A DNA stretch of 64,000 bases, from assembly GCF_002903165.1 (NCBI RefSeq), contig NZ_PPSK01000003.1, positions 1 through 64,000 on the forward strand, given 5' to 3'. Position 1 is the first letter of the stretch. Each line of letters starts with the position of its first letter. The notes below the pieces were generated by a model. That model was not told where the DNA came from and did not search any database. It saw only the letters and a program-made list of their open reading frames with translations. This DNA comes from Halopseudomonas oceani. Its GTDB lineage: Bacteria > Pseudomonadota > Gammaproteobacteria > Pseudomonadales > Pseudomonadaceae. This document shows, piece by piece, positions 1 to 64,000 of the stretch. A program made the translations under genes and the position numbers.

Positions 1-550
1 CCACCGCGCCCGCCAGCGCCGCCGCCAGTACGATCAGCGGAAAAGGTAGCTGCAGGAAAAATATCGCCGCGAAGGCCGCCAGAGCAATCGCCCAGAGCCA
101 GCGGTTACGCAGCACCCGGCCGCCGATCCGCCAGGCCGCCTGAAAGACCACGATCACCACCACTGGCTTGATCGCGTAGAACACCCCCGCTATCAGCGGA
201 AGATCGCCATAAACCAGATACACCCAGGCCAGCAACATCAGCAGACACAGCGACGGCAGGATAAAAAGCAACCCGGCCACTACCCCACCCCAGCTGCGAT
301 GCAGCAACCAGCCTAGATAGGTCGCCAACTGCTGCGCCTCCGGCCCGGGCAGCAGCATGCAGTAATTCAGGGCGTGCAAAAAACGGCGTTCGGATAACCA
401 ACGACGCCGGGACACCAGCTCCTCATGCATCAACGCAATCTGCCCGGCCGGCCCGCCAAAGCTGATAAACCCCAACTTCAGCCAGAAGCGAAATGCTTCG
501 CGCCTGCTCATTTGAGTTGCACCTTGCTGTACCGACCGTCTTGCTGTCAT
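1..550 (-). CDS. chrA: Chromate transporter ChrA family, partial
   Basis: This is the N-terminal part of a CHR-family inner-membrane transporter; the gene runs off the left edge. About 183 codons are visible. The conserved opening [17 protein letters not shown] and the following [22 protein letters not shown] stretch (split here only for reading) are characteristic of the ChrA N-terminal half, followed by several hydrophobic segments. The family exports chromate by antiport and confers chromate resistance. I chose the ATG whose first base is at 550 because a GAGAG Shine-Dalgarno lies about 7 bases upstream; an ATG at 511 ([10 protein letters not shown]) is an alternative. A TGA stop lies just upstream of 550 in frame. 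It is transcribed away from the gene at 711. Confidence 0.85.
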
Positions 551-710
551 TTTTCACTCTCTGTTCATGCTTGTGGCACAGAGTGACGCAGCAAAATTGC
601 AACTTAGCGTCAGCCACACAAAACCTTGGCAAGACTCACCACAACCCGCATGATAAGGCCTCGGATAAATTGGGCTCACATCAACATGCCCAGCCTACAG
701 GGATTTGTAG

Positions 711-1208
711 ATGTCTCCACTTCAGCTGTTTCGCCACGAAGCTGCAGCGCGTAACGCCTTGCTTATTTGCTGTGCTGCAGGGCTGATCTTACCTTTCGCT
801 GACCAGTCACCACGCAGTGATGCACTGATCAACCTCCCCTACCCGGACGTATTTATGGCTGTCTACAACAGCCTGCAGACAGCTCTGATCATCTATCTGA
901 TACACATCCTGCGCCACAACAAGCTGCCGGGTATCAACGAAACACCGACTGTCGAACCTGTGGGCATCTGGGGTTACATCTGGCGAGCCATGACTGGCTG
1001 GATTGTGGCCACAGGCATCGTCGTAACAGTTGCGATCAGCATTTCGCTGATCCTGACTGGCGGACAGAAGCAGCCACTCAGTACCCCAGGACTTCTTTTG
1101 CTTTACACCGGCGGATTATTTAGCTGCATTCCCGCCTGCTGGCTGCTGTTTTCCTACAACCGGCGTAACCAGCTGCAATGGGCTATATCCGTAGTACGTG
1201 ATCACTGA
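711..1208 (+). CDS. Hypothetical inner-membrane protein
   Basis: A 165-residue protein that I do not recognise. It shows about four hydrophobic segments: near residues 15-30, 47-65, 92-118 and 128-148, so it is probably an integral membrane protein with short loops. No catalytic or metal-binding motif is visible. The ribosome binding site before the ATG is weak. The next gene (unknown zinc-ribbon protein) follows after 45 bases in the same direction and may be co-transcribed. The region has slightly lower GC in the upstream 160 bases than the housekeeping genes, which hints at an accessory gene. Confidence 0.55.
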   Translation: MSPLQLFRHEAAARNALLICCAAGLILPFADQSPRSDALINLPYPDVFMAVYNSLQTALIIYLIHILRHNKLPGINETPTVEPVGIWGYIWRAMTGWIVATGIVVTVAISISLILTGGQKQPLSTPGLLLLYTGGLFSCIPACWLLFSYNRRNQLQWAISVVRDH

Positions 1209-1253
1209 CGCGCCCGGAAGCCCGATCAAAACAACAAAAAACGAGGAAACCCC

Positions 1254-1781
1254 ATGGCTAGCTGCGCATCATGCAACAAAATGATTTTGTTCGGAGGCGT
1301 TGAGGAACAAGGACTGCGTTTCTGCAACGCTCGCTGCCTGAGGGAGGGTCAGGTAGCCCTGGCAGCCAGACAAATGTCCTCGTATGACAGGACTAGACTG
1401 GTGCAGTCGGTCTATCGCGGGCCATGCCCGCGTTGCAAGGAAACAGGTTCAATCGACCTGCATCAATCGCACTTTGTGCAGTCGTTCATTCTGATTACCC
1501 GCTGGGGCACCAACGAACTGATCTGCTGCCGCCGCTGCGCACTGAAGCGGCAGGGGGGCGACGTGCTGCAATCGTTTCTGCTGGGCTGGTGGGGCATCCC
1601 GTTCGGCATTTTGATGACACCGATTCAGTTGCTGCGCAACGGCTACGCAATGCTGTTTCCGCCGAACACCACCGAGCCCTCAGAAGCATTCCAGCGCGTC
1701 GTCGTGGAACGCTTCCTGCGGCAGGCGATAGAAAACCAAGCCCAGCCCACCGCAACGGGCGGCCGCCGCTGGAACGAATAA
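1254..1781 (+). CDS. Unknown protein with multiple Cys-x2-Cys zinc-ribbon motifs
   Basis: A 175-residue protein preceded by a good AGGA ribosome binding site. Four cysteine pairs are visible: CASC at residues 4-7, C..C around 24-28, CPRC near 58-61, and CCRRC near 88-92, the spacing of two stacked zinc ribbons. A hydrophobic patch follows (about residues 104-132, with LLGWWGIPFGILMTPIQLL), which could anchor it to the membrane. The C-terminal tail is polar. I do not recognise a named family. Its stop codon abuts, base to base, the stop codon of the convergent FrnE-like gene. Confidence 0.65.
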   Translation: MASCASCNKMILFGGVEEQGLRFCNARCLREGQVALAARQMSSYDRTRLVQSVYRGPCPRCKETGSIDLHQSHFVQSFILITRWGTNELICCRRCALKRQGGDVLQSFLLGWWGIPFGILMTPIQLLRNGYAMLFPPNTTEPSEAFQRVVVERFLRQAIENQAQPTATGGRRWNE

Positions 1782-2429
1782 CTAGGCTGCTTGCGCGGCG
1801 ATATCCCGCAGCGCCTGCACCAGATACTCGGGCTCTTGCGCCCCGGAAATCAGGTACTGGCCGCTGATCACGAAGGCCGGTACCGACGAGATGCCCGCCT
1901 GCTGCCAATGAGCTTCGTCGGCGCGGACAATATCAGTAAACTGGTCACTGCTCAGCACTTTCTCGGCCTCTGCCGCATCAAGCCCAGCGGCACGCACGGC
2001 ATCGAGCAATACGTCCCTGTTGCTGACGTCCTTTGCCTCTCCGAAGTAGGCGTCGAACAAGGCCTGTTTCATCGCCGTCTGGCGATCATGTTCAGCCGCC
2101 CACTTCACCAGCCGGTGACCATCGAAGGTATTGGCGGTGTAGCGTTCCTGCATATGGGTGAAATTCAGCCCGAGACCGGTGGCGATACGAATCATGTCAT
2201 CCTGCGCCGCCCGCACCTCGACCTCGTTACGACCGTACTTGCGGCACAGCGCCTCGACAATCGGCATCGGCCGCTGGGCCGGATCGGGATTGAGCTCAAA
2301 GGCGTGCCACTCCACCTTTGCTTCCACCTCGCCTTCCAGCGCCGCCAAAGCCTGCTCCAGGCGAGCATAGCCGATGGCGCACCAAGGGCAGGCAATGTCG
2401 GAGACAATATCAATGGTCAGGTTCTGCAT
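1782..2429 (-). CDS. DsbA-family oxidoreductase, FrnE-like
   Basis: About 215 residues with the thioredoxin-fold active site CPWC at residues 14-17 and the cis-proline segment SSVPAFVISG near residue 185. The overall length and the helical insert match the FrnE / 2-hydroxychromene-2-carboxylate isomerase-like branch of the DsbA family. There is no signal peptide, so it acts in the cytoplasm, probably as a disulfide oxidoreductase or isomerase. I chose the ATG at 2429 because a GTGAG motif sits about 8 bases upstream; an in-frame GTG at 2441 has no ribosome binding site. Convergent with the zinc-ribbon gene, no spacer between the stops. Confidence 0.85.
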   Translation of the reverse strand: MQNLTIDIVSDIACPWCAIGYARLEQALAALEGEVEAKVEWHAFELNPDPAQRPMPIVEALCRKYGRNEVEVRAAQDDMIRIATGLGLNFTHMQERYTANTFDGHRLVKWAAEHDRQTAMKQALFDAYFGEAKDVSNRDVLLDAVRAAGLDAAEAEKVLSSDQFTDIVRADEAHWQQAGISSVPAFVISGQYLISGAQEPEYLVQALRDIAAQAA

Positions 2430-2543
2430 GGTGTTACTCACGTTTGGCTGGGTTTAAAGAATGAGACTACACCATATACAGCGGGTTTCATCGGGCATCA
2501 GCCACTGCTATAACTGCAAATAACCATCTTGCCGGTGATTACC

Positions 2544-2780
2544 ATGCTGCAACTGCGCCCCAACTGTGAATGCTGCGACCGCGACCTGCCCGCCGAGGCA
2601 ACCGATGCCCTGATCTGCAGCTTCGAATGCACGTTCTGCCGCGACTGCGCAGAACAGCGCTTCGCCGGAAGCTGTCCGAACTGCGGCGGCAACCTGGTCG
2701 TCCGCCCGATTCGCCCTACCGCTCTGCTGGAACGTTACCCGGCCAGCACCGAACGCGTACTCAAGACGCGCGCCCACTGA
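2544..2780 (+). CDS. DUF1272 small zinc-binding protein
   Basis: A 78-residue protein starting MLQLRPNCECCDRDL, the standard opening of DUF1272 proteins. Eight cysteines are arranged in C-x2-C pairs (NCECC, ECTFCRDC, CPNCGG), the pattern of a small treble-clef or RING-like zinc fold. Its function is unknown. The ATG at 2544 has GGTGA upstream and matches the family start; an in-frame TTG at 2529 is less likely. The stop overlaps the ATG of the following LysE gene by one base (TGATG), so the two are translationally coupled. Confidence 0.85.
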   Translation: MLQLRPNCECCDRDLPAEATDALICSFECTFCRDCAEQRFAGSCPNCGGNLVVRPIRPTALLERYPASTERVLKTRAH

Positions 2781-3373
2781 TGGATATCGGGACGCTGCTG
2801 CCGCTGTTTCTTGCGCTGATCGCACTTGCTGCCCTGCCCAGCACCAGCGTCGCACTGGTGGTAGTGCGCAGCGCAGAGAGCGGCATTGGCCAAGGCCTTG
2901 CCGCTGCGGTCGGCATTACCCTTGCCGACCTCCTGCTGGCAGCGCTGGCCCTGGCCGGCTGGCAGGCCGTCATGGAGAGTCTCGGCATAATGTTCAACAT
3001 TTTGCGCTGGCTGGCGGCCGCCTACCTGATCTGGTTTGGCTGGTCGCTGTGGTCTGGCTGTAAGGGAAAGACGGTGCTGCCCGCCAGCCAGGGTAGCTGG
3101 TTCAGCAGCCTGCTTGCCGGACTGCTGCTGACGCTGGGGGACATCAAAGCGCTGGTGTTCTATGCCAGTTTCTTCCCGCTGTTCATTACTGCACCACTAT
3201 CGCCGCTGGTGTGCCTGCAACTCTTGATCACCACTGCGGTAGCCCTGCTGCTGGTCAAAAGCCTCTACGCCTTGTTCGGCAGCCGCCTGACAAAACACCA
3301 TCACAGCCGCCCCCTAAGGCGACTCGGCGGCGGTCTGATCATAGGCTGCGGCCTCTGGCTTGCCAGTCGCTGA
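2780..3373 (+). CDS. LysE-family amino acid exporter
   Basis: A 197-residue inner-membrane protein with about six hydrophobic segments, the size of LysE/RhtB translocators. The start MDIGTLLPLFLALIALAALP is the usual N-terminal helix, and GDIKALVFYASFFPLFI near residue 118 matches the family's G-x-P/L-K motif region. Members export amino acids or homoserine lactones; the substrate here cannot be read from sequence. It is coupled to DUF1272 upstream by TGATG and followed 18 bases later by a monooxygenase-fold gene. Confidence 0.8.
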   Translation: MDIGTLLPLFLALIALAALPSTSVALVVVRSAESGIGQGLAAAVGITLADLLLAALALAGWQAVMESLGIMFNILRWLAAAYLIWFGWSLWSGCKGKTVLPASQGSWFSSLLAGLLLTLGDIKALVFYASFFPLFITAPLSPLVCLQLLITTAVALLLVKSLYALFGSRLTKHHHSRPLRRLGGGLIIGCGLWLASR

Positions 3374-3391
3374 TTGATTATCGAGAACCCC

Positions 3392-3748
3392 ATGCCCCAG
3401 ATTGCCAACACGCCACGGCCGCCCTACTACACGGTGATATTTACCTCCGTGCGAACCGAACAGGATGACGACTACGCGCAGACCGCGGCGCGCATGCTGG
3501 AACTCGCGGCTGAGCAGGAAGGGTTCCTTGGCGTTGAGTCAGCCCGCGACGGGCTCGGCATCACCCTGTCCTACTGGCGCGATCTGGACGCCATTCACCG
3601 CTGGAAGCAGCAAAGCGAGCACCTTGATGCCCAGCGCCGGGGTCGCAGCGACTGGTACGCCCAGTACCGGGTGCGTATTGCCCGGGTTGAGCGGGACTAC
3701 AGTTTCGACGCCCAACCGGTGGCCGCCCAGCCCCATCAGCCAGGCTGA
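3392..3748 (+). CDS. Antibiotic biosynthesis monooxygenase-domain protein (ABM)
   Basis: About 118 residues with a single ferredoxin-like ABM domain. The motifs YYTVIFTSVRTEQDD, EQEGFLGVESARD, and SYWRDLDAIHRWKQQSEH are the usual ones for the YqjZ-type proteins. Homologues act as cofactor-free monooxygenases or haem-binding proteins, but most are uncharacterised. I chose the ATG at 3392 over a TTG at 3374 that directly follows the LysE stop, because a GAG ribosome binding site lies 6 bases before the ATG. It is the likely third gene of the DUF1272-lysE transcript. Confidence 0.8.
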   Translation: MPQIANTPRPPYYTVIFTSVRTEQDDDYAQTAARMLELAAEQEGFLGVESARDGLGITLSYWRDLDAIHRWKQQSEHLDAQRRGRSDWYAQYRVRIARVERDYSFDAQPVAAQPHQPG

Positions 3749-3823
3749 GCTATAGTGACCTGTGGGCCGCCGCAGACGCTTCGGCAGGCTATCCAACAAG
3801 AGCCACAACACAGGAGCCACAGC

Positions 3824-5509
3824 ATGAGCGCAGCGATCCTGCTACTGATCGGGCTGGGGTTGATGACCCTGGGGTACTTCATTTATTCCCGCTTCATTGC
3901 CAACCGGATCTATCGCCTCGATCCGGATTTTCGTACGCCAGCACACGAGTTCGAAGATGGCATCGACTTCGTACCGACCAACCGCTTCGTGCTGTGGGGT
4001 CACCATTTCACCTCCGTCGCCGGCGCTGCACCCATCGTCGGGCCCGCCATTGCAGTAATCTGGGGCTGGCTGCCCGCCTTCATGTGGGTGGTCATGGGCA
4101 CCATCTTCTTCGCCGGCGTACACGATATGGGGGCGGTCTGGGCCAGCGTACGCAACAAGGCCAAATCAGTCGGTTCGCTGACCGGCGATGTGGTGGGCAA
4201 ACGCGCCCGCAGCATTTTCATGATCGTGATCTTCCTGGTGCTGCTGATGGTCAACGCGGTATTTGCGGTGGTGATTGCCAAGCTGATGATGAATTTCCCG
4301 ACCGCCGTTCTGCCGGTCTGGGGCGCCATTGCCGTCGCATTGATCATCGGCCAGTTGATCTATCGCCGCATGATCAGCCTGCCAGTGGTCTCGGTAATTG
4401 GCGTCGTTGCGCTCTATGCGCTGATCTGGGCAGGCCCGAGCGTCCCGATTCAGATGCCGGCCGAGGTTGCCGGACTGTCAGGCAATGCCATCTGGATTCT
4501 GCTGCTATTCCTCTACGCGGGCATCGCCTCAGTGTTGCCGGTGTGGATGCTGCTGCAGCCGCGTGACTACATCAATGGCTTGCAGCTGTTCGTCGGCCTG
4601 CTGATTCTGTACGGCGCAATCATGCTGCTGAACCCGGCGCTGGTCGCGCCGATGATCAACGATGATGTGCCTGCCGGCACGCCCTCGATCGTCCCGCTAC
4701 TGTTTGTCACCATCGCCTGCGGCGCCATTTCAGGCTTCCACGGGCTGGTGTCTTCCGGTACCACGTCCAAGCAGCTCGACAAGGAAACCGACGCCCGCTT
4801 CGTCGGCTACTTTGGAGCCATCGGTGAAGGCTGCCTGTCACTGGCGGCGATTCTGGTTGCCTGCGCCGGTTTTGCCAGCCTGACGGACTGGAAAGCCATG
4901 TATAGCGCCTTTGGCCAGGGTGGCGTGACCGCCTTCGTGCAGGGCGGCGCCTATGTCATCCACAACGGGCTGGGCCTGCCGCAGGTGACTGCCGCCACCC
5001 TGCTCACGGTGATGGCGGCCCTGTTCGCCGGCACTACCATGGATACCGGGCTGCGTCTGCAGCGCTATATTTTCCAGGAGTGGGGCGAGATCTATCATCA
5101 GGAGTGGATGAAGAAACCGCTGCCCGCCACCCTGCTGGCGATCGGCAGTTGCCTGCTGCTGGCCTTTGGTGCCGGCGGAGCGGACGGTGCCGGCGGCATG
5201 ATTATCTGGCCGCTGTTCGGCACCACCAACCAGTTGCTCGCCGGCCTGACCCTGCTGGTGATCACCGTCATGCTGGTGCACTACCGTCGGCCCATGTGGT
5301 ACACCCTGCTACCGCTGTGTTTCCTGCTGCTGATGACAGTGACCGCACTGGTGATTCAGCTCAAGACCTTCTACGACCAGCAGAACTACTTCCTGCTCGT
5401 GCTGGATATCGTGGTGCTGATTGCCGCCATTCTGGTCGCGCTGGAGTGCGCTGCGGCGCTGAAACGGCACTTGGCACTGGCGGCAGCGGAGCAAGCCGAT
5501 GGCCGCTGA
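3824..5509 (+). CDS. cstA: CstA-family transporter (carbon starvation / peptide or pyruvate type), short form
   Basis: A 561-residue polytopic inner-membrane protein with at least 13 hydrophobic segments. The N-terminal motif GHHFTSVAGAAPIVGPAIAV (residues about 62-81) and FFAGVHDMGAVWASVRNKAKS are signatures of CstA/BtsT carriers, which in E. coli import pyruvate or peptides under carbon limitation. It is much shorter than E. coli CstA (about 700). The ATG at 3824 has an AGGAG ribosome binding site. It overlaps the next gene by 11 bases. The next genes encode a small protein ending in Cys-Cys and an ArsA-like ATPase, so this is the transport component of a three-gene locus. Confidence 0.9.
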   Translation: MSAAILLLIGLGLMTLGYFIYSRFIANRIYRLDPDFRTPAHEFEDGIDFVPTNRFVLWGHHFTSVAGAAPIVGPAIAVIWGWLPAFMWVVMGTIFFAGVHDMGAVWASVRNKAKSVGSLTGDVVGKRARSIFMIVIFLVLLMVNAVFAVVIAKLMMNFPTAVLPVWGAIAVALIIGQLIYRRMISLPVVSVIGVVALYALIWAGPSVPIQMPAEVAGLSGNAIWILLLFLYAGIASVLPVWMLLQPRDYINGLQLFVGLLILYGAIMLLNPALVAPMINDDVPAGTPSIVPLLFVTIACGAISGFHGLVSSGTTSKQLDKETDARFVGYFGAIGEGCLSLAAILVACAGFASLTDWKAMYSAFGQGGVTAFVQGGAYVIHNGLGLPQVTAATLLTVMAALFAGTTMDTGLRLQRYIFQEWGEIYHQEWMKKPLPATLLAIGSCLLLAFGAGGADGAGGMIIWPLFGTTNQLLAGLTLLVITVMLVHYRRPMWYTLLPLCFLLLMTVTALVIQLKTFYDQQNYFLLVLDIVVLIAAILVALECAAALKRHLALAAAEQADGR

Positions 5510-5780
5510 CCGTGGCGAGAAATGGCGCGCCTGGCTGAGTCAGGCGCGCTTCTTCCTGGAAGAGGCCTATAGCTCGCGCTACCGCGGTGCTATCGCCCGC
5601 AGCCGACGTGACCATGATGATCTATTCATGCTGCTGGTGTTCAGCGAGATGATGGGCGTGCCCAACCCAGCGTCCTACTACACTCTGGAGCTGCAGCCAC
5701 TGCTGCTTGAACGCTTCCACGACTGGCACCGACGCATGGGCATGGAGCATTCACCGCTGGACCATTTCCGCTGCTGCTGA
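5499..5780 (+). CDS. Small CstA-associated protein ending in Cys-Cys (cory-CC-star type)
   Basis: A 93-residue protein whose last residues are HFRCC. I recall this family being called cory-CC-star in NCBI annotation. It has no membrane segment; the middle is helical and rich in Arg and aromatic residues (RARFFLEEAYSSRYRGAIA-like). E. coli CstA and BtsT are each paired with a small protein (YbdD, YjiX) that also ends in RCC, so a CC tail next to a CstA carrier is a recurring theme even though the bodies differ. GGAG lies upstream of the ATG, inside the cstA end. The terminal cysteine pair could bind a metal, be modified, or contact the carrier; none of this is shown. Confidence 0.75.
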   Translation: MAADRGEKWRAWLSQARFFLEEAYSSRYRGAIARSRRDHDDLFMLLVFSEMMGVPNPASYYTLELQPLLLERFHDWHRRMGMEHSPLDHFRCC

Positions 5781-5794
5781 TCGGGAGAGCCGAC

Positions 5795-6814
5795 ATTTCC
5801 ACTACCAACCTTGATCTGCTGCAACGCCGCCTGCTCTGGGTCGGCGGCAAGGGCGGCGTAGGCAAAACCACGGTCGCTGCAGCGCTGGCCGTGCTGGCGG
5901 CAAGCCGGGGGCTACGCTGCCTGATCGTCTCGACTGACTCGGCGCACAGCCTGGGAGATGTGTTTGATCGTCCGCTGGATGATCGCCCGAAACGCCTGCT
6001 GCCCAATCTGGACGCCATGGAAATCGACCCCGACGCCGAGGTCGACGCCCATCTGCAACGGGTAACCGAGCAGATGCGCAAACTGGCCGCGCCGGAGATG
6101 CTGAGCGAGCTGAAGCGACAGATGCAATTGACCCGCCATTCGCCCGGGACTCAGGAGGCGGCGCTGCTTGAGCGCATCGCCAGACTGGTCACGGCGCCGC
6201 CAGACAACTACGACCTGATTATCTTCGACACCGCCCCGACCGGGCATACCCTGCGCCTGCTCACCCTCCCCGAAGCCATGGCCGCCTGGACCGACGGACT
6301 GCTCAGCCACAACCGTAAGTCTGCGGAGCTGGGCAAGGTGCTGCAGCACCTGACGCCTCGCAGCGGGCGTGATCTGAATAGCCCGTTTGACGACCCCAAC
6401 GAAGACCCTCTGGACGGCCTGGACCAGCGCACCCGCAGCGTTGCTGAAACCTTGCGCAACCGTAGACGACTGTTCCATAAGGCTCGCCGCCAGTTAGAGG
6501 ACCCGACGGTCAGCGGTTTTCTGTTTGTGCTGACAGCCGAGCGACTGCCGATTCTGGAAACGGTACGGGCAGTAGAGAGTCTGCAGCAGGCGCAGATTCC
6601 GGTCGCTGCAGCGCTGGTCAACCGGGTCATCCCCGACAGTGCCGACGGCCACTTCCTGCAGCAACGACGACGGCAGGAAGCCAGCTACCTGCAACGTATT
6701 GACCACGACTTGGGCCACCTGCCGCGCCCGCTATTACCCTGGCTGGAAACCGACGTGCAGGGCATCGAGGTCCTTCAGCAACTGGCCCAGCTGTTGGCAG
6801 AACAGGGGTTTTAG
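5795..6814 (+). CDS. ArsA/Get3-family ATPase, probable ATT start
   Basis: A 339-residue P-loop ATPase. The deviant Walker A GGKGGVGKTT (residues about 18-27), switch I STDSAHSLGDVF and switch II FDTAPTGHTLRLL are diagnostic of ArsA/Get3 proteins. It holds a single ATPase half. Only one cysteine is present, so neither the metalloid-binding cysteines of ArsA nor the CxxC zinc site of Get3 exists, arguing against arsenite export. The frame has no ATG or GTG before the P-loop; ATT at 5795 sits 5 bases after a strong GGGAGAG ribosome binding site, giving MSTTNLDLLQRRLLWVGGKG. A CTG at 5816 is the alternative. Adjacent to the CC-tail gene (14-base gap). Confidence 0.85.
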   Translation: MSTTNLDLLQRRLLWVGGKGGVGKTTVAAALAVLAASRGLRCLIVSTDSAHSLGDVFDRPLDDRPKRLLPNLDAMEIDPDAEVDAHLQRVTEQMRKLAAPEMLSELKRQMQLTRHSPGTQEAALLERIARLVTAPPDNYDLIIFDTAPTGHTLRLLTLPEAMAAWTDGLLSHNRKSAELGKVLQHLTPRSGRDLNSPFDDPNEDPLDGLDQRTRSVAETLRNRRRLFHKARRQLEDPTVSGFLFVLTAERLPILETVRAVESLQQAQIPVAAALVNRVIPDSADGHFLQQRRRQEASYLQRIDHDLGHLPRPLLPWLETDVQGIEVLQQLAQLLAEQGF

Positions 6815-8073
6815 CGCAGGCGCAATGGTTGCCCTGCCGCCCTGCGCTCTTCCTGCCACTGCTCCAATGTTTGCGCGGCGTCTTCACCCGACAGCTGACC
6901 GATGATCTGAAAGTAATCCTGATGCAGCGGGTCAGCCATGACCTCAGCACGTGGTTTGATGCGCACCGCATAGACCGTCTGCAGATTCTGATGATCGAAG
7001 GCGCGCCAGGTCTGGGTATCCTTCAACAACTGATAGCTGTGCCCTTCCAGCGCGCCAATCAATGCTTCGCTATCAAGCGAACCGCTGCGCGTAACCGCAT
7101 CAGCCCACTGATAGACGATGCTGTAGGCCGACGCAGCCGAGCTGGAAGGATAGGTCTGATAGCGCTCGACGAAGGTACTGACAAACTGCTCGCCACGCTC
7201 AAAGCCGAAGTCACGAGGCACATTCCAGGTCCAGGGTACGGCCCCCACCACACCCGCCATCACCGCTGGCCCGGCCTGCTCAACCATGCTGAGAGTCAGG
7301 TTAGGCACCACCACCTGTACGTTGTCAAAACCCAGCTGATGAACAATCCTCATTGCCTTGACCATCTGATCACCGAACAGCACCAGCACCAGCACCTCGG
7401 GATTGGCATCGCGGGCCTCTTGCAGTGCCTCGCGCAGCTCACGCAACGAAGCGCTGGGGAACGGAATCAGCGTCGAACCATGCACACCGGCATCGTCGGT
7501 ACCGGTAAAATGGCGCATCGATGCCTCGGTGCTGTGACCCCAAGTGTAATCCGCAGTCACGTAGTAATAGTGCTTATCCGCAAACTGGGCCTGCAGCTGC
7601 GCCGCCAGTACGCGCGCCGCCATCCAGGCATTGTAACTCTCGCGGAACAGGTAGCGCTGACCGTCACGCCCGGTGGTGTCATTGGAGTAAGTCAAGGTGC
7701 CAAAGTACAGCAGTCCCCGCTCACGGGCCCGCTTGCCAGCAGCAATCGCGACCGCACTGGAGGCACCGCCAAACAGCATGCGGGCACCGGCATCGGCCAG
7801 CTCATCAACATTACGCACCGCCCGCTCCGGATTGGAGGCCGAGTCGCGCTCGAGCAGTTCAAGCGGACGGCCTAGCACCCCGCCAGCCTGATTGATCTCG
7901 TCCAGCGCCAGCATCGCGCCGCGCATTTGCATCAGGCCCTCCTGGGCGTACTGACCGGTGCGCGGCAGGTTTACGCCCAGCACAATCGGCTCGGCGGCAC
8001 TGGCGAAACAAACCCAGCCCATGGCGAGACAGGTCAACAAGCAACGGAACAGGCGAGTGATACCTAGAGTCAT
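6811..8073 (-). CDS. Periplasmic substrate-binding protein, branched-chain amino acid / urea type, orphan
   Basis: About 420 residues with a Sec signal peptide (hydrophobic core CLLTCLAMGWVCFASA, cut near ASAAEP) and a Peripla_BP_6 fold starting VLGVNLPRTGQYAQEG, as in LivJ, UrtA and AmiC homologues. No permease or ATPase gene is nearby, so it is an orphan binding protein that may serve a distant transporter or a sensor. The ATG at 8073 is preceded by AAGGA at 8 bases; the ATG at 8082 overlaps that ribosome binding site and is unlikely. Its stop codon overlaps the stop of the convergent ATPase gene by three bases. Divergent from the TIM-barrel gene at 8233. Confidence 0.85.
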   Translation of the reverse strand: MTLGITRLFRCLLTCLAMGWVCFASAAEPIVLGVNLPRTGQYAQEGLMQMRGAMLALDEINQAGGVLGRPLELLERDSASNPERAVRNVDELADAGARMLFGGASSAVAIAAGKRARERGLLYFGTLTYSNDTTGRDGQRYLFRESYNAWMAARVLAAQLQAQFADKHYYYVTADYTWGHSTEASMRHFTGTDDAGVHGSTLIPFPSASLRELREALQEARDANPEVLVLVLFGDQMVKAMRIVHQLGFDNVQVVVPNLTLSMVEQAGPAVMAGVVGAVPWTWNVPRDFGFERGEQFVSTFVERYQTYPSSSAASAYSIVYQWADAVTRSGSLDSEALIGALEGHSYQLLKDTQTWRAFDHQNLQTVYAVRIKPRAEVMADPLHQDYFQIIGQLSGEDAAQTLEQWQEERRAAGQPLRLR

Positions 8074-8232
8074 GGCAAACATCCTTGATGCTCAGCAGAA
8101 TAGCCACATGATTTCACAGGCATATGACAGCTGGCAGTGTCCTTTGGTCGCATCCAAGTCGGATAACGACTGGCAGCCCTCATAGCGCGGTGCTATACAG
8201 AATATTTTATTGACCGCCACGGAAGGTTACCC

Positions 8233-9543
8233 ATGCCCACAGCAACAAACCAACTCGCCGACGCCCACGCCATACTGGCCGGTGTAAACGACAAGATAGA
8301 CCAACTACGCAACATTGATCCGTTTTTCATCGACCTGTCGCTGCGCGAGAATCCGGTCGGAGCACGGGTTGGTCAAACCCTGCAGGACAAACTGGCAATC
8401 CTGCCGAAGGTACGCGAATTCGGCTTCAGCAACATCCTGCTCGGCACCCTCGACTACTCCATGCCCGACGAGCTGGAGGTCGATGATGACTTCATGATGT
8501 ACCTGCGCGATCACCAGATCGACATGACCGGCTGCTACGCTTTTACCGATATAGGCCTGGTCGACACAGCGGGCCAGTTCACACCCTCGCCATCGATGCT
8601 CAAGCTGCGCGACTACGGCGTACCCAACACCCTGCACGAGATCTACCTGAGCCAGGACGGCATGAGCGGCCAGTACGACTTCGCCACCCTGCGCCGCAGC
8701 ATCCCCGCCAGCATCGCCTGGCTGCAGCAGAACATCCGAGGCGATAACGGTGACGCGCCGAAGATTCTGATCAACATCGTCGACGGCTGTGACGCCTTCG
8801 CCCAGAACCCGAACGAAACCATCGAAATTCTCCAGCTACTTGCCCAGCAACCCATTTTCGGCCTGAGCATGGAAGACGACCGTGGCACCTACCTGCCCTT
8901 CCAGGTTGGCGCCTACGTAGCTGTCGCCCGCCGCTATTTGCCACGCCCGCTAAAGCTGCTGGTACACATGCACGCCGGCGGCGGCTTCGAGAACGCGTCC
9001 GTCATCGAGGCGCTGCTCAACGGCGCAGATGGCGCCTGGGGTGGCCTGCCCAAGCGCGCAGCCATTATCGGCCACGCCTCGCTCGGAGAGCTGATTGCCA
9101 ACCTGGTACGGGTCGGCAATCAGCACATGGCCTCGACGTACAAACTCGATCAGCTGCTACCACTGGCGACCCGGTTGCAGGTGCTGGACGAAGAGGAGGC
9201 GGTGCCGGACGATCTGCCGATTCTCGGCAATAACGCCTACCGCCTGCCACTGAGCTTCTTTCGGCAGCGCCCGGACCGCTTCATGGACCTGGTCCCCGAA
9301 GCCATCGGAGGCACCTACCGCTACCGTATCTGTCCGGTGGTCAGCGATACCGCTGTCATCGCCGGACGCCTGGCAGAGGTGACCGGCCAAGCCGCCAGTA
9401 ACTTCGCAGAACCGGTACTGGAACAGATGATCCGCCTGATGCGCCGAGAGCTGCGCGCCGGGGAACGCATCGTGTATGACCAGCCCGCCAAGCTTCTGGC
9501 CCTGTACCAGAGGGCCCTGAATACCGCAGGCCAGGCTCAGTGA
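8233..9543 (+). CDS. HMG-CoA lyase / isopropylmalate synthase-like TIM-barrel protein, atypical
   Basis: A 436-residue protein that resembles the DRE-TIM metallolyase superfamily. FFIDLSLRENPVGARVG near residue 31 stands where the family has D-x-T-L-R-D/E, and LLVHMHAGGGFENA near residue 238 stands where H-x-H metal ligands and the following ND are expected; here the ND is replaced. Enzymes of this fold condense or cleave acyl-CoA or keto acid substrates on a divalent metal. The residue changes make a textbook activity uncertain, and I do not recognise the exact subfamily. The GGAAGGT ribosome binding site supports the ATG. Divergent from the orphan binding protein, upstream of a diguanylate cyclase. 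Confidence 0.6.
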   Translation: MPTATNQLADAHAILAGVNDKIDQLRNIDPFFIDLSLRENPVGARVGQTLQDKLAILPKVREFGFSNILLGTLDYSMPDELEVDDDFMMYLRDHQIDMTGCYAFTDIGLVDTAGQFTPSPSMLKLRDYGVPNTLHEIYLSQDGMSGQYDFATLRRSIPASIAWLQQNIRGDNGDAPKILINIVDGCDAFAQNPNETIEILQLLAQQPIFGLSMEDDRGTYLPFQVGAYVAVARRYLPRPLKLLVHMHAGGGFENASVIEALLNGADGAWGGLPKRAAIIGHASLGELIANLVRVGNQHMASTYKLDQLLPLATRLQVLDEEEAVPDDLPILGNNAYRLPLSFFRQRPDRFMDLVPEAIGGTYRYRICPVVSDTAVIAGRLAEVTGQAASNFAEPVLEQMIRLMRRELRAGERIVYDQPAKLLALYQRALNTAGQAQ

Positions 9544-9629
9544 CGATCATGTACAGCCATCGCGACTACTTGGCATAAAGCGTGCTTTGAATTAGGCATC
9601 GACAACCAAACCGTCAACAGGATAAACGC

Positions 9630-10571
9630 ATGAGTGACATCGCCACCGAAATTGCCCACGACAGCGCGGTCTACAAGACCCTGCTTGAATCAACCAAGGC
9701 CATTCCGTGGAAGATCGACTGGAAGACCATGACGTTTGCCTATATCGGCCCGCAAATCGAGCATCTGCTGGGTTGGACCCAGGACAGCTGGATCAGCGCC
9801 GATGACTGGGCCACCCGCATGCACCCGGAGGACCGCGAGTGGGTGGTCAATTTCTGTATCTCCCAGTCTCAGGCCGGTACCGATCATGAAGCCGATTACC
9901 GCGCCCTCACTGCCGATGGCGAGTACGTCTGGATTCGTGATGTGGTGCATGTCGTACGCGACGACGACGGCGAAGTGGAAGCGTTGATCGGCTTCATGTT
10001 CGACATCAGCGAGCGCAAGAAGACCGAAGAAAAGCTGAAGACGCTGCAGCGGGAACTGGAAGAGCTGTCATTCAAGGATGGCCTGACCGGCGCTGCCAAC
10101 CGACGTATGTTTGACTCGATCATGGAACTGGAGTGGACCAACGCCCGACGCAACAGTCAGCCGCTTTCGGTCATTCTGCTCGATATCGACTACTTCAAGC
10201 AGTACAACGACCACTACGGTCATATCTGCGGCGACGACTGCCTCAAGCGAGTCGCCCAGGCGCTGGGAGGCGCGGCGGCACGTTCACGCGATTTCTTTGC
10301 CCGCTACGGCGGTGAAGAATTTGTGCTGGTCCTGCCAGAAACCGATGCCAAGGCAGCCGAGCGGGTGGCAGAACGCTGCCGGTCACTGATCTTCAAGGAG
10401 CAGATCCCCCACGCCAATTCGGAGACCGGGCAGATTCTCACTGTCAGCATGGGCATCGGCACCATACTGCCTGGCCAGCAGGACGACCCACGTGCCTTCC
10501 TCGACGCAGTGGATCGTAGCCTGTATCAGGCCAAGCAGCAGGGCCGCAATCGCATCGTTAACGGCGGCTGA
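9630..10571 (+). CDS. PAS-GGDEF diguanylate cyclase
   Basis: A 313-residue cytoplasmic protein. Residues about 20-135 form a PAS_3-type domain (TFAYIGPQIEHLLGW ... HPEDREWV ... YRALTADGEYVWIRD ... GFMFDISERKKTEE). A short coiled-coil linker leads to a GGDEF domain, with FKDGLTGAANRRMFD and the active-site motif RYGGEEF near residue 228. RSRD lies five residues before GGEEF and is a canonical RxxD inhibitory I-site, so product feedback is expected. There is no transmembrane segment. The enzyme should make cyclic di-GMP in response to a ligand of the PAS domain. The stop lies one base from the stop of the convergent exporter gene. Confidence 0.92.
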   Translation: MSDIATEIAHDSAVYKTLLESTKAIPWKIDWKTMTFAYIGPQIEHLLGWTQDSWISADDWATRMHPEDREWVVNFCISQSQAGTDHEADYRALTADGEYVWIRDVVHVVRDDDGEVEALIGFMFDISERKKTEEKLKTLQRELEELSFKDGLTGAANRRMFDSIMELEWTNARRNSQPLSVILLDIDYFKQYNDHYGHICGDDCLKRVAQALGGAAARSRDFFARYGGEEFVLVLPETDAKAAERVAERCRSLIFKEQIPHANSETGQILTVSMGIGTILPGQQDDPRAFLDAVDRSLYQAKQQGRNRIVNGG

Positions 10572-10572
10572 C

Positions 10573-11160
10573 TCAGCCCGCCGTTGCCAGCATAGGCTGA
10601 ACCAGCAACCAGGCCGAGTACAGCCCCAGCACCAAGAAGGCAAATGCGGTAATGCGGCGTATCAGCGTCAGCGGCAGGCGTTCGGCCGCGACATTACCCA
10701 AAATCACTACCGGTACGTTGGCCAGCAGCATGCCAACGGTCGTCCCCAGCACAACCCAGACGTAGGCATCAAATTGCGCAGCCAGCACCACCGTTGCGAT
10801 CTGGGTCTTGTCCCCCATCTCAGCTAAAAAGAAGGCAATCACGGTCGCGATAAAGGCGCCGTAACGTCCGACCGGCGGCGCTTCGTCTTCATCCAGTTTG
10901 TCGGGAATCAACGTCCAGGCAGCGACCGCCAAAAACGACACAGCAAGAATCGCGTGCTGCCAGGTGTCATTCAGGTAGTCGGCAACCAGCTGACCGATAG
11001 CACCCGCCATCGCATGATTGACCACAGTGGCCACCAGAATGCCCCAGATGATCGGCCACGGCCGACGAAAGCGTGCCGCCAGCAGCAAGGCCAGCAATTG
11101 GGTCTTGTCGCCGATCTCAGCCAGCGTGACGATCCCGCTCGATACGAAAAAAGCTTCCAC
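10573..11160 (-). CDS. mneA: Manganese exporter, TMEM165/GDT1 (MneA) family
   Basis: A 195-residue membrane protein of six predicted helices in two repeats, each carrying the family signature: LAEIGDKTQLLALLLA near residue 13 and LAEMGDKTQIATVVLA near residue 113. GDT1 proteins export Mn2+ (or Ca2+). The start is a GTG at 11160, with GGAAA about 5 bases before it. The upstream leader carries a yybP-ykoY manganese riboswitch, which strongly supports Mn2+ as the substrate: the exporter is made when Mn2+ is high. Convergent with the diguanylate cyclase gene. Confidence 0.93.
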   Translation of the reverse strand: MEAFFVSSGIVTLAEIGDKTQLLALLLAARFRRPWPIIWGILVATVVNHAMAGAIGQLVADYLNDTWQHAILAVSFLAVAAWTLIPDKLDEDEAPPVGRYGAFIATVIAFFLAEMGDKTQIATVVLAAQFDAYVWVVLGTTVGMLLANVPVVILGNVAAERLPLTLIRRITAFAFLVLGLYSAWLLVQPMLATAG

Positions 11161-11173
11161 GGAGTTTCCAACA

Positions 11174-11239
11174 GAGGGCGGGGTTACGATTCCATTGACA
11201 CACGACTACCCCCGCCCTCGGCTGGTGGTCGCGTGTCAA
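11174..11239 (-). promoter_or_regulatory. Expression platform of the Mn2+ riboswitch: mutually exclusive hairpins
   Basis: Two stems on the minus strand cannot form together. Hairpin A pairs TTGACACGCGAC (11239-11228) with GTCGTGTGTCAA (11206-11195), 12 pairs with one G-U, and its loop contains GAGGGCGGGG. Hairpin B pairs GAGGGCGGGG (11219-11210) with CCCCGCCCTC (11183-11174), ten perfect GC-rich pairs ending four bases before the GGAAA ribosome binding site. CCGCCCT in the aptamer (11272-11266) can also pair with the same AGGGCGG. No U-run follows hairpin B, so control at translation is more likely than termination. Confidence 0.65.
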
Positions 11240-11362
11240 AGGTCTCGTCAAACCCGGTACCGCGCAGGGCGGTGGAGGGTCGCAAACGCCATGATCGGCG
11301 GATCAATTATGTTGACGTTTGCCAATGCAAGCAGGCGCTTGCGGAGAGACTACTCCCCTAAG
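11238..11362 (-). promoter_or_regulatory. yybP-ykoY manganese riboswitch aptamer
   Basis: Reading the minus strand, the leader has the conserved elements in order: AGGGGAGTAGT (around 11359-11349), CGTCAACA (around 11317-11310) and GACGAGACCTTTGACA (around 11249-11234). These are hallmarks of the yybP-ykoY RNA, which binds Mn2+ and usually controls Mn2+ exporters. It ends about 80 bases before the GTG of the GDT1-family exporter, exactly as expected. Confidence 0.88.
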
Positions 11363-11371
11363 ACGGACGCA

Positions 11372-11400
11372 AATATAACGACAACGGCAGGCCGAATCAA
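11372..11400 (-). promoter_or_regulatory. Sigma-70-type promoter for the riboswitch leader
   Basis: On the minus strand TTGATT (11400-11395) and TATATT (11377-11372) are separated by 17 bases. Transcription would start near 11365, just before the aptamer. The -35 box overlaps the stop codon of rsmC. Confidence 0.6.
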
Positions 11401-12416
11401 CCCGGTGCGACCGCCGAGTACACCTTGAAGCGGTTATTCTCGCGCAACACGTGGCAAGGTCCGATGTGCTGTTCAATCAGCGGTGGATAGCGCAAAAAAC
11501 CGTTGGCAACGATGCGCAACTCTCCTCCCGGCAGCAGGTTCCGGGTCACCTGCTCGAAGAAGCGTTCAGCGATGCTGGTGTCCTGACGGATGCCGGTGTG
11601 GAATGGCGGATTGCTGATCACGGCGGCAAACCGACCGTGCACGTCACTCAGCCCGTCGGAGGCATGCACCTCGGCCTCGACACCGTTGAGCGCCAGCGAT
11701 TGCCGAGCGCAATGGATGGCCAGTGCATCGACATCTACCAATTCGAACCGCGCCTCCGGATTACGCCGTGCCAAGATCAGCGACAACACGCCGGAGCCAC
11801 AGCCGAAGTCCAGCACCCGACCCGCCGGCAGCGGTCGACGCTCGGCCAGCAACAGCTCGCTGCCCTCGTCCAGTCGGCCATGACTGAACACGCCCGGTAG
11901 GCTAACCAGTTGCAGCGGCTGATCGTCAAAGCTCAGCTCGTACTGCTGCAGCCAATCCCCCAGACTGAACGGCGCAACCGGCTGATCGACGATCACCCGC
12001 CAGAGCTGGCAGTGCCGCGCCGAGTCCAGTTTCTCAGGGCGCACGCCATAGCGGCCCAGCAGCTTCTCCGCCCGGGTAATGCCGCCCTTCTTTTCGCCAA
12101 CCAGATAGACCGGCTTGCCCTGCGCCAGCAACGGCACCATCTGCGCCAGCGCATACTCGGCGCGCTCGATCGCCTTGGGCATGACCAGAATCGCCGCATC
12201 GAGATGTTCGACCGGCGGGCACAGATGGGAGAACACCAACCGCTCTTCCGGCAGCGAGCCGGCCAGTCCGCGGCTGCTGGCGTAATCCCAGCTCCACAGG
12301 GTCCAGTCGGCCGACAGGTTGCGGGTCAAACCATCAGCGACCGGATTGACCAGCAACAGGCGCTGACCGCTGAACAGCTCGGCGCTGCGCTCAAGTATCT
12401 GACTGGTGTTGTCCAT
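11397..12416 (-). CDS. rsmC: 16S rRNA (guanine-1207-N2)-methyltransferase
   Basis: A 339-residue two-domain Rossmann methyltransferase. The C-terminal half carries the SAM site VLDFGCGSGVLSLILARR and the catalytic motif SNPPFHTG (near residue 268) typical of N2-guanine methylases; the N-terminal half is a degenerate methylase fold, as in E. coli RsmC (343 residues). It modifies G1207 of 16S rRNA in the small subunit. The stop codon overlaps the promoter of the downstream riboswitch leader, so the two are adjacent but separately controlled. Confidence 0.92.
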   Translation of the reverse strand: MDNTSQILERSAELFSGQRLLLVNPVADGLTRNLSADWTLWSWDYASSRGLAGSLPEERLVFSHLCPPVEHLDAAILVMPKAIERAEYALAQMVPLLAQGKPVYLVGEKKGGITRAEKLLGRYGVRPEKLDSARHCQLWRVIVDQPVAPFSLGDWLQQYELSFDDQPLQLVSLPGVFSHGRLDEGSELLLAERRPLPAGRVLDFGCGSGVLSLILARRNPEARFELVDVDALAIHCARQSLALNGVEAEVHASDGLSDVHGRFAAVISNPPFHTGIRQDTSIAERFFEQVTRNLLPGGELRIVANGFLRYPPLIEQHIGPCHVLRENNRFKVYSAVAPG

Positions 12417-12486
12417 CGGGCTCTCCGCTGATCACTACAAAGGGCCGCATTGTAAGGGAAGGCGCCGTCAGTCACTAGGCGGACCG

Positions 12487-15024
12487 TTAGCTGCCCCGCG
12501 GCTTGGCTCGCCGGGTCGGTTCAGCTTGCAGCGGATCATCGGGCCAGTAGTGTTTGGGATAGCGCCCCTTCATGTCCTTCTTCACCTCGGCGTAGCTGCC
12601 CTGCCAGAAGCCAGCCAGATCCTGGGTCACCTGCACCGGGCGCTGGGCGGGTGACAGCAGATGCAGTTTCAGCGCCTGCCGACCGCCGGCGATACGCGGG
12701 GTATCGGTACTGCCGAACATCTCCTGCAGGCGCACCGCAAGCACCGGCGGCGTCTCGCTGTAGTCGATGCGCATCCGTGAGCCGGTCGGCACCGTCCAGT
12801 GGGTCGGCGCCTGCTCGTCCAGTTCCTTTGGCAATGGCCAGGGCAGCAGCCCGGCAAGAATATTACCCAGCTCCAGGTTGGCGAAATGCGCGAGCCGGTT
12901 GACCTTGTCCAGATAAGGCGCCAGCCAGTCTTCCAAGCTGGCGAGCAGGGCCTCGTCCGATAGGTCGGGCCAACGGCTGTCAGTACCTTGCGCAAGATCC
13001 AGCTCGCGCAACAGCATGACGCGCGCCTGCCATTGGCGCTGCTCCGGCTTCCACGGCAGCAGGTTGATACCCTGGCGCCGCACCACGTCGCAAAGCGCCC
13101 GCTGGCGTTGTTCCGGTGCCACCTGCGGCAGCGCCTTGCGCTGCCAGATCAGCTCGCCGATGCGCTGCTGCCGTTCGGCCAGCAGGGTTTCACTGCGGCT
13201 ATCCCACTCCAGCGTATCGCGCTCACTCAGCAGCGCCGGTTCAACCGCCAGCAGGCGCTCCACATTCAGCTCGGCAGCCATAAAAATGCGCGCCTGACGC
13301 TGACCGCCCTGCCCACCCAAAGCCGCCACCGCCAACCACGCCGATTGCTGCAGTCGGTCGACGTCGTTAAACCCGGCTGAACGGCCATTGGCCAGGCGAT
13401 AGTCGGAGCCGGCCGCGCCACGTCGCTGAGCGATGCGATCCGGGTAGGCCAGCGCCAGCAGAACGCCGTGCCAGTCATCATGCTGCGGATCACTGACCGG
13501 ATCGCTGGCCGGCAGACGATTCAGCAGCCGCTTCCATTGGTCAACCAGCCGCTTGGCGCGTTGCAGCGCCGCGCGATCAACATCGGCGCCCCGCGGATCA
13601 TCGAACAGTGCCAGCCGCGCACTGAGATCGGCGTTGTCGGCGCGGCGCAGCAGATCGCGCTCATCAACCACCGCAGCAATACGCGCTGCCAGCTCAGCCA
13701 GGCCAAGCCGCCGCCCTTCAACCAGCATATGCGCTAGCCGTGGATGCATCGGCAAGCCAGCCAGCACACGGCCGTGATCAGTCAACTGCCAGTTGGCACC
13801 GTCGCGCTGCAAGGCACCGAGCCGTTCCAGCAGCTCACGCCCCTGCTCCAGTGCAGCAGCCGGGGGCGGATCCAGCCAGACCAGTTCATCAGGCTGCTGT
13901 ACGCCCCACTGCGCCAACTGCAGCGCCAGTGGGGCGAGATCCGCCTGCAGCATCTCGGCATCACGCTGCGCCGCCAGCTGCTCGTGCTGCTGGGCAGACC
14001 ACAGCCGGTAACAGACACCGGGTTCCAGACGGCCGGCACGGCCGGCGCGCTGCTCGGCGGCGGCGCGCGATACCCGCCGGGTCTGCAGTGCGCTCATGCC
14101 AGAAAGCGGATCAAAAGCAGCCTCACGCGACAGGCCGGCATCCACCACCACGCGAATGCCCTCGATGGTCAAACTGGTTTCGGCAATGGCAGTCGCCAGC
14201 ACCACCTTGCGCGCGCCGGCCGGCGCCGGAGCGATGGCGCGGCGCTGGGCCGCCAGATCCAGATCGCCAAATAACGGTGTGAGCAGCACCTTCGGCTGGT
14301 CACCCAGCGCCTCCTCCAACCGTGCCAGCACCCGGCGGATCTCGGCCATACCCGGCAGAAACACCAGCACGCTGCCGGTTTCCTCGTCCAGCGCGCGCAG
14401 CACGGTCTGTACCACCTCGGCATCATTCGAGCGGCCAAGGGTTGCCGGTGCGCCATAACGAACATCCACCGGATACTGACGCCCCTGACTGGTGATGATC
14501 GGCGCGTCGTCCAACAGTCGGCTGACGCCTTCGGCATCCAGCGTCGCCGACATGACCAGCAGCCGCAGCGGCGGATCATCCCGCAGGTATTGCTGGGTCT
14601 GCACACAGAGCGCCAACCCCAGATCGGCATCCAGGCTGCGCTCGTGGAATTCGTCGAAGATCACTACGCCAACGCCCGGTAGCTCCGGGTCATCCTGCAA
14701 CATTCGCTGCAGAATCCCTTCGGTGACCACCTCTATGCGTGTCGCCGCGCTGACCTTGCTTTCCAGCCGGATGCGATAGCCAACGGTCTGCCCAACCGGC
14801 TCGCCCAACAACTCGGCCAGCCGCTCAGCCGCGGCCCTGGCCGCCAGCCGACGCGGCTCCAGCATGATGATTTTCTGCCCGGCCAGCCAGCCACACTCAA
14901 GCAGGGCGAGCGGCACCAGCGTCGTTTTACCGGCACCGGGCGGCGCCTGCAGGACGACCGAATGCTGGCCGGCAAGGGTCTGTTTGAGTTCGGGCAGAAT
15001 CCGGGAGACGGGCAGATCGTTCAT
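12487..15024 (-). CDS. hrpB: ATP-dependent helicase HrpB (DEAH family)
   Basis: An 845-residue superfamily 2 helicase. Visible motifs are Walker A PPGAGKTT (near residue 30), DEFHERSLDADLG (the D-E-x-H box), SATLD, the motif VI arginine finger QRAGRAGR, and the long C-terminal HrpB-specific region ending in the KKDMKGRYPKHYWPDDP signature. The length matches E. coli HrpB. Its cellular role is poorly known; it is probably an RNA helicase. The start (MNDLPVSRILPELKQTL) is the normal one. It is followed after 70 bases by rsmC on the same strand. Confidence 0.93.
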   Translation of the reverse strand: MNDLPVSRILPELKQTLAGQHSVVLQAPPGAGKTTLVPLALLECGWLAGQKIIMLEPRRLAARAAAERLAELLGEPVGQTVGYRIRLESKVSAATRIEVVTEGILQRMLQDDPELPGVGVVIFDEFHERSLDADLGLALCVQTQQYLRDDPPLRLLVMSATLDAEGVSRLLDDAPIITSQGRQYPVDVRYGAPATLGRSNDAEVVQTVLRALDEETGSVLVFLPGMAEIRRVLARLEEALGDQPKVLLTPLFGDLDLAAQRRAIAPAPAGARKVVLATAIAETSLTIEGIRVVVDAGLSREAAFDPLSGMSALQTRRVSRAAAEQRAGRAGRLEPGVCYRLWSAQQHEQLAAQRDAEMLQADLAPLALQLAQWGVQQPDELVWLDPPPAAALEQGRELLERLGALQRDGANWQLTDHGRVLAGLPMHPRLAHMLVEGRRLGLAELAARIAAVVDERDLLRRADNADLSARLALFDDPRGADVDRAALQRAKRLVDQWKRLLNRLPASDPVSDPQHDDWHGVLLALAYPDRIAQRRGAAGSDYRLANGRSAGFNDVDRLQQSAWLAVAALGGQGGQRQARIFMAAELNVERLLAVEPALLSERDTLEWDSRSETLLAERQQRIGELIWQRKALPQVAPEQRQRALCDVVRRQGINLLPWKPEQRQWQARVMLLRELDLAQGTDSRWPDLSDEALLASLEDWLAPYLDKVNRLAHFANLELGNILAGLLPWPLPKELDEQAPTHWTVPTGSRMRIDYSETPPVLAVRLQEMFGSTDTPRIAGGRQALKLHLLSPAQRPVQVTQDLAGFWQGSYAEVKKDMKGRYPKHYWPDDPLQAEPTRRAKPRGS

Positions 15025-15139
15025 GGCGCCTGAGCTGATTGAAATGAGCCAGCATTATAGCGAGCGCGGGCTTTCCGTCACTCAGGGCGACCGCTATGCT
15101 AATGCGGCTGGTTCAACCCTCTATCGTGAGTCCTGCTCC

Positions 15140-15556
15140 GTGAATAGCCGTCTCAAATCGCTGTCTGCCGCCATCCTCTGCGGCGCCCTAATCACACAAC
15201 TCAGTGCCTGCGGCACCATCTTCTACCCCGAGCGCCGCGGCCAGATCAGTGGCCAGATCGACCCGGGCGTGGCCATTCTCAACGGCATCGGCCTGCTGAT
15301 TTTCATCATCCCCGGACTGATTGCCTTTGGTATCGACTTCGCCACCGGTGCGATCTATCTGCCTGACGGCAAGTACAGTGTTGCCCCCGCGACGCTGAAC
15401 AAGGCCATCGATACCAATGGTCAAGTCGATACCGCTGCACTGCAGCAGATCCTCAAACAGGAACTGGGACAGGACCTGCCCCTGGAACAGGCGCGCCAGA
15501 TCAAGGCCGACTCAGCAGCCCAACTGGCCATGCTGCAATACACAGGCCGCGGCTGA
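15140..15556 (+). CDS. Small lipoprotein with C-terminal helical domain
   Basis: About 138 residues starting at a GTG (VNSRLKSLSAAILCGALI). The signal peptide ends in a lipobox L-S-A-C at residue 22, so it is a lipoprotein. A hydrophobic stretch (GVAILNGIGLLIFIIPGLIAFG) follows, resembling YceK-type proteins that are often mislabelled as polyribonucleotide nucleotidyltransferase in Pseudomonas. Function unknown. The ribosome binding site is weak. The stop overlaps the fieF ATG by one base (TGATG), so the two are translationally coupled. Confidence 0.75.
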   Translation: MNSRLKSLSAAILCGALITQLSACGTIFYPERRGQISGQIDPGVAILNGIGLLIFIIPGLIAFGIDFATGAIYLPDGKYSVAPATLNKAIDTNGQVDTAALQQILKQELGQDLPLEQARQIKADSAAQLAMLQYTGRG

Positions 15557-16437
15557 TGAGCCAACCACACGCTGTTGGCGAAGAGCGGACCCGCCTGCTG
15601 CGACTGGCGACCCGCGCATCGGTGGCCGTTGCACTGGTGTTGATTGCCCTGAAAGCCACCGTCTGGCTGTCAACCGGCTCAGTCAGCCTGCTGGCCGGTC
15701 TGATCGACTCGCTAATGGATGCCGCCGCCTCGATCATCAACCTGTTCGCCGTTGGCTATGCACTCAAACCCGCCGACAAGGAGCACCGTTTCGGCCACGG
15801 CAAGGCTGAAGCTCTGGCCGGGCTGGCGCAATCGGCATTCATTACCGGCTCGGCCGTGCTGGTGTTGCTGCAGGGCATTAACCGCCTGCTCCACCCCGAG
15901 CCGCTGGAAACCGCCTGGGCCGGCATCGCCGTCATGGTGTTCTCGATTGTCGCAACCCTCGGCCTGCTGGTCATTCAAAAGCATGTAATCACCCGCACCA
16001 ACTCCACTGCAGTCGGCGCCGATTCACTGCACTATCGCTCGGACCTGTTGCTCAACCTGAGCATCATCGCCGCGCTGCTGCTGGCCCAGCTCGGTATTCA
16101 GCGGGCCGATGCGCTGTTCGGTCTGGGTATTGCGCTCTTCATTGGCTACGGTGCGGTACGTATCGGACTGGATGCGATTCAGATTCTGATGGACCACGAG
16201 CTGCCGGACGAGGTGCGCGCCGAGGCGCTGCGCATTGCCCGCGCGGTGCCGGACGTCATCGACGTTCACGACCTGCGCACCCGCGAATCGGGCCAACATT
16301 GGTTCATGCAACTGCACCTGGAGCTGCCTGCCACCCTGACCCTGGCCGACGCCCACGCACGAGGCGAACAGGTCCGTCTGGCGATCATGGAGCGCTTCCC
16401 GCAGGCCGACGTGCTGGTTCACAAGGACCCGGCGTGA
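15556..16437 (+). CDS. fieF: Cation diffusion facilitator, FieF/YiiP type
   Basis: A 293-residue CDF exporter with six transmembrane helices and a cytoplasmic ferredoxin-like C-terminal domain. The site A ligands are visible in helix 2 (LLAGLIDSLMDAAAS, two Asp) and helix 5 (GADSLHYRSDLLLN, Asp and His). The motif HRFGHGKAEALAGLAQ precedes helix 3. This D-D-H-D set is that of FieF, which exports Fe2+ and Zn2+ by proton antiport. Coupled to the upstream lipoprotein. Confidence 0.92.
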   Translation: MSQPHAVGEERTRLLRLATRASVAVALVLIALKATVWLSTGSVSLLAGLIDSLMDAAASIINLFAVGYALKPADKEHRFGHGKAEALAGLAQSAFITGSAVLVLLQGINRLLHPEPLETAWAGIAVMVFSIVATLGLLVIQKHVITRTNSTAVGADSLHYRSDLLLNLSIIAALLLAQLGIQRADALFGLGIALFIGYGAVRIGLDAIQILMDHELPDEVRAEALRIARAVPDVIDVHDLRTRESGQHWFMQLHLELPATLTLADAHARGEQVRLAIMERFPQADVLVHKDPA

Positions 16438-16730
16438 GCGCATAAAAGGTTCATCACGGATTAACGGGGGGAGCCTCCGAGGTTTGTAGCTTCCTCGCGC
16501 TCACATGATAAAACTTCGTGGTAAAGAGCAAGAGCGAAAGGGGACTGCTTGCCCAGCCCCCCTTTGCGATCCTCCCAGGCACCCGGCTACGCGGCCCTTC
16601 GGGTTCACTGCGCTACTCGCCCGCGTAAACGGGAGGAACCCTGAGTGCACACACCACCATCAGCGCATTCGGCAAAATCCCCCATGGCACATAACCCCGA
16701 ACTCCGTGAAGAACCTTGAAAAACGCATAA

Positions 16731-16765
16731 AAAAGGCGAGCTGCCTGCAGGGCAGCTCGCCTTTT
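16731..16765. terminator. Bidirectional intrinsic terminator
   Basis: A 15-bp perfect inverted repeat: AAAAGGCGAGCTGCC (16731-16745) and GGCAGCTCGCCTTTT (16751-16765), with a 5-base loop. On the minus strand the stem is followed by six T residues, so it is strongest for leftward transcription; rightward it has only four. Confidence 0.85.
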
Positions 16766-16835
16766 ACGTCCTCCTTCATTCTCTTGGAATGATGCCTTTA
16801 CTCCCGTGCCTCGTGGGCTGGGTAACCGACTGGCC

Positions 16836-16931
16836 TCACATCTTCTGGATGCTGCGGCCCCGTTTCGCCTTGTGGACGAAGCGGTCTGGACGATCGGCTT
16901 CGGCTGAATCTGTTGAAAATATTATCCTCAT
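16836..16931 (-). CDS. Possible 31-residue small protein, divergent to the Lrp gene
   Basis: A short open frame reads MRIIFSTDSAEADRPDRFVH and continues with a basic KAKRGRSIQKM tail. It is divergent to the Lrp-type gene with a shared A/T-rich promoter region, and the T-rich side of the terminator at 16731-16765 faces it. The ribosome binding site is weak and no homologue is known to me. It may instead be just part of a small non-coding RNA. Confidence 0.25.
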   Translation of the reverse strand: MRIIFSTDSAEADRPDRFVHKAKRGRSIQKM

Positions 16932-17026
16932 CCGCGCGAAATTAATTACCTGTTTTTGCACAAAATCTTGCGCCATAAGCAATAAAAAACTAAAAATACT
17001 AAAAATACCGCAATTGAGTAAAATTC

Positions 17027-17515
17027 ATGAACAATCTCAACCTCGATCGCTACGATCTGAAGATTCTCGCCGCCCTGCAACACGACGCCCGCATCAGCAA
17101 TCAGGAGCTGGCCGAGCGCATCGGTCTGTCCCCTTCGCCCTGCTCGCGCCGAGTCAAACAACTGGAGGAAAGTGGCCTGATTCGACGCCAGGTCGCATTG
17201 CTTGACCCAGCCAAGCTGGGCCTCAAACTGACGGCTTTCGTGATGATCGGCATGGACCGCCATACCCCCGAGCGCTTTGCCGGCTTCGAGAAGATAATCG
17301 GCCAATGTCCCGAGGTGCTCGACTGTTGCCTGGTCACCGGGATGGATGCCGACTACCACCTGCGGGTGGTGGTACCTGACATGGAGCACTACCAGCAGCT
17401 GCTGCTGGGCACGCTGACCCGCATTGAAGGCGTATCCAGCGTCCGCTCCAGCTTCGTACTCAATCAGATCATCGCCAGTACCGAGCTGCCGCTGAAACAT
17501 CTTGGCCTCAACTGA
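17027..17515 (+). CDS. Lrp/AsnC-family transcriptional regulator
   Basis: A 162-residue protein. The N-terminal winged helix-turn-helix (LDRYDLKILAALQHDARISN, then ELAERIGLSPSPCSRRVKQLEESG) is the typical AsnC-type DNA-binding domain, followed by the RAM/AsnC ligand-binding domain (CCLVTGMDADYHLRVVVPD). These proteins sense amino acids and often regulate a neighbouring gene and themselves; the A/T-rich upstream tract is a plausible operator. The target is not obvious; a divergent transcript may exist to the left. Confidence 0.92.
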   Translation: MNNLNLDRYDLKILAALQHDARISNQELAERIGLSPSPCSRRVKQLEESGLIRRQVALLDPAKLGLKLTAFVMIGMDRHTPERFAGFEKIIGQCPEVLDCCLVTGMDADYHLRVVVPDMEHYQQLLLGTLTRIEGVSSVRSSFVLNQIIASTELPLKHLGLN

Positions 17516-17587
17516 GTAGAACCGTACGCGCAGGACGACTGACTACCCGGTATACTGCCGCTCCCCCTTTTTCTAACGGAGCCGCTC

Positions 17588-17788
17588 GTGAACTACGAAC
17601 AGTTCGAAGCCATTGCCATGCCCCTGATGATCTTTGGCCTTGTCGCCTTCATGGGTTTTATCGTCTGGGATCTGGCCAAGGAATCCAAAGCTGGCCGCTA
17701 CGGCACCGCGGTGCTGTTTTTTGCGTTGGGCCTGGGCGTGTTCGCCTTCATCGTCAAGGAAGTCATGATCATGGTGCTGGAGCACTGA
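17588..17788 (+). CDS. DUF2788 small membrane protein
   Basis: A 66-residue protein with a GTG start and two hydrophobic segments (residues about 9-27 and 39-62) separated by a basic KESKAGRYGT loop. This pattern matches DUF2788 proteins of Pseudomonas. Function unknown. The gap to the following TetR gene is 95 bases. Confidence 0.8.
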   Translation: MNYEQFEAIAMPLMIFGLVAFMGFIVWDLAKESKAGRYGTAVLFFALGLGVFAFIVKEVMIMVLEH

Positions 17789-17882
17789 CCGATTCGGCCG
17801 CCTTTCTGACCATTATCCCCGCTGACCCAACATCTGAATCCTGATTCACTAGGCAACAAAGAAGTGAACAAGGGTTCAGAGT

Positions 17883-18521
17883 ATGGCCTACCGCACCACC
17901 GCCAGCCGTATCGAGCGCGATCAGGCGTTGCGCGAACATATCCTCGACTGCGCCGTACAACAGGTCGCAGAAGGCGGCTTCAGCTCGCTGACCATGAGCG
18001 CCCTGGCGCGCAGCGCCGGGGTAGCTACTGGCAGCCTGTATCGGCACTTCTCGGGCAAGGGTGAACTGGCTGCCGACGTTTTCATCAAGGCAACCCGGCT
18101 GGAACTCGACACCCTCAAACAGCAGTTTCAAGCCAAGGGCCGCGCGGCTGATCGCCTGCGCAACGGCCTGACCCAATTTGCTGCACGCGCATGGCATAGC
18201 CGCCAGCTGGCCTACGCACTGATCGCCGAACCGGCAGAGGAAGAGGTCGAAACCCAGCGCCTGTACTACCGCCAGGCCTACGCCTCGCTCTACGGCGAGT
18301 TGATCGCCGAGGGCATCGCCGACGGCAGCTTCCAGGTCGAAAACATCCCACTGACATCCGCCTGCGTGGTTGGCGCCGTAGCCGAATCGCTGGTCGGCCC
18401 ACTCTCGCCGCAGGCCCGTGCAGATCGTGAGAGCGGCCTGCCCAGTGAATCACTGGAAGCGGTCACCCTCGCCATTGTTCGTTTCTGTCTGCGCGCCATC
18501 AACGCCAAGGAGGTCCCATGA
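17883..18521 (+). CDS. TetR-family transcriptional regulator
   Basis: A 212-residue protein. Residues about 15-62 form the TetR helix-turn-helix (ILDCAVQQVAEGGFSSLTMS, ALARSAGVATGSLYRHFSGKG). The C-terminal part is the ligand-binding domain. Its stop overlaps the ATG of the next gene (ATGA), so it is co-transcribed with the dehydrogenase and thioesterase and likely regulates that operon in response to an acyl-CoA or fatty acid. The order TetR then acyl-CoA dehydrogenase is, as I recall, shared with P. aeruginosa PA3973-PA3972. Confidence 0.88.
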   Translation: MAYRTTASRIERDQALREHILDCAVQQVAEGGFSSLTMSALARSAGVATGSLYRHFSGKGELAADVFIKATRLELDTLKQQFQAKGRAADRLRNGLTQFAARAWHSRQLAYALIAEPAEEEVETQRLYYRQAYASLYGELIAEGIADGSFQVENIPLTSACVVGAVAESLVGPLSPQARADRESGLPSESLEAVTLAIVRFCLRAINAKEVP

Positions 18522-20170
18522 ATCAGCTGCACCAATACGCCGAAACCCACGAGGTCACCAATCAGGTGCCACCGCTGGACAGCCTGAACCTGTACCGCAG
18601 CGACCTGCCTTTGCAGGAGTGGGTGCGCCGCTACCACGGTGGCTGGGCTGACGAGCAGCTCAGTGCTTACGGTCAGTTGGCTGGCGGCACGCTGATGGAA
18701 GCCGGCTTTCTCGCCAACGAAAACAAGCCGGTTTTCAAAAGCCACGACCGCTATGGACACCGCGTCGACATGGTTGACTTCCACCCGGCCTATCACGAGC
18801 TGATGAGCGCCGGCATTCAGGCCGGAATCACCAGTGCGCCGTGGAATGATCCACGTCCCGGCGCGCAGGTCGCCCGCGCCGCCACCATGTACCTGCACAA
18901 CCAGGCTGAAGCTGGCACCAGTTGCCCAATGACCATGACCTTTGCCTGCGTGCCGGCGCTGCGCCTGCAGCCGGATATCGCTGAAACCTGGCTGCCGAAA
19001 ATCCTCTCCGGCCAGTACGACCCGCGCAACCTGCCCATCGCGCAGAAGACCGGTGCCACCATAGGCATGGCAATGACCGAAAAACAGGGCGGTACCGACG
19101 TGCGCGCCAACACCACCCGCGCCTATCCGGTCGGTATCGGCGGTCCGGGGCAGGCGTATGAACTGGTCGGCCACAAGTGGTTCTGTTCGGCACCGATGTG
19201 CGATGCCTTCCTCACCTTGGCCTACACCGACAAGGGCCTCAGCTGCTTCCTGCTGCCGCGTCACCGCCCGGACGGCAGCCGCAATGAGTTCTACGTCCAA
19301 CGCCTGAAGAACAAACTCGGCAACTGGGCCAACGCCTCCAGTGAAGTCGAATACCGTGGCGCATTGGCCTGGATGATTGGCCCGGAAGGTCGCGGCGTTC
19401 CGACCATCATCGAGATGGTCTCGCTGACCCGCTTTGACTGCATGATCGGCTCCAGCTCGCTGATGCGCCAGGCGCTGACCCAGGCGACGCATCACTGCGC
19501 CCACCGCAGCGTTGGCACCCGGGTGCTGAGCGAACAGCCGCTGATGCAGAACGTGCTGGCCGATCTGGCGCTGGAAAGCGAAGCCGCGCTGGCCTTGACT
19601 ATGCGCATGGGCAAGGCTCTGGACAACGCCCACGATGCGCAGGAGGACAAGTTCGCCCGGCTGGTCACCGCTATCGGCAAATACTGGATCTGCAAGCGCG
19701 CGCCAGGAATGATCAATGAGGCGCAGGAATGCCTTGGCGGCGCTGGTTACGTCGAGGAAACCATCCTGCCGCGACTGTACCGTGAAGCGCCGGTCAACTC
19801 GATCTGGGAAGGCTCAGGCAATGTGCAGTGCCTGGACGTACTGCGTGCACTCTCCAAGGAGCCCGGGGTACTCGATGCCCTGTTTGCCGAGCTGGGTGAC
19901 GGCCACGATTCCACCGCACTCAAGCAGCGTATCGAGCGCATCAAGCAGCAGTTTGCCGACACCGACGACATTCAATACCGCGCCCGCCAACTGACCGAAG
20001 ATGTCGCCATTGCGCTGCAGGCCAAACTGTTGCTCGAGGCCGGCAATAGCACCGTATCAGACGCCTTTATCGCCAGCCGTCTGGGCGAGCACGGCCAGGC
20101 CTACGGCACGCTGCCACGCGGCATAGATGTTGAGGCTCTGGTCGCCCGCTCAACACCAGCCAATCTGTGA
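18518..20170 (+). CDS. AidB-like acyl-CoA dehydrogenase
   Basis: A 550-residue flavoprotein that aligns by eye with E. coli AidB along its whole length (EAGTSCPMTMTFA, GMAMTEKQGGTDV, NKLGNWANASSEVE, VNSIWEGSGNVQCLDVLRAL). AidB-type proteins are FAD acyl-CoA dehydrogenases linked to the adaptive response to alkylation and have a C-terminal domain that in E. coli binds DNA. Whether this homologue binds DNA cannot be judged from the sequence. It overlaps the TetR gene by four bases and precedes a thioesterase by 10 bases. Confidence 0.88.
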   Translation: MNQLHQYAETHEVTNQVPPLDSLNLYRSDLPLQEWVRRYHGGWADEQLSAYGQLAGGTLMEAGFLANENKPVFKSHDRYGHRVDMVDFHPAYHELMSAGIQAGITSAPWNDPRPGAQVARAATMYLHNQAEAGTSCPMTMTFACVPALRLQPDIAETWLPKILSGQYDPRNLPIAQKTGATIGMAMTEKQGGTDVRANTTRAYPVGIGGPGQAYELVGHKWFCSAPMCDAFLTLAYTDKGLSCFLLPRHRPDGSRNEFYVQRLKNKLGNWANASSEVEYRGALAWMIGPEGRGVPTIIEMVSLTRFDCMIGSSSLMRQALTQATHHCAHRSVGTRVLSEQPLMQNVLADLALESEAALALTMRMGKALDNAHDAQEDKFARLVTAIGKYWICKRAPGMINEAQECLGGAGYVEETILPRLYREAPVNSIWEGSGNVQCLDVLRALSKEPGVLDALFAELGDGHDSTALKQRIERIKQQFADTDDIQYRARQLTEDVAIALQAKLLLEAGNSTVSDAFIASRLGEHGQAYGTLPRGIDVEALVARSTPANL

Positions 20171-20180
20171 GGGCGCGCGC

Positions 20181-20621
20181 ATGAACAAAACACAGCAACA
20201 GATCGAAGAGCTGGTTCGCAACGGCTTTGACCGCGCCCCCTTTCTCGGCGACCTTGGCGTACAACTGGTCGCCTGCGGGCCGGGTTGGGTAGAAACCCAA
20301 CTCACTATCTTGCATCGCCACGGCCAGCAGAACGGCTTCGTGCACGCAGGCGTTCAAGGCACCATCGCCGACCATAGCGCCGGGGCGGCCGCTGCAACCC
20401 TGGTGCCGGAAGGCTTTGCCCCGCTGACGGTCGAGTTCAAGCTCAACCTGCTGCGCCCAGCCCTGTGCGACACCCTTCTGTGCCGCGCCGAAGTACTCAA
20501 GCCGGGCAAGCAGATCAGCGTGGTGGAGGCTGAAGTATTTGCGCTGCAGGACGGCAAGAAACGGCTATTCAGCAAAGCCACCGTGACCATCGCCGTGGTC
20601 TCGGCCGCAGGACTGGCCTAG
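20181..20621 (+). CDS. PaaI-family hotdog thioesterase
   Basis: A 146-residue single hotdog-domain protein. The signature NGFVHAGVQGTIADHSAGAAA (near residues 54-74, quoted only in part) is that of the PaaI/YdiI acyl-CoA thioesterase branch, with the expected catalytic Asp in the ADHSAG helix. The ATG at 20181 has GAGGG upstream. It is the third gene of the TetR / AidB-like operon and probably hydrolyses an acyl-CoA product or substrate of the dehydrogenase. Confidence 0.85.
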   Translation: MNKTQQQIEELVRNGFDRAPFLGDLGVQLVACGPGWVETQLTILHRHGQQNGFVHAGVQGTIADHSAGAAAATLVPEGFAPLTVEFKLNLLRPALCDTLLCRAEVLKPGKQISVVEAEVFALQDGKKRLFSKATVTIAVVSAAGLA

Positions 20622-20699
20622 GGTCTGTCGCTGGCAGTCGCAGCCAGACAGAGGGACAATAGTTGCCGCCAACCGCCGCCGATCTAATCAGGGAATCGT

Positions 20700-21320
20700 A
20701 TGAAGCAACGCCCCCGCTCAGCTCAAACACGCCCGCCGCAGCGCTTTCGTCGCAAACCTGCGCCGCCGCCCGCGGAGCCGCGCCTGGTCGCACTGAACAA
20801 GCCCTTCGATGTACTAACCCAATTCACCGACGGGGATGGACGGGCGACATTGCGCGACTATGTCGACATCCCCGGGGTCTACCCGGCCGGGCGACTGGAC
20901 CGCGACAGCGAGGGCCTGCTGCTGCTGACCAACGACGGTCGCCTGCAGGCGCGCATCACCGATCCAAAACACAAGTTGGCCAAGACCTACTGGGTGCAGG
21001 TCGAAGGCGAACCGAGCGAGCAACAGCTGGCGCAGCTGCGCGCAGGACCGGAGCTGAACGACGGGCCCACGCGTCCGGCCGAGGTCGAACAGATCGATGA
21101 GCCGACGCTTTGGCCGCGCAACCCGCCGGTGCGGTTTCGCAAGAGCATTCCAACCAGTTGGCTGGCCATCACCATCCGCGAAGGCCGCAACCGGCAGGTC
21201 CGCCGTATGACAGCCGCAGTCGGCCTGCCAACCCTGCGGCTGGTACGCATACGCATCGGCGACTGGGCCCTGGACGACCTGCAACCGGGAGAGTGGCGCG
21301 AACTGCCAAGCTCCAGCTGA
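20700..21320 (+). CDS. rluE: 23S rRNA pseudouridine(2457) synthase RluE
   Basis: A 206-residue RsuA-family pseudouridine synthase. The catalytic motif [17 protein letters not shown] (the Asp after R-L is the nucleophile) is near residue 64, and [16 protein letters not shown] is near residue 160. A basic, Arg/Pro-rich N-terminal extension of about 25 residues lacks an S4 domain, as in RluE and its relatives. It modifies U2457 of 23S rRNA. Confidence 0.88.
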
Positions 21321-21373
21321 GACCAACACCGTAAGATCCCATCACTCAACGACAACAACAGGATGGCTACCCG

Positions 21374-22840
21374 ATGAACATTCCCAAGCTGCTAGCGGTC
21401 AACGCCCGCAAGTTTCCCGCAGGCGAGGCGCTGATCACCGCAGACTGCCGTCTCAGCTGGGCCGAGCTGCACGACCAGAGCCTGCGTCTGGCAGCCCATC
21501 TGCATGAGCAGTACCAGATTGGCAGCGGCGACCGCGTTGCCCTCTACATGCCCAACAGCTATGGCTGGGTACTGAGCTACTTTGCCGTTATCAATCTTGG
21601 CGCGATTGTCGTACCGGTCAACGCCCGCCTGACAACCGCAGAGCTGGAATACATCCTGGGTGATTGTGACGCCCGTCTGGTCATCGCCCAGGGCGACCAC
21701 GCCGACCGTGCCAGCACTTTGGCTCCCTGCCTGCGTCTGGATCAGCCGGGCGCCCAGGTTCTGGACATGCAGAGCCGCTGGAACGTCGCCGAGATCCCCT
21801 CCGATCAGCCCTGCACTCTGCTGTACACCTCCGGCACCACGGGCAAGCCCAAAGGCGTGTTGTTCCACCACCATGCCCTGCTGACCGTGGCCACCGCCTC
21901 GGCAGTAGAAATGGACATGCGCCCGCACAGCCGCCTGTTGCACATGATGCCGCTGACCCACTCGGCGCCACTCAACGTCTTTTTACTGGGCGGCACCTAT
22001 GTTGGCGCAGCCCACGTGGTATTGCCGGAATTTCACCCCAAGCTGCTGGACACGGTTGAGCAGGAGCGCACTACCCACTTCTTTGGCGCACCCATTGCCT
22101 TCCTGATGACCGCCCAACAGCCGGACATCACCGCCCGTGACATAAGCTCGATGCAGGCTTGGGTCTACGGCGGCGGTCCGCTGTCCAGCGAGCAGGTCGG
22201 GCTGATTGCCGAACGCATGCGCACTGACCGCCTGTACTGCGTCTACGGCCTGACCGAAGCAGGCCCCAGCGGCACCATCATGATGCCGGACGAGCACCCT
22301 GGCAAAGCCGGCTCGATCGGCCGCCGCGGTGCGCTGCACACCGAGCTGCGCTTGATCGACGAGCACGGCAAGGAAGTGGAAGGTGAAGGTACCGGCCAGA
22401 TCCAGATCCGCACCGAAGGCATGATGCTTGGCTACTGGAACAAACCCGAAGCCACCGCCGAGTGCCTGCACAGCGACGGCTGGCTGGACTCGGGCGACCT
22501 CGCCCGTCGCGACGCCGATGGCTATTACTGGGTGCTGGGCCGCGCCAAGGAACTGATTATTTCCGGCGGTGTGAATGTCTACCCGCGGGAGATTGAAGTC
22601 GCGTTGGAAGGTCACCCGAACATCGTCGAAGTCGCCGTGTTCGGCGTACCGCACCCGCAGTGGGGCGAGACCGTGAAAGCGGTGGTGGTGCTGCGCGAGT
22701 CAGTTGCCGACCTGCATGCGCAATTGTCTGCCTTTCTTGAACCACTGCTAGCGGACTACAAGCGGCCGCGCCTGTACGCCGAGACGACCGTGCTACCGCG
22801 TAACGCCAATGGCAAGGTAATGAAACACCAGCTGTCGTAG
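21374..22840 (+). CDS. Acyl-CoA ligase (AMP-dependent synthetase)
   Basis: A 488-residue ANL-family adenylating enzyme. The P-loop YTSGTTGKPKG is near residue 152, the adenylate motif VYGLTEAGPSG near 290, and the hinge and catalytic region DSGDLARRDADGYYWVLGRAKELI near 374, with the C-terminal lysine in NANGKVMK. The family ligates a carboxylic or fatty acid to CoA via an acyl-AMP. The acid cannot be named from the sequence. It is followed by a terminator and is not in an operon with rluE by spacing (53 bases) but could be. Confidence 0.88.
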   Translation: MNIPKLLAVNARKFPAGEALITADCRLSWAELHDQSLRLAAHLHEQYQIGSGDRVALYMPNSYGWVLSYFAVINLGAIVVPVNARLTTAELEYILGDCDARLVIAQGDHADRASTLAPCLRLDQPGAQVLDMQSRWNVAEIPSDQPCTLLYTSGTTGKPKGVLFHHHALLTVATASAVEMDMRPHSRLLHMMPLTHSAPLNVFLLGGTYVGAAHVVLPEFHPKLLDTVEQERTTHFFGAPIAFLMTAQQPDITARDISSMQAWVYGGGPLSSEQVGLIAERMRTDRLYCVYGLTEAGPSGTIMMPDEHPGKAGSIGRRGALHTELRLIDEHGKEVEGEGTGQIQIRTEGMMLGYWNKPEATAECLHSDGWLDSGDLARRDADGYYWVLGRAKELIISGGVNVYPREIEVALEGHPNIVEVAVFGVPHPQWGETVKAVVVLRESVADLHAQLSAFLEPLLADYKRPRLYAETTVLPRNANGKVMKHQLS

Positions 22841-22848
22841 CGGCAATA

Positions 22849-22872
22849 AAAAGGCGCCTTCCGGCGCCTTTC
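22849..22872. terminator. Bidirectional intrinsic terminator
   Basis: A perfect AAGGCGCC/GGCGCCTT hairpin (22851-22858 and 22863-22870) with TTCC loop, flanked by A-run and T-run, between the acyl-CoA ligase and the convergent Mpo1-like gene. Confidence 0.88.
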
Positions 22873-22875
22873 TGA

Positions 22876-23298
22876 TTAATACCGTACGCCCGCCAACCCG
22901 AATAGAAAGCCCAGCAGCCAGGCAGGACCAATCAGCAGAAACTGCAGGTCTTTGAAGAAGGACGGCTTCTTACCTTCGACGTGATGGCCGATGAACTGAC
23001 CGATCCAGGCCAGCACAAAGATCCCCAGCGACCACCAGAACACATTCGACATCAAGCTCAGCCCCAGTAGCATCAGCAGACTGACCACCAGCATTGCCAA
23101 GCCGATTTGCCACGACAACAGCAGGTAAAAGACCAGCGCCGCGGCGACCGCAACCATCGCGACCCAAGGATGAATTGCCCAGAGCAAACCGAGCACGCTG
23201 AAGGTAATCAGCGGCACACAGATCCAGTGTGTCAACTTGTTGAAGGGGTTACGGTGGCTTTCACCATATTCATCAAACCACTGATCGATGGCTTTCAT
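22876..23298 (-). CDS. Mpo1-like (DUF962) membrane protein
   Basis: A 140-residue membrane protein with four hydrophobic segments. The opening MKAIDQWFDEYGESHRNP and the later QFIGHHVEGKKPSF motif, with conserved histidines (SHRNPFN, HW, GHH, GH-type), match the Mpo1/YGL010w family; yeast Mpo1 is an Fe2+ dioxygenase for the alpha-oxidation of 2-hydroxy fatty acids. The bacterial role is inferred only. Confidence 0.85.
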   Translation of the reverse strand: MKAIDQWFDEYGESHRNPFNKLTHWICVPLITFSVLGLLWAIHPWVAMVAVAAALVFYLLLSWQIGLAMLVVSLLMLLGLSLMSNVFWWSLGIFVLAWIGQFIGHHVEGKKPSFFKDLQFLLIGPAWLLGFLFGLAGVRY

Positions 23299-23556
23299 AC
23301 AACACCTGTTCTTGTTCGTCTTTTAACCATGAGCGTAGCTCAGTAGTCGAACTATTTACTGAACGACCATCAAGCACCAGTGGCCTGACGAGCCAAAACC
23401 GCCGTTATTGACAATGTTCGCGCAGCAAGCGATGCTCCCTCGCACGCTGCAAAGCGTCCCCGTTCGCGGAAAGGGCTGCGCCCGCTGTACCTCATTTTGA
23501 GTCACCCATACGACACCCAGCCTGCCAGGCGGACACAGGCCCGATAAGGGGATCGT

Positions 23557-24819
23557 ATGTCCAGTAGCAACACCCGGCCCATCAGCAACGGCCGCCTCAA
23601 TCTTGAACAACAACGCAAGCGTGCCAAGGAATTGCTCAAGGCCGTCAACGCGGGCGAACGGGCTGCCCTGACCCGCCTCAGCCAGTGGATACCGCCACGC
23701 AGCGCGACGCTGCGGCTAGCCGACGCCCAATGGGTCATTGCCCGTGAATGCGGCTTTGCCAGTTGGCCCAGGCTCAAGCAACACATCGAGAGCATCAGCC
23801 TGGCCAATCAGCGACTGCAACGCGAGGGCGACCTGGACCGCAAGACCCTGCACATCCGCTGCGGTAGCGATATTCAGCACAGCTTGCGCACCGCAGGCTT
23901 GCACGGTGACTTTCTCGAATTTTCCGACCCATTCTGCATCGGCCCGCTGAGCGACAGCGACCCGCAAACCCTGCTGCGCGAGCGCGCGGCCTTTCTTGCT
24001 GACGCATTCAATCTGGCGCCCGCCGACGCGCTGGGCCGCCAGCAACAGGGTTACGGCACACTACTCAAGCTCGATCAGTATCAACGTATCGTGCTGTGGT
24101 TCGAGCACGACAGCTACGACCAACTGATTCTCGCTTACCTGCTGCATCGCCTGCGCGAGTTGCAGCCTGCTGCCGAGCTGCAGCTGATTGCCGTCGATCA
24201 GGTGCCGGGGGTGGAGCGCTTTATCGGCATTGGCCAACTCGCACCGGAGGTGCTGAGCTGGCTTTGGCCGCAGCGCAAATCGATACAACCCGAACTGCTC
24301 CAGCTCGGCAGCGACGCCTGGCACGCGCTGACAGCAGATGATCCGAGCGCCCTGCTGGCCCTGATTCAAACCGGCACGCCCGCCCTGCCGATGCTTGGCA
24401 AAGCCCTGCACCGGCATCTGCAGCAACTACCGGGACTGCATGACGGACTCGGGCTGACCGAGCGCCTGATCCTGCAGATTCTCCAGCGCGAGGGTGCCCT
24501 GCCTGCAGGCAAGGTCTTTGCCACATTGATGAGGCGTGACGAGCCGCTGCCCTATCTCGGCGACCTGATGTACTGGTGGCTGCTGCAGCCGTTGCTGACC
24601 GGCCCGACGCCGCTGCTGCGCATCGACGACAGCGCGGCGGACTGGCCCCAGCGCATCATTGAGCTGAGCTCGCAGGGTCAGGCTGTGTTGCGCGGCAAAA
24701 CCGATGGCTTCGCCAGCCGCGCTACCGGCTACTGGGTCGGCGGCGTCGAGTTGCAGCCGGGGCGGCCACACTGGCGTTACGATTCGGCACAACAGAGACT
24801 GCATCTGCGCAGCGCCTGA
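23557..24819 (+). CDS. DUF1835 protein with an N-terminal RAKDLLRA-type module
   Basis: A 420-residue protein. The first 75 residues (QRKRAKELLKAVNAGERAAL, ADAQWVIARECGFASWPRLK) are a short helical module also seen at the start of many ankyrin-type and sigma-factor-like proteins. The DUF1835 domain begins near residue 95 (LHIRCGSDIQHSLRTAGL), contains LWFEHDSYDQLIL, and the C-terminal part is DUF3658-like. No activity is known. The region upstream (23299-23556) holds no gene. Confidence 0.75.
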   Translation: MSSSNTRPISNGRLNLEQQRKRAKELLKAVNAGERAALTRLSQWIPPRSATLRLADAQWVIARECGFASWPRLKQHIESISLANQRLQREGDLDRKTLHIRCGSDIQHSLRTAGLHGDFLEFSDPFCIGPLSDSDPQTLLRERAAFLADAFNLAPADALGRQQQGYGTLLKLDQYQRIVLWFEHDSYDQLILAYLLHRLRELQPAAELQLIAVDQVPGVERFIGIGQLAPEVLSWLWPQRKSIQPELLQLGSDAWHALTADDPSALLALIQTGTPALPMLGKALHRHLQQLPGLHDGLGLTERLILQILQREGALPAGKVFATLMRRDEPLPYLGDLMYWWLLQPLLTGPTPLLRIDDSAADWPQRIIELSSQGQAVLRGKTDGFASRATGYWVGGVELQPGRPHWRYDSAQQRLHLRSA

Positions 24820-24844
24820 ACGCCCCGTTGGGCGGGCAAAATGG

Positions 24845-24892
24845 TATGCTAGCGCGCTGTCATGCCAGCACTGATTCAACCTCAGTGCTGGC
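24845..24892 (+). promoter_or_regulatory. Possible thiD leader: -10 box and 11-bp hairpin
   Basis: A TATGCT -10-like box (24845-24850) is followed by a perfect 11-bp inverted repeat: GCCAGCACTGA (24864-24874) and TCAGTGCTGGC (24882-24892), 7-base loop. No T-run follows. It could be a protected 5' end, an attenuator or an operator. No canonical TPP riboswitch motif (CTGAGA) is seen. Confidence 0.45.
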
Positions 24893-24924
24893 TAACCACC
24901 CGTCAGCATGCGGAACACCTTGCC

Positions 24925-25725
24925 ATGACCCAACCCAACCCGTTCAAGCCCGTCGTTCTATGCCTTTCCGGCCACGATCCGAGCGGTGGCGCTGGCCTGC
25001 AGGCAGACATTGAAGCGCTGATCGCGCAGGGCTGCCACGCCGCCCCCACGGTAACCGCCCTGACCGTGCAGGACACCGTCGACGTTAGTGACTTCCGGGT
25101 CCTCGACCGCGAATGGGTCATGGCACAGGCCAACAAGGTCATTAGCGACATGCCGGTTTCGGCGGTCAAGCTGGGCATGCTCGGTTCGGTAGAGATGGTC
25201 GATACGGTGCTGGAGCTGATGCTGCGACTGCCCGATGCGCCGTTGGTTTGCGACCCGGTGCTGCGGGCCGGTGGCGGCGGCTCGCTGGGCAAGGACGATG
25301 TTGGCTTCGCCATTCGCGAGCGCCTGTTCCCGGTCGCCACCATCGCCACGCCGAACCTGCCGGAAGCGCGCATTCTCGCCGAACTGCCGGACGGCAGTGC
25401 CGATGAATGTGCGGCCAAGCTGCTGCCCTACATTCGCCACCTGCTGATCACCGGCGGTCACGGCGACGAGGCCGAAATCCACAACCGCCTCTACTGCGCC
25501 GATGGCAGCAAGCATGACTTCACCTGTCCACGCCTGCCCGGCAGCTATCACGGCTCCGGATGCACTCTGGCGAGCACACTGGCCGGGCGCCTGGCCCTCG
25601 GCGAAGGCCTGGTCAGCGCGGTGCGCTCGTCCCTCGACTACACCTGGCGCACCCTGCGTGATGCCGAGCAGCCCGGCCATGGCCAGTACGTGCCGCGCCG
25701 CCTGCCGCTGGACTTCTGCTCGTGA
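24925..25725 (+). CDS. thiD: Hydroxymethylpyrimidine/phosphomethylpyrimidine kinase
   Basis: A 266-residue ribokinase-fold enzyme starting [21 protein letters not shown]. The substrate loop [15 protein letters not shown] and the C-terminal motif [15 protein letters not shown] (catalytic Cys/Asp region and anion hole) are standard for ThiD, which phosphorylates HMP and then HMP-P to HMP-PP in thiamine synthesis. The ATG at 24925 fits; an upstream GTG-containing extension is unlikely. The stop overlaps thiE. Confidence 0.93.
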
Positions 25726-26351
25726 GCGAGCGCGGCCTTTACGCCATTACTGACAGCGCCCTGCTGGCAGACGGCAAGCTGCTGCCCTACGTCGAAGCCG
25801 CGCTGCTCGGCGGCGCGCGCTGGCTGCAGTACCGCGACAAGTCTGGCGATGCCGGCAAGCGCCTGGCCGAAGCGAGCCAGCTCGCCGAACTGTGCTGCGC
25901 GCATGATTGCCAACTGCTGATCAACGATGATCTGGCGCTGGCCGACCAGCTCGGCGTCGGTCTGCATCTGGGCCAGGACGACGGCTCGTTGCGCGAAGCG
26001 CGCCAGCAGCTGGGCCCTGACGCACTGATCGGCGGCACCTGCCACGCCAGCCTGCAGCTGGCCGAACGCGCCCTGGAAGACGGTGCCAGCTATATCGCCT
26101 TCGGCCGCTTCTTTAATTCGGTGACCAAGCCGGGCGCGCCCGCAGCAACACCCGAATTGCTACGATCAGCTCGGCAGCAATTTTCGGTACCCATTATCGC
26201 CATCGGCGGCATCACCCTGGACAACGCGTCGACCCTGCTCGACGCCGGCACCGACTATCTGGCCGTGATCAACGGCCTGTTCGGCGCCCCCGACGCTGAG
26301 ACGGTGCAGCACCGCGCCCGTCAGTTCAGCCAACTCATTCACGCATCCTGA
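25722..26351 (+). CDS. thiE: Thiamine phosphate synthase
   Basis: A 209-residue TIM-barrel enzyme starting at GTG 25722, which overlaps the thiD stop (GTGA). Motifs [21 protein letters not shown], and [15 protein letters not shown] match ThiE, which joins HMP-PP and thiazole phosphate. The order thiD-thiE-hemL is conserved in Pseudomonas as I recall. Confidence 0.93.
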
Positions 26352-26362
26352 GAGACTTGACC

Positions 26363-27643
26363 ATGTCCCGTTCCGAATCCCTGTTTGCCAGCGCCCAGAA
26401 ACACATCCCGGGCGGCGTCAATTCACCGGTCCGCGCCTTCAAGAGCGTCGGTGGCACACCGCTGTTCTTCAAGCACGCCGAGGGCGCCTACGTCATTGAT
26501 GAAGACGACAAGCGCTATGTCGACTACGTCGGCTCTTGGGGGCCGATGATCCTCGGTCATAGCCACCCGGACGTGCTCGACGCAGTGCGCAACCAGCTGC
26601 AGCACGGCCTGTCCTACGGTGCGCCGACTGCGCTGGAGACCGAGATGGCCGAGCTGGTCTGCTCGCTGGTGCCGTCGATGGATATGGTGCGCATGGTCAG
26701 CTCCGGCACCGAGGCGACCATGAGCGCCATCCGCCTGGCCCGTGGCTACACCGGCCGCGACAGCATCATCAAGTTCGAGGGCTGCTACCACGGTCACTCC
26801 GACAGCCTGCTGGTCAAAGCCGGCTCCGGTCTGCTGACCCAGGGCGTACCCAGCTCCGCCGGCGTGCCAGCCGACTTCGCCAAACACACCCTGACCCTGC
26901 CCTTCAACGACATCGAAGCGGTGCGCAGCACCCTGGCCGACGTCGGCGAGCAGGTTGCCTGCATCATCGTCGAGCCGGTCGCTGGCAACATGAACTGCGT
27001 GCCGCCGGCGCCCGGCTTCCTGCAGGGCCTGCGCGAGGCCTGTGACGAGCACGGCGTGGTGCTGATTTTCGACGAGGTGATGACCGGTTTCCGCGTGGCC
27101 CTTGGTGGCGCGCAGGCGCACTACGGTGTCACGCCGGACCTGACTACCTTCGGCAAAATCATCGGTGGCGGCATGCCGGTCGGCTGCTTCGGCGGCAAGC
27201 GCGCCGTGATGGAATGCATCGCCCCGCTCGGCCCGGTCTATCAGGCTGGCACCTTGTCCGGTAACCCGCTGGCGATGGCAGCCGGCCTGACCACCCTGCG
27301 CCTGATCAACCGCCCAGGTTTCCATGACGAGCTGAGCGCCTATACCAGCCGCATGCTGGCCGGCCTGCAGGAACGCGCCGATGCCGCTGGCGTGCCCTTC
27401 GTGACCACTCAGGCAGGTGCGATGTTCGGCCTGTACTTCTCCGGCGCCGACGACATCGTCACCTTTGAGGACGTTATGGCCAGCGACGTGGAGCGTTTCA
27501 AGCGGTTCTTCCATCTGATGCTCGATGGCGGTGTCTATCTGGCACCCAGCGCCTTTGAGGCCGGCTTCACTTCCATTGCCCACGGCGATGCCGAACTGCA
27601 GCTGACCCTGGACGCTGCCGAAAAGGCCTTCGCCGCGCTATGA
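26363..27643 (+). CDS. hemL: Glutamate-1-semialdehyde 2,1-aminomutase
   Basis: A 426-residue PLP enzyme of tetrapyrrole synthesis by the C5 route: it converts glutamate-1-semialdehyde to 5-aminolevulinate. The PLP-lysine motif [14 protein letters not shown] lies near residue 265. [14 protein letters not shown] and the dimer signature are also present. The ATG at 26363 has a GAGAG upstream; a TTG at 26357 is not needed. The ATGA overlap with the next gene shows co-transcription. Confidence 0.95.
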
Positions 27644-28290
27644 GCCAACTCGCCTACGGCGTGCTGACCCTGACGCTGATCGCCGCCAGCCTGTGGCTGT
27701 GGCGACAGCGCACACCTCTGGCCACGCCGGCTGGCGGCGCCATCACCGCGGCGCTGCTGGGTCTAGGCCTGGCCGCGGCGGCCAGCCTGCTGTTGAGTCT
27801 GGGCGCGCTGGCCCAGGAACTGGAACACACCCAGCGCATCCTCGGCCTGGCGGCGCAGAACATCAGCCTGCCGTTGTTGGGTCTGGCGGCGTTCTTCCTC
27901 GGCCGCGGCCTGCAATGGCAACCGGCAATGTGGGGCCGCATTCTGCTTGGTCTGATGGCCGCCTTTGAACTGTTGCGCCGGATGGATCAGCTGTTCGGCT
28001 ACCAATGGGCCATCAACAGCGCTGCGGTGCTGTTCATGCTCATAGGCTGCCTGCTGGTCTTCAGGCAGGACCGCCGGGCGCTACCCGCCGCGCTGCTATG
28101 CGCTCTTGGTACCCTGGCGCCCCTGCTGAAACCGGGCACCGCGCCGCTGGCCGACCTGTTCGCGCCGGGCCAGACCCTGCTCTGGCTATTTCCGGCGCTG
28201 CTCGGGGCGGCGTTGACGGTTGGACTGTTGAGCGAACAGGCGCACAATAGAGCACAACCCGTTTCTGCCGACCATTTGCCGAGGTCTTGA
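27640..28290 (+). CDS. Hypothetical multi-pass membrane protein
   Basis: A 216-residue protein with about six hydrophobic segments, no catalytic motif and a short polar tail. The ATG overlaps the hemL stop (ATGA), so it is expressed with hemL. I do not recognise the family. Homologues next to hemL are plausible in Pseudomonadaceae but I cannot confirm this. Confidence 0.6.
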
Positions 28291-28297
28291 ACCCACC

Positions 28298-28915
28298 ATG
28301 CGTCGCCTGCTCAAGCTCGTTGCTTTCTCCGGCCTGCTCATGCTGCCAACGGCCCCGGTGCTGGCCGAGTCAGACAATCCGTTACTAATCAGTGCCAGCG
28401 ACCGCTGCGCATTCGAGCGGGTGGACGACGAGAGCCTGCCGATGGCACTGGAAGCCTGTCGGCAAGCTGCCGAGCGCGGGGATACGCTAGCCCAGTTCGA
28501 ACTGGGCCAGCTGTACTACCGCGGCGAACGCGTCGAGCGGGACTTTGCCACCTCGCTGCAGTGGCTGGAGAAAGCCTCGATTCAGGGTGAGCCCAGAGCG
28601 CAGTACCTGCTGGGCATGATGCACTTCAGCGGCCAGGGTATCCCGCGCAACCTGCCGCAGGCCTACATCATCCTGAAGATGGCTGCCGTGAACGGCAACG
28701 ACGCGGCAATCGACGCTGCTGACATGGTCAGCCAGGAAATGAACGCCCAGGAAATCCAGGTCGCCAATCACGTGCTGGGCATGCTGTTTCGGGATTACCT
28801 GGCGCAGATTCGCGAAGAACAGCTCAGCGGCACGCTGGAGCAGGAAACACCCGTCGTCCCGCGCACCAACAACGACCTGAGTAACGAGACGGAGCAGCTG
28901 GAGGAGCAGGAGTAA
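28298..28915 (+). CDS. Sel1-repeat (TPR-like) secreted protein
   Basis: A 205-residue protein with a Sec signal peptide (SGLLMLPTAPVLAES, cleavage after VLA). Residues about 60-135 contain two Sel1-like repeats (AQFELGQLYYRGERVERDFA and AQYLLGMMHFSGQGIPRNLP). The C-terminus is acidic and Gln/Glu-rich. It is likely a periplasmic scaffold or binding protein; partner unknown. It follows the membrane protein by 7 bases, so it could be the last gene of the thiD-hemL transcript. Confidence 0.78.
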   Translation: MRRLLKLVAFSGLLMLPTAPVLAESDNPLLISASDRCAFERVDDESLPMALEACRQAAERGDTLAQFELGQLYYRGERVERDFATSLQWLEKASIQGEPRAQYLLGMMHFSGQGIPRNLPQAYIILKMAAVNGNDAAIDAADMVSQEMNAQEIQVANHVLGMLFRDYLAQIREEQLSGTLEQETPVVPRTNNDLSNETEQLEEQE

Positions 28916-28933
28916 CCCTGCCTGCGCACTTGA

Positions 28934-29263
28934 TCAGCTGTCGTTACGCGGCGGCATCGGGAAGTGCATGATGTTGCTACCGCCCTGAGCGTCAGTGATC
29001 TTCGGTGTACCGACGCGCTCAACCTCATCAATACGAATGATTGAGTGCACGGGAATGAAGCTGCGCTTGACCCCGTCAAACTGATTTTTCAGTTTCTCTT
29101 CGGCCGGATCAACCAGCATCTGTGAGCGCTCGCCGAAAATCAGCTCTTCGATTTCCATGAACCCCCACAGCTCACTCTGAAATATCTGCTGGGCGTAAAG
29201 CTCGAACACCTGTCCCTGGTTCTGGAAGATGACCCGGAAAACCGGTTGCTTTTCTTTGCTCAT
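28934..29263 (-). CDS. DUF1820 family protein
   Basis: A 109-residue protein starting MSKEKQPVFRVIFQNQGQVF, the normal DUF1820 opening. It has no signal peptide or membrane segment; the family is of unknown function. The ATG at 29263 was chosen by homology; an upstream in-frame ATG at 29335 gives a non-conserved extension. Divergent from miaB. Confidence 0.85.
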   Translation of the reverse strand: MSKEKQPVFRVIFQNQGQVFELYAQQIFQSELWGFMEIEELIFGERSQMLVDPAEEKLKNQFDGVKRSFIPVHSIIRIDEVERVGTPKITDAQGGSNIMHFPMPPRNDS

Positions 29264-29365
29264 GACGGGTTGATCAACACCTTGAAAAACGTGAAAGGAC
29301 ACCGCGGCATCAGCCGCTCGGCGGGCGCGCATCATAGCACAGGGGGCGGCAGAAGCAGATGTGTG

Positions 29366-29371
29366 TATAAT
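29366..29371 (+). promoter_or_regulatory. miaB promoter -10 box
   Basis: A perfect TATAAT (29366-29371) lies 35 bases upstream of the miaB ATG. No matching -35 box is obvious at the right spacing. Confidence 0.5.
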
Positions 29372-29406
29372 CGCCCCTTTTCCCAGCTAGCCCCCAGCAC
29401 ATTCCC

Positions 29407-30732
29407 ATGGCCAAGAAACTCTTTATTCAGACCCACGGTTGCCAGATGAACGAGTATGACAGCTCGCGTATGGCAGACCTACTCGGCGAACATCAGGCAA
29501 TGGAGCTGACCGACAACCCCGATGAGGCGGATGTCATCCTGCTCAACACCTGCTCCATCCGCGAGAAGGCTCAGGAGAAAGTCTTTTCCGAGCTGGGCCG
29601 CTGGCGCCCGCTAAAGGAGAAGAACCCGGAGCTGATCATCGGCGTTGGCGGCTGCGTGGCCAGCCAGGAAGGCACCGCGATCCGCGACCGTGCTTCCTAC
29701 GTTGACGTCGTATTTGGCCCACAAACCCTGCACCGCCTGCCCGAAATGATCAACGCAGCGCGCACTACCCAGCAGCCGCAGGTGGATGTCAGCTTCCCGG
29801 AGATCGAGAAGTTCGACGCCCTGCCCGAGCCGCGGGTGGATGGTCCAACCGCCTTTGTCTCGATCATGGAAGGTTGCAGCAAGTACTGCAGCTTCTGCGT
29901 GGTGCCCTACACCCGCGGCGAGGAAGTCAGTCGCCCGCTGGCCGACGTCCTGAGCGAGATCGTTCACCTGGCCGAGAACGGCGTCAAGGAAGTCACCCTG
30001 CTGGGTCAGAACGTCAATGGCTACCGTTTTGACGGCACCGACTTTGCCGACCTGCTGCACGCTGTTGCGGCGATCGACGGGATTGAGCGTATTCGCTACA
30101 CCACCAGCCACCCGCTGGAATTTTCCGATGCCATCATCCAGGCCCACGCCGAAATTCCGAAGCTGGTGAAATACCTGCACCTGCCGGTGCAATCGGGTTC
30201 CGACCGCGTACTGGCGGCGATGAAGCGCAACCACACCGCACTGGAATACAAGTCGCGCATCCGCAAGCTGAAAGCGGCGGTACCGGATATTATCCTCAGC
30301 TCGGACTTCATTATCGGCTTCCCGGGTGAAACCGACCGTGATTTCGAACAGACCATGAAACTGGTCGAGGACGTCGGCTTCGACTTCTCCTACTCGTTCA
30401 TCTACAGCGCACGCCCGGGCACCCCGGCGGCCGATCTGAACGACGACACACCGATGGAGACCAAGAAGCAGCGGCTGCAGATTCTCCAGGCACGCCTGAA
30501 TCAGCAGGGCTTTGAGAACAGCCGCCGCATGGTCGGCAGCACCCAGCGCATTCTGGTCAGCGACTTCTCGAAGAAGGACCCGGGCATGCTGCAGGGCCGC
30601 ACCGAGCATAACCGGGTAGTCAATTTCCGCTGCGACAATCCTGGCCTGATCGGCCAGTTCGTCGACGTCCACATCGAAGAGGCGCTGCCACACTCACTGC
30701 GCGGCACTCTGATCAGCGACACGGCACACTGA
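29407..30732 (+). CDS. miaB: tRNA-2-methylthio-N6-dimethylallyladenosine synthase
   Basis: A 441-residue radical-SAM methylthiotransferase. Three cysteines of the N-terminal cluster are in [15 protein letters not shown] and GGCVASQ. The radical-SAM cluster motif [15 protein letters not shown] is near residue 157. A C-terminal TRAM domain ([20 protein letters not shown]) follows. It adds a 2-methylthio group to i6A37 in tRNAs reading UNN codons. The length is as in E. coli (474) minus some; complete. Confidence 0.96.
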
Positions 30733-30742
30733 ACCGGTGTGC

Positions 30743-30818
30743 CCCGCCCTCGCTGCAAGTCCGTCACCGCCGTGCTGACATCTCAATGATCAGCACGGAT
30801 GGGCGGGTCTTTGCAGCG
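30743..30818 (+). other. Nested inverted repeats between miaB and phoH
   Basis: CCGTGCTGA (30770-30778) pairs with TCAGCACGG (30790-30798), 9 bp; CGCTGCAA (30751-30758) pairs with TTGCAGCG (30811-30818), 8 bp, around it; CCCGCCC (30743-30749) could pair with GGGCGGG (30801-30807) as an alternative. No T-run. A TATCCT -10-like box (30832-30837) follows, before phoH. Confidence 0.55.
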
Positions 30819-30877
30819 GGATATTTGCGCGCTATCCTGTGCGCTTCCCAGTGCCATATGGCGACCAACGGACTATT

Positions 30878-31891
30878 TTGAACGCGCCCCAGCATATTCA
30901 TCGCTTCAGCATCGAACCTGTCGATCCCCGCCGCTTTGCCAGTCTTTGCGGCCAGTTCGATGAAAATCTCCGCCTGATCGAACAGCGACTCGGCATCGAA
31001 GTCCGCAACCGCGGCAATCACTTCGAGCTGATCGGCGACGACTCCCTGACCCGCTCGGCCGAAGCCGTTCTGCGCCAGCTGTACCGCGAAACCCGCGATA
31101 CCGACGACCTGAGCCCAGACACCGTGCACCTGTACCTGCAGGAGTCAGGGCTCGAGAGCCTGAGTGAAAGCCTGAGCAAGGGTGACGAACACAAACCGGT
31201 GATCCTGCGTACCCGCAAGATGAGCATTCAGCCGCGCGGCCCGAATCAGCAGAAGTACCTGCGCTCGATTCAGGAGCACGACATCAATTTTGGTATCGGC
31301 CCGGCCGGTACCGGCAAGACCTATCTGGCGGTGGCCTGTGCAGTGGATGCGCTGGAGCGCGAGCAGATCAGCCGCATCCTGCTGGTACGCCCGGCGGTTG
31401 AGGCCGGCGAGAAGCTCGGCTTCCTGCCGGGTGATCTGGCGCAGAAGATCGACCCCTATCTGCGCCCGCTGTATGACGCGCTCTACGAGATGCTGGGCTT
31501 TGAGCAGGTGATCAAGCTGATCGAACGCCAAGTTATCGAGATCGCGCCACTGGCCTACATGCGCGGCCGTACGCTGAACAACAGCTTCATCATTCTCGAC
31601 GAATCGCAGAACACCACGGTTGAGCAGATGAAGATGTTCCTGACCCGTATCGGCTTCGGCTCGACTGCCGTGATCACCGGTGACATTACCCAGGTCGACC
31701 TGCCACGCGGCACCCGTTCAGGCCTGGCCCATGTCGCCGAGGTACTCAAAGACGTCAAGGGCATCGGCTTCACCCACTTCCAGTCCAAGGACGTGGTACG
31801 CCATCCGCTGGTGCAACGCATCGTTGAAGCCTACGACCGCTTCGACGCGCTGCAGGAAGCCGCTCGCCAGGAGCGCCGAAATGAGCATTGA
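30878..31891 (+). CDS. ybeZ: PhoH-like ATPase (YbeZ)
   Basis: A 337-residue PhoH-family ATPase. Walker [14 protein letters not shown] lies near residue 147 and Walker [13 protein letters not shown] near residue 230. In E. coli YbeZ works with the endoribonuclease YbeY. I chose the TTG at 30878 because [14 protein letters not shown] matches homologue starts; in-frame GTG codons at 30839 and 30851 are alternatives. No strong ribosome binding site is visible. Its stop overlaps ybeY by 11 bases, and the operon runs through ybeY, corC and lnt. Confidence 0.9.
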
Positions 31892-32339
31892 ACTCGACAT
31901 CCAGCGCGCTTCCAGCGCTCCGGATCAGCCTGACGACGACAGCTTCATACGCTGGGTCGGGCTGGCACTAGGTACCGGCACCGACCGTGAACTGACTATC
32001 CGCTTGGTGGATGCCGATGAGGGCCGCCAGCTGAACAGCACCTATCGCGGCAAGGACTACGCCACCAACGTATTGTCCTTTCCTGCCGACCTGCCCCCCG
32101 AACTTGACCTGCCGTTGCTTGGCGACCTGGTGATCTGCGTCCCCGTAGTCGCCCGTGAAGCCGACGAGCAGGGCAAACCCCTGTTCGCCCACTGGGCGCA
32201 CATGGTCATCCACGGCTGCCTGCACCTGCTCGGCTACGATCACATCGAAGACGCCGATGCAGAAGAGATGGAAGCCCTGGAACGGGAATTGCTGGCAGAA
32301 CTCGGCATAGCCGACCCCTATCTTGAAGATGATGAGTAA
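31881..32339 (+). CDS. ybeY: rRNA maturation endoribonuclease YbeY
   Basis: A 152-residue protein with the zinc-binding motif [11 protein letters not shown] near residue 115, the H-x3-H-x5-H signature of YbeY, a single-strand endoribonuclease needed for 16S rRNA 3'-end maturation. The ATG at 31881 has a GAG upstream and overlaps the ybeZ stop. Confidence 0.95.
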
Positions 32340-32345
32340 GGATCA

Positions 32346-33185
32346 ATGAGCGAAGATCGATCGACCAACGGACATAAGTCGTGGCTGGATAAGCTGGTCC
32401 AGGCTTTTGTCCATGAACCCAAGAACCGCCAGGAGCTGCTCGAACTGCTGCGCGAAGCGCACAGTAACGAGGTCCTGGATATCGAGGCCCTGTCGATCAT
32501 CGAAGGTGCGCTCCAGGTCTCGGACATGCAAGTCCGCGACATTATGGTGCCGCGCTCGCAGATGACTACCATCAAGGCAAACCAGAGCCCCCGCGAGTTC
32601 CTGCCAGCGGTGATTGAAGCGGCGCACTCGCGCTTCCCGGTCATCGGCGAAAGCATCGATGACGTTATCGGCATCCTGCTGGCCAAGGATCTGCTGCCGC
32701 TGCTACTGGAAGACAATACTGATCGTTTCAACATCAAGGACATCGTCCGCTCACCAACCTTCGTTCCGGAATCCAAGCGCCTCAACGTCCTGCTCAAGGA
32801 ATTCCGCGCCACCCGCAACCACATGGCGGTGGTGATTGACGAATACGGCGGCGTTTCCGGTCTGGTGACCATTGAAGACGTGCTGGAGCAGATCGTCGGC
32901 GATATCGAAGACGAGCACGACGTTGACGAAGACAGCCAGATCAAACCGCTGCCCAGTGGCGACTATCTGGTCAAGGGCCTGACCCCGATCGAAGAGTTCA
33001 ACGAACACTTCGAGACCGACTTCTCGGACGAGGAATTCGACACCGTCGGCGGCCTGGTGATGAACGCCTTTGGCCATTTGCCCAAGCGCAACGAAGTGGT
33101 TGAGCTGGATGGCTTCCGGGTTCGCGTCCTGAACGCCGACAGCCGCCGGGTTCACCTGCTGCGCGTCACCCTGGTCAACCGCTGA
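32346..33185 (+). CDS. corC: CBS-domain Mg2+/Co2+ efflux accessory protein CorC (YbeX)
   Basis: A 279-residue cytoplasmic protein. Two CBS domains occupy residues about 60-190 (ARDIMVPRSQMTTI-like and NHMAVVIDEYGGVSGLVTIEDVLEQ). A CorC_HlyC transporter-associated domain forms the C-terminus. In E. coli it supports CorA-mediated Mg2+/Co2+ efflux and is linked to ribosome metabolism, which suits its place between ybeY and lnt. Confidence 0.93.
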   Translation: MSEDRSTNGHKSWLDKLVQAFVHEPKNRQELLELLREAHSNEVLDIEALSIIEGALQVSDMQVRDIMVPRSQMTTIKANQSPREFLPAVIEAAHSRFPVIGESIDDVIGILLAKDLLPLLLEDNTDRFNIKDIVRSPTFVPESKRLNVLLKEFRATRNHMAVVIDEYGGVSGLVTIEDVLEQIVGDIEDEHDVDEDSQIKPLPSGDYLVKGLTPIEEFNEHFETDFSDEEFDTVGGLVMNAFGHLPKRNEVVELDGFRVRVLNADSRRVHLLRVTLVNR

Positions 33186-33209
33186 GCCTTCCGCGCTAAG
33201 GACATCCCC

Positions 33210-34730
33210 ATGCATGCCCTGCTGAGCCGCCTGCGCGGCCCCGGTTTTGTCGGCCACCTGATCGCGCTGCTCGCCGGCGCGCTCAGCACCTTGTCCTTCG
33301 CCCCCTACAACCTGTGGCCGCTGGGTATGCTCTCGGTTGCCCTCCTGTATCAGGGGCTCAAGGAAGTCACTCCAAAGCAGGCTGCGTTGCGCGGTGGCGC
33401 TTGGGGGCTGGGGCTGTTCGCTTCGGGGGTGTCCTGGATTTACATCAGCATCCACGTGCACGGCAATGCCTCACCGCCGCTGGCTGCCTTCCTGACCGGC
33501 GGACTGGAGCTGGGGCTGTCCTGCTTCTTTGCCCTGATGGCCTGGCTTTGGGTGCGTTTTCTACGCCCACAAGGGGCGTGGCTGAGCAGTCTGAGCTTTG
33601 CTCTGCTGTGGTTTGCCCAAGAGATGTTCCGCAGCTGGTTCCTGACCGGTTTCCCCTGGCTGTATCACGGTTACGCCCACAGCCACAGCTGGCTAGCCGG
33701 CTGGGCACCCGTCGGCGGTGTCTGGCTGCTGGGCGTGATGTCGGTGCTGGTCGCCTGCCTGCTCAGCGAATGGCAGCTGTTTCGGCGCCCGCTGCAGGCC
33801 GTTGCCGTTGCCGCTCTGATTGCGGTGTTCTGGTGCGGCGGACTGCTGTTGCAGTACGTCGACTGGACCCAACCCGTCGGCAAGCGCCTGAGCGTCAATC
33901 TGGTGCAGGCCAACATCGCCCAATCCGACAAGTGGGACCCGGCCTACATCACCCACACACTGGAGCTGTACCGCGACCTGACCTACGCCCAACCACCTAC
34001 CGATCTGGTGGTCTGGCCGGAAACCGCGGTGCCGGTATTGCAGAGCCAATCGCTGTACTTCGTCGAGGGCATCGCCGCCAATCTGGCCCAGGAAGGTCGC
34101 ACCCTGATCACCGGCATCCCGGTCGATACCCACGACGAAAACGGCATGCGCATCTATAACGGCATCATGGTCGGTGGCAGCGAGCCACGCAGCGAGTACC
34201 TGAAGCAGAAACTGGTGCCCTTTGGTGAGTACGTGCCACTGGAAGACCTGCTGCGCGGCCTGATCGACTTCTTTAACCTGCCGATGTCCAGCTTCAGCCG
34301 CGGCCCCGCCGACCAGCCGCCACTGCAGGCAGCCGGCTACAAACTGGCGCCACTGATCTGCTACGAAGCGGTCTACCCGGACTTTGCTGCCAAACTGGCC
34401 GCCCAAAGCGATTTGCTGATCACCATCAGCAACGACAGCTGGTTCGGCTCATCAATCGGCCCACTGCAGCACCTGCAGATGGCGCAGATGCGCGCCATGG
34501 AAAGCCAGCGCTGGATGATCCGCGCAACCAACAACGGCGTCACCGCGTTGATTGATCCGCGCGGCACCATCCGCCAGCGGATTCCGCAATTTCAGCAGGA
34601 AGTGCTGATTGGTGAGGTGCAGCCGATGAGCGGCCAGACACCCTATCTGCAGTGGCGCAGCTGGCCGTTGGTGGTGCTCGCGCTATTAGTGCTGCTGCCG
34701 CTTGCGTGGCGGCGGCGCCAGGCCCGGTAG
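33210..34730 (+). CDS. lnt: Apolipoprotein N-acyltransferase
   Basis: A 506-residue inner-membrane enzyme with N-terminal transmembrane helices and a periplasmic nitrilase-like domain. The catalytic Glu (WPETAVP), Lys (KLVPFGEYVP) and Cys (LICYEAVYP) are all present. It N-acylates the lipobox cysteine, the last step of lipoprotein maturation in proteobacteria. Its end overlaps the antisense small gene at 34686. Confidence 0.95.
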   Translation: MHALLSRLRGPGFVGHLIALLAGALSTLSFAPYNLWPLGMLSVALLYQGLKEVTPKQAALRGGAWGLGLFASGVSWIYISIHVHGNASPPLAAFLTGGLELGLSCFFALMAWLWVRFLRPQGAWLSSLSFALLWFAQEMFRSWFLTGFPWLYHGYAHSHSWLAGWAPVGGVWLLGVMSVLVACLLSEWQLFRRPLQAVAVAALIAVFWCGGLLLQYVDWTQPVGKRLSVNLVQANIAQSDKWDPAYITHTLELYRDLTYAQPPTDLVVWPETAVPVLQSQSLYFVEGIAANLAQEGRTLITGIPVDTHDENGMRIYNGIMVGGSEPRSEYLKQKLVPFGEYVPLEDLLRGLIDFFNLPMSSFSRGPADQPPLQAAGYKLAPLICYEAVYPDFAAKLAAQSDLLITISNDSWFGSSIGPLQHLQMAQMRAMESQRWMIRATNNGVTALIDPRGTIRQRIPQFQQEVLIGEVQPMSGQTPYLQWRSWPLVVLALLVLLPLAWRRRQAR

Positions 34731-34949
34731 CGGCGTACGCAGCGAGATCGCGACCAGAATTTGCAGCAGCAGCGCCATTTCCTCGGGACTAAGTCCGCGT
34801 AATTCAAGATCGCGTGGCGACTCAGGGGAATTGTTCAACCACTGCCGGGTGTGCGCCATATCCAGTGCCTGATCGAGCCGCCTGAGAAGTTGGCCATAGG
34901 CGCTATCCTGGGGCTGTCGTGCCACCACTGAAGGCAATCCAGCGCACAT
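34686..34949 (-). CDS. Small conserved hypothetical protein, antisense overlap with lnt
   Basis: An 87-residue protein preceded by a strong GGGAGGT ribosome binding site 8 bases before the ATG at 34949. The 3' end overlaps the lnt end by 45 bases. The protein is helical and polar, with no recognisable domain. A similarly placed small gene occurs between lnt and leuS in P. aeruginosa, from memory. It is divergent from leuS. Confidence 0.6.
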   Translation of the reverse strand: MCAGLPSVVARQPQDSAYGQLLRRLDQALDMAHTRQWLNNSPESPRDLELRGLSPEEMALLLQILVAISLRTPLPGLAPPPRKRQQH

Positions 34950-35008
34950 CTTTGCAACCTCCCGCAACGGCTCTGCGACGGCCCGGGATGGCCCGTCTCC
35001 TCAGCTAG

Positions 35009-37744
<2,736 letters not shown>

Positions 37745-37764
37745 TTTTGCAACGGAGAGCCAAG

Positions 37765-38310
37765 ATGTCATTGACCACACCCCGCCTGCTGCTCAGCTGC
37801 GCCGTCCTCGGCGCCACCCTGCTCGCCTCTGGCTGCGGGTTTCACCTGCGCGGTACCGGTGTCGACAGCGTCGAGCTGAATCAGCTGGACGTAACGGCCC
37901 ATAACCGCTATGGCCGCACCTATCAGCAGGTACTTGAGGCACTGGAGGTGGACGGGGTGAAGGTTACGCCGACCGCAGCCTACCAACTGCAACTGCTGAA
38001 GGAAGACCAGGGCCGCCGGGCCGTCAGCTACACCAGTAGCTCGACTCCCGCAGAGTACGAGCTGACCAGCACCCTGATGTTCCAGATCGCTGACCGTCGT
38101 GGCCGTGCACTGATTGGCCCCGAGACGCTGGCTACCCGCCGTCTCTACGTCAATGACAAGGACAACATCATCGGCACGACCGAGGAAGAGGAACTGCTGC
38201 GTCACGAGATGCGCCAGGACCTGACCCGCCAGTTGCTGTTCCGTCTGTCCAGTATCACTGAAGGCGAACTGTCCAGCCGCGAGTCGCGCCTCGACCAGCA
38301 GGGCAACTGA
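37765..38310 (+). CDS. lptE: LPS-assembly lipoprotein LptE
   Basis: A 181-residue outer-membrane lipoprotein. The signal peptide ends in a lipobox LLASGC at residue 23, followed by GFHLRGTG, a conserved LptE start. It plugs the LptD barrel and helps insert lipopolysaccharide. The ATG at 37765 has a CGGAGAG ribosome binding site. Operon: leuS-lptE-holA. Confidence 0.92.
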   Translation: MSLTTPRLLLSCAVLGATLLASGCGFHLRGTGVDSVELNQLDVTAHNRYGRTYQQVLEALEVDGVKVTPTAAYQLQLLKEDQGRRAVSYTSSSTPAEYELTSTLMFQIADRRGRALIGPETLATRRLYVNDKDNIIGTTEEEELLRHEMRQDLTRQLLFRLSSITEGELSSRESRLDQQGN

Positions 38311-38317
38311 GCCGGCA

Positions 38318-39346
38318 ATGAAACTCAACGCCCCCCAGCTGGGCAAGCAGCTCAAGGATGAGCTGGCCGCCGTTTACATCATCAGTGGCGACGACCCACT
38401 CCTCTGCGGTGAGGCCTGCGATCTGATTCGCCGAGCCTGCCGCGCTGCCGGCAGCGAGGAGCGTCAGGTCTTTGATGTTGACCGCAGTTTCGACTGGTCT
38501 CAACTCTACGAGGCCAGCCACAGCCTTTCCCTGTTCGCCCAGAAGCGCTTGCTCGAACTGCGCATTCCGTCCGGCAAACCGGGTGACGCCGGTGCAAAGG
38601 CGCTGCTGGCCTACCTTGAGCAACCGGCAGAAGACACGACCCTACTGATCAGCCTGCCCAAACTCGATGGGGCTACCCAGCGCAGCAAGTGGGCGAAAAG
38701 CCTAATCGAGCACGCCGACAGCCGTTTCGTGCAAATCTGGCCGATTGAACCAGCACAGCTACCCAACTGGATTCGCGAACGCCTGCTTGCCGCTGGCCTG
38801 CAGGCCAGCGCTGAAGCGATTGACCTGCTGAGCGCTCGCGTGGAGGGCAACCTGTTGGCGGCCGCGCAGGAAATCGAGAAGCTCAAACTGTACTGTCCGG
38901 AAGGCCAACTGACACTCGATACCGTGCAGCAGGTCGTCGCCGACAGCGCCCGCTTTGACGTGTTCCACCTGAGTGACGCGATGCTGCAGGGCCAGCCGGA
39001 ACATGCCCTGCGCATGCTCAACGGCCTGCGTGGTGAGGGGGTGGAAGCCCCCGTTGTACTCTGGGCAGTAAGCCGCGAACTGCGGGCGCTGGCCGACATG
39101 GCTCAGCAGCAAAGTCGCGGAATACCGCTCGACAAGGTGTTTTCCAGCCAGCGTCCGCCGGTTTGGGACAAACGCAAACCACTGTTGCGCAACGCTCTGC
39201 AGCGCCATCCGGCGGCCGCCTGGGAGCGCTGGCTGAACGACGCTCAGACAGTAGACGAGCAGATCAAGGGGCAAGCGCCCGGCTCGCCGTGGGATGGTCT
39301 GGCGCGCATTCTGGTTGAGGCCTCTGGCGCGCGCCTGCCGCTGTAG
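38318..39346 (+). CDS. holA: DNA polymerase III subunit delta
   Basis: A 342-residue clamp-loader delta subunit. The opening MKLNAPQLGKQLKDELAAVYIISGDD is the usual HolA start (residue list broken off here), followed by the AAA-like N-terminal domain and the C-terminal collar domain (EGVEAPVVLWAVSRELRAL). It opens the beta clamp. Its stop abuts the stop of the convergent universal-stress gene. Confidence 0.93.
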   Translation: MKLNAPQLGKQLKDELAAVYIISGDDPLLCGEACDLIRRACRAAGSEERQVFDVDRSFDWSQLYEASHSLSLFAQKRLLELRIPSGKPGDAGAKALLAYLEQPAEDTTLLISLPKLDGATQRSKWAKSLIEHADSRFVQIWPIEPAQLPNWIRERLLAAGLQASAEAIDLLSARVEGNLLAAAQEIEKLKLYCPEGQLTLDTVQQVVADSARFDVFHLSDAMLQGQPEHALRMLNGLRGEGVEAPVVLWAVSRELRALADMAQQQSRGIPLDKVFSSQRPPVWDKRKPLLRNALQRHPAAAWERWLNDAQTVDEQIKGQAPGSPWDGLARILVEASGARLPL

Positions 39347-40204
39347 TCAGCGCAGCAGCAACAGCGGACAGTCGGTGCGCCGCAGCATGGACGTGGTTGT
39401 GCTACCGACCAGAAACTGGCGAATGCGCGAATGACCGTAAGCACCCATCACGATCAGGTCCATCTCACGCTCGCGCCGGCACAACAGCAGCACCTCTTCG
39501 ACCTCACCTGCGCGAATCTCTGCACTGGCAGCAAAGCCCTCTTCCTCCAGGCGCTTGCGAGCGGCTTCGATCGCCTGCCGCGCATCGGCGGTATCGGCGC
39601 CGACCAGCAGCAGATGGATTGACGCGCCAGCCAGCAGCGAGCTCTGCATCAACAGATCCAGCCCCTTGCGCACGCTGGGGCTGTTATCGAAGGCAATCAG
39701 CACCCGCTGCGGCGCCCGATACTCACCCGTCGTAATCAGCACCGGACGATGCATGGTACGAATGACGCTTTCCAACTGACTGCCAACCTGGCTGGCCGCG
39801 CTGCCGCCAGCCTCTCCTTGACGGCCCATGACCAGCAGGCGCACCTCTTCTTCAAGTTCCTGCAGGGTATCGACCAGCCCACCGTGACGCTGACGCAGCG
39901 TTGGCTCTGCAACTCCGTCCGCACGCACCCGCGCCGCAGCAGCGTCGAGCATCAGCTTGCCCTGCTCGCGCAGCAGCCGCGCACGCCGTTCATCCAGCTC
40001 GGCCAGCTCACCCAGCAGATGCTCGCGACTGCCCAGCCCGATACTGCCGGACAGGTCAGTCGGCATCGTCGAGGGAGCAGGTTCCAGCACGTGCAACAAC
40101 GCCAGCGGTGCCTTCAGCCGAAGGCTGGCCCAAGCCGCGTAGTCGCACACCGCCTCACTGGCAGCGGAACCGTCAATACATGCCAATACCCTTGCTTCGC
40201 TCAT
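39347..40204 (-). CDS. Tandem universal stress protein
   Basis: A 285-residue protein with two Usp domains (start ACIDGSAASEAVCDYAAWA; second half from RVLIAFDNSPSVRKGLDLL). The second domain ends in the ATP-binding signature GAYGHSRIRQFLVGSTT. Such tandem UspE-like proteins respond to stress or anaerobiosis. It lies 16 bases downstream of the SulP transporter gene on the same strand, so the two likely form an operon. Confidence 0.88.
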   Translation of the reverse strand: MSEARVLACIDGSAASEAVCDYAAWASLRLKAPLALLHVLEPAPSTMPTDLSGSIGLGSREHLLGELAELDERRARLLREQGKLMLDAAAARVRADGVAEPTLRQRHGGLVDTLQELEEEVRLLVMGRQGEAGGSAASQVGSQLESVIRTMHRPVLITTGEYRAPQRVLIAFDNSPSVRKGLDLLMQSSLLAGASIHLLLVGADTADARQAIEAARKRLEEEGFAASAEIRAGEVEEVLLLCRREREMDLIVMGAYGHSRIRQFLVGSTTTSMLRRTDCPLLLLR

Positions 40205-40220
40205 TCAGCCCTCCCGCTGA

Positions 40221-41714
40221 TCAGTGGCCACCGAGGTGATCAACCGCATCCGGCTTATCATGCACCCCGAAGCGGTCAACGATGGTGGCGCTGGCCTCGT
40301 TGAGCCCGATCACCTCAACTGCGGTACCTTCACGACGGAACTTGATCACTACCTTATCGAGCGCCCCCACGGCGGTGATATCCCAGAAGTGGGCGCGACT
40401 CAGGTCAATCACCACCCTATCAAGCGCTTCCTTGAAATCAAAGCCCGCGGCAAATTTGTCCGCAGAGCTGAAAAATACCTGGCCCACCACCTCGTAGCGA
40501 CGCTCACCACCATCGGCGCTCAACACACTGCCGATATGCAGGTAATGACCAATCTTGTTGGCGAAGAACATGGCCGCCAGCAGCACGCCGACAAACACGC
40601 CATAGGCCAGGTTATGGGTCGCCACCACCACCGATACGGTGGCGAGCATAACCAGATTGGTCGAAAGCGGGTGATGACGCAGGTTGCGGATCGAATCCCA
40701 GCTGAAGGTGCCGATCGAGACCATGATCATCACCGCCACCAGTGCTGCCATCGGAATCTGCCCGACCCAGTCACTGGCAAACACGACCAGTACCAGCAGC
40801 ACACTGCCGGCCACGAAGCACGACAGGCGAGTACGGCCGCCGGACTTCACGTTGATCACCGACTGACCAATCATCGCGCAGCCCGCCATGCCGCCAAGCA
40901 GGCCCGATGCGATATTCGCTACACCCTGGCCCTTGCACTCACGGTTCTTGTCGCTGCTGGTATCGGTTAGATCGTCGACAATCGTGGCTGTCATCATCGA
41001 CTCAAGCAGCCCAACCACCGCCATCGCGGCAGAGTACGGCAGAATGATCATCAGCGTGTCGAGGTTGAGTGGCACGTCCGGCCAGAGGAATACCGGCAGG
41101 GTATCCGGCAGCTCGCCCATGTCTGCCACAGTGCGGATATCAAGTCCCAGATAGATCGAGACAGCAGTCAGCAGCAGGATGCACACCAGCGGCGACGGTA
41201 TCACCTTGCCAATACCCGGCAGCAGCGGAAACAGGTAGATAATCCCCAGACCGGCAGCCGTCATGGCGTAGACATGCCAGGTCACGTCGGTCAGCTCAGG
41301 CAACTGCGCCATGAAAATCAGGATCGCCAGCGCATTGACGAAACCGGTCACCACCGAGCGCGAGACAAAGCGCATCAGCGAGCCGAGCCGCAGATAACCA
41401 GCGCAAATCTGCAACGCTCCGCACAGCAGCGAAGCCGCAAGCAGGTATTCCAGACCATGCTCACGCACCAGCGTCACCATCAGCAGCGCCATCGCGCCGG
41501 TCGCCGCCGAGATCATGCCCGGGCGTCCACCGGTAAACGCAATCACCACCGCGATGCAGAAAGAGGCATACAGGCCAACCTTGGGATCAACGCCGGCGAT
41601 AATGGAAAACGCAATCGCCTCCGGGATCAATGCCAATGCAACAACCAGCCCGGACAGCAGGTCGCCGCGCACGTTGGAGAACCATTCGTGGCGCAGGGTT
41701 TCGATAAAAGTCAT
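40221..41714 (-). CDS. SulP-family anion transporter with STAS domain
   Basis: A 497-residue inner-membrane transporter. The opening [20 protein letters not shown] and [21 protein letters not shown] (reported in parts) are SulP signatures. About 11-14 helices are followed by a cytoplasmic STAS domain ([21 protein letters not shown], residue about 420 on). SulP carriers move sulfate, bicarbonate or dicarboxylates; the substrate is not clear. Pairing with a stress protein is seen in some Pseudomonas. Confidence 0.87.
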
Positions 41715-42042
41715 GGGTAGGCAAACCTGTTTTAAGTTCAGCAGACGTACACCGTAGCGTCGTCAGGTTGCGAGGCGCAGGCCCCTGATCACATCCAGCA
41801 ACAACGAAGCCACGCAGCCCGGGAAAATGCACAGGTGCGCAGACAGAGAACGGGGACGATAAAGGCCGCGAACTCTAGCACAAATGCCAGGACGCGGCCA
41901 TTTGCCGCCCTTGCCGAGCCACGCATCACCTGTCATTGTCTGGGGCTGCTGCCGGAACCTTTCCTGCGCGCCAACCTCCAACGGCTCAAGGACGGGGCTT
42001 ACGCAGCACCCGAAAGACCAGACAAGAATCCAGGGAAACTGC
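41715..42042. other. 328-bp intergenic region
   Basis: Between two divergent genes. A frame open from 41884 runs into the transglycosylase gene but lacks a signal peptide, so it is probably non-coding. No RNA gene, repeat or operator was seen. It must hold both promoters. Confidence 0.6.
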
Positions 42043-43335
42043 ATGCCCACACCTCCCAGCCGCAAGGCCCGCCTCCATCTGCTTGCTTCCATCAGCCTGA
42101 TCTGTCTCAGCGCCTGTGCAGGCACGCCCAGCGCCGCTGTCGCGCAGCCAGCACCGACCCAGCCAACCACCGCTGCCACGGCGGCCGCCCCAGTGGCAAC
42201 GCCCACGGCGGAAACCTTCAGCCGGTGGCGCGACCGCTTCCGCCAGGAGGCATTGGCCAAAGGCATCGACGCCGAGTTGTTTGACCGCGCCTTCGCGGGC
42301 GTCACCCCCGATCAGGATGTCATCAAGGCCGACCGCAGCCAGCCCGAGTTCTCCCGACCGGTGTGGGCATATCTCGACAGCGCCCTGTCGACCCAACGGG
42401 TCGCGACCGGACGCAGCCGCCTCAGCGCCCAGCGCGAGACGCTGGACGCCATCGAGCAGCGCTACGGCGTTGACCGGCATATCCTGGCCGCCATCTGGGG
42501 CCTAGAAAGCAACTACGGCCAGAACATGGGCAGCCGCCAGGTCATCCGCTCGCTGGCAACACTTGCCCATGAAGGCCGACGCCCCGGTTTTGCCCACGAC
42601 CAGCTGCTGGCCGCGTTGGACATTCTCCAGCACCGCGACATCGAACCTGGTGGCATGCTCGGCTCCTGGGCTGGCGCCATGGGCCAGACCCAGTTTATTC
42701 CGACCACCTACAACCAGTATGCGGTCGACTTTGACGGTAACGGCCGCCGTGACATCTGGAACTCCTCAGCTGATGCACTGGCCTCCGCAGCGCACTATCT
42801 GCAGCAGTCCGGCTGGCACAGCGGCCAGCCCTGGGGACAGGAGGTCCAGCTGCCGGCCGACTTTGACTATGCCCAGGCCGATCCGGCAGTGAAAAAGACC
42901 GTCGCCGAATGGCAGGCACTTGGCGTTACCGCTGCCGGCGGAAAGAGCCTCGCCAACAATCTGGCTGATCAACGTGCCGCACTGCTGCTGCCAGCCGGCC
43001 ACCGCGGCCCGGCCTTCCTGCTGCTGCACAACTTCAGCACCATCATGCGCTACAACAATTCGTCGAGCTATGCGCTCGCCATTGGCCTGCTGTCCGAGCG
43101 TTTCCAGGGTCGCGGCCAGATTCACGCGAGCTGGCCGACCGATGATCGCCCGCTATCGCGCAGCGAACGCATCGAACTGCAGACCTTGCTGACCCGGAAG
43201 GGGCTTGAGCCAGGCGGCATCGACGGCATCATCGGCGCCAACACGCGCCGGGCTATCCGCAGCTTCCAGCAACAGCAACGCTGGCCAGCTGACGGCTACG
43301 CGTCAGTCGAGCTGCTGGACGCCCTGCGCAAGTAA
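42043..43335 (+). CDS. Lipoprotein lytic transglycosylase, MltB family, with peptidoglycan-binding domain (SltB3-like)
   Basis: A 430-residue protein with a lipobox (LICLSAC) at residue 25. The MltB-type catalytic domain has the Glu in [12 protein letters not shown] (near residue 155). [23 protein letters not shown] follows. A PG_binding_1 domain forms the C-terminus ([20 protein letters not shown]). I recall a counterpart in P. aeruginosa called SltB3. The ATG at 42043 follows an AGGGA ribosome binding site. Confidence 0.9.
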
Positions 43336-43345
43336 TGGACGCCTC

Positions 43346-43368
43346 GCGCGCAGCACGGTGCTGCGCGC
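43346..43368 (+). terminator. GC-rich hairpin after the transglycosylase gene
   Basis: GCGCGCAG and CTGCGCGC with a short loop (43346-43368). No T-run follows, so a terminator is uncertain. It lies 10 bases after the stop codon and just before the lipA promoter region (TAGAAT at 43387-43392). Confidence 0.4.
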
Positions 43369-43386
43369 ACGCCCCATTCCCTGTGT

Positions 43387-43392
43387 TAGAAT
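43387..43392 (+). promoter_or_regulatory. lipA promoter -10 box
   Basis: TAGAAT, preceded by GT, is 71 bases before the lipA ATG. The -35 side is not conserved. Confidence 0.4.
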
Positions 43393-43462
43393 CCGCGCTG
43401 GCCACAAGCCGCACCGTGCCCTTGCGCACTTTACGGAGTCTCTACCAGGAGCCCTGCCGAAC

Positions 43463-44512
43463 ATGTCCGACACCCCGCAGAAGTCCGTTGCCAGTGGCGA
43501 GAAGTTTCGCAACGCCCAAGGCATTGCCGCGATCAAGGATGGTCAGAAACGACGCGCCAGCGCCGACCCCCAGGTTTTTTCGCCAAAACCCAAGTGGTTG
43601 CGGGTCAAGGCGCCAGGCGGCGACCGCTTCGAAGCCGTCAAGCGCAACGTCAGTGAACACCGTCTAAGTACGGTCTGCCAGGAATCCCACTGCCCGAACA
43701 TGGGCGAGTGCTGGTCAAACGGCACCGCTACCATCATGCTGATGGGGTCGGTCTGCACCAGGGCCTGCCGCTTCTGCGCGGTCGATACCGGTAACCCGAA
43801 TGGCTGGCTGGATCGGGAAGAGCCGGAGAATACCGCCAAGTCCGTTGAGCTAATGGCGCTACGCTACATCGTGCTGACCTCGGTCGACCGCGATGATCTG
43901 ACCGACGGCGGCGCGGCTCACTACGCAGCCTGCGTTCGCGCTATCAAGGCGCGTACACCACAGGTAGTCGTCGAGGCCCTTACGCCTGACTTCGACGGCG
44001 AGCTGAGTGCGATTGAAGCGGTGGTTGATTCGGGCCTGGAAGTTTTCGCCCAGAACGTGGAAACCGTGGAGCGCCTGACCCATGAAGTACGCGACCCGCG
44101 TGCCGGTTACCGCAAGACGCTGGACGTGCTGGCCCACGCCAAGAAACACCGCCCTCAGGTGTTGACCAAGACCAGTCTGATGGTCGGGCTGGGCGAAACC
44201 GACGATGAAATTCTGCAGACCTTCAAAGAACTGCGCGAGATCGGTGTCGACATCGTTACCCTCGGTCAGTATCTGCAGCCGACCCGCAACCATTTGGCAG
44301 TAAAGCGCTGGGTGAGCCCGGAGGAATTCAACCGTTATCGCGAGATCGGTCTGGAAATGGGCTTCATGGAGGTCGCAGCCGGCCCGCTGGTGCGCTCCAG
44401 CTACCGTGCTGACCGGGTCTTCGAGAAAAACAACCTGGGCCTGGCTGCACCGGCTCCGGTGCCGGGCCAGGCTGTCGATGCCAGCCTGATTCCCACCCTG
44501 AATCTCAGCTAA
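43463..44512 (+). CDS. lipA: Lipoyl synthase
   Basis: A 349-residue radical-SAM enzyme. It carries two iron-sulfur cluster motifs: [12 protein letters not shown] (C-x4-C-x5-C, auxiliary cluster) near residue 70 and [10 protein letters not shown] (CxxxCxxC) near residue 96, and the C-terminal RSSYRAD serine. It inserts two sulfur atoms into the octanoyl group of lipoyl domains. The ATG at 43463 matches homologues. Convergent with lipB, which supplies its substrate. Confidence 0.96.
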
Positions 44513-44527
44513 CGCCAGGTCTGACTC

Positions 44528-44554
44528 GGGCGCGCAGCAATCAGCAGCGCGCCC
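44528..44554. terminator. GC-rich hairpin between lipA and lipB
   Basis: GGGCGCGC (44528-44535) pairs with GCGCGCCC (44547-44554). It lies between convergent genes; T-run is weak (TCCCCTCT). Confidence 0.45.
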
Positions 44555-44563
44555 TCCCCTCTA

Positions 44564-45196
44564 CTACTCTGCGGCGTAACCCAAACGTTTGCGCAGCGCC
44601 TCCGCCAATTGCTCCTCGACCAGGCCGATATCAACCGGCCCTTCGACATGCTCGCTGAGCTGGGTCATGCGCAGACCTGCGTAACCACAGGGGTTGATCC
44701 GCCGGAACGGCTCCATATCCATATCCAGATTCAGTGCCAGACCGTGGAAGGAGCAACCACGCCGTACCCGCAGCCCCAGCGACGCAATCTTGTCACCCGC
44801 CACGTAGACACCGGGGGCGTCCGCGCGCGGCGCCGCGTCAACGCCGTAGAGCGCCAACACGTCCACCAAACTCTGTTCCATGGCGGTCACCAGATCGCGC
44901 ACACCCAGGTTCTTGCGTCGCAGATCCAGCATCAGATAGCCAACCAGCTGACCCGGACCGTGATAAGTCACCTGTCCCCCGCGCTCGGCCTGAATGACCG
45001 GAATGTCGCCAGGTGCCAGCACATGCTCTGCCTTGCCCGCCTGCCCCTGAGTAAACACACGGGGGTGCTGCAGCAACCAGATTTCATCGGGGGTATCGGG
45101 GCCACGCTCCTCGGTGAGCCGACGCATGGCCTCCAGGGTGGGCTGGTAATCCACCAGCCCGAGATGGCGAATCACCAGCTCCGCGGGACCTTCCAT
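44564..45196 (-). CDS. lipB: Octanoyltransferase
   Basis: A 210-residue enzyme that moves the octanoyl group from ACP to lipoyl domains. The motifs [13 protein letters not shown], the catalytic Lys in [18 protein letters not shown] and the catalytic Cys in RINPCGYAG are all present. The ATG at 45196 overlaps the ybeD stop (TGATG), so the genes are coupled. Confidence 0.95.
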
Positions 45197-45474
45197 CAAA
45201 GCACCATATGCACGCGGCCAGTCGCCTTGAGGTCGCGGTGCAGGGCTTCAAGCTGCTCCTGTCCGGTTGCAGTAATGACCACACGCAGGGACAGGAAGCG
45301 CCCATTCTTGCTGTCTTTCAGCTCAATGGTGGTGGTATCGATACCAGGCGCGTGCTTCTCCACGACCTGACAGATCACCTCGGCAAAATCATCACCGGCG
45401 GTGCCAATTACCTTGATCGGATACTGACAGGGAAACTCGATCTTGGGAGCCTGCGGCTCGGTTACGTCAGACAT
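45196..45474 (-). CDS. ybeD: YbeD / DUF493 protein
   Basis: A 92-residue ferredoxin-like (ACT-like) protein between dacA and lipB, its invariant place in many gammaproteobacteria. Its role is unproven. The opening of the domain, [14 protein letters not shown], is typical. Confidence 0.92.
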
Positions 45475-45486
45475 ACTCGGCCCTCC

Positions 45487-46686
45487 TTACTCGAACAGGC
45501 CGTAGAAGAACAGGCGAATGCTGTCCCACAGACGACCAACGAAACCAGCCTCATCGACGGCTGTGAGTGCCACCAGAGGTGCCTTGTGAACCACCTCATC
45601 ACCCAGTTTCACTTCAACTTCACCCAACACGTCGCCCACCTGAATCGGAGCAATGATCGGCTTGTTCAGGGTCAGACTGGCTTCCAGCTTGTCAGCCTGG
45701 CCCTTTGGCAGGGTTAGCATCAGACCGTCCTGAAGGCCGAGCTGAACTGTGTCCTGAGCGCCCTTCCAGACTCGCTCATCAGCCAGAACCTGGCCCGGCT
45801 GATAGAAGGTCTTGGTTTCGAAGAAGCGGAAGCCCCAGGTCAGCAATTTCTGGGTTTCTGCAGCCCGGGCCTGCTCGCTGCTGGTACCCATGACCACCGA
45901 GATCAGGCGCATGTCATCACGCTTGGCAGAGGCGACCAGACAGAAACCCGCTTCGTCGGTATGGCCAGTTTTCAGACCATCTACGGTGCTGTCACGCCAC
46001 AGCATCAGGTTACGGTTGGGCTGGCGGATATCGTTCCAGACAAACTCCTTCTCGCCATAGATGGCGTAGTGGGATTTCGGGTCGTCACGAATGATTGCCT
46101 GCGCCAGAATCGCCAGGTCACGGGCAGAAGCGTAGTGATCCTCGGCCGGCCAGCCGGTGGCGTTGACGAAATGACTATTGGTCATACCCAGACGCTGCGC
46201 CTGTGCGTTCATCAGGTCGGCGAAAGCGTCCTCGCTGCCGGCAACATGCTCGGCCAGCGCGATACTCGCGTCGTTACCCGATTGAATGATGACACCACGC
46301 AGCAGGTCGATCACCGGCACCTGGTTACCAACGCGGATGAACATTTTGGAACCACCCATGCGCCAGGCCTTCTCGCTGACCAGCACTGGATCGTTCTCGC
46401 TAATCTGACCGCGCTTGATTTCCTGACTGACGATATAGCTGGTCATCATCTTGGTCAGACTGGCCGGCGGCAGCGGTGTGTCCGCGTTGTGGTCGACCAG
46501 CACGGCACCGCTGTTGGCGTCAATCAGCAGGTAACTGGACGCAGCCAGCTCCGGCGCTGTTGGCACGATAGGCGCCGCCGCAGCGGGTGCATTCAACGTC
46601 GGACGAGAGGGTGTCTGCGCATTGGCCGTCAACGACAGGGTCGCGACAGAGGTAATCAGCAGGGTCGAAATCAGTTTTTTCAACAT
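45487..46686 (-). CDS. dacA: D-alanyl-D-alanine carboxypeptidase (PBP5/6 type)
   Basis: A 399-residue penicillin-binding protein with a Sec signal peptide (LLITSVATLSLTANAQ). The three active-site motifs are visible: S-x-x-K in PPASLTKMM, S-x-N in IQSGNDAS, and K-T-G in VDGLKTGHTDEAG. The C-terminus is an amphipathic membrane anchor (WDSIRLFFYGLFE). It trims pentapeptide stems. In P. aeruginosa the equivalent is named dacC. Start at ATG 46686; an upstream GTG-in-frame region is less likely. Confidence 0.94.
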   Translation of the reverse strand: MLKKLISTLLITSVATLSLTANAQTPSRPTLNAPAAAAPIVPTAPELAASSYLLIDANSGAVLVDHNADTPLPPASLTKMMTSYIVSQEIKRGQISENDPVLVSEKAWRMGGSKMFIRVGNQVPVIDLLRGVIIQSGNDASIALAEHVAGSEDAFADLMNAQAQRLGMTNSHFVNATGWPAEDHYASARDLAILAQAIIRDDPKSHYAIYGEKEFVWNDIRQPNRNLMLWRDSTVDGLKTGHTDEAGFCLVASAKRDDMRLISVVMGTSSEQARAAETQKLLTWGFRFFETKTFYQPGQVLADERVWKGAQDTVQLGLQDGLMLTLPKGQADKLEASLTLNKPIIAPIQVGDVLGEVEVKLGDEVVHKAPLVALTAVDEAGFVGRLWDSIRLFFYGLFE

Positions 46687-46730
46687 GGTGCTCACAATCA
46701 GTGGTGGGTTGCGTTTCCGCGGGTACAAAA

Positions 46731-47642
46731 TTAGTTAGCGGTGACCAGAGCCGGAGTCCCCAGATTGGCCACGCGTAGGGTTTCCATCATCCGCCGGGCC
46801 TCGTCCTGCGTGCTCAGAGGCCCGACCCGGACCCGATGCAGGGTACGGGAGTCAATCTGCACGGGGCTTACCCGGACATTGTTGCCGACCACCCCCATCA
46901 CGCGCTGACGCAGCGCTTGGGCGGCCTGGTCGGACGAAAAGGCACCAACTTGCAGGTAGTAACCGCCCGCCTGTACGTTCTCGACCGGCTCCGCTGGCAA
47001 CGCCGCCGCCACCGGCGCCTCGGCTACCGCTTCGCGAGTAACCAGATAGCTCGGATTATTCTGTTGCTGCCAGGCTACCGGGTCGATCCCCTCGACCCGC
47101 ACATGGGCTGTCCCCTGATCGGCATAACCCAGTTTTTTTGCCGCTGCAAAGGACAGGTCGATGATGCGGTCCGAATAGAACGGCCCACGATCGTTGACCC
47201 GAACGATCACCTGACGACCGTTCTCCAGATTGGTGACCTTTACGTAGGTTGGTAGCGGCAATGTCTTGTGTGCTGCCGACATGCCGTAAAGGTCATACAC
47301 CTCGCCATTGGCGGTGTGCTGACCATGAAACTTGGTGCCATACCAGGACGCCGTCCCCTCTTCCCGATAGCTGCGGCCATCCTGCATCGGCTGATAGCGC
47401 TGCCCGAGCACGGTGTAGGGAGATGCCTTGTACGCGCCAGTGTGCGGGGTAGGAACTGCATCCGGGATCAGCGAGACGTCCTGCATGTAACTGGGCGGGC
47501 CATCATGCAGCGGCCGGGCACCGCCAGTCTCTCCGCCGGAACCGGCGGCAGGCCCGCTCTGGGGAGTCGAAGAACAGGCCGCCAGCAGCACTAGGCCGCC
47601 AAACAGTAGATAACGCGTAGATGACAGGACAATCGGCATCAT
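46731..47642 (-). CDS. rlpA: RlpA septal-ring lytic transglycosylase
   Basis: A 303-residue lipoprotein (lipobox LLAAC). The double-psi beta-barrel RlpA domain (EGTASWYGTKFHGQHTANGE, catalytic Asp in VNDRGPF) is followed by a C-terminal SPOR domain (residues about 225-300, YYLQVGAFSSDQAAQ). It cleaves denuded septal glycan strands. Its ATG overlaps the mltB stop (ATGATG). Confidence 0.94.
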   Translation of the reverse strand: MMPIVLSSTRYLLFGGLVLLAACSSTPQSGPAAGSGGETGGARPLHDGPPSYMQDVSLIPDAVPTPHTGAYKASPYTVLGQRYQPMQDGRSYREEGTASWYGTKFHGQHTANGEVYDLYGMSAAHKTLPLPTYVKVTNLENGRQVIVRVNDRGPFYSDRIIDLSFAAAKKLGYADQGTAHVRVEGIDPVAWQQQNNPSYLVTREAVAEAPVAAALPAEPVENVQAGGYYLQVGAFSSDQAAQALRQRVMGVVGNNVRVSPVQIDSRTLHRVRVGPLSTQDEARRMMETLRVANLGTPALVTAN

Positions 47643-48673
47643 TCGGGCCTGGCCTCACGTAACAGGTCTGCGAGTTGATGTACCACCATGGCATACATGA
47701 CGCTGCGATTGTAGCGGGTGATGACGTACAGGTTGTTCAGACCCACCCAGTACTGCATTCGTTCCCCGGTATCGAATTCGAACGCCATGACCTGCTCATC
47801 GTCCGCCAGCGGCGCAGCGGGTGTCCAGCCCAACGCCTTCAGCTCACCGATGCTCTGGCGCGCTTCAAGGCCCTTGGGCTCGGTCAGCCCGTCCCGGAAA
47901 CGCTCGCCGGTAACCTGGGCCTCAATGGCCACCTGAGCACCGTGGGTCCAGCCGTGCTGGTGGAAATAGTTGGCAACACTGCCGATGGCATCAACCGGGT
48001 TATTCCAGATATCAACCTTGCCATCATGGTCAAAATCGACCGCGTAGGCCTGATAGCTGGACGGGATGAACTGACCGAAGCCCATGGCGCCGGCATACGA
48101 CCCCTTGAGCGTCAGCGGATCAATCTGCTGCTCCCGGGTCAGCACCATATAACTCATCAGTTGCTTGCGGAAAAAGTCGGCGCGCGGCGGATAGTCAAAC
48201 CCCAGGGTCGCCAGCGCATCCAGTACCCGGTAAGAGCCCATGTTCCGCCCGTAGAAGGTCTCCACGCCAATGATCGCCAGAATCACTTCCGGCTCGACAC
48301 CGTACTCCTGCTCGGCGCGCGCCAGGGTGTCGGCGTGCTCGGCCCAGAACGCCAGACCACGCTCGATCCGCTGATCGGTAATAAAGATCGCACGGTACTC
48401 GTGCCACGGCTTGACCCGCTCAGCCGGGCGCGAAATCGCCTTGATGATGTTTTCCTGATGCACCGCCTGGTCCAGCAGGGCCTGCACGTGCTCGGCATTG
48501 AAGCCGTGCTCGCTTTGCATCTGCTGAATGAAGTCCGGTACACCGGGATGCTCCGGACCGTAGTCGGCGGCCTGCGCGCACAGGCTACCGACGCCGAGGG
48601 CGACCACCAGGGTAGAACGCATGAAGCGCGAAGCCACGACCGAGCCGGCGCGACGAAACAACGAAGATACCAT
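47639..48673 (-). CDS. mltB: Membrane-bound lytic transglycosylase MltB (SltB1-like)
   Basis: About 344 residues with a signal peptide (RSTLVVALGVGSLCAQA). The catalytic Glu lies in IIGVETFYGRNMGSY, followed by GAMGFGQFIPSSYQAY. It degrades peptidoglycan to anhydro-muropeptides. I chose ATG 48673, which overlaps the rodA stop by one base (TGATG); an ATG 18 bases earlier (48691) is also in frame. No lipobox, so it is probably soluble in the periplasm, as with SltB1. Confidence 0.88.
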   Translation of the reverse strand: MVSSLFRRAGSVVASRFMRSTLVVALGVGSLCAQAADYGPEHPGVPDFIQQMQSEHGFNAEHVQALLDQAVHQENIIKAISRPAERVKPWHEYRAIFITDQRIERGLAFWAEHADTLARAEQEYGVEPEVILAIIGVETFYGRNMGSYRVLDALATLGFDYPPRADFFRKQLMSYMVLTREQQIDPLTLKGSYAGAMGFGQFIPSSYQAYAVDFDHDGKVDIWNNPVDAIGSVANYFHQHGWTHGAQVAIEAQVTGERFRDGLTEPKGLEARQSIGELKALGWTPAAPLADDEQVMAFEFDTGERMQYWVGLNNLYVITRYNRSVMYAMVVHQLADLLREARPE

Positions 48674-49806
48674 CAAGTTTGTGCCATCCATTTCTTGTGC
48701 GTCTGGATCGACATGAGGATTCCGAAACCCAGCAGCAGGGTCACCAACGAGGTCCCCCCGTAGCTGATGAACGGCAGCGGCACCCCCACCACCGGCAGCA
48801 GACCGCTGACCATGCCGATGTTGACGAAAACATATACGAAAAAGGTCAAGGTGATGCTGCCTGCCAGCAGTTTGCAGAATGCATCCTGGGCTTGCAACGT
48901 GATCACCATGCCACGGGCGATGACCAGCAGATAGACGCCGAGCAGCAGGCAGACACCCACCATGCCGAATTCCTCGGCCAGCACCGCGATAATGAAGTCG
49001 GTATGCCCTTCTGGCAAAAAATCCAGGTGTGACTGGGTACCCTGCAGCCAGCCCTTGCCGAACACACCGCCCGAGCCAATCGCCGCCTTGGACTGGATGA
49101 TGTTCCAGCCCGAACCCAAGGGATCACTCTCGGGGTTGAGGAACGTCAGCACCCGCTGCTTCTGATAGCCGTGCATGACGAAGAACCACATGCCCGCCGC
49201 TGCCGGAGCCAGCGCCAGCAGAGCGCCAATGATGTAGCGCCAGCGCAGCCCGGCCAGCAACAACGCAAAGATACCGGAGGCCGCAATCAGCAGCGAAGTC
49301 CCTAGATCCGGTTGCTTCAAGATGAGCAAGGTCGGCAGGAAGATGATAGCCAGGGTGATGACCACGTACTTGAAGCTGGGCGGCAGGTTACGCCGCCCCA
49401 GATACCAGGCCACACTCATCGGCATCACCAGCTTCATGATTTCCGACGGCTGGAAGCGGGTGACGCCGGGGATCGTCAGCCAGCGCTGGGCACCCTTGGC
49501 CTCGGTGCCGAACAGCAGCACCGCGGCCAGCAGTAACGTGCCGCCGACATAGGCAACAGGCACCCAGCGCTGCATGAAGCGGGGCTGGAACTGGGCAACC
49601 ACAATCATCGCCGAGATACCCACAGCGAAGTACGCCATCTGGCGAATGACCATCGCCATGCTCTTGCCGCTGGCCGAGTACAGGACAAAGGCATCGACCG
49701 TCGCCAGCGCCAAAATCAGCAGCAGCAACCAGGGGTCAACATGGATACGCATCCAGATTGACTCGCGTCGACGCAGCCCCTGGCTGGATACCGGGATGGA
49801 CTTCAT
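48673..49806 (-). CDS. rodA: RodA peptidoglycan glycosyltransferase
   Basis: A 377-residue SEDS protein with 10 transmembrane helices. The core motifs KQPDLGTSLLI and GWNIIQSKAAIGSGG are visible. It polymerises lipid II for cell elongation with PBP2. Its ATG overlaps the mrdA stop by four bases (ATGA). Confidence 0.95.
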   Translation of the reverse strand: MKSIPVSSQGLRRRESIWMRIHVDPWLLLLILALATVDAFVLYSASGKSMAMVIRQMAYFAVGISAMIVVAQFQPRFMQRWVPVAYVGGTLLLAAVLLFGTEAKGAQRWLTIPGVTRFQPSEIMKLVMPMSVAWYLGRRNLPPSFKYVVITLAIIFLPTLLILKQPDLGTSLLIAASGIFALLLAGLRWRYIIGALLALAPAAAGMWFFVMHGYQKQRVLTFLNPESDPLGSGWNIIQSKAAIGSGGVFGKGWLQGTQSHLDFLPEGHTDFIIAVLAEEFGMVGVCLLLGVYLLVIARGMVITLQAQDAFCKLLAGSITLTFFVYVFVNIGMVSGLLPVVGVPLPFISYGGTSLVTLLLGFGILMSIQTHKKWMAQT

Positions 49807-51686
49807 TGCGCACTCTCCTGCTGTGCTGCCGGCTCACTCTGCTGCTGAGCTTCCAGACGCGGCATAACCCAGGCATCAAATACAGCCCGGACAACGGGGC
49901 CAGCTACCCGGCCTCCGCCTTCGCCGTTTTCCACCAGAGCCGCTACCGCAATCATCGGCTTTTCGGTCGGCGCGAAACCGACGAACAAGGCATGATCACG
50001 ATGCCGTTCGCGCAGCGCTGCAGAGTCGTAGCGCTCGCCCTGCGCGATGGCAACCACCTGAGCGGTGCCACTCTTGCCAGCCATGTTGTAGGTCGCGCCA
50101 GCAGCGGCGGCACGCGCGGTGCCATGGGAAGACTGCATCACGTCCTGCATGGCCTGGGTGATGAAATTCCAGTCATCCGGATTGTGCAGTTGAATGTCCG
50201 GCGGCGTATCGGACTCATCCGGCAACACCCCCTCGGCGTCTCTGAGCAGGCGAGGTCGATGCCAGACACCGCGGCTGGCGATCAATGCCGTGGCTTGGGC
50301 CAGTTGCAACGGCGTCGCCAGCATATAGCCCTGACCAATGCCGGCAATCAAGGTCTCACCCGGATACCACGGCTGGCGATACTTGGTGCGCTTCCAGTCG
50401 CTGGACGGCATCAGGCCCGCAGCCTCTTCGTACATGTCGACCGACACCCGCTGACCAATCCCGAACCGGCTCATAAAGTCGTGCATCCGATCAATGCCCA
50501 GTTTGTTGGCCAGGTCGTAGAAATAGGTGTCGTTGGAACGCGCGACGGCATAGGCCATGTCGACCCAGCCATCGCCAGAGCGATTCCAGTTGCGGTATTT
50601 GTGGCTGACGTTCGGTAGTTGGTAAAAGCCGGGATCGTAGACCCGGCTGGTGCGGGTAACCACCCCGGAATCCAGTCCCGCCAGCGCCACAATTGGTTTG
50701 ATGGTCGAGCCCGGCGGGTACTGTCCACGCAGGACGCGGTTAAACAACGGCTGGTCGAGCGAGTCACGTAACGCGCCGTAATCGGCGTAACTGATGCCGG
50801 TGACAAACAGGTTCGGGTCAAAGCCGGGCTTGCTGACAAAGGCCAGCACGCCACCGGTATTCGGATCAATCGCCACAACTGCACCACGGCGGTCGCCCAA
50901 TGCCTCTTCCGCCACCTGTTGCAACCCGACGTCCAACTCCAGGGTCAGGTCGTTGCCGGGGATCGGGTCGGTGCGATTGAGCACGCGCAGTACCCGGCCG
51001 CGGGCATTAGTCTCGACTTCTTCATACCCTACGGTGCCGTGCAGCAGCTTTTCATAAAAACGCTCGATACCGGTCTTGCCGATGTAATGCGTGCCGGCAT
51101 AGGCCACCGGGTCAATTGACTTGAGTTCCTGCTCATTGATCCGGCCAACATAGCCCAGGGCATGGGCAAAGTGATCGGCATAGGGGTAGTAGCGGACAAA
51201 GCTGGCCTGCACATCGACGCCGGGCAAGCGGAACTGGTTGACGGTAATGCGCGCGATCTGTTCCTGGGTCAGCTCGAACATCACCGGCACGGATTCGAAC
51301 GGACGACGGGCCTGCGACAAACGCCGCTCGGCCTGCGCGGTGTCCTCATCGCTCAGCTCGAGCAGGGACTTGAGCAGCTCAAAGGTCGCGGGCAGGTCTT
51401 CAACCCGGTCGCGGGTGATGGTCAGGCTGAAGCTTGGCCGGTTTTCCGCCAGCACCACACCGTTGCGGTCGTAGATACGACCGCGAGTGGGCGGAATAGG
51501 CTGAACGTGAACACGGTTATTCTCTGACAGCGTCGAGTGATACTCGTACTGGGTCACCTGCAGGAAATACATCCGCGCAACCAGCGCACCAACCAGCCCG
51601 AGAATGAAGACCGCAGCCAGAGTCAGGCGTCGCTGGACGATGCGAGCATCATGGTTGTGGTCTTTCAGGTGAATCGGCTTGGCCAT
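49803..51686 (-). CDS. mrdA: Penicillin-binding protein 2
   Basis: A 627-residue bitopic transpeptidase, partner of RodA. The N-terminal helix precedes the dimerisation domain. In the transpeptidase domain S-x-x-K is in GSTIKPIVALAG (near residue 328), S-x-N in ARSNDTYFYD and K-S-G in AGKSGTAQ. It crosslinks lateral wall peptidoglycan. Confidence 0.95.
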   Translation of the reverse strand: MAKPIHLKDHNHDARIVQRRLTLAAVFILGLVGALVARMYFLQVTQYEYHSTLSENNRVHVQPIPPTRGRIYDRNGVVLAENRPSFSLTITRDRVEDLPATFELLKSLLELSDEDTAQAERRLSQARRPFESVPVMFELTQEQIARITVNQFRLPGVDVQASFVRYYPYADHFAHALGYVGRINEQELKSIDPVAYAGTHYIGKTGIERFYEKLLHGTVGYEEVETNARGRVLRVLNRTDPIPGNDLTLELDVGLQQVAEEALGDRRGAVVAIDPNTGGVLAFVSKPGFDPNLFVTGISYADYGALRDSLDQPLFNRVLRGQYPPGSTIKPIVALAGLDSGVVTRTSRVYDPGFYQLPNVSHKYRNWNRSGDGWVDMAYAVARSNDTYFYDLANKLGIDRMHDFMSRFGIGQRVSVDMYEEAAGLMPSSDWKRTKYRQPWYPGETLIAGIGQGYMLATPLQLAQATALIASRGVWHRPRLLRDAEGVLPDESDTPPDIQLHNPDDWNFITQAMQDVMQSSHGTARAAAAGATYNMAGKSGTAQVVAIAQGERYDSAALRERHRDHALFVGFAPTEKPMIAVAALVENGEGGGRVAGPVVRAVFDAWVMPRLEAQQQSEPAAQQESAQ

Positions 51687-51689
51687 GAA

Positions 51690-52157
51690 TCACTTGTGAT
51701 AGGGATGACGATTGAGAATGGTCCAGGCCCGGTACAACTGCTCCGCCAGCAGAATACGCACCAGCGGATGCGGCAGGGTCAGAGGCGACAGCGACCAGCG
51801 CTGATCACTACGCGCAGCGACCTCCTCTGCCAGCCCCTCGGGGCCGCCCACCATGAGGTTTACGTTGCGCGCATCCAGCCGCCAGCCCTCAAGCTGCTCG
51901 GCCAGCGTCTCGGTAGACCAGGCGCGACCATTGACCTCCAGAGTCACGATACGTTCCCCTGGTTGTACCGCAGCCAACATCTGCTCGCCCTCGCGACGCA
52001 TCAGACGGGCCACATCGGCGTTTTTACCTCGGGTGGCCAGCGGAATCTCGACCAGCTCCAGCGGCAGGTCAGGCGGCATGCGCTTGGCATATTCCTGATA
52101 GCCGTCCTCGACCCAGCGTGGCATGCGTGATGCCACGCTGATCAGGCGAATGCGCAA
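51690..52157 (-). CDS. rlmH: 23S rRNA pseudouridine(1915) N3-methyltransferase RlmH
   Basis: A 155-residue SPOUT methyltransferase. The knotted SAM site is in [10 protein letters not shown] and [18 protein letters not shown]. It acts on psi1915 of 23S rRNA in the 70S ribosome. It overlaps nothing and lies 6 bases from rsfS. Confidence 0.95.
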
Positions 52158-52163
52158 GGTCGC

Positions 52164-52520
52164 TTACTCCGTTGGCTGCTGCTGCGCCCGACGCGATTCA
52201 GCGCTCTGCCACAGGCGCTCCAGGTCGTAGAACTCACGGGTAGCCGGCTGCATAATGTGCACCACCACATCGGCCAGGTCGACCAGCACCCACTCGCCGG
52301 ACTCTTTACCCTCCACACCCATCGGCTGACGACCGGCGTCCTTGGCCTTCTCCACGACATTGTCAGCCAGCGCCTTGACCTGGCGGTTGGAGCTACCGCT
52401 GGCAATGATCATGTAGTCGGTAACGCTGGTGTGTTCGCGTACATCGATTTGCACGATGTCCTTGGCCTTCAGCTCTTCGAGCGCGTCGACCACCAGCTGA
52501 ACCAGTTCTTCAATCTGCAT
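52164..52520 (-). CDS. rsfS: Ribosomal silencing factor RsfS
   Basis: A 118-residue protein starting [20 protein letters not shown]. It binds L14 and blocks subunit joining. The order nadD-rsfS-rlmH is standard. A TTG at 52532 in frame is not needed. Confidence 0.94.
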
Positions 52521-52528
52521 GTAGATTT

Positions 52529-53167
52529 TCAATCCTCAGTAGAGGGCCGATACAGCCCTTCGTTTTCAATATAGTCAAGCACCGCATCCGGCAACAAAAA
52601 GCGCGGCGACGCGCCATTGCCCACCAGCGTGCGAATATGAGTAGCCGAGATTGCCAGCGGCGTCTGCGACAGACAGATGATCTGGCCGTGACTGCGCTCG
52701 GGTTGATCGGCGCTACGTGCGGCCAGCAGATCCTTGAGCACCTCCGGCACTTCCAGATCGTAATCCGGGCGCTGCAGTACCACCAGATTGGCCAGTTCCA
52801 GCAAATCCTGCCAGCGGTGCCAGCCTGGCAGCCCGCAAAAGGCATCCCAGCCCAGCACCATGAACAGGGCAACATCTGCCCCCAATTCAAGACGCAGCGA
52901 TTCCAGCGTCTCTACCGTGTAAGAGGGCCGTTGGCGCTGCAACTCCCGATCATCCACCTGCAGGCCGCCACCCTGCCCTACCGCCAGCTCCACCATGCGC
53001 AGCCGCTGCGCGGCAGTGGCACCCGGCATATCACGATGTGGCGGTCGTGCACAGGGAATTAGCCTGAGCTCATCCAGCTGCAATTGCTCACGCACTTCGA
53101 TCGCACTGCGCAAATGACCGAAGTGAACCGGATCAAAGGTACCGCCGAGCAAACCAACACGGCGCAT
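52529..53167 (-). CDS. nadD: Nicotinate-nucleotide adenylyltransferase
   Basis: A 212-residue nucleotidyltransferase with [12 protein letters not shown] near the N-terminus (H-x-G-H) and the ISATHIR motif near the C-terminus. It makes deamido-NAD. The ATG at 53167 is the first start after the proA stop, 10 bases away. Confidence 0.94.
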
Positions 53168-53177
53168 CAGCAGTTGC

Positions 53178-54443
53178 TCACTGACGGATGTGGCCGTCAC
53201 CGAACACCACGTACTTCTCACTGGTCAGCCCTTCGAGGCCAACCGGACCACGAGCATGAATCTTATCAGTAGAAATACCGATCTCTGCCCCCAGGCCATA
53301 CTCGAAACCGTCGGCAAACCGGGTCGAAGCGTTGATCATCACCGAGCTGGAATCCACCTCGGCAATGAAACGGCGGGCCCGAGTGTAATCCTCGGAGACC
53401 ATGGCATCGGTGTGCTGTGAGCTATAGGTGTTGATGTGTTCAATCGCGGCGTCCATGTCGGCAACCACGCGGATCGACAGGATCGGCGCCAGATACTCGG
53501 TCGACCAATCCTCCTCGGTCGCTGCGACCACCTCCGGCAGCAGCGCACAGGTCGCCGCACAGCCGCGCAGCTCAACGCCCTTGGCCGCATAGAGCGGGGC
53601 AACACGTTTGAGGAACGGCTCGGCGACGGCCTCGTTAACCAGCAGGGTTTCCATCGCATTGCAGACACCGTAACGATGGGTCTTGGCATTGATGACGATG
53701 GCTTCGGCCTTGTCGAAATCAGCGCGGTCATCAACGTAGACGTGGCAAATGCCGTCCAGATGCTTGATCACCGGCACGCGCGCGTCTTTGCTGATGCGCT
53801 CGATCAGGCCCTTGCCGCCGCGCGGCACGATCACGTCGACGTACTCGGGCATGGTGATCAGCGCACCCACGGCGGCACGATCGGTGGTTTCCACCACCTG
53901 CACCACCTCGTTGGGCAGACCCGCAGCCGCCAACCCTTCACGCAGGCACTCGGCGATGGCGCGATTGGAATGGATGGACTCGGAACCGCCACGCAGGATG
54001 CAGGCATTACCCGATTTCAGGCACAGGCTGGCGGCCTCGACGGTCACGTTAGGGCGCGACTCATAGATAATGCCGATCACGCCGAGCGGCACGCGCATCT
54101 TGCCGACCTGAATACCAGACGGCAGGAACTTCATGTCCCGAATGGCACCAACCGGGTCGGGCAACGCAGCAACCTGACGAAGGCCCTCAACCATCCCCGC
54201 CAGACGCGCGGGGGTCAGCGCCAGACGATCCAGCATGGCGTCATCCAGCCCGTTATCACGACCCGCTTGCAAGTCCAGCTCATTGGCGGCGACCAAACGC
54301 TCGGCGGCCGCTTCAATCGCCTCGGCGGTGGCCAGCAGGGCAGCATTCTTGACGGCGGTTGGGGTGCGGGCAATCACACGCGATGCCTTACGGGCCTTCT
54401 GCCCCAGCTCGGTCATGTATACCGCTACCTGTTCAACGCTCAT
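53178..54443 (-). CDS. proA: Glutamate-5-semialdehyde dehydrogenase
   Basis: A 421-residue enzyme of proline synthesis, starting [20 protein letters not shown]. The catalytic Cys is in [14 protein letters not shown] (near residue 260). The ATG at 54443 has AGGTGA upstream; the frame stays open further upstream by chance. It reduces glutamyl-5-phosphate to the semialdehyde. Divergent from the AAG glycosylase gene. Confidence 0.95.
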
Positions 54444-54566
54444 GCTTTCACCTGCCACCTGTCTGACCAAATGCGGCATTATAGCGGGCTCGCCATTGGC
54501 TTGACAGCGCCGCCTGTGGTCGCTGTGCAATTCAATGTGTGATCCAACCCCTGTTACCATGAGCCC

Positions 54567-55310
54567 ATGCCCGATACCTGCACCAGCCCTCCGTCCCCAA
54601 CCCCGTTGCCAGAGCGCTTCTTCCAGCGAGACGCCCGCGAACTGGCGGTTGCGTTGCTGGGCAAGGTGATTCGTCGCCGACTCGACGGACAGTGGCTGGC
54701 CGCACGCATCATCGAAACCGAGGCCTACCTGCTGGAGGAGCGCGGCAGCCACGCCTCGCTCGGCTTCACCCAGGCCAGACGCGCGCTATTCATGCCCCCC
54801 GGCACCATCTACATGTACTACGCCCGTGGCGGCGACTCGATGAACTGCAGCGCTCAGGGCGAAGGTTGCGGCGTCCTGCTCAAGTCCGGATACCCGGTGG
54901 TCGATGCCGTCAGCCCTAACAGCAGTCTTGCTCGCATGCAGCAGCTCAACCCACAGCGCAACGGCGAGTCACGAAAGCCGGAGCGCCTGTGCGCTGGGCA
55001 AACGCTGCTGTGCCGCTCGCTGGACATTCGAGTACCGGACTGGAACGCGCAGGGGTTCAACGCAGACACGCTGCTGATCGAGGATGACGGCTACCACCCC
55101 GAGCAGGTGATTCAAGCCGCTCGCCTGGGTATTCCGAGCGGCCGCGACGAACACCTCCCCTACCGTTGGGTAGACGCCGCCTATGCAGCCCACTGCACGC
55201 GCAACCCACTTGGCCGCAGCCGCAAGCCAGGGCATGACTACCACCTGCTGGAGCATGGCACAGCACTGCGCTCAGCTGTCAGCGGAGCCCTCCCATGCTC
55301 GCAGGCCTGA
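54567..55310 (+). CDS. 3-methyladenine DNA glycosylase, AAG/MPG family
   Basis: A 247-residue protein resembling mammalian AAG. The catalytic Glu is in IIETEAYLL (near residue 51) and [15 protein letters not shown] follows. It excises alkylated and deaminated purines. The N-terminus is Pro/Ser-rich. It overlaps the start of the DedA gene by 16 bases. Confidence 0.92.
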
Positions 55311-56503
55311 CCGACTGGCTCGCCAGCCACCAGCAATGGCTGGGGGTCGCGATTTTTCTGGTCGCCCTGACCGAGTCACTGGCGGTGGCCGGCCTGGTGG
55401 TACCAGGCGTGTTCCTGCTGTTCGCCATTTCCGCGCTCGCCGCCAGCGCCGGCGTATCACTGACCGAGGCCGTTCTCTGGGCCTTCGCCGGAGCAGTCAT
55501 TGGCGACCTGCTCAGCTTTGGCCTGGGCCGCTGGTTTCATCAGGATATTCGGCGCATTCCGTTGTTCCAGCGCAATCCGCAGTGGATTGACCGCGGAGAG
55601 CACTTCTTCCGCCGCTACGGCTGGCTGAGCATTGTGCTGGGGCGGTTCATTGGCCCCATCCGCCCCGTCATACCGATGATCGCCGGCATGTTCGATATGC
55701 CAGCCTGGCGTTTTGTCACCATCAATGTCCTCTCAGCCCTGGCCTGGGCACCGGCCTATCTGATTCCCGGCTACACGGCTGGCCATGCAGCACACTGGGC
55801 TGTCCCCCCGCTGTTCTGGGGGCAGGCGCTGAACCTGACCGCGGGCGCGGCAATTGTGCTGGCTGGCTGCGTTTACCTGATGCGCTGGCAACGGCGCTGG
55901 AGCCCACTGGCGGCTGCCGGCCTGTGCCTGCTGGCACTGCTGGTGCTGATCCTGCAGCAGCACACACTGGATGTATTCAGCAGCACCCTGATTGACAGTC
56001 GCACGCAGCTGCAGCTGCCGGTACTGCCCACACTCGGCCAACCCCAACCGGAAGTGCTGCTGCTGATGCTGCCGGTACCATTGAGCCTGCTGCTGGCCCG
56101 GCGCTGGAGCGCCGCCGCACTGTTTGCCACAGCCATGGCAATCACGTTCGGCCTGACCCGGCTGGCGGAACTGCCCACCGCGAGCAGCATAGCCGCGCTG
56201 ATCACAGCCGCGCTCGGAGTGATCATCGTACTGTGCAATCGGGGACAACCTTTCTGGGGAAGGGTCAGCTGGCTGCTATACCCCTTGCCGTTACTGGCTC
56301 TGCTGGACAGTAACCTGCTGTTACAACAGGTTGCAGTCCCACTGGCGATGCTGAGCAGCCTGCTGTGCGCCAGCAGCGCGGTGCTGCTCGCCAGTTGGCT
56401 GGTCCAGCGCGCCAACCCGCTTCCCCCTCTGCCGCGGCTGTCACGCTTGCTGGTTGCACTGTGGCCCTATCTGATCGCCGGCTGGTTACTGCTGACCGCC
56501 TGA
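55295..56503 (+). CDS. DedA-family protein with inactive-looking PAP2 tail
   Basis: A 402-residue membrane protein. Residues 1-190 are a DedA/VTT domain (ALTESLAVAGLVVPGVFLLF, GRFIGPIRPVIPMIAG); DedA proteins are linked to lipid scrambling and envelope homeostasis. Residues about 200-400 have the helix pattern of the PAP2 phosphatase domain that is often fused to DedA, but the KX6RP and SGH catalytic motifs are missing, replaced by non-catalytic residues. Overlaps the AAG gene. Confidence 0.78.
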   Translation: MLAGLTDWLASHQQWLGVAIFLVALTESLAVAGLVVPGVFLLFAISALAASAGVSLTEAVLWAFAGAVIGDLLSFGLGRWFHQDIRRIPLFQRNPQWIDRGEHFFRRYGWLSIVLGRFIGPIRPVIPMIAGMFDMPAWRFVTINVLSALAWAPAYLIPGYTAGHAAHWAVPPLFWGQALNLTAGAAIVLAGCVYLMRWQRRWSPLAAAGLCLLALLVLILQQHTLDVFSSTLIDSRTQLQLPVLPTLGQPQPEVLLLMLPVPLSLLLARRWSAAALFATAMAITFGLTRLAELPTASSIAALITAALGVIIVLCNRGQPFWGRVSWLLYPLPLLALLDSNLLLQQVAVPLAMLSSLLCASSAVLLASWLVQRANPLPPLPRLSRLLVALWPYLIAGWLLLTA

Positions 56504-56505
56504 GC

Positions 56506-57090
56506 TCAAGCCTGCATCTGCACCAGCCAGTCACCAATGCGATCCAGCCGCTCCAGCGGCGGCGTCAGCGCCAGCAAGCTGGTTTTCTGTTCCAGGCTTA
56601 GCGGCAACAGGTAGGCCAACTGCCAAGCCAGCGCTTGCTGACTGCCATCTACCGGCGGCAATTGCAGATTGCTCACCAGTGGGTGCTCCTGTAGCGCAGC
56701 ATGTAGCGCCAACAACTCATCGTGTTCGGCTTCCAGCGGAGCATCCAGCGCCTCAGGCAACCATTGCGCCTCCGCCGTCACCAGCCCATCAGCCGCAACG
56801 TCCACCTTACCCAGCCGGGCGCGCCGATGTCCCTCGACACGGATACCCAGCAGCCCGTTGTCACGCTGCTGCCAGTCGATAATGCGCGCCTCGCAGCCTA
56901 TGGCACTGAAGCGCAGATTGCTCGTTCCCACCTCTGAACCCTGCTCAAGACCGACCACGACAAAGCCCTGCTGTTGCCGAAAGCAACGGCTAACCATATC
57001 CAGGTAACGCGCCTCGAATATCTGCAAGTCCAGGTGGCAGCCCGGCATCAGTACGGTCTTGAGTGGAAAAAGCGCGATCTGCTCGCTCAC
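56506..57090 (-). CDS. LON N-terminal substrate-binding domain protein
   Basis: A 194-residue protein that is only the Lon N-terminal domain, without ATPase or protease. The start IALFPLKTVLMPGCHLDLQIFE is diagnostic. The GTG at 57090 is preceded by AGGGGA at 7 bases and is preferred over an upstream in-frame ATG at 57150. Stand-alone domains are common in Pseudomonas; role unknown. Confidence 0.88.
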   Translation of the reverse strand: MSEQIALFPLKTVLMPGCHLDLQIFEARYLDMVSRCFRQQQGFVVVGLEQGSEVGTSNLRFSAIGCEARIIDWQQRDNGLLGIRVEGHRRARLGKVDVAADGLVTAEAQWLPEALDAPLEAEHDELLALHAALQEHPLVSNLQLPPVDGSQQALAWQLAYLLPLSLEQKTSLLALTPPLERLDRIGDWLVQMQA

Positions 57091-57296
57091 GGAAATCCCC
57101 TTGTCATTCACTGCGGCGCGACATAGCCTGCAGACAGGTGGTCGAATCATTCAGCAAACCTATGAAACCATGGCTTGCATTGACCACTGCCGCCCCCCTT
57201 GTAACCATGCCTGCGAACAGACTTACCTGCGGCAGGGTAGCAACAATGCCCAGGGCGAGCACGAACACCCTCACAATAAGAGTCACGGAGAGCACG

Positions 57297-57752
57297 ATGA
57301 AAGCCATTCCCGTTTCTGAACTTACGTCCCTGATCGGCAAGGATATGGGTCATTCTGACTGGCTGCAGATCGACCAGGAACGCGTCAACCAGTTCGCCGA
57401 ATGCACTGGCGACCACCAGTTCATCCACATCGACGAAGAAAAAGCCAAACAGACTCCGTTCGGCGGCACCATCGCCCACGGTTTCCTGTCGCTGTCGCTG
57501 CTGCCGGCGCTGTCTGAAGGCCTGATGCCGCGTCCGGAAGGCCTGAAAATGGCGGTTAACTACGGTATGGACAGCCTGCGCTTCATTCAGCCGGTTCGCG
57601 TGGGTTCACGCGTTCGCCTGCACACCACCATCCTGGATGTCACCGAAAAGAACCCGGGGCAGTGGCTGATGAAAGCCCGCAACACGCTGGAGATTGAAGG
57701 CGTCGACAAGCCCGCGTTTATCTCCGAAGGCCTGTCGCTGTACTTCGTCTGA
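57297..57752 (+). CDS. MaoC-family dehydratase
   Basis: A 151-residue hotdog protein with the R-hydratase motif: TGDHQFIHIDEEKAKQTPFG and AHGFLSLSLLPAL hold the catalytic Asp and His. It likely hydrates or dehydrates an enoyl-CoA or (R)-3-hydroxyacyl-CoA. The ATG at 57297 follows a GGAG ribosome binding site. The frame upstream is open but not conserved in sequence. Confidence 0.88.
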   Translation: MKAIPVSELTSLIGKDMGHSDWLQIDQERVNQFAECTGDHQFIHIDEEKAKQTPFGGTIAHGFLSLSLLPALSEGLMPRPEGLKMAVNYGMDSLRFIQPVRVGSRVRLHTTILDVTEKNPGQWLMKARNTLEIEGVDKPAFISEGLSLYFV

Positions 57753-57771
57753 TTGGCCAGCAATCAGCCCC

Positions 57772-57800
57772 GTCACGACCAGCAGCCGGCTGGTCGTGAC
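57772..57800. terminator. 12-bp perfect hairpin between maoC-like gene and ubiX
   Basis: GTCACGACCAGC (57772-57783) and GCTGGTCGTGAC (57789-57800) form a perfect stem, 5-base loop, between two convergent genes. There is no T-run, so it may be a weak terminator. Confidence 0.5.
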
Positions 57801-57807
57801 TCACTGG

Positions 57808-58410
57808 CTACTCCCCCCAGCGCGGAATAAGCGCCTGCTCCATCCCCAACTGCCCCAAAATCCGCGCCACCACAAAATCGACCAGATCATCAATCGACTG
57901 CGGCTTGTGATAAAAGCCGGGACTGGCCGGCATGATGACCGCCCCCATCTGACTGAGCTTGAGCATGTTTTCCAGGTGAATGCTGGAAAATGGCGTCTCG
58001 CGTGGCACCAGAATCAGCTTGCGCCGCTCTTTCAACGCCACATCGGCCGCACGCTCGATCAGGTTGTTACTGGCTCCGGTCGCAATCGCCGATAACGTAC
58101 CGGTCGAACAGGGGCACACCACCATCGCCGCTGGCGCACCGCTACCCGAAGCCACCGGTGCCATCCAGTCCTGCTTGCCGTAAACCCGGATCTGCCCTTC
58201 TGCCGCCTTGAACTGCTCGATCAAATACTGCTCCAGCGCCTGCGGCTTGGGTGGCAGCTGCCATTCGGTTTCCGTCGCCACGACCAGTTGCGCCGCCTGC
58301 GAAATCAGGAAGGAAACCTCCACCCCTGCCTCGACCAGACAACCAAGCAGCCGCATCGCGTATTGAACGCCGGACGCACCGGTCACTGCCAGCGTAACCC
58401 GCTCAGCCAT
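57808..58410 (-). CDS. ubiX: Flavin prenyltransferase UbiX
   Basis: A 200-residue flavoprotein with [13 protein letters not shown] near the N-terminus and the family PxMxxxxP-like region [12 protein letters not shown]. It prenylates FMN for the UbiD decarboxylase in ubiquinone synthesis. ATG 58410 overlaps the mpl stop by 8 bases. Confidence 0.94.
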
Positions 58411-59764
58411 GACGCGCCTCCAGGGCCTCAATCAGGCGCTGATGAATACCGCCAAAGCCGCCGTTGCTCATCACCACCACACGTGTTTGCGGCGTCGCCG
58501 CCGCCACGACCTGTTCGACAATCGCATCCAGATCACTGGCTACCTGCGCCGGTACCGGGCTGTCGACCACCACACTATCAAGCGACCAATCCAGCCCCGC
58601 CGGCTGATACCAGAACACCTGCGAGGCATCGCACACACTGGCCGGCAACGCCGCCATGTGGCTACCCAGGCGCATAGTGTTGGAGCGCGGCTCAATTACC
58701 GCAATCAACGGCGCGTCACCGATCTGCGCGCGCAAGCCGGCCAGCGTGGTAGCAATCGCCGTTGGGTGATGGGCAAAGTCATCGTAGACGCTGATGCCAT
58801 TGATCTCGGCCAGCTTCTCCATGCGCCGCTTGGCATTGCGGAACCCGCCAAGCGAGGCAATGCCCTGCGCTGGCGTCACGCCGACATGGCGTGCGGCCGC
58901 AAGCGCCGACAGCGCATTGGCGACGCTGTGCTGGCCGGTCTGCTGCCACTCGGCGACGCCCTGCAGCTCGCCGTCGAGCCAAACCTCAAAGCGCGAGCCG
59001 TCGTCACTGAGCAGCCGGGCCTGCCAGTTACCGCCTTCGCCGGTGGTCTGGCACGGCGTCCAGCAACCCATCCTGATGACGCGCTGCAGCGCCTCATCCT
59101 GCTTCGGGTGAATGATCAACCCGGAAGCCGGCACGGTTCTCACCAAATGGTGGAACTGCCGTTCAATGGCAGCCAGATCGGGGAAGATATCGGCATGGTC
59201 AAACTCAAGGTTGTTCAGCACTGCGGTGCGCGGGCGGTAATGGACAAACTTGGAGCGCTTGTCGAAGAAAGCACTGTCGTACTCATCTGCCTCGACGACG
59301 AAGAACGGCGTACCACCCAGGCGCGCGGAAATGCCGAAATTCTGCGGCACGCCGCCGATGAGAAAACCGGGCGACATGCCGGCGTCTTCCAGCAGCCAGG
59401 CCAACAAGCTGGAAGTCGATGTTTTGCCGTGGGTACCGGCCACCGCCAACACCCAGCGATCCTGCAGGACATGACGCGCCAGCCATTCCGGGCCGGACAT
59501 ATAGGGCATGCCCTGATCAAGCATGTACTCCACCGCCGGGTTGCCGCGGGCCATGGCGTTGCCGACAATCACCAGATCCGGCGCCGGCTGCAAGTGTTCA
59601 GGATGGTAGCCCTCCTGCAAGGCAATACCCTGCTCGCTAAGCTGGGTGCTCATTGGCGGGTAGACGTTGGCATCTGAACCACTGACTTGATGGCCAAGCT
59701 CACGCGCCAGCAGCGCCAGCGAGCCCATAAACGTACCGCAGATGCCAAGAATGTGCAGGTGCAT
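58403..59764 (-). CDS. mpl: UDP-N-acetylmuramate:L-Ala-gamma-D-Glu-mDAP ligase Mpl
   Basis: A 453-residue Mur-type ligase. The P-loop [15 protein letters not shown] is near residue 110. Mpl reattaches recycled tripeptide to UDP-MurNAc in peptidoglycan recycling. Start at ATG 59764 with AAGGA upstream. It heads the mpl-ubiX pair. Confidence 0.95.
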
Positions 59765-60303
59765 GTCGGGTCCTTTGTGCCTCTCATATAGGTAAAGCCC
59801 GCCACAGTGGCAGGCAATCTGATCCGGTCGGGGCGCAAGCAGGCAGGGCTGCGCCGCACACCGAGCGATACTAGCATGCTAGGCCGCACCGCCTGCCATG
59901 CAGGCGAGCAGGTAACCGCCAACCAGCCTGCCGACATTCCTCCGCACCAGTTTGCCGAGCGACCGGCATTGACTCCGTCAATCGACGCCACTTTGATCCC
60001 GCCTTGGGACGGTAGTTCGCCAGACCATCAAGGTTATTGCCGGCGGTTTTGAGCCAAAACCAAAGAGCTTCTGCTCTGCGATGAATCACCACATCGCTGT
60101 AAGCCTTTAAGCGACAGACGGTCACCAAAAACGGTCGTTAGTTAACATCTCACGCCCATACTGAAAGCAAAACCACGATGCCAAAGGCGTCTGACGGTAT
60201 TTTTTGGCCGCGCGATTGCAGATTCAAAAGCGCTGGTGCAGGATGCATGTAATGACCACCCAAAACCTGCCAGCCATTTCATGACCATGATTGGGGTAAT
60301 CGT
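59765..60303. other. 539-bp intergenic region with small palindromes
   Basis: No gene is convincing. It holds the perfect 12-base palindrome CTAGCATGCTAG (59871-59882), CGCCTGC/GCAGGCG hairpin (59890-59906), and GGTTTTG/CAAAACC hairpin (60045-60061). It must contain promoters for mpl and the GNAT gene. No tRNA or repeat was seen. Confidence 0.65.
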
Positions 60304-60750
60304 ATGCGCATAGTTCAGGCCGATGTTGACCATCTCGATGAAGTCACACCGCTGTTCATCAAGTACCGGGAGTTCTACGGCCAACCGCCGCTGCCTGAGG
60401 CTTCGCGCCGTTTCCTCGAGGCGCGCCTGGTGCACGAGCAGGCAATCATTCTAGTTGCAGAGGATGATGACAGCGGCAAAGCCCTCGGCTTCTGCCAATT
60501 CATTCCCAGCTTCTCCGCACTGACGCTGGCTGCCAGCTGGGTACTCAAAGGTATCTACGTGACTGAAGAGGCGCGTCGCCAGCTCGTGGCCGACAAGCTG
60601 ATCAATCATGCCAAGACCATGGCGCGCGAAGTCGGGGTCAAGCGCATGACCGTGATGACCGGGGAAGAGAACATGGCGGCGCAGAGTCTGTATCGCTCAC
60701 TGGGTTTCTCCAACGACCACGACTTCATGTACTTCGCCCTCAAGCTGTAA
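60304..60750 (+). CDS. GNAT acetyltransferase
   Basis: A 148-residue single-domain acetyltransferase with AcCoA motif region GIYVTEEARRQLVADKLINH (near residue 82). FCQFIPSFSAL and the C-terminal SLYRSLGFSNDHDFMY are typical. The substrate is unknown. Monocistronic by spacing. Confidence 0.85.
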   Translation: MRIVQADVDHLDEVTPLFIKYREFYGQPPLPEASRRFLEARLVHEQAIILVAEDDDSGKALGFCQFIPSFSALTLAASWVLKGIYVTEEARRQLVADKLINHAKTMAREVGVKRMTVMTGEENMAAQSLYRSLGFSNDHDFMYFALKL

Positions 60751-60810
60751 CCCTACTCACTTGCGCCGCCTCAGCGCGGCGCACCGCTTTACCCCTTAGC
60801 CCTCCCTGGA

Positions 60811-60858
60811 TTGCCTTGGCGCCCGCCCCAACATACAATGCAAATCATTATCGTTTGC
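60811..60858 (+). promoter_or_regulatory. FecI operon promoter with Fur box
   Basis: TTGCCT (60811-60816) and TACAAT (60834-60839) are 17 bases apart. A Fur-box-like sequence (ATGCAAATCATTATCGTTTGC, 60838-60858, split here by position) overlaps and follows the -10, matching most of the GATAATGAT-half-site pattern. Repression by Fur with iron is expected. Confidence 0.7.
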
Positions 60859-60925
60859 GCAGCGTGACGCCGTACGCCAACTGCAGCACCGCCCCTCGCG
60901 CGCTGCGTCCAGCACAGGGATTCCC

Positions 60926-61435
60926 ATGTCCACCGCAACCCCGGATAAAGCGCCACTAGGACTGCTGTATCGCGACCACCACCAATGGCTGAAGGCCTGG
61001 CTAAATCGACGCCTTGGCTGCTCTCAACAAGCCGCAGACCTGGCACAAGACACCTTCGTGCGCCTGTTAACGCGCGACGACATCTCCCGAATCAATGAAC
61101 CCAGGGCCTTTCTCACCACCGTGGCCAAGCGCGTGCTGTTCAATCATTGGCGCCGCGCCGACCTGGAGCGCGCCTATCTCGAAGCACTCGCCTCCCAGCC
61201 AGAGCCAGTGGCGGTTTCCCCTGAGGAGCAGGCACTGCTACTCGAAGCGCTGATCAGCATTGATGAGATGCTTGATGGCCTGCCGGTTATCGTCCGCCGT
61301 GCATTTCTGTATGCCCAGCTCGACGGCTTGAGTTATGGCGAAATCGCCGCACGCCTGAGCATCTCGATCAGCACCGTGAAACGCCACCTGCAGCGCGCTG
61401 CGCTGCAGTGCTACTTTGCGCTGGAAAGTGCATGA
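60926..61435 (+). CDS. fecI: ECF sigma factor, FecI type
   Basis: A 169-residue sigma-70 region 2 and region 4 protein. Region 2 is near DLAQDTFVRLL and region 4 near LDGLSYGEIAARLSISISTV. These iron-starvation sigma factors are turned on by a TonB-receptor and FecR signal. The ATG follows AGGGA. ATGA overlap with fecR. Confidence 0.92.
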   Translation: MSTATPDKAPLGLLYRDHHQWLKAWLNRRLGCSQQAADLAQDTFVRLLTRDDISRINEPRAFLTTVAKRVLFNHWRRADLERAYLEALASQPEPVAVSPEEQALLLEALISIDEMLDGLPVIVRRAFLYAQLDGLSYGEIAARLSISISTVKRHLQRAALQCYFALESA

Positions 61436-62379
61436 CCCGTTCAACACCTATCCCCCGCGAGGTTGCCATCAGCGCAGTCAATTGGCAGCTGGCAATACAC
61501 AATGGGGAAGCCAGCGAGATCTCACTGAACCACTGGCTTGATGCAGACCCAAACCATCGCCGCGCCTGGGAACACATCCAGCAGGTCAATCAACGCCTTG
61601 GGCTGATGACCAACCCGGCCCTGCGTAGCGCCCTGCTGACACCTCAGGGTAGACAGCGACGCAAGGCGGTCAAGCAACTGAGCACGCTGCTGTTCATCGG
61701 TGCCGCAGGTGTTGGGGCCGGCTCAACGCTGCCCTGGCGCGAGCAACTGGCCGACCTGCGCACAGCCAGTGGCGAGCGGCGTCAATTGACTTTGCCCGGC
61801 AATATTCGGCTCGACATCAACAGCGCCAGCGCACTCAATCTCAGCACCCAGTCGTCAGGCCCATGCATCGAGCTGCTGCAAGGTGACCTGCTGCTCGACT
61901 GCGAACGCAGCGCTCCAGGGGTTCAGGTGCAGCTCGAAACACGCCACGGCCGCCTCAGCGCACAACAGGCCCGCATTTCACTGGCAGTGCACGAAAATGC
62001 TGCGCTGGTTGATCTGTTTACGGGCACCGCGCAGCTGGCGTCGGGCTACGCGCCAGGGCAAATACAGCGGCTCGAGGCAGGCCAGGCAGCCAGTTTCAGC
62101 AGTAACAAAGCAATCACACTTGCTCCCAGCGATCCGAACCGGGTTGCCTGGACTGACGGGATGCTGGTTGCTGCGCGCATGCCGCTGGGCGAATTTGTGC
62201 AGCAGTTGGCTCGTCACCGCCCCGGCTACCTGGGTTGTGATCAATCCGTCTCCAGCCTGCCGGTCTCGGGCAGCTATCCCCTGGCTGACACCGACCGCAT
62301 TCTAGACGCTCTCAGCAAACACCTTCCAATCCGCATCCGTCGCCTGAGTCGATACTGGGTGCGCGTTCTTCCAGCCTGA
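61432..62379 (+). CDS. fecR: FecR-type anti-sigma / signal transducer
   Basis: A 315-residue protein. The N-terminal cytoplasmic DUF4880 domain (EISLNHWLDADPNHRRAWEH) is followed by a single transmembrane segment (LSTLLFIGAAGVGAGS) and the periplasmic FecR domain (TASGERRQLTLPGNIRLDIN, SALNL). It relays the occupancy of the receptor to the sigma factor. Its ATG overlaps the fecI stop. Confidence 0.92.
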   Translation: MTRSTPIPREVAISAVNWQLAIHNGEASEISLNHWLDADPNHRRAWEHIQQVNQRLGLMTNPALRSALLTPQGRQRRKAVKQLSTLLFIGAAGVGAGSTLPWREQLADLRTASGERRQLTLPGNIRLDINSASALNLSTQSSGPCIELLQGDLLLDCERSAPGVQVQLETRHGRLSAQQARISLAVHENAALVDLFTGTAQLASGYAPGQIQRLEAGQAASFSSNKAITLAPSDPNRVAWTDGMLVAARMPLGEFVQQLARHRPGYLGCDQSVSSLPVSGSYPLADTDRILDALSKHLPIRIRRLSRYWVRVLPA

Positions 62380-62463
62380 TGTTTTGCTGGCCTGAGCCGA
62401 TTTCATTTCTCGTGTGACAAGGTAACTGCCAACCCACTTATCACCGTCACACAAGGACTCACC

Positions 62464-64000
62464 ATGAAGCGTCCACCGCACCGTCGCAGTAGCGCGGTTC
62501 TGCGCAGCAGCGGACTCCTGCTGGTCAGCGCCCTGCTGCTCGGCAGTACCAGCCTGCAGGCCCAGCAACCGAGCACCCGCCATTACCAGATCAACGCCGG
62601 CAGCCTGGAGAGTGCACTCAACCAGTTCGGCCGCAGCGCCGGCGTGCTGTTGAGTTACGACCCAGCGCTGGTACAGGGCCAGCAGGCCCCCCAGCTGAAT
62701 GGCAGATACAGCATCCTCGGCGGCTTACAAGCCCTGCTCAGCGGCAGCGACCTGGAAGTCGTGCAACACGCTGACGGCAGCTACACTCTGACCCGCGCAG
62801 CAACAGACGACGCCAGCCTCCTGCCGACAGTGACCGTCACCAGTCAGTTTTCCAGCACCATCACCGAGAACACCGGGTCCTACACCACAGAGGCGATGAC
62901 CTCAGCGACCGGTCTGGAGCTGGCAATTCGCGACACCCCGCAGTCAGTAACGGTTGTCACCCGCGAACGCATGGACGATCAGAGCCTGACCTCCATTTCC
63001 CAGGTCATGGAACAGATTGTCGGTATCGAAGCCAACAGCACCAGTTCGCTTGGCAGCGACAGCATCGCCTACATGTCCCGCGGATTCTCGGTGGAAAATT
63101 ACCTCGTCGACGGTATCCCCAGGCCACCGGGCATCTACGGCTTCAGCGAAGAAACCGCCGACATGGTCGCCTATGATCGAATCGAGGTGATTCGCGGTGC
63201 TTCGGGCCTCATGTCTGGCATGGGCTCCCCCTCCGCCAGTGTCAATCTGGTCCGCAAGCGCGCCTCTGCCAATCCGCAGGTGCAGATCAACCTGCAAGCC
63301 GGCTCCTGGGACATGTACCGTGGCGAAGTGGATGTCAGCGGACCACTCACCGACAGTGGCCGCTTGCGCGGTCGACTTGCTACCGCCTGGCAGGAAAGCA
63401 ACAGTTTTGTCGACCGGGAGCACCGCGAGCAGCAGGCCGCTTACGGGATCCTGGAAGCCGACCTGACCGACAGCACAACCCTATCGGCAGGGTTCGAGTA
63501 TCAGGACTTCACCAACGAAGGCGCCTCGCGTGGCGGGATTCCGCTGTTCTACACCGACGGCACTCACACCCACCTGTCGCGCTCGAGCAGTTCGGCTACC
63601 GACTGGTCCGACTTCAGCCGCGACAGCCTGAACCTCTTCGCCACCCTCGACCACCAGTTGAACGACCGTTGGAGCGTGCAACTGCACGCCGAGCACAAGA
63701 CCGGCGGTTATGACGAGTCGTTCGGTTATGTCTACGCCCTTTCACTCGACCGCCAAACTGGTGCAGGTGGCACCCTGTATATGACCCGCTGGGCGGCTGA
63801 CCTTGACCTGACCGCGTTCAATGCCAGCCTGCAGGGCAGCTTCGACTGGCTCGGCCAGGAACATCAGCTTTCCGTCTCGGCCTTCCACGCCGAATACACT
63901 GAAAAAGGCGACAACTACCCCAGTTGGTACACCGTAGCGCTACCCGACGCGATCGCGTTTTACCAAAACGGCAACTGGCCAAAACCTAACCTGGGCGCGA
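62464..64000 (+). CDS. TonB-dependent ferric siderophore receptor, partial
   Basis: The first 512 codons of an outer-membrane receptor; the gene continues beyond the window. A signal peptide (LLLVSALLLGSTSLQAQ) precedes a secretin/TonB N-terminal (STN) signalling domain (ALNQFGRSAGVLLSYDPALV), a TonB box (LPTVTV), and the plug (SVTVVTRERMDD ... SRGFSVENYLVDGIPRPPG ... YDRIEVIRGASGLMSGMG) and barrel. The STN domain and position after FecI-FecR identify it as a transducing siderophore receptor, like FpvA or FhuE. AAGGA precedes the ATG by 6 bases. Siderophore unknown. Confidence 0.93.
   Translation, partial: MKRPPHRRSSAVLRSSGLLLVSALLLGSTSLQAQQPSTRHYQINAGSLESALNQFGRSAGVLLSYDPALVQGQQAPQLNGRYSILGGLQALLSGSDLEVVQHADGSYTLTRAATDDASLLPTVTVTSQFSSTITENTGSYTTEAMTSATGLELAIRDTPQSVTVVTRERMDDQSLTSISQVMEQIVGIEANSTSSLGSDSIAYMSRGFSVENYLVDGIPRPPGIYGFSEETADMVAYDRIEVIRGASGLMSGMGSPSASVNLVRKRASANPQVQINLQAGSWDMYRGEVDVSGPLTDSGRLRGRLATAWQESNSFVDREHREQQAAYGILEADLTDSTTLSAGFEYQDFTNEGASRGGIPLFYTDGTHTHLSRSSSSATDWSDFSRDSLNLFATLDHQLNDRWSVQLHAEHKTGGYDESFGYVYALSLDRQTGAGGTLYMTRWAADLDLTAFNASLQGSFDWLGQEHQLSVSAFHAEYTEKGDNYPSWYTVALPDAIAFYQNGNWPKPNLGA

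Follow-up and report, generated by a model that had tools for sequence, protein, structure and literature searches.

In E. coli the CstA-family carriers CstA and BtsT each adjoin a small protein (YbdD and YjiX, respectively), and both small proteins end in the residues RCC. Normal constitutive pyruvate uptake in E. coli needs both CstA and YbdD (PMC5847655). Some members of the DUF466/YbdD family end in Cys-Sec, which is taken by the authors as suggesting redox activity (PMC4607533), and Cys-Sec DUF466 is listed again in PMC13188914. A three-gene version is on record as well: Castillo and Saier reported CstA-CstX-ArsA operons in 2010, with the proposal that ATP hydrolysis is coupled to CstA transport through CstX (PMC2963123). 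Their cluster 18 includes Psychrobacter, Alcanivorax, Idiomarina and Pseudomonas stutzeri together with the actinobacterium Brevibacterium linens, and by their account these operons are without arsR (PMC2963123). We found no laboratory test of the trio in the literature since that proposal.

Here we describe such a locus in Halopseudomonas oceani, within a window of 64,000 nucleotides (contig NZ_PPSK01000003.1). A first-pass annotation of the window knew of no described function for the trio; the operons and the coupling proposal of PMC2963123 show otherwise. Its coordinates, the 11-base overlap of the carrier and CC genes and the 14-base gap between CC gene and ATPase were all exact on re-checking, and the translation of 5499..5780 bears out a protein of 93 residues with an RCC end. 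The single cysteine and intact nucleotide motifs that it saw in the ATPase (P-loop, switch I and DTAPTGHT) are likewise present. The three genes form one unit with the following features:

3824..5509, + strand: CstA-type carrier (P0001), 561 aa, short form; PF02554, 464.6 bits (gathering score 27)
5499..5780, + strand: cory-CC-star (CstX-like) protein (P0002), 93 aa, RCC end; NF041419, 134.6 bits (cut-off 80)
5718..5729, + strand: codons of H74-x-x-H77, in the FHxWH motif of the CC protein
5772..5777, + strand: codons of the terminal C92-C93 of the CC protein; CC end in 110/110 loci
5783..5789, + strand: Shine-Dalgarno-like GGGAGAG ahead of the ATT start
5795..5797, + strand: inferred ATPase start codon ATT
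5795..6814, + strand: single-domain ArsA/Get3-type ATPase (P0003), 339 aa; TIGR00345 GET3_arsA_TRC40, 247.1 bits (cut-off 135)
5843..5866, + strand: P-loop GGKGGVGK, invariant across 36 aligned trio ATPases
6227..6250, + strand: DTAPTGHT (switch II) motif, nearly invariant in the 36-row alignment

The carrier thus belongs to the CstA family, but it scores only 253.5 bits against the E. coli-type CstA equivalog NF011590 (cut-off 1188). Neither the carrier nor the CC protein matched a solved structure by sequence. The ATPase falls in the Pfam ArsA_ATPase family (240 bits) and matches PDB chains of ArsA/Get3 with a best E of 2.3e-55 (2.5e-52 for the archaeal chain 3zq6); its predicted structure has a pLDDT of 79.3 and a pTM of 0.79. 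Among 110 trio ATPases none has a CxxC motif, 39 are free of cysteine and 102 have at most one, in agreement with the first-pass claim that metalloid and zinc cysteines are missing. The window's own ATPase, with one domain and one cysteine, does not hold the three metalloid cysteines of ArsA (C113/C172/C422, named in PMC2963123).

No ATG, GTG or TTG occurs in the ATPase frame upstream of the P-loop, back to the preceding stop codon, and for this reason we place the start at ATT. An ATT or ATC occupies the start position in 15 of the 110 loci (9 distinct sequences), all in genomes of the window's genus or in records named Halopseudomonas, Pseudomonas or Pseudomonadaceae, and all 15 carry GGAG 7-8 bases upstream. 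One Halopseudomonas lineage therefore probably begins its ATPase at ATT/ATC.

No Pfam family matched the CC protein, even with E values up to 1 allowed. Given its KD19 hydropathy maximum of 1.02 no transmembrane segment is predicted, and the protein is probably not membrane-spanning. FHxWH is present in all 114 CC proteins compared (80 of which were fetched with patterns, one containing FH[DE]WH), and its F is always the 21st residue counted from the end; within the family the motif lies at a fixed distance from the terminal CC. After addition of nine further loci the CC end is found in 119/119 (95 distinct sequences). The script that extracted these nine demanded a CC end, and each locus yielded one; the patterns that fetched the loci did not include the tail. 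No selenocysteine version was seen among the records covered (Pseudomonadota and one Bacillota record). The predicted structure is weak (pLDDT 65.3, pTM 0.42) and consequently gives the HxxH-CC site no spatial placement.

Kinship of the CC protein with YbdD and YjiX, to which the first-pass annotation likened it, was not supported, even though the neighbours of E. coli CstA and BtsT and the RCC end of YbdD are as it described. Comparison of the profiles with hhalign was little better than chance (probability 3.3, E 0.013, score 17.2); 7 of 120 column shuffles matched this score, which fell to 13.7 without the last three columns, leaving homology unproven. The CC protein is not a recognised member of DUF466/YbdD (PF04328), and no PF04328 protein was detected in 41 genomes, of which 29 have the CC gene and 12 lack it, or in the window's own genome.

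A genome survey, suggested by the first-pass annotation, bears out the linkage. In the first set of 110 loci, fetched via the CC protein, the three genes are adjacent and in order at every locus, with a spacing of -26 to 249 bases from carrier to CC gene and of -10 to 279 from CC gene to ATPase (in one locus, L092, the ATPase frame ends early, at 149 codons). Ordered trios are also held by the three plasmid regions inspected out of six plasmid records, from Cytobacillus (Bacillota; one extra small gene inserted), Paracoccus and Pseudochrobactrum, and the trio is adjacent and in order in a further genome, L160. The adjacency is not due to chance. Three separate family searches in the window's genus recovered all three genes in the same 25 of 37 genomes. 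Across 299 Pseudomonadota genomes the ATPase family exceeds its cut-off in 17; a single-domain intact ATPase occurs in six of these, exactly those with the CC gene, while the other 11 divide into ten whose open frames, 579-918 aa long, encode two ArsA domains and G184, where the family appears as fragments. The CC gene is more tightly tied to the ATPase than to the carrier. Distances of CC protein and ATPase are correlated (r 0.39, 0/2000 permutations), in a statistic that ignores species relatedness.

A conserved fourth partner was sought, but no neighbour cluster occurs in more than 42 of 80 genome-contig loci. Several of these clusters clearly result from reading the wrong frame, and the names of most neighbours were assigned by eye; a 687-aa neighbour is an exonuclease by Pfam. 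No arsenic gene was recognised among the recurrent neighbours, most of which were judged by eye and four of whose proteins were compared with Pfam.

The CC protein and the ATPase go together whereas the carrier can stand alone, an observation that is new here. In one family (f8) both are present in six trio genomes, and eight carrier-only genomes have a close CstA with neither CC gene nor ATPase anywhere in the genome. In the carrier tree the carrier-only sequences form a clade nested within that of the trio carriers (AU p 0.0108). Joint loss of CC protein and ATPase from the carrier-only clade would follow if the carriers of Cytobacillus and L160, both long-branched, truly fall outside; the tree does not resolve the base among the other 40 rows, and the program warned of long branches. 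Of 284 carrier columns conserved in the trio, 28 differ in the carrier-only consensus, so that this CstA seems to be kept for use without the module. Fixed differences between trio and solo carriers did not outline a docking surface on CstA (22 columns, scattered, mostly conservative, no pattern).

We see about an even chance that the trio is one transport system, in which a CC-ATPase module is accessory to a secondary CstA carrier and makes it ATP-driven or regulates it. The observed basis consists of the linkage, the ATPase motifs, the lack of metal cysteines, the joint presence and absence of CC protein and ATPase, and the HxxH-CC spacing; dimerisation, docking, energising, site chemistry and substrate are the parts we infer. 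CstA would act as a secondary carrier and take up a small carbon source, perhaps pyruvate or peptides as the analogy of E. coli CstA/BtsT suggests. The CC protein and ATPase would dock as a single accessory module on its cytosolic side, with the soluble, helical CC protein as the link between ATPase and CstA. The ATPase may bind and hydrolyse ATP as an ArsA/Get3-type dimer and might drive or gate CstA as ArsA does ArsB, and HxxH with the terminal CC could form a site, redox-active or metal-binding, that determines when coupling can occur.

Gene linkage by itself is compatible with any shared function, and a CstA of this clade can be retained without the ATPase, as the carrier-only relatives demonstrate; the ATPase could therefore regulate or assemble rather than energise. 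Alternatively, the CC protein and the ATPase together might regulate the carrier in response to redox state or a metal: the tail would sense thiol state or a metal, and the ATPase would switch the carrier off or on without energising it. The fixed FHxWH-CC spacing (114/114) and the Cys-Sec members of DUF466, the other CstA partner family (PMC4607533), fit such a role, which we regard as possible though doubtful given that CC/DUF466 homology is unsupported and that all 119 CC proteins, from few phyla, end in CC with no Sec variant. A role for the ATPase outside transport, as a Get3-like chaperone that targets or assembles the CC protein or CstA, seems to us unlikely. The ATPase does share the subfamily model with Get3 and resembles 3zq6 (E 2.5e-52), and the module is dispensable, as the carrier-only relatives show; the CC protein, however, has no predicted transmembrane segment that would need targeting, CxxC is absent from all 110 ATPases, and the segment matching what we take to be the place of the Get3 client-binding helices is charged and contains a single Met over its 80 residues, where 3zq6 has 6 over 63 (one comparison only).

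Export of arsenic or another metalloid by an ArsA is highly improbable. Membership of Pfam ArsA_ATPase is what speaks for it, but the protein reaches only 143.6 bits against TIGR04291 (cut-off 650), has a single domain in a family with at most one cysteine in 102/110, and sits among recurrent neighbours in which no arsenic gene was recognised by eye; other genomes do carry an ArsA with two domains. The first-pass view, which links the ATPase to the carrier rather than to arsenic, is supported by the 25 of 37 genus genomes with all three genes and by the cysteine counts (CxxC 0/110, cysteine-free 39/110). We speculate, with little confidence, that soluble subunits with two His and two terminal Cys were recruited by CstA carriers and gate carbon uptake by redox state or bound metal; in the trio the site would switch an ArsA-type ATPase and make a secondary carrier ATP-driven, with cory-CC-star acting with an ATPase and YbdD, sometimes Cys-Sec, without one. 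The joint absence of CC protein and ATPase makes the coupling idea testable, since related carriers occur naturally both alone and in the trio within one bacterial family. Were coupling borne out, an ArsA-type ATPase would gain a metabolic carrier as partner, and the CC ends of CstA partners would be in part accounted for.

The locus shares with CstA-YbdD and BtsT-YjiX of E. coli a CstA-family carrier with a small neighbour, which in YbdD also ends RCC, and two near-invariant His and two Cys are common to the DUF466/YbdD and CC families. The E. coli systems differ in having no adjoining ATPase and a longer carrier (701 aa for CstA against 561 aa). Get3/TRC40 has the same sequence family and nucleotide motifs; its hallmarks are a zinc CxxC and a methionine-rich client groove, and both are missing here (0/110; one Met in the 80-residue client-like segment). 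In the ArsA-ArsB arsenite pump an ArsA-fold ATPase likewise stands beside a carrier, and ArsB is able to work alone, without ArsA. That ArsA has two domains and metalloid cysteines, whereas the present ATPase has neither. The operons of Castillo and Saier have the same three genes, with a single-domain ATPase of about 330 aa and a CstX of about 90 aa, and our locus, with its adjacent CstA, agrees in each respect (PMC2963123). The consulted portions of that paper give no CstX sequence and no mention of a CC tail, and describe archaeal CstX as a single-TMS protein, whereas the present CC protein has no predicted TMS; size, place and company suggest that CstX is cory-CC-star. The trio is genuine and recurs as a set in many bacteria; in 2010 it was put forward as a system for ATP-assisted uptake (PMC2963123).

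The three genes form a compact locus at 3824-6814 of the window, as the first-pass annotation had proposed; the gene coordinates and the family models for all three bear this out.

3824-5509, + strand: CstA carrier, 561 aa (PF02554, 464.6 bits)
5499-5780, + strand: CC protein, 93 aa, C-terminal ...HFRCC (NF041419 cory-CC-star, 134.6 bits, cut-off 80)
5795-6814, + strand: ATPase, 339 residues (TIGR00345 GET3_arsA_TRC40, 247.1 bits, cut-off 135)

The genes overlap or almost abut, all on the + strand. Among the matches listed in the genome-collection records, the closest to the CC protein is from Halopseudomonas aestusnigri (100% over 93 residues).

A survey across genomes shows that this arrangement is not a random adjacency. 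A GTDB contig scan gave at least 568 stretches encoding relatives of the CC protein, the best 80 of which were kept and combined with 30 loci from the Pseudomonadota and genus surveys; in this set of 110 (some species are present twice, leaving 86 distinct CC sequences) the trio occurs in order at every locus, with a gap of -26 to 249 bases between carrier and CC gene and of -10 to 279 bases between CC gene and ATPase. At one locus (L092) the ATPase frame stops at 149 codons. The genus survey agrees: the CC family, an ATPase over the cut-off and a carrier of the trio type are found in the same 25 of 37 genomes, at adjacent coordinates, and none of the three in the remaining twelve (three of which are only 75-81% complete). 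A distant CstA paralogue is present in four of these twelve (G303, G312, G323 and G331). The CC family is found in 6/299 Pseudomonadota genomes, with a complete trio at all six loci; a second draw of 398 genomes, overlapping the first, gave six CC matches, of which the single new one is also a trio. The CC protein also occurs on six plasmid records, and the trio is present on each of the three that were opened (Paracoccus, Pseudochrobactrum and Cytobacillus). On the Cytobacillus plasmid a gene for an unnamed 95-aa protein sits between cstA and the CC gene (L132:5630-5917). Haloferax volcanii, one of 14 control genomes, has a below-cut-off match to the CC family, and both other families are present in its genome.

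Some kind of CstA is found in 155 of the 299 Pseudomonadota genomes, and the ATPase family (over cut-off, E up to 1e-20) in 17. Intact single-domain ATPases (open frames of 329-367 aa) are present in six of these 17, exactly the CC-positive genomes; of the remaining eleven, ten show two-domain frames (579-918 aa) and G184 shows fragments. In one gammaproteobacterial family (f8; 79 genomes), a search at E up to 1e-90 gave a short-form carrier in 14 genomes and the long form in one more. Of the short-form carriers, six lie in trios and eight stand alone; both CC protein and ATPase are found in the six trio genomes, and neither was found genome-wide in the other eight:

L139-L141, L148, L150-L152 and L154: carrier-only CstA loci, eight genomes of this family

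In the carrier tree these eight (support 100/100) nest within the trio clade, whereas the trio carriers of Cytobacillus and of one further genome (L160) branch outside, each at the end of a long branch; the deepest splits among the remaining 40 rows are not resolved. Forcing all trio carriers into a single clade gives a tree that the AU test rejects (p 0.0108, for a group defined after the first tree was viewed). The carrier-only stem is long (0.61 in one tree, 0.84 in another), and despite this the carrier-only consensus departs from the trio at just 28 of the 284 columns that trio carriers conserve. Given this nesting, a minimum of two changes is needed, one of them an apparent joint loss of CC protein and ATPase in the carrier-only clade. 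Thus CC protein and ATPase occur together, and the carrier can do without both.

The CC protein is predicted to be soluble: its highest 19-residue hydropathy mean is 1.02 (at most 1.39 across the set), which is too low for a predicted membrane-spanning protein. Its predicted structure is helical, though the model is weak. The C-terminal CC is found at all 110 loci (best 80 of at least 568, plus 30) and in 119/119 with nine further loci, for which extraction required a CC end and yielded one in 9/9. FHxWH starts 21 residues from the C-terminus in 114/114 sequences (the 110, including the best 80 of at least 568, plus L132, L133, L134 and L160; six f8 sequences of the CC-tail count were left out). 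Since one of the two GTDB search patterns contains FH[DE]WH, the search itself partly favoured this motif for 80 of the 114 sequences; it did not favour the CC tail, which is in neither pattern.

Alignment of the ATPase shows the P-loop, switch I, DTAPTGHT and the conserved Asn all intact, so that ATP hydrolysis is expected. A CxxC is found at none of the 110 loci (best 80 of at least 568, plus 30), in keeping with the earlier description of an ATPase with intact nucleotide motifs but a single cysteine; in the same set 39 ATPases have no cysteine, 63 one, seven two and one three. The predicted structure is fair (pLDDT 79.3, with low confidence at 168-200). At window 5930-5959 the ATPase reads STDSAH, the sole exception to STDPAH (109/110, same set).

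The ATPase frame lacks an ATG start at 15 of the 110 loci (best 80 of at least 568, plus 30; nine distinct sequences), all from genomes of the genus to which the window belongs or from records labelled Halopseudomonas, Pseudomonas or Pseudomonadaceae.

Window 5783-5797: candidate ATT/ATC start with a good Shine-Dalgarno, in one Halopseudomonas lineage; also at L008, L010-L012, L015, L016, L019, L021 and others

The nine variants have ATT (seven) or ATC (two), each 7-8 bases past GGAG, and variable downstream codons; two also have an in-frame GTG or TTG, poorly positioned, and CTG may serve as an alternative start. The other 95 loci of the set have ATG in 94, and L084 has GTG and TTG candidates only. 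Because a rare start is maintained across one lineage, low or regulated ATPase synthesis is suggested there, for which infC, with its ATT start, is a parallel.

Upstream of the trio, 42 of the 80 genome-contig loci (best 80 of at least 568) have a divergent gene for a protein of about 690 aa (e.g. L059:495-2558, - strand) that combines hydrophobic stretches near its N-terminus with an exonuclease domain (Pfam) at its C-terminus, and 32 have a response-regulator-like gene, identified by eye. A regulator of the locus is possible among these genes.

Our preferred reading, at about even odds as a whole, is that CC protein and ATPase are a putative accessory module of the CstA carrier, which either gates it or couples it to ATP hydrolysis. 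The CC protein would join the ATPase to the carrier, which the ATPase would energise or gate, energising being the weakest step. Get3 differs in the client-helix segment: in a single comparison the archaeal chain 3zq6 has six methionines in 63 residues, against one in 80 for the window ATPase (0-3 across 36 aligned rows). In E. coli, ybdD follows cstA, and the two products form a constitutive pyruvate importer (PMC5847655). The suggested parallel with YbdD stands as far as a small CstA neighbour with a CC-type tail is concerned (CC in 18/20 family sequences, CPC in two), but not for homology: the likeness is one of gene place and tail, the comparison gave no demonstrable homology and common descent is unproven. 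In one draw of 120 genomes the YbdD family PF04328 turned up in 19, all lacking the CC family, and it was absent from 41 chosen genomes (29 CC-positive, 12 CC-negative). Some YbdD-family members of Campylobacterales end in Cys-Sec, from which possible redox activity has been proposed (PMC4607533).

In the literature searched, with subscription journals mostly outside it, we found no mention of the name 'cory-CC-star', of CstA together with Get3, or of 'ArsA family ATPase' jointly with 'carbon starvation'. The initial view that the trio had no described function nevertheless proved mistaken, as Castillo and Saier made a similar proposal from 26 operons, 24 with CstX (PMC2963123). That article places the carbon-starvation ATPases in clusters 14-18, possibly also 7 (cluster 18 comprising gammaproteobacteria, including Pseudomonas stutzeri, and one actinobacterium), and likewise describes single-domain ATPases without the ArsA cysteines. 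Given these operons and the coupling proposal, the CstA-CC-ATPase system is of a known kind, to which, relative to that article, our analysis adds a larger survey, a nested clade of carriers from which CC protein and ATPase are jointly absent, a CC protein predicted to be soluble with a fixed FHxWH-CC layout, and the candidate ATT/ATC start of the ATPase.
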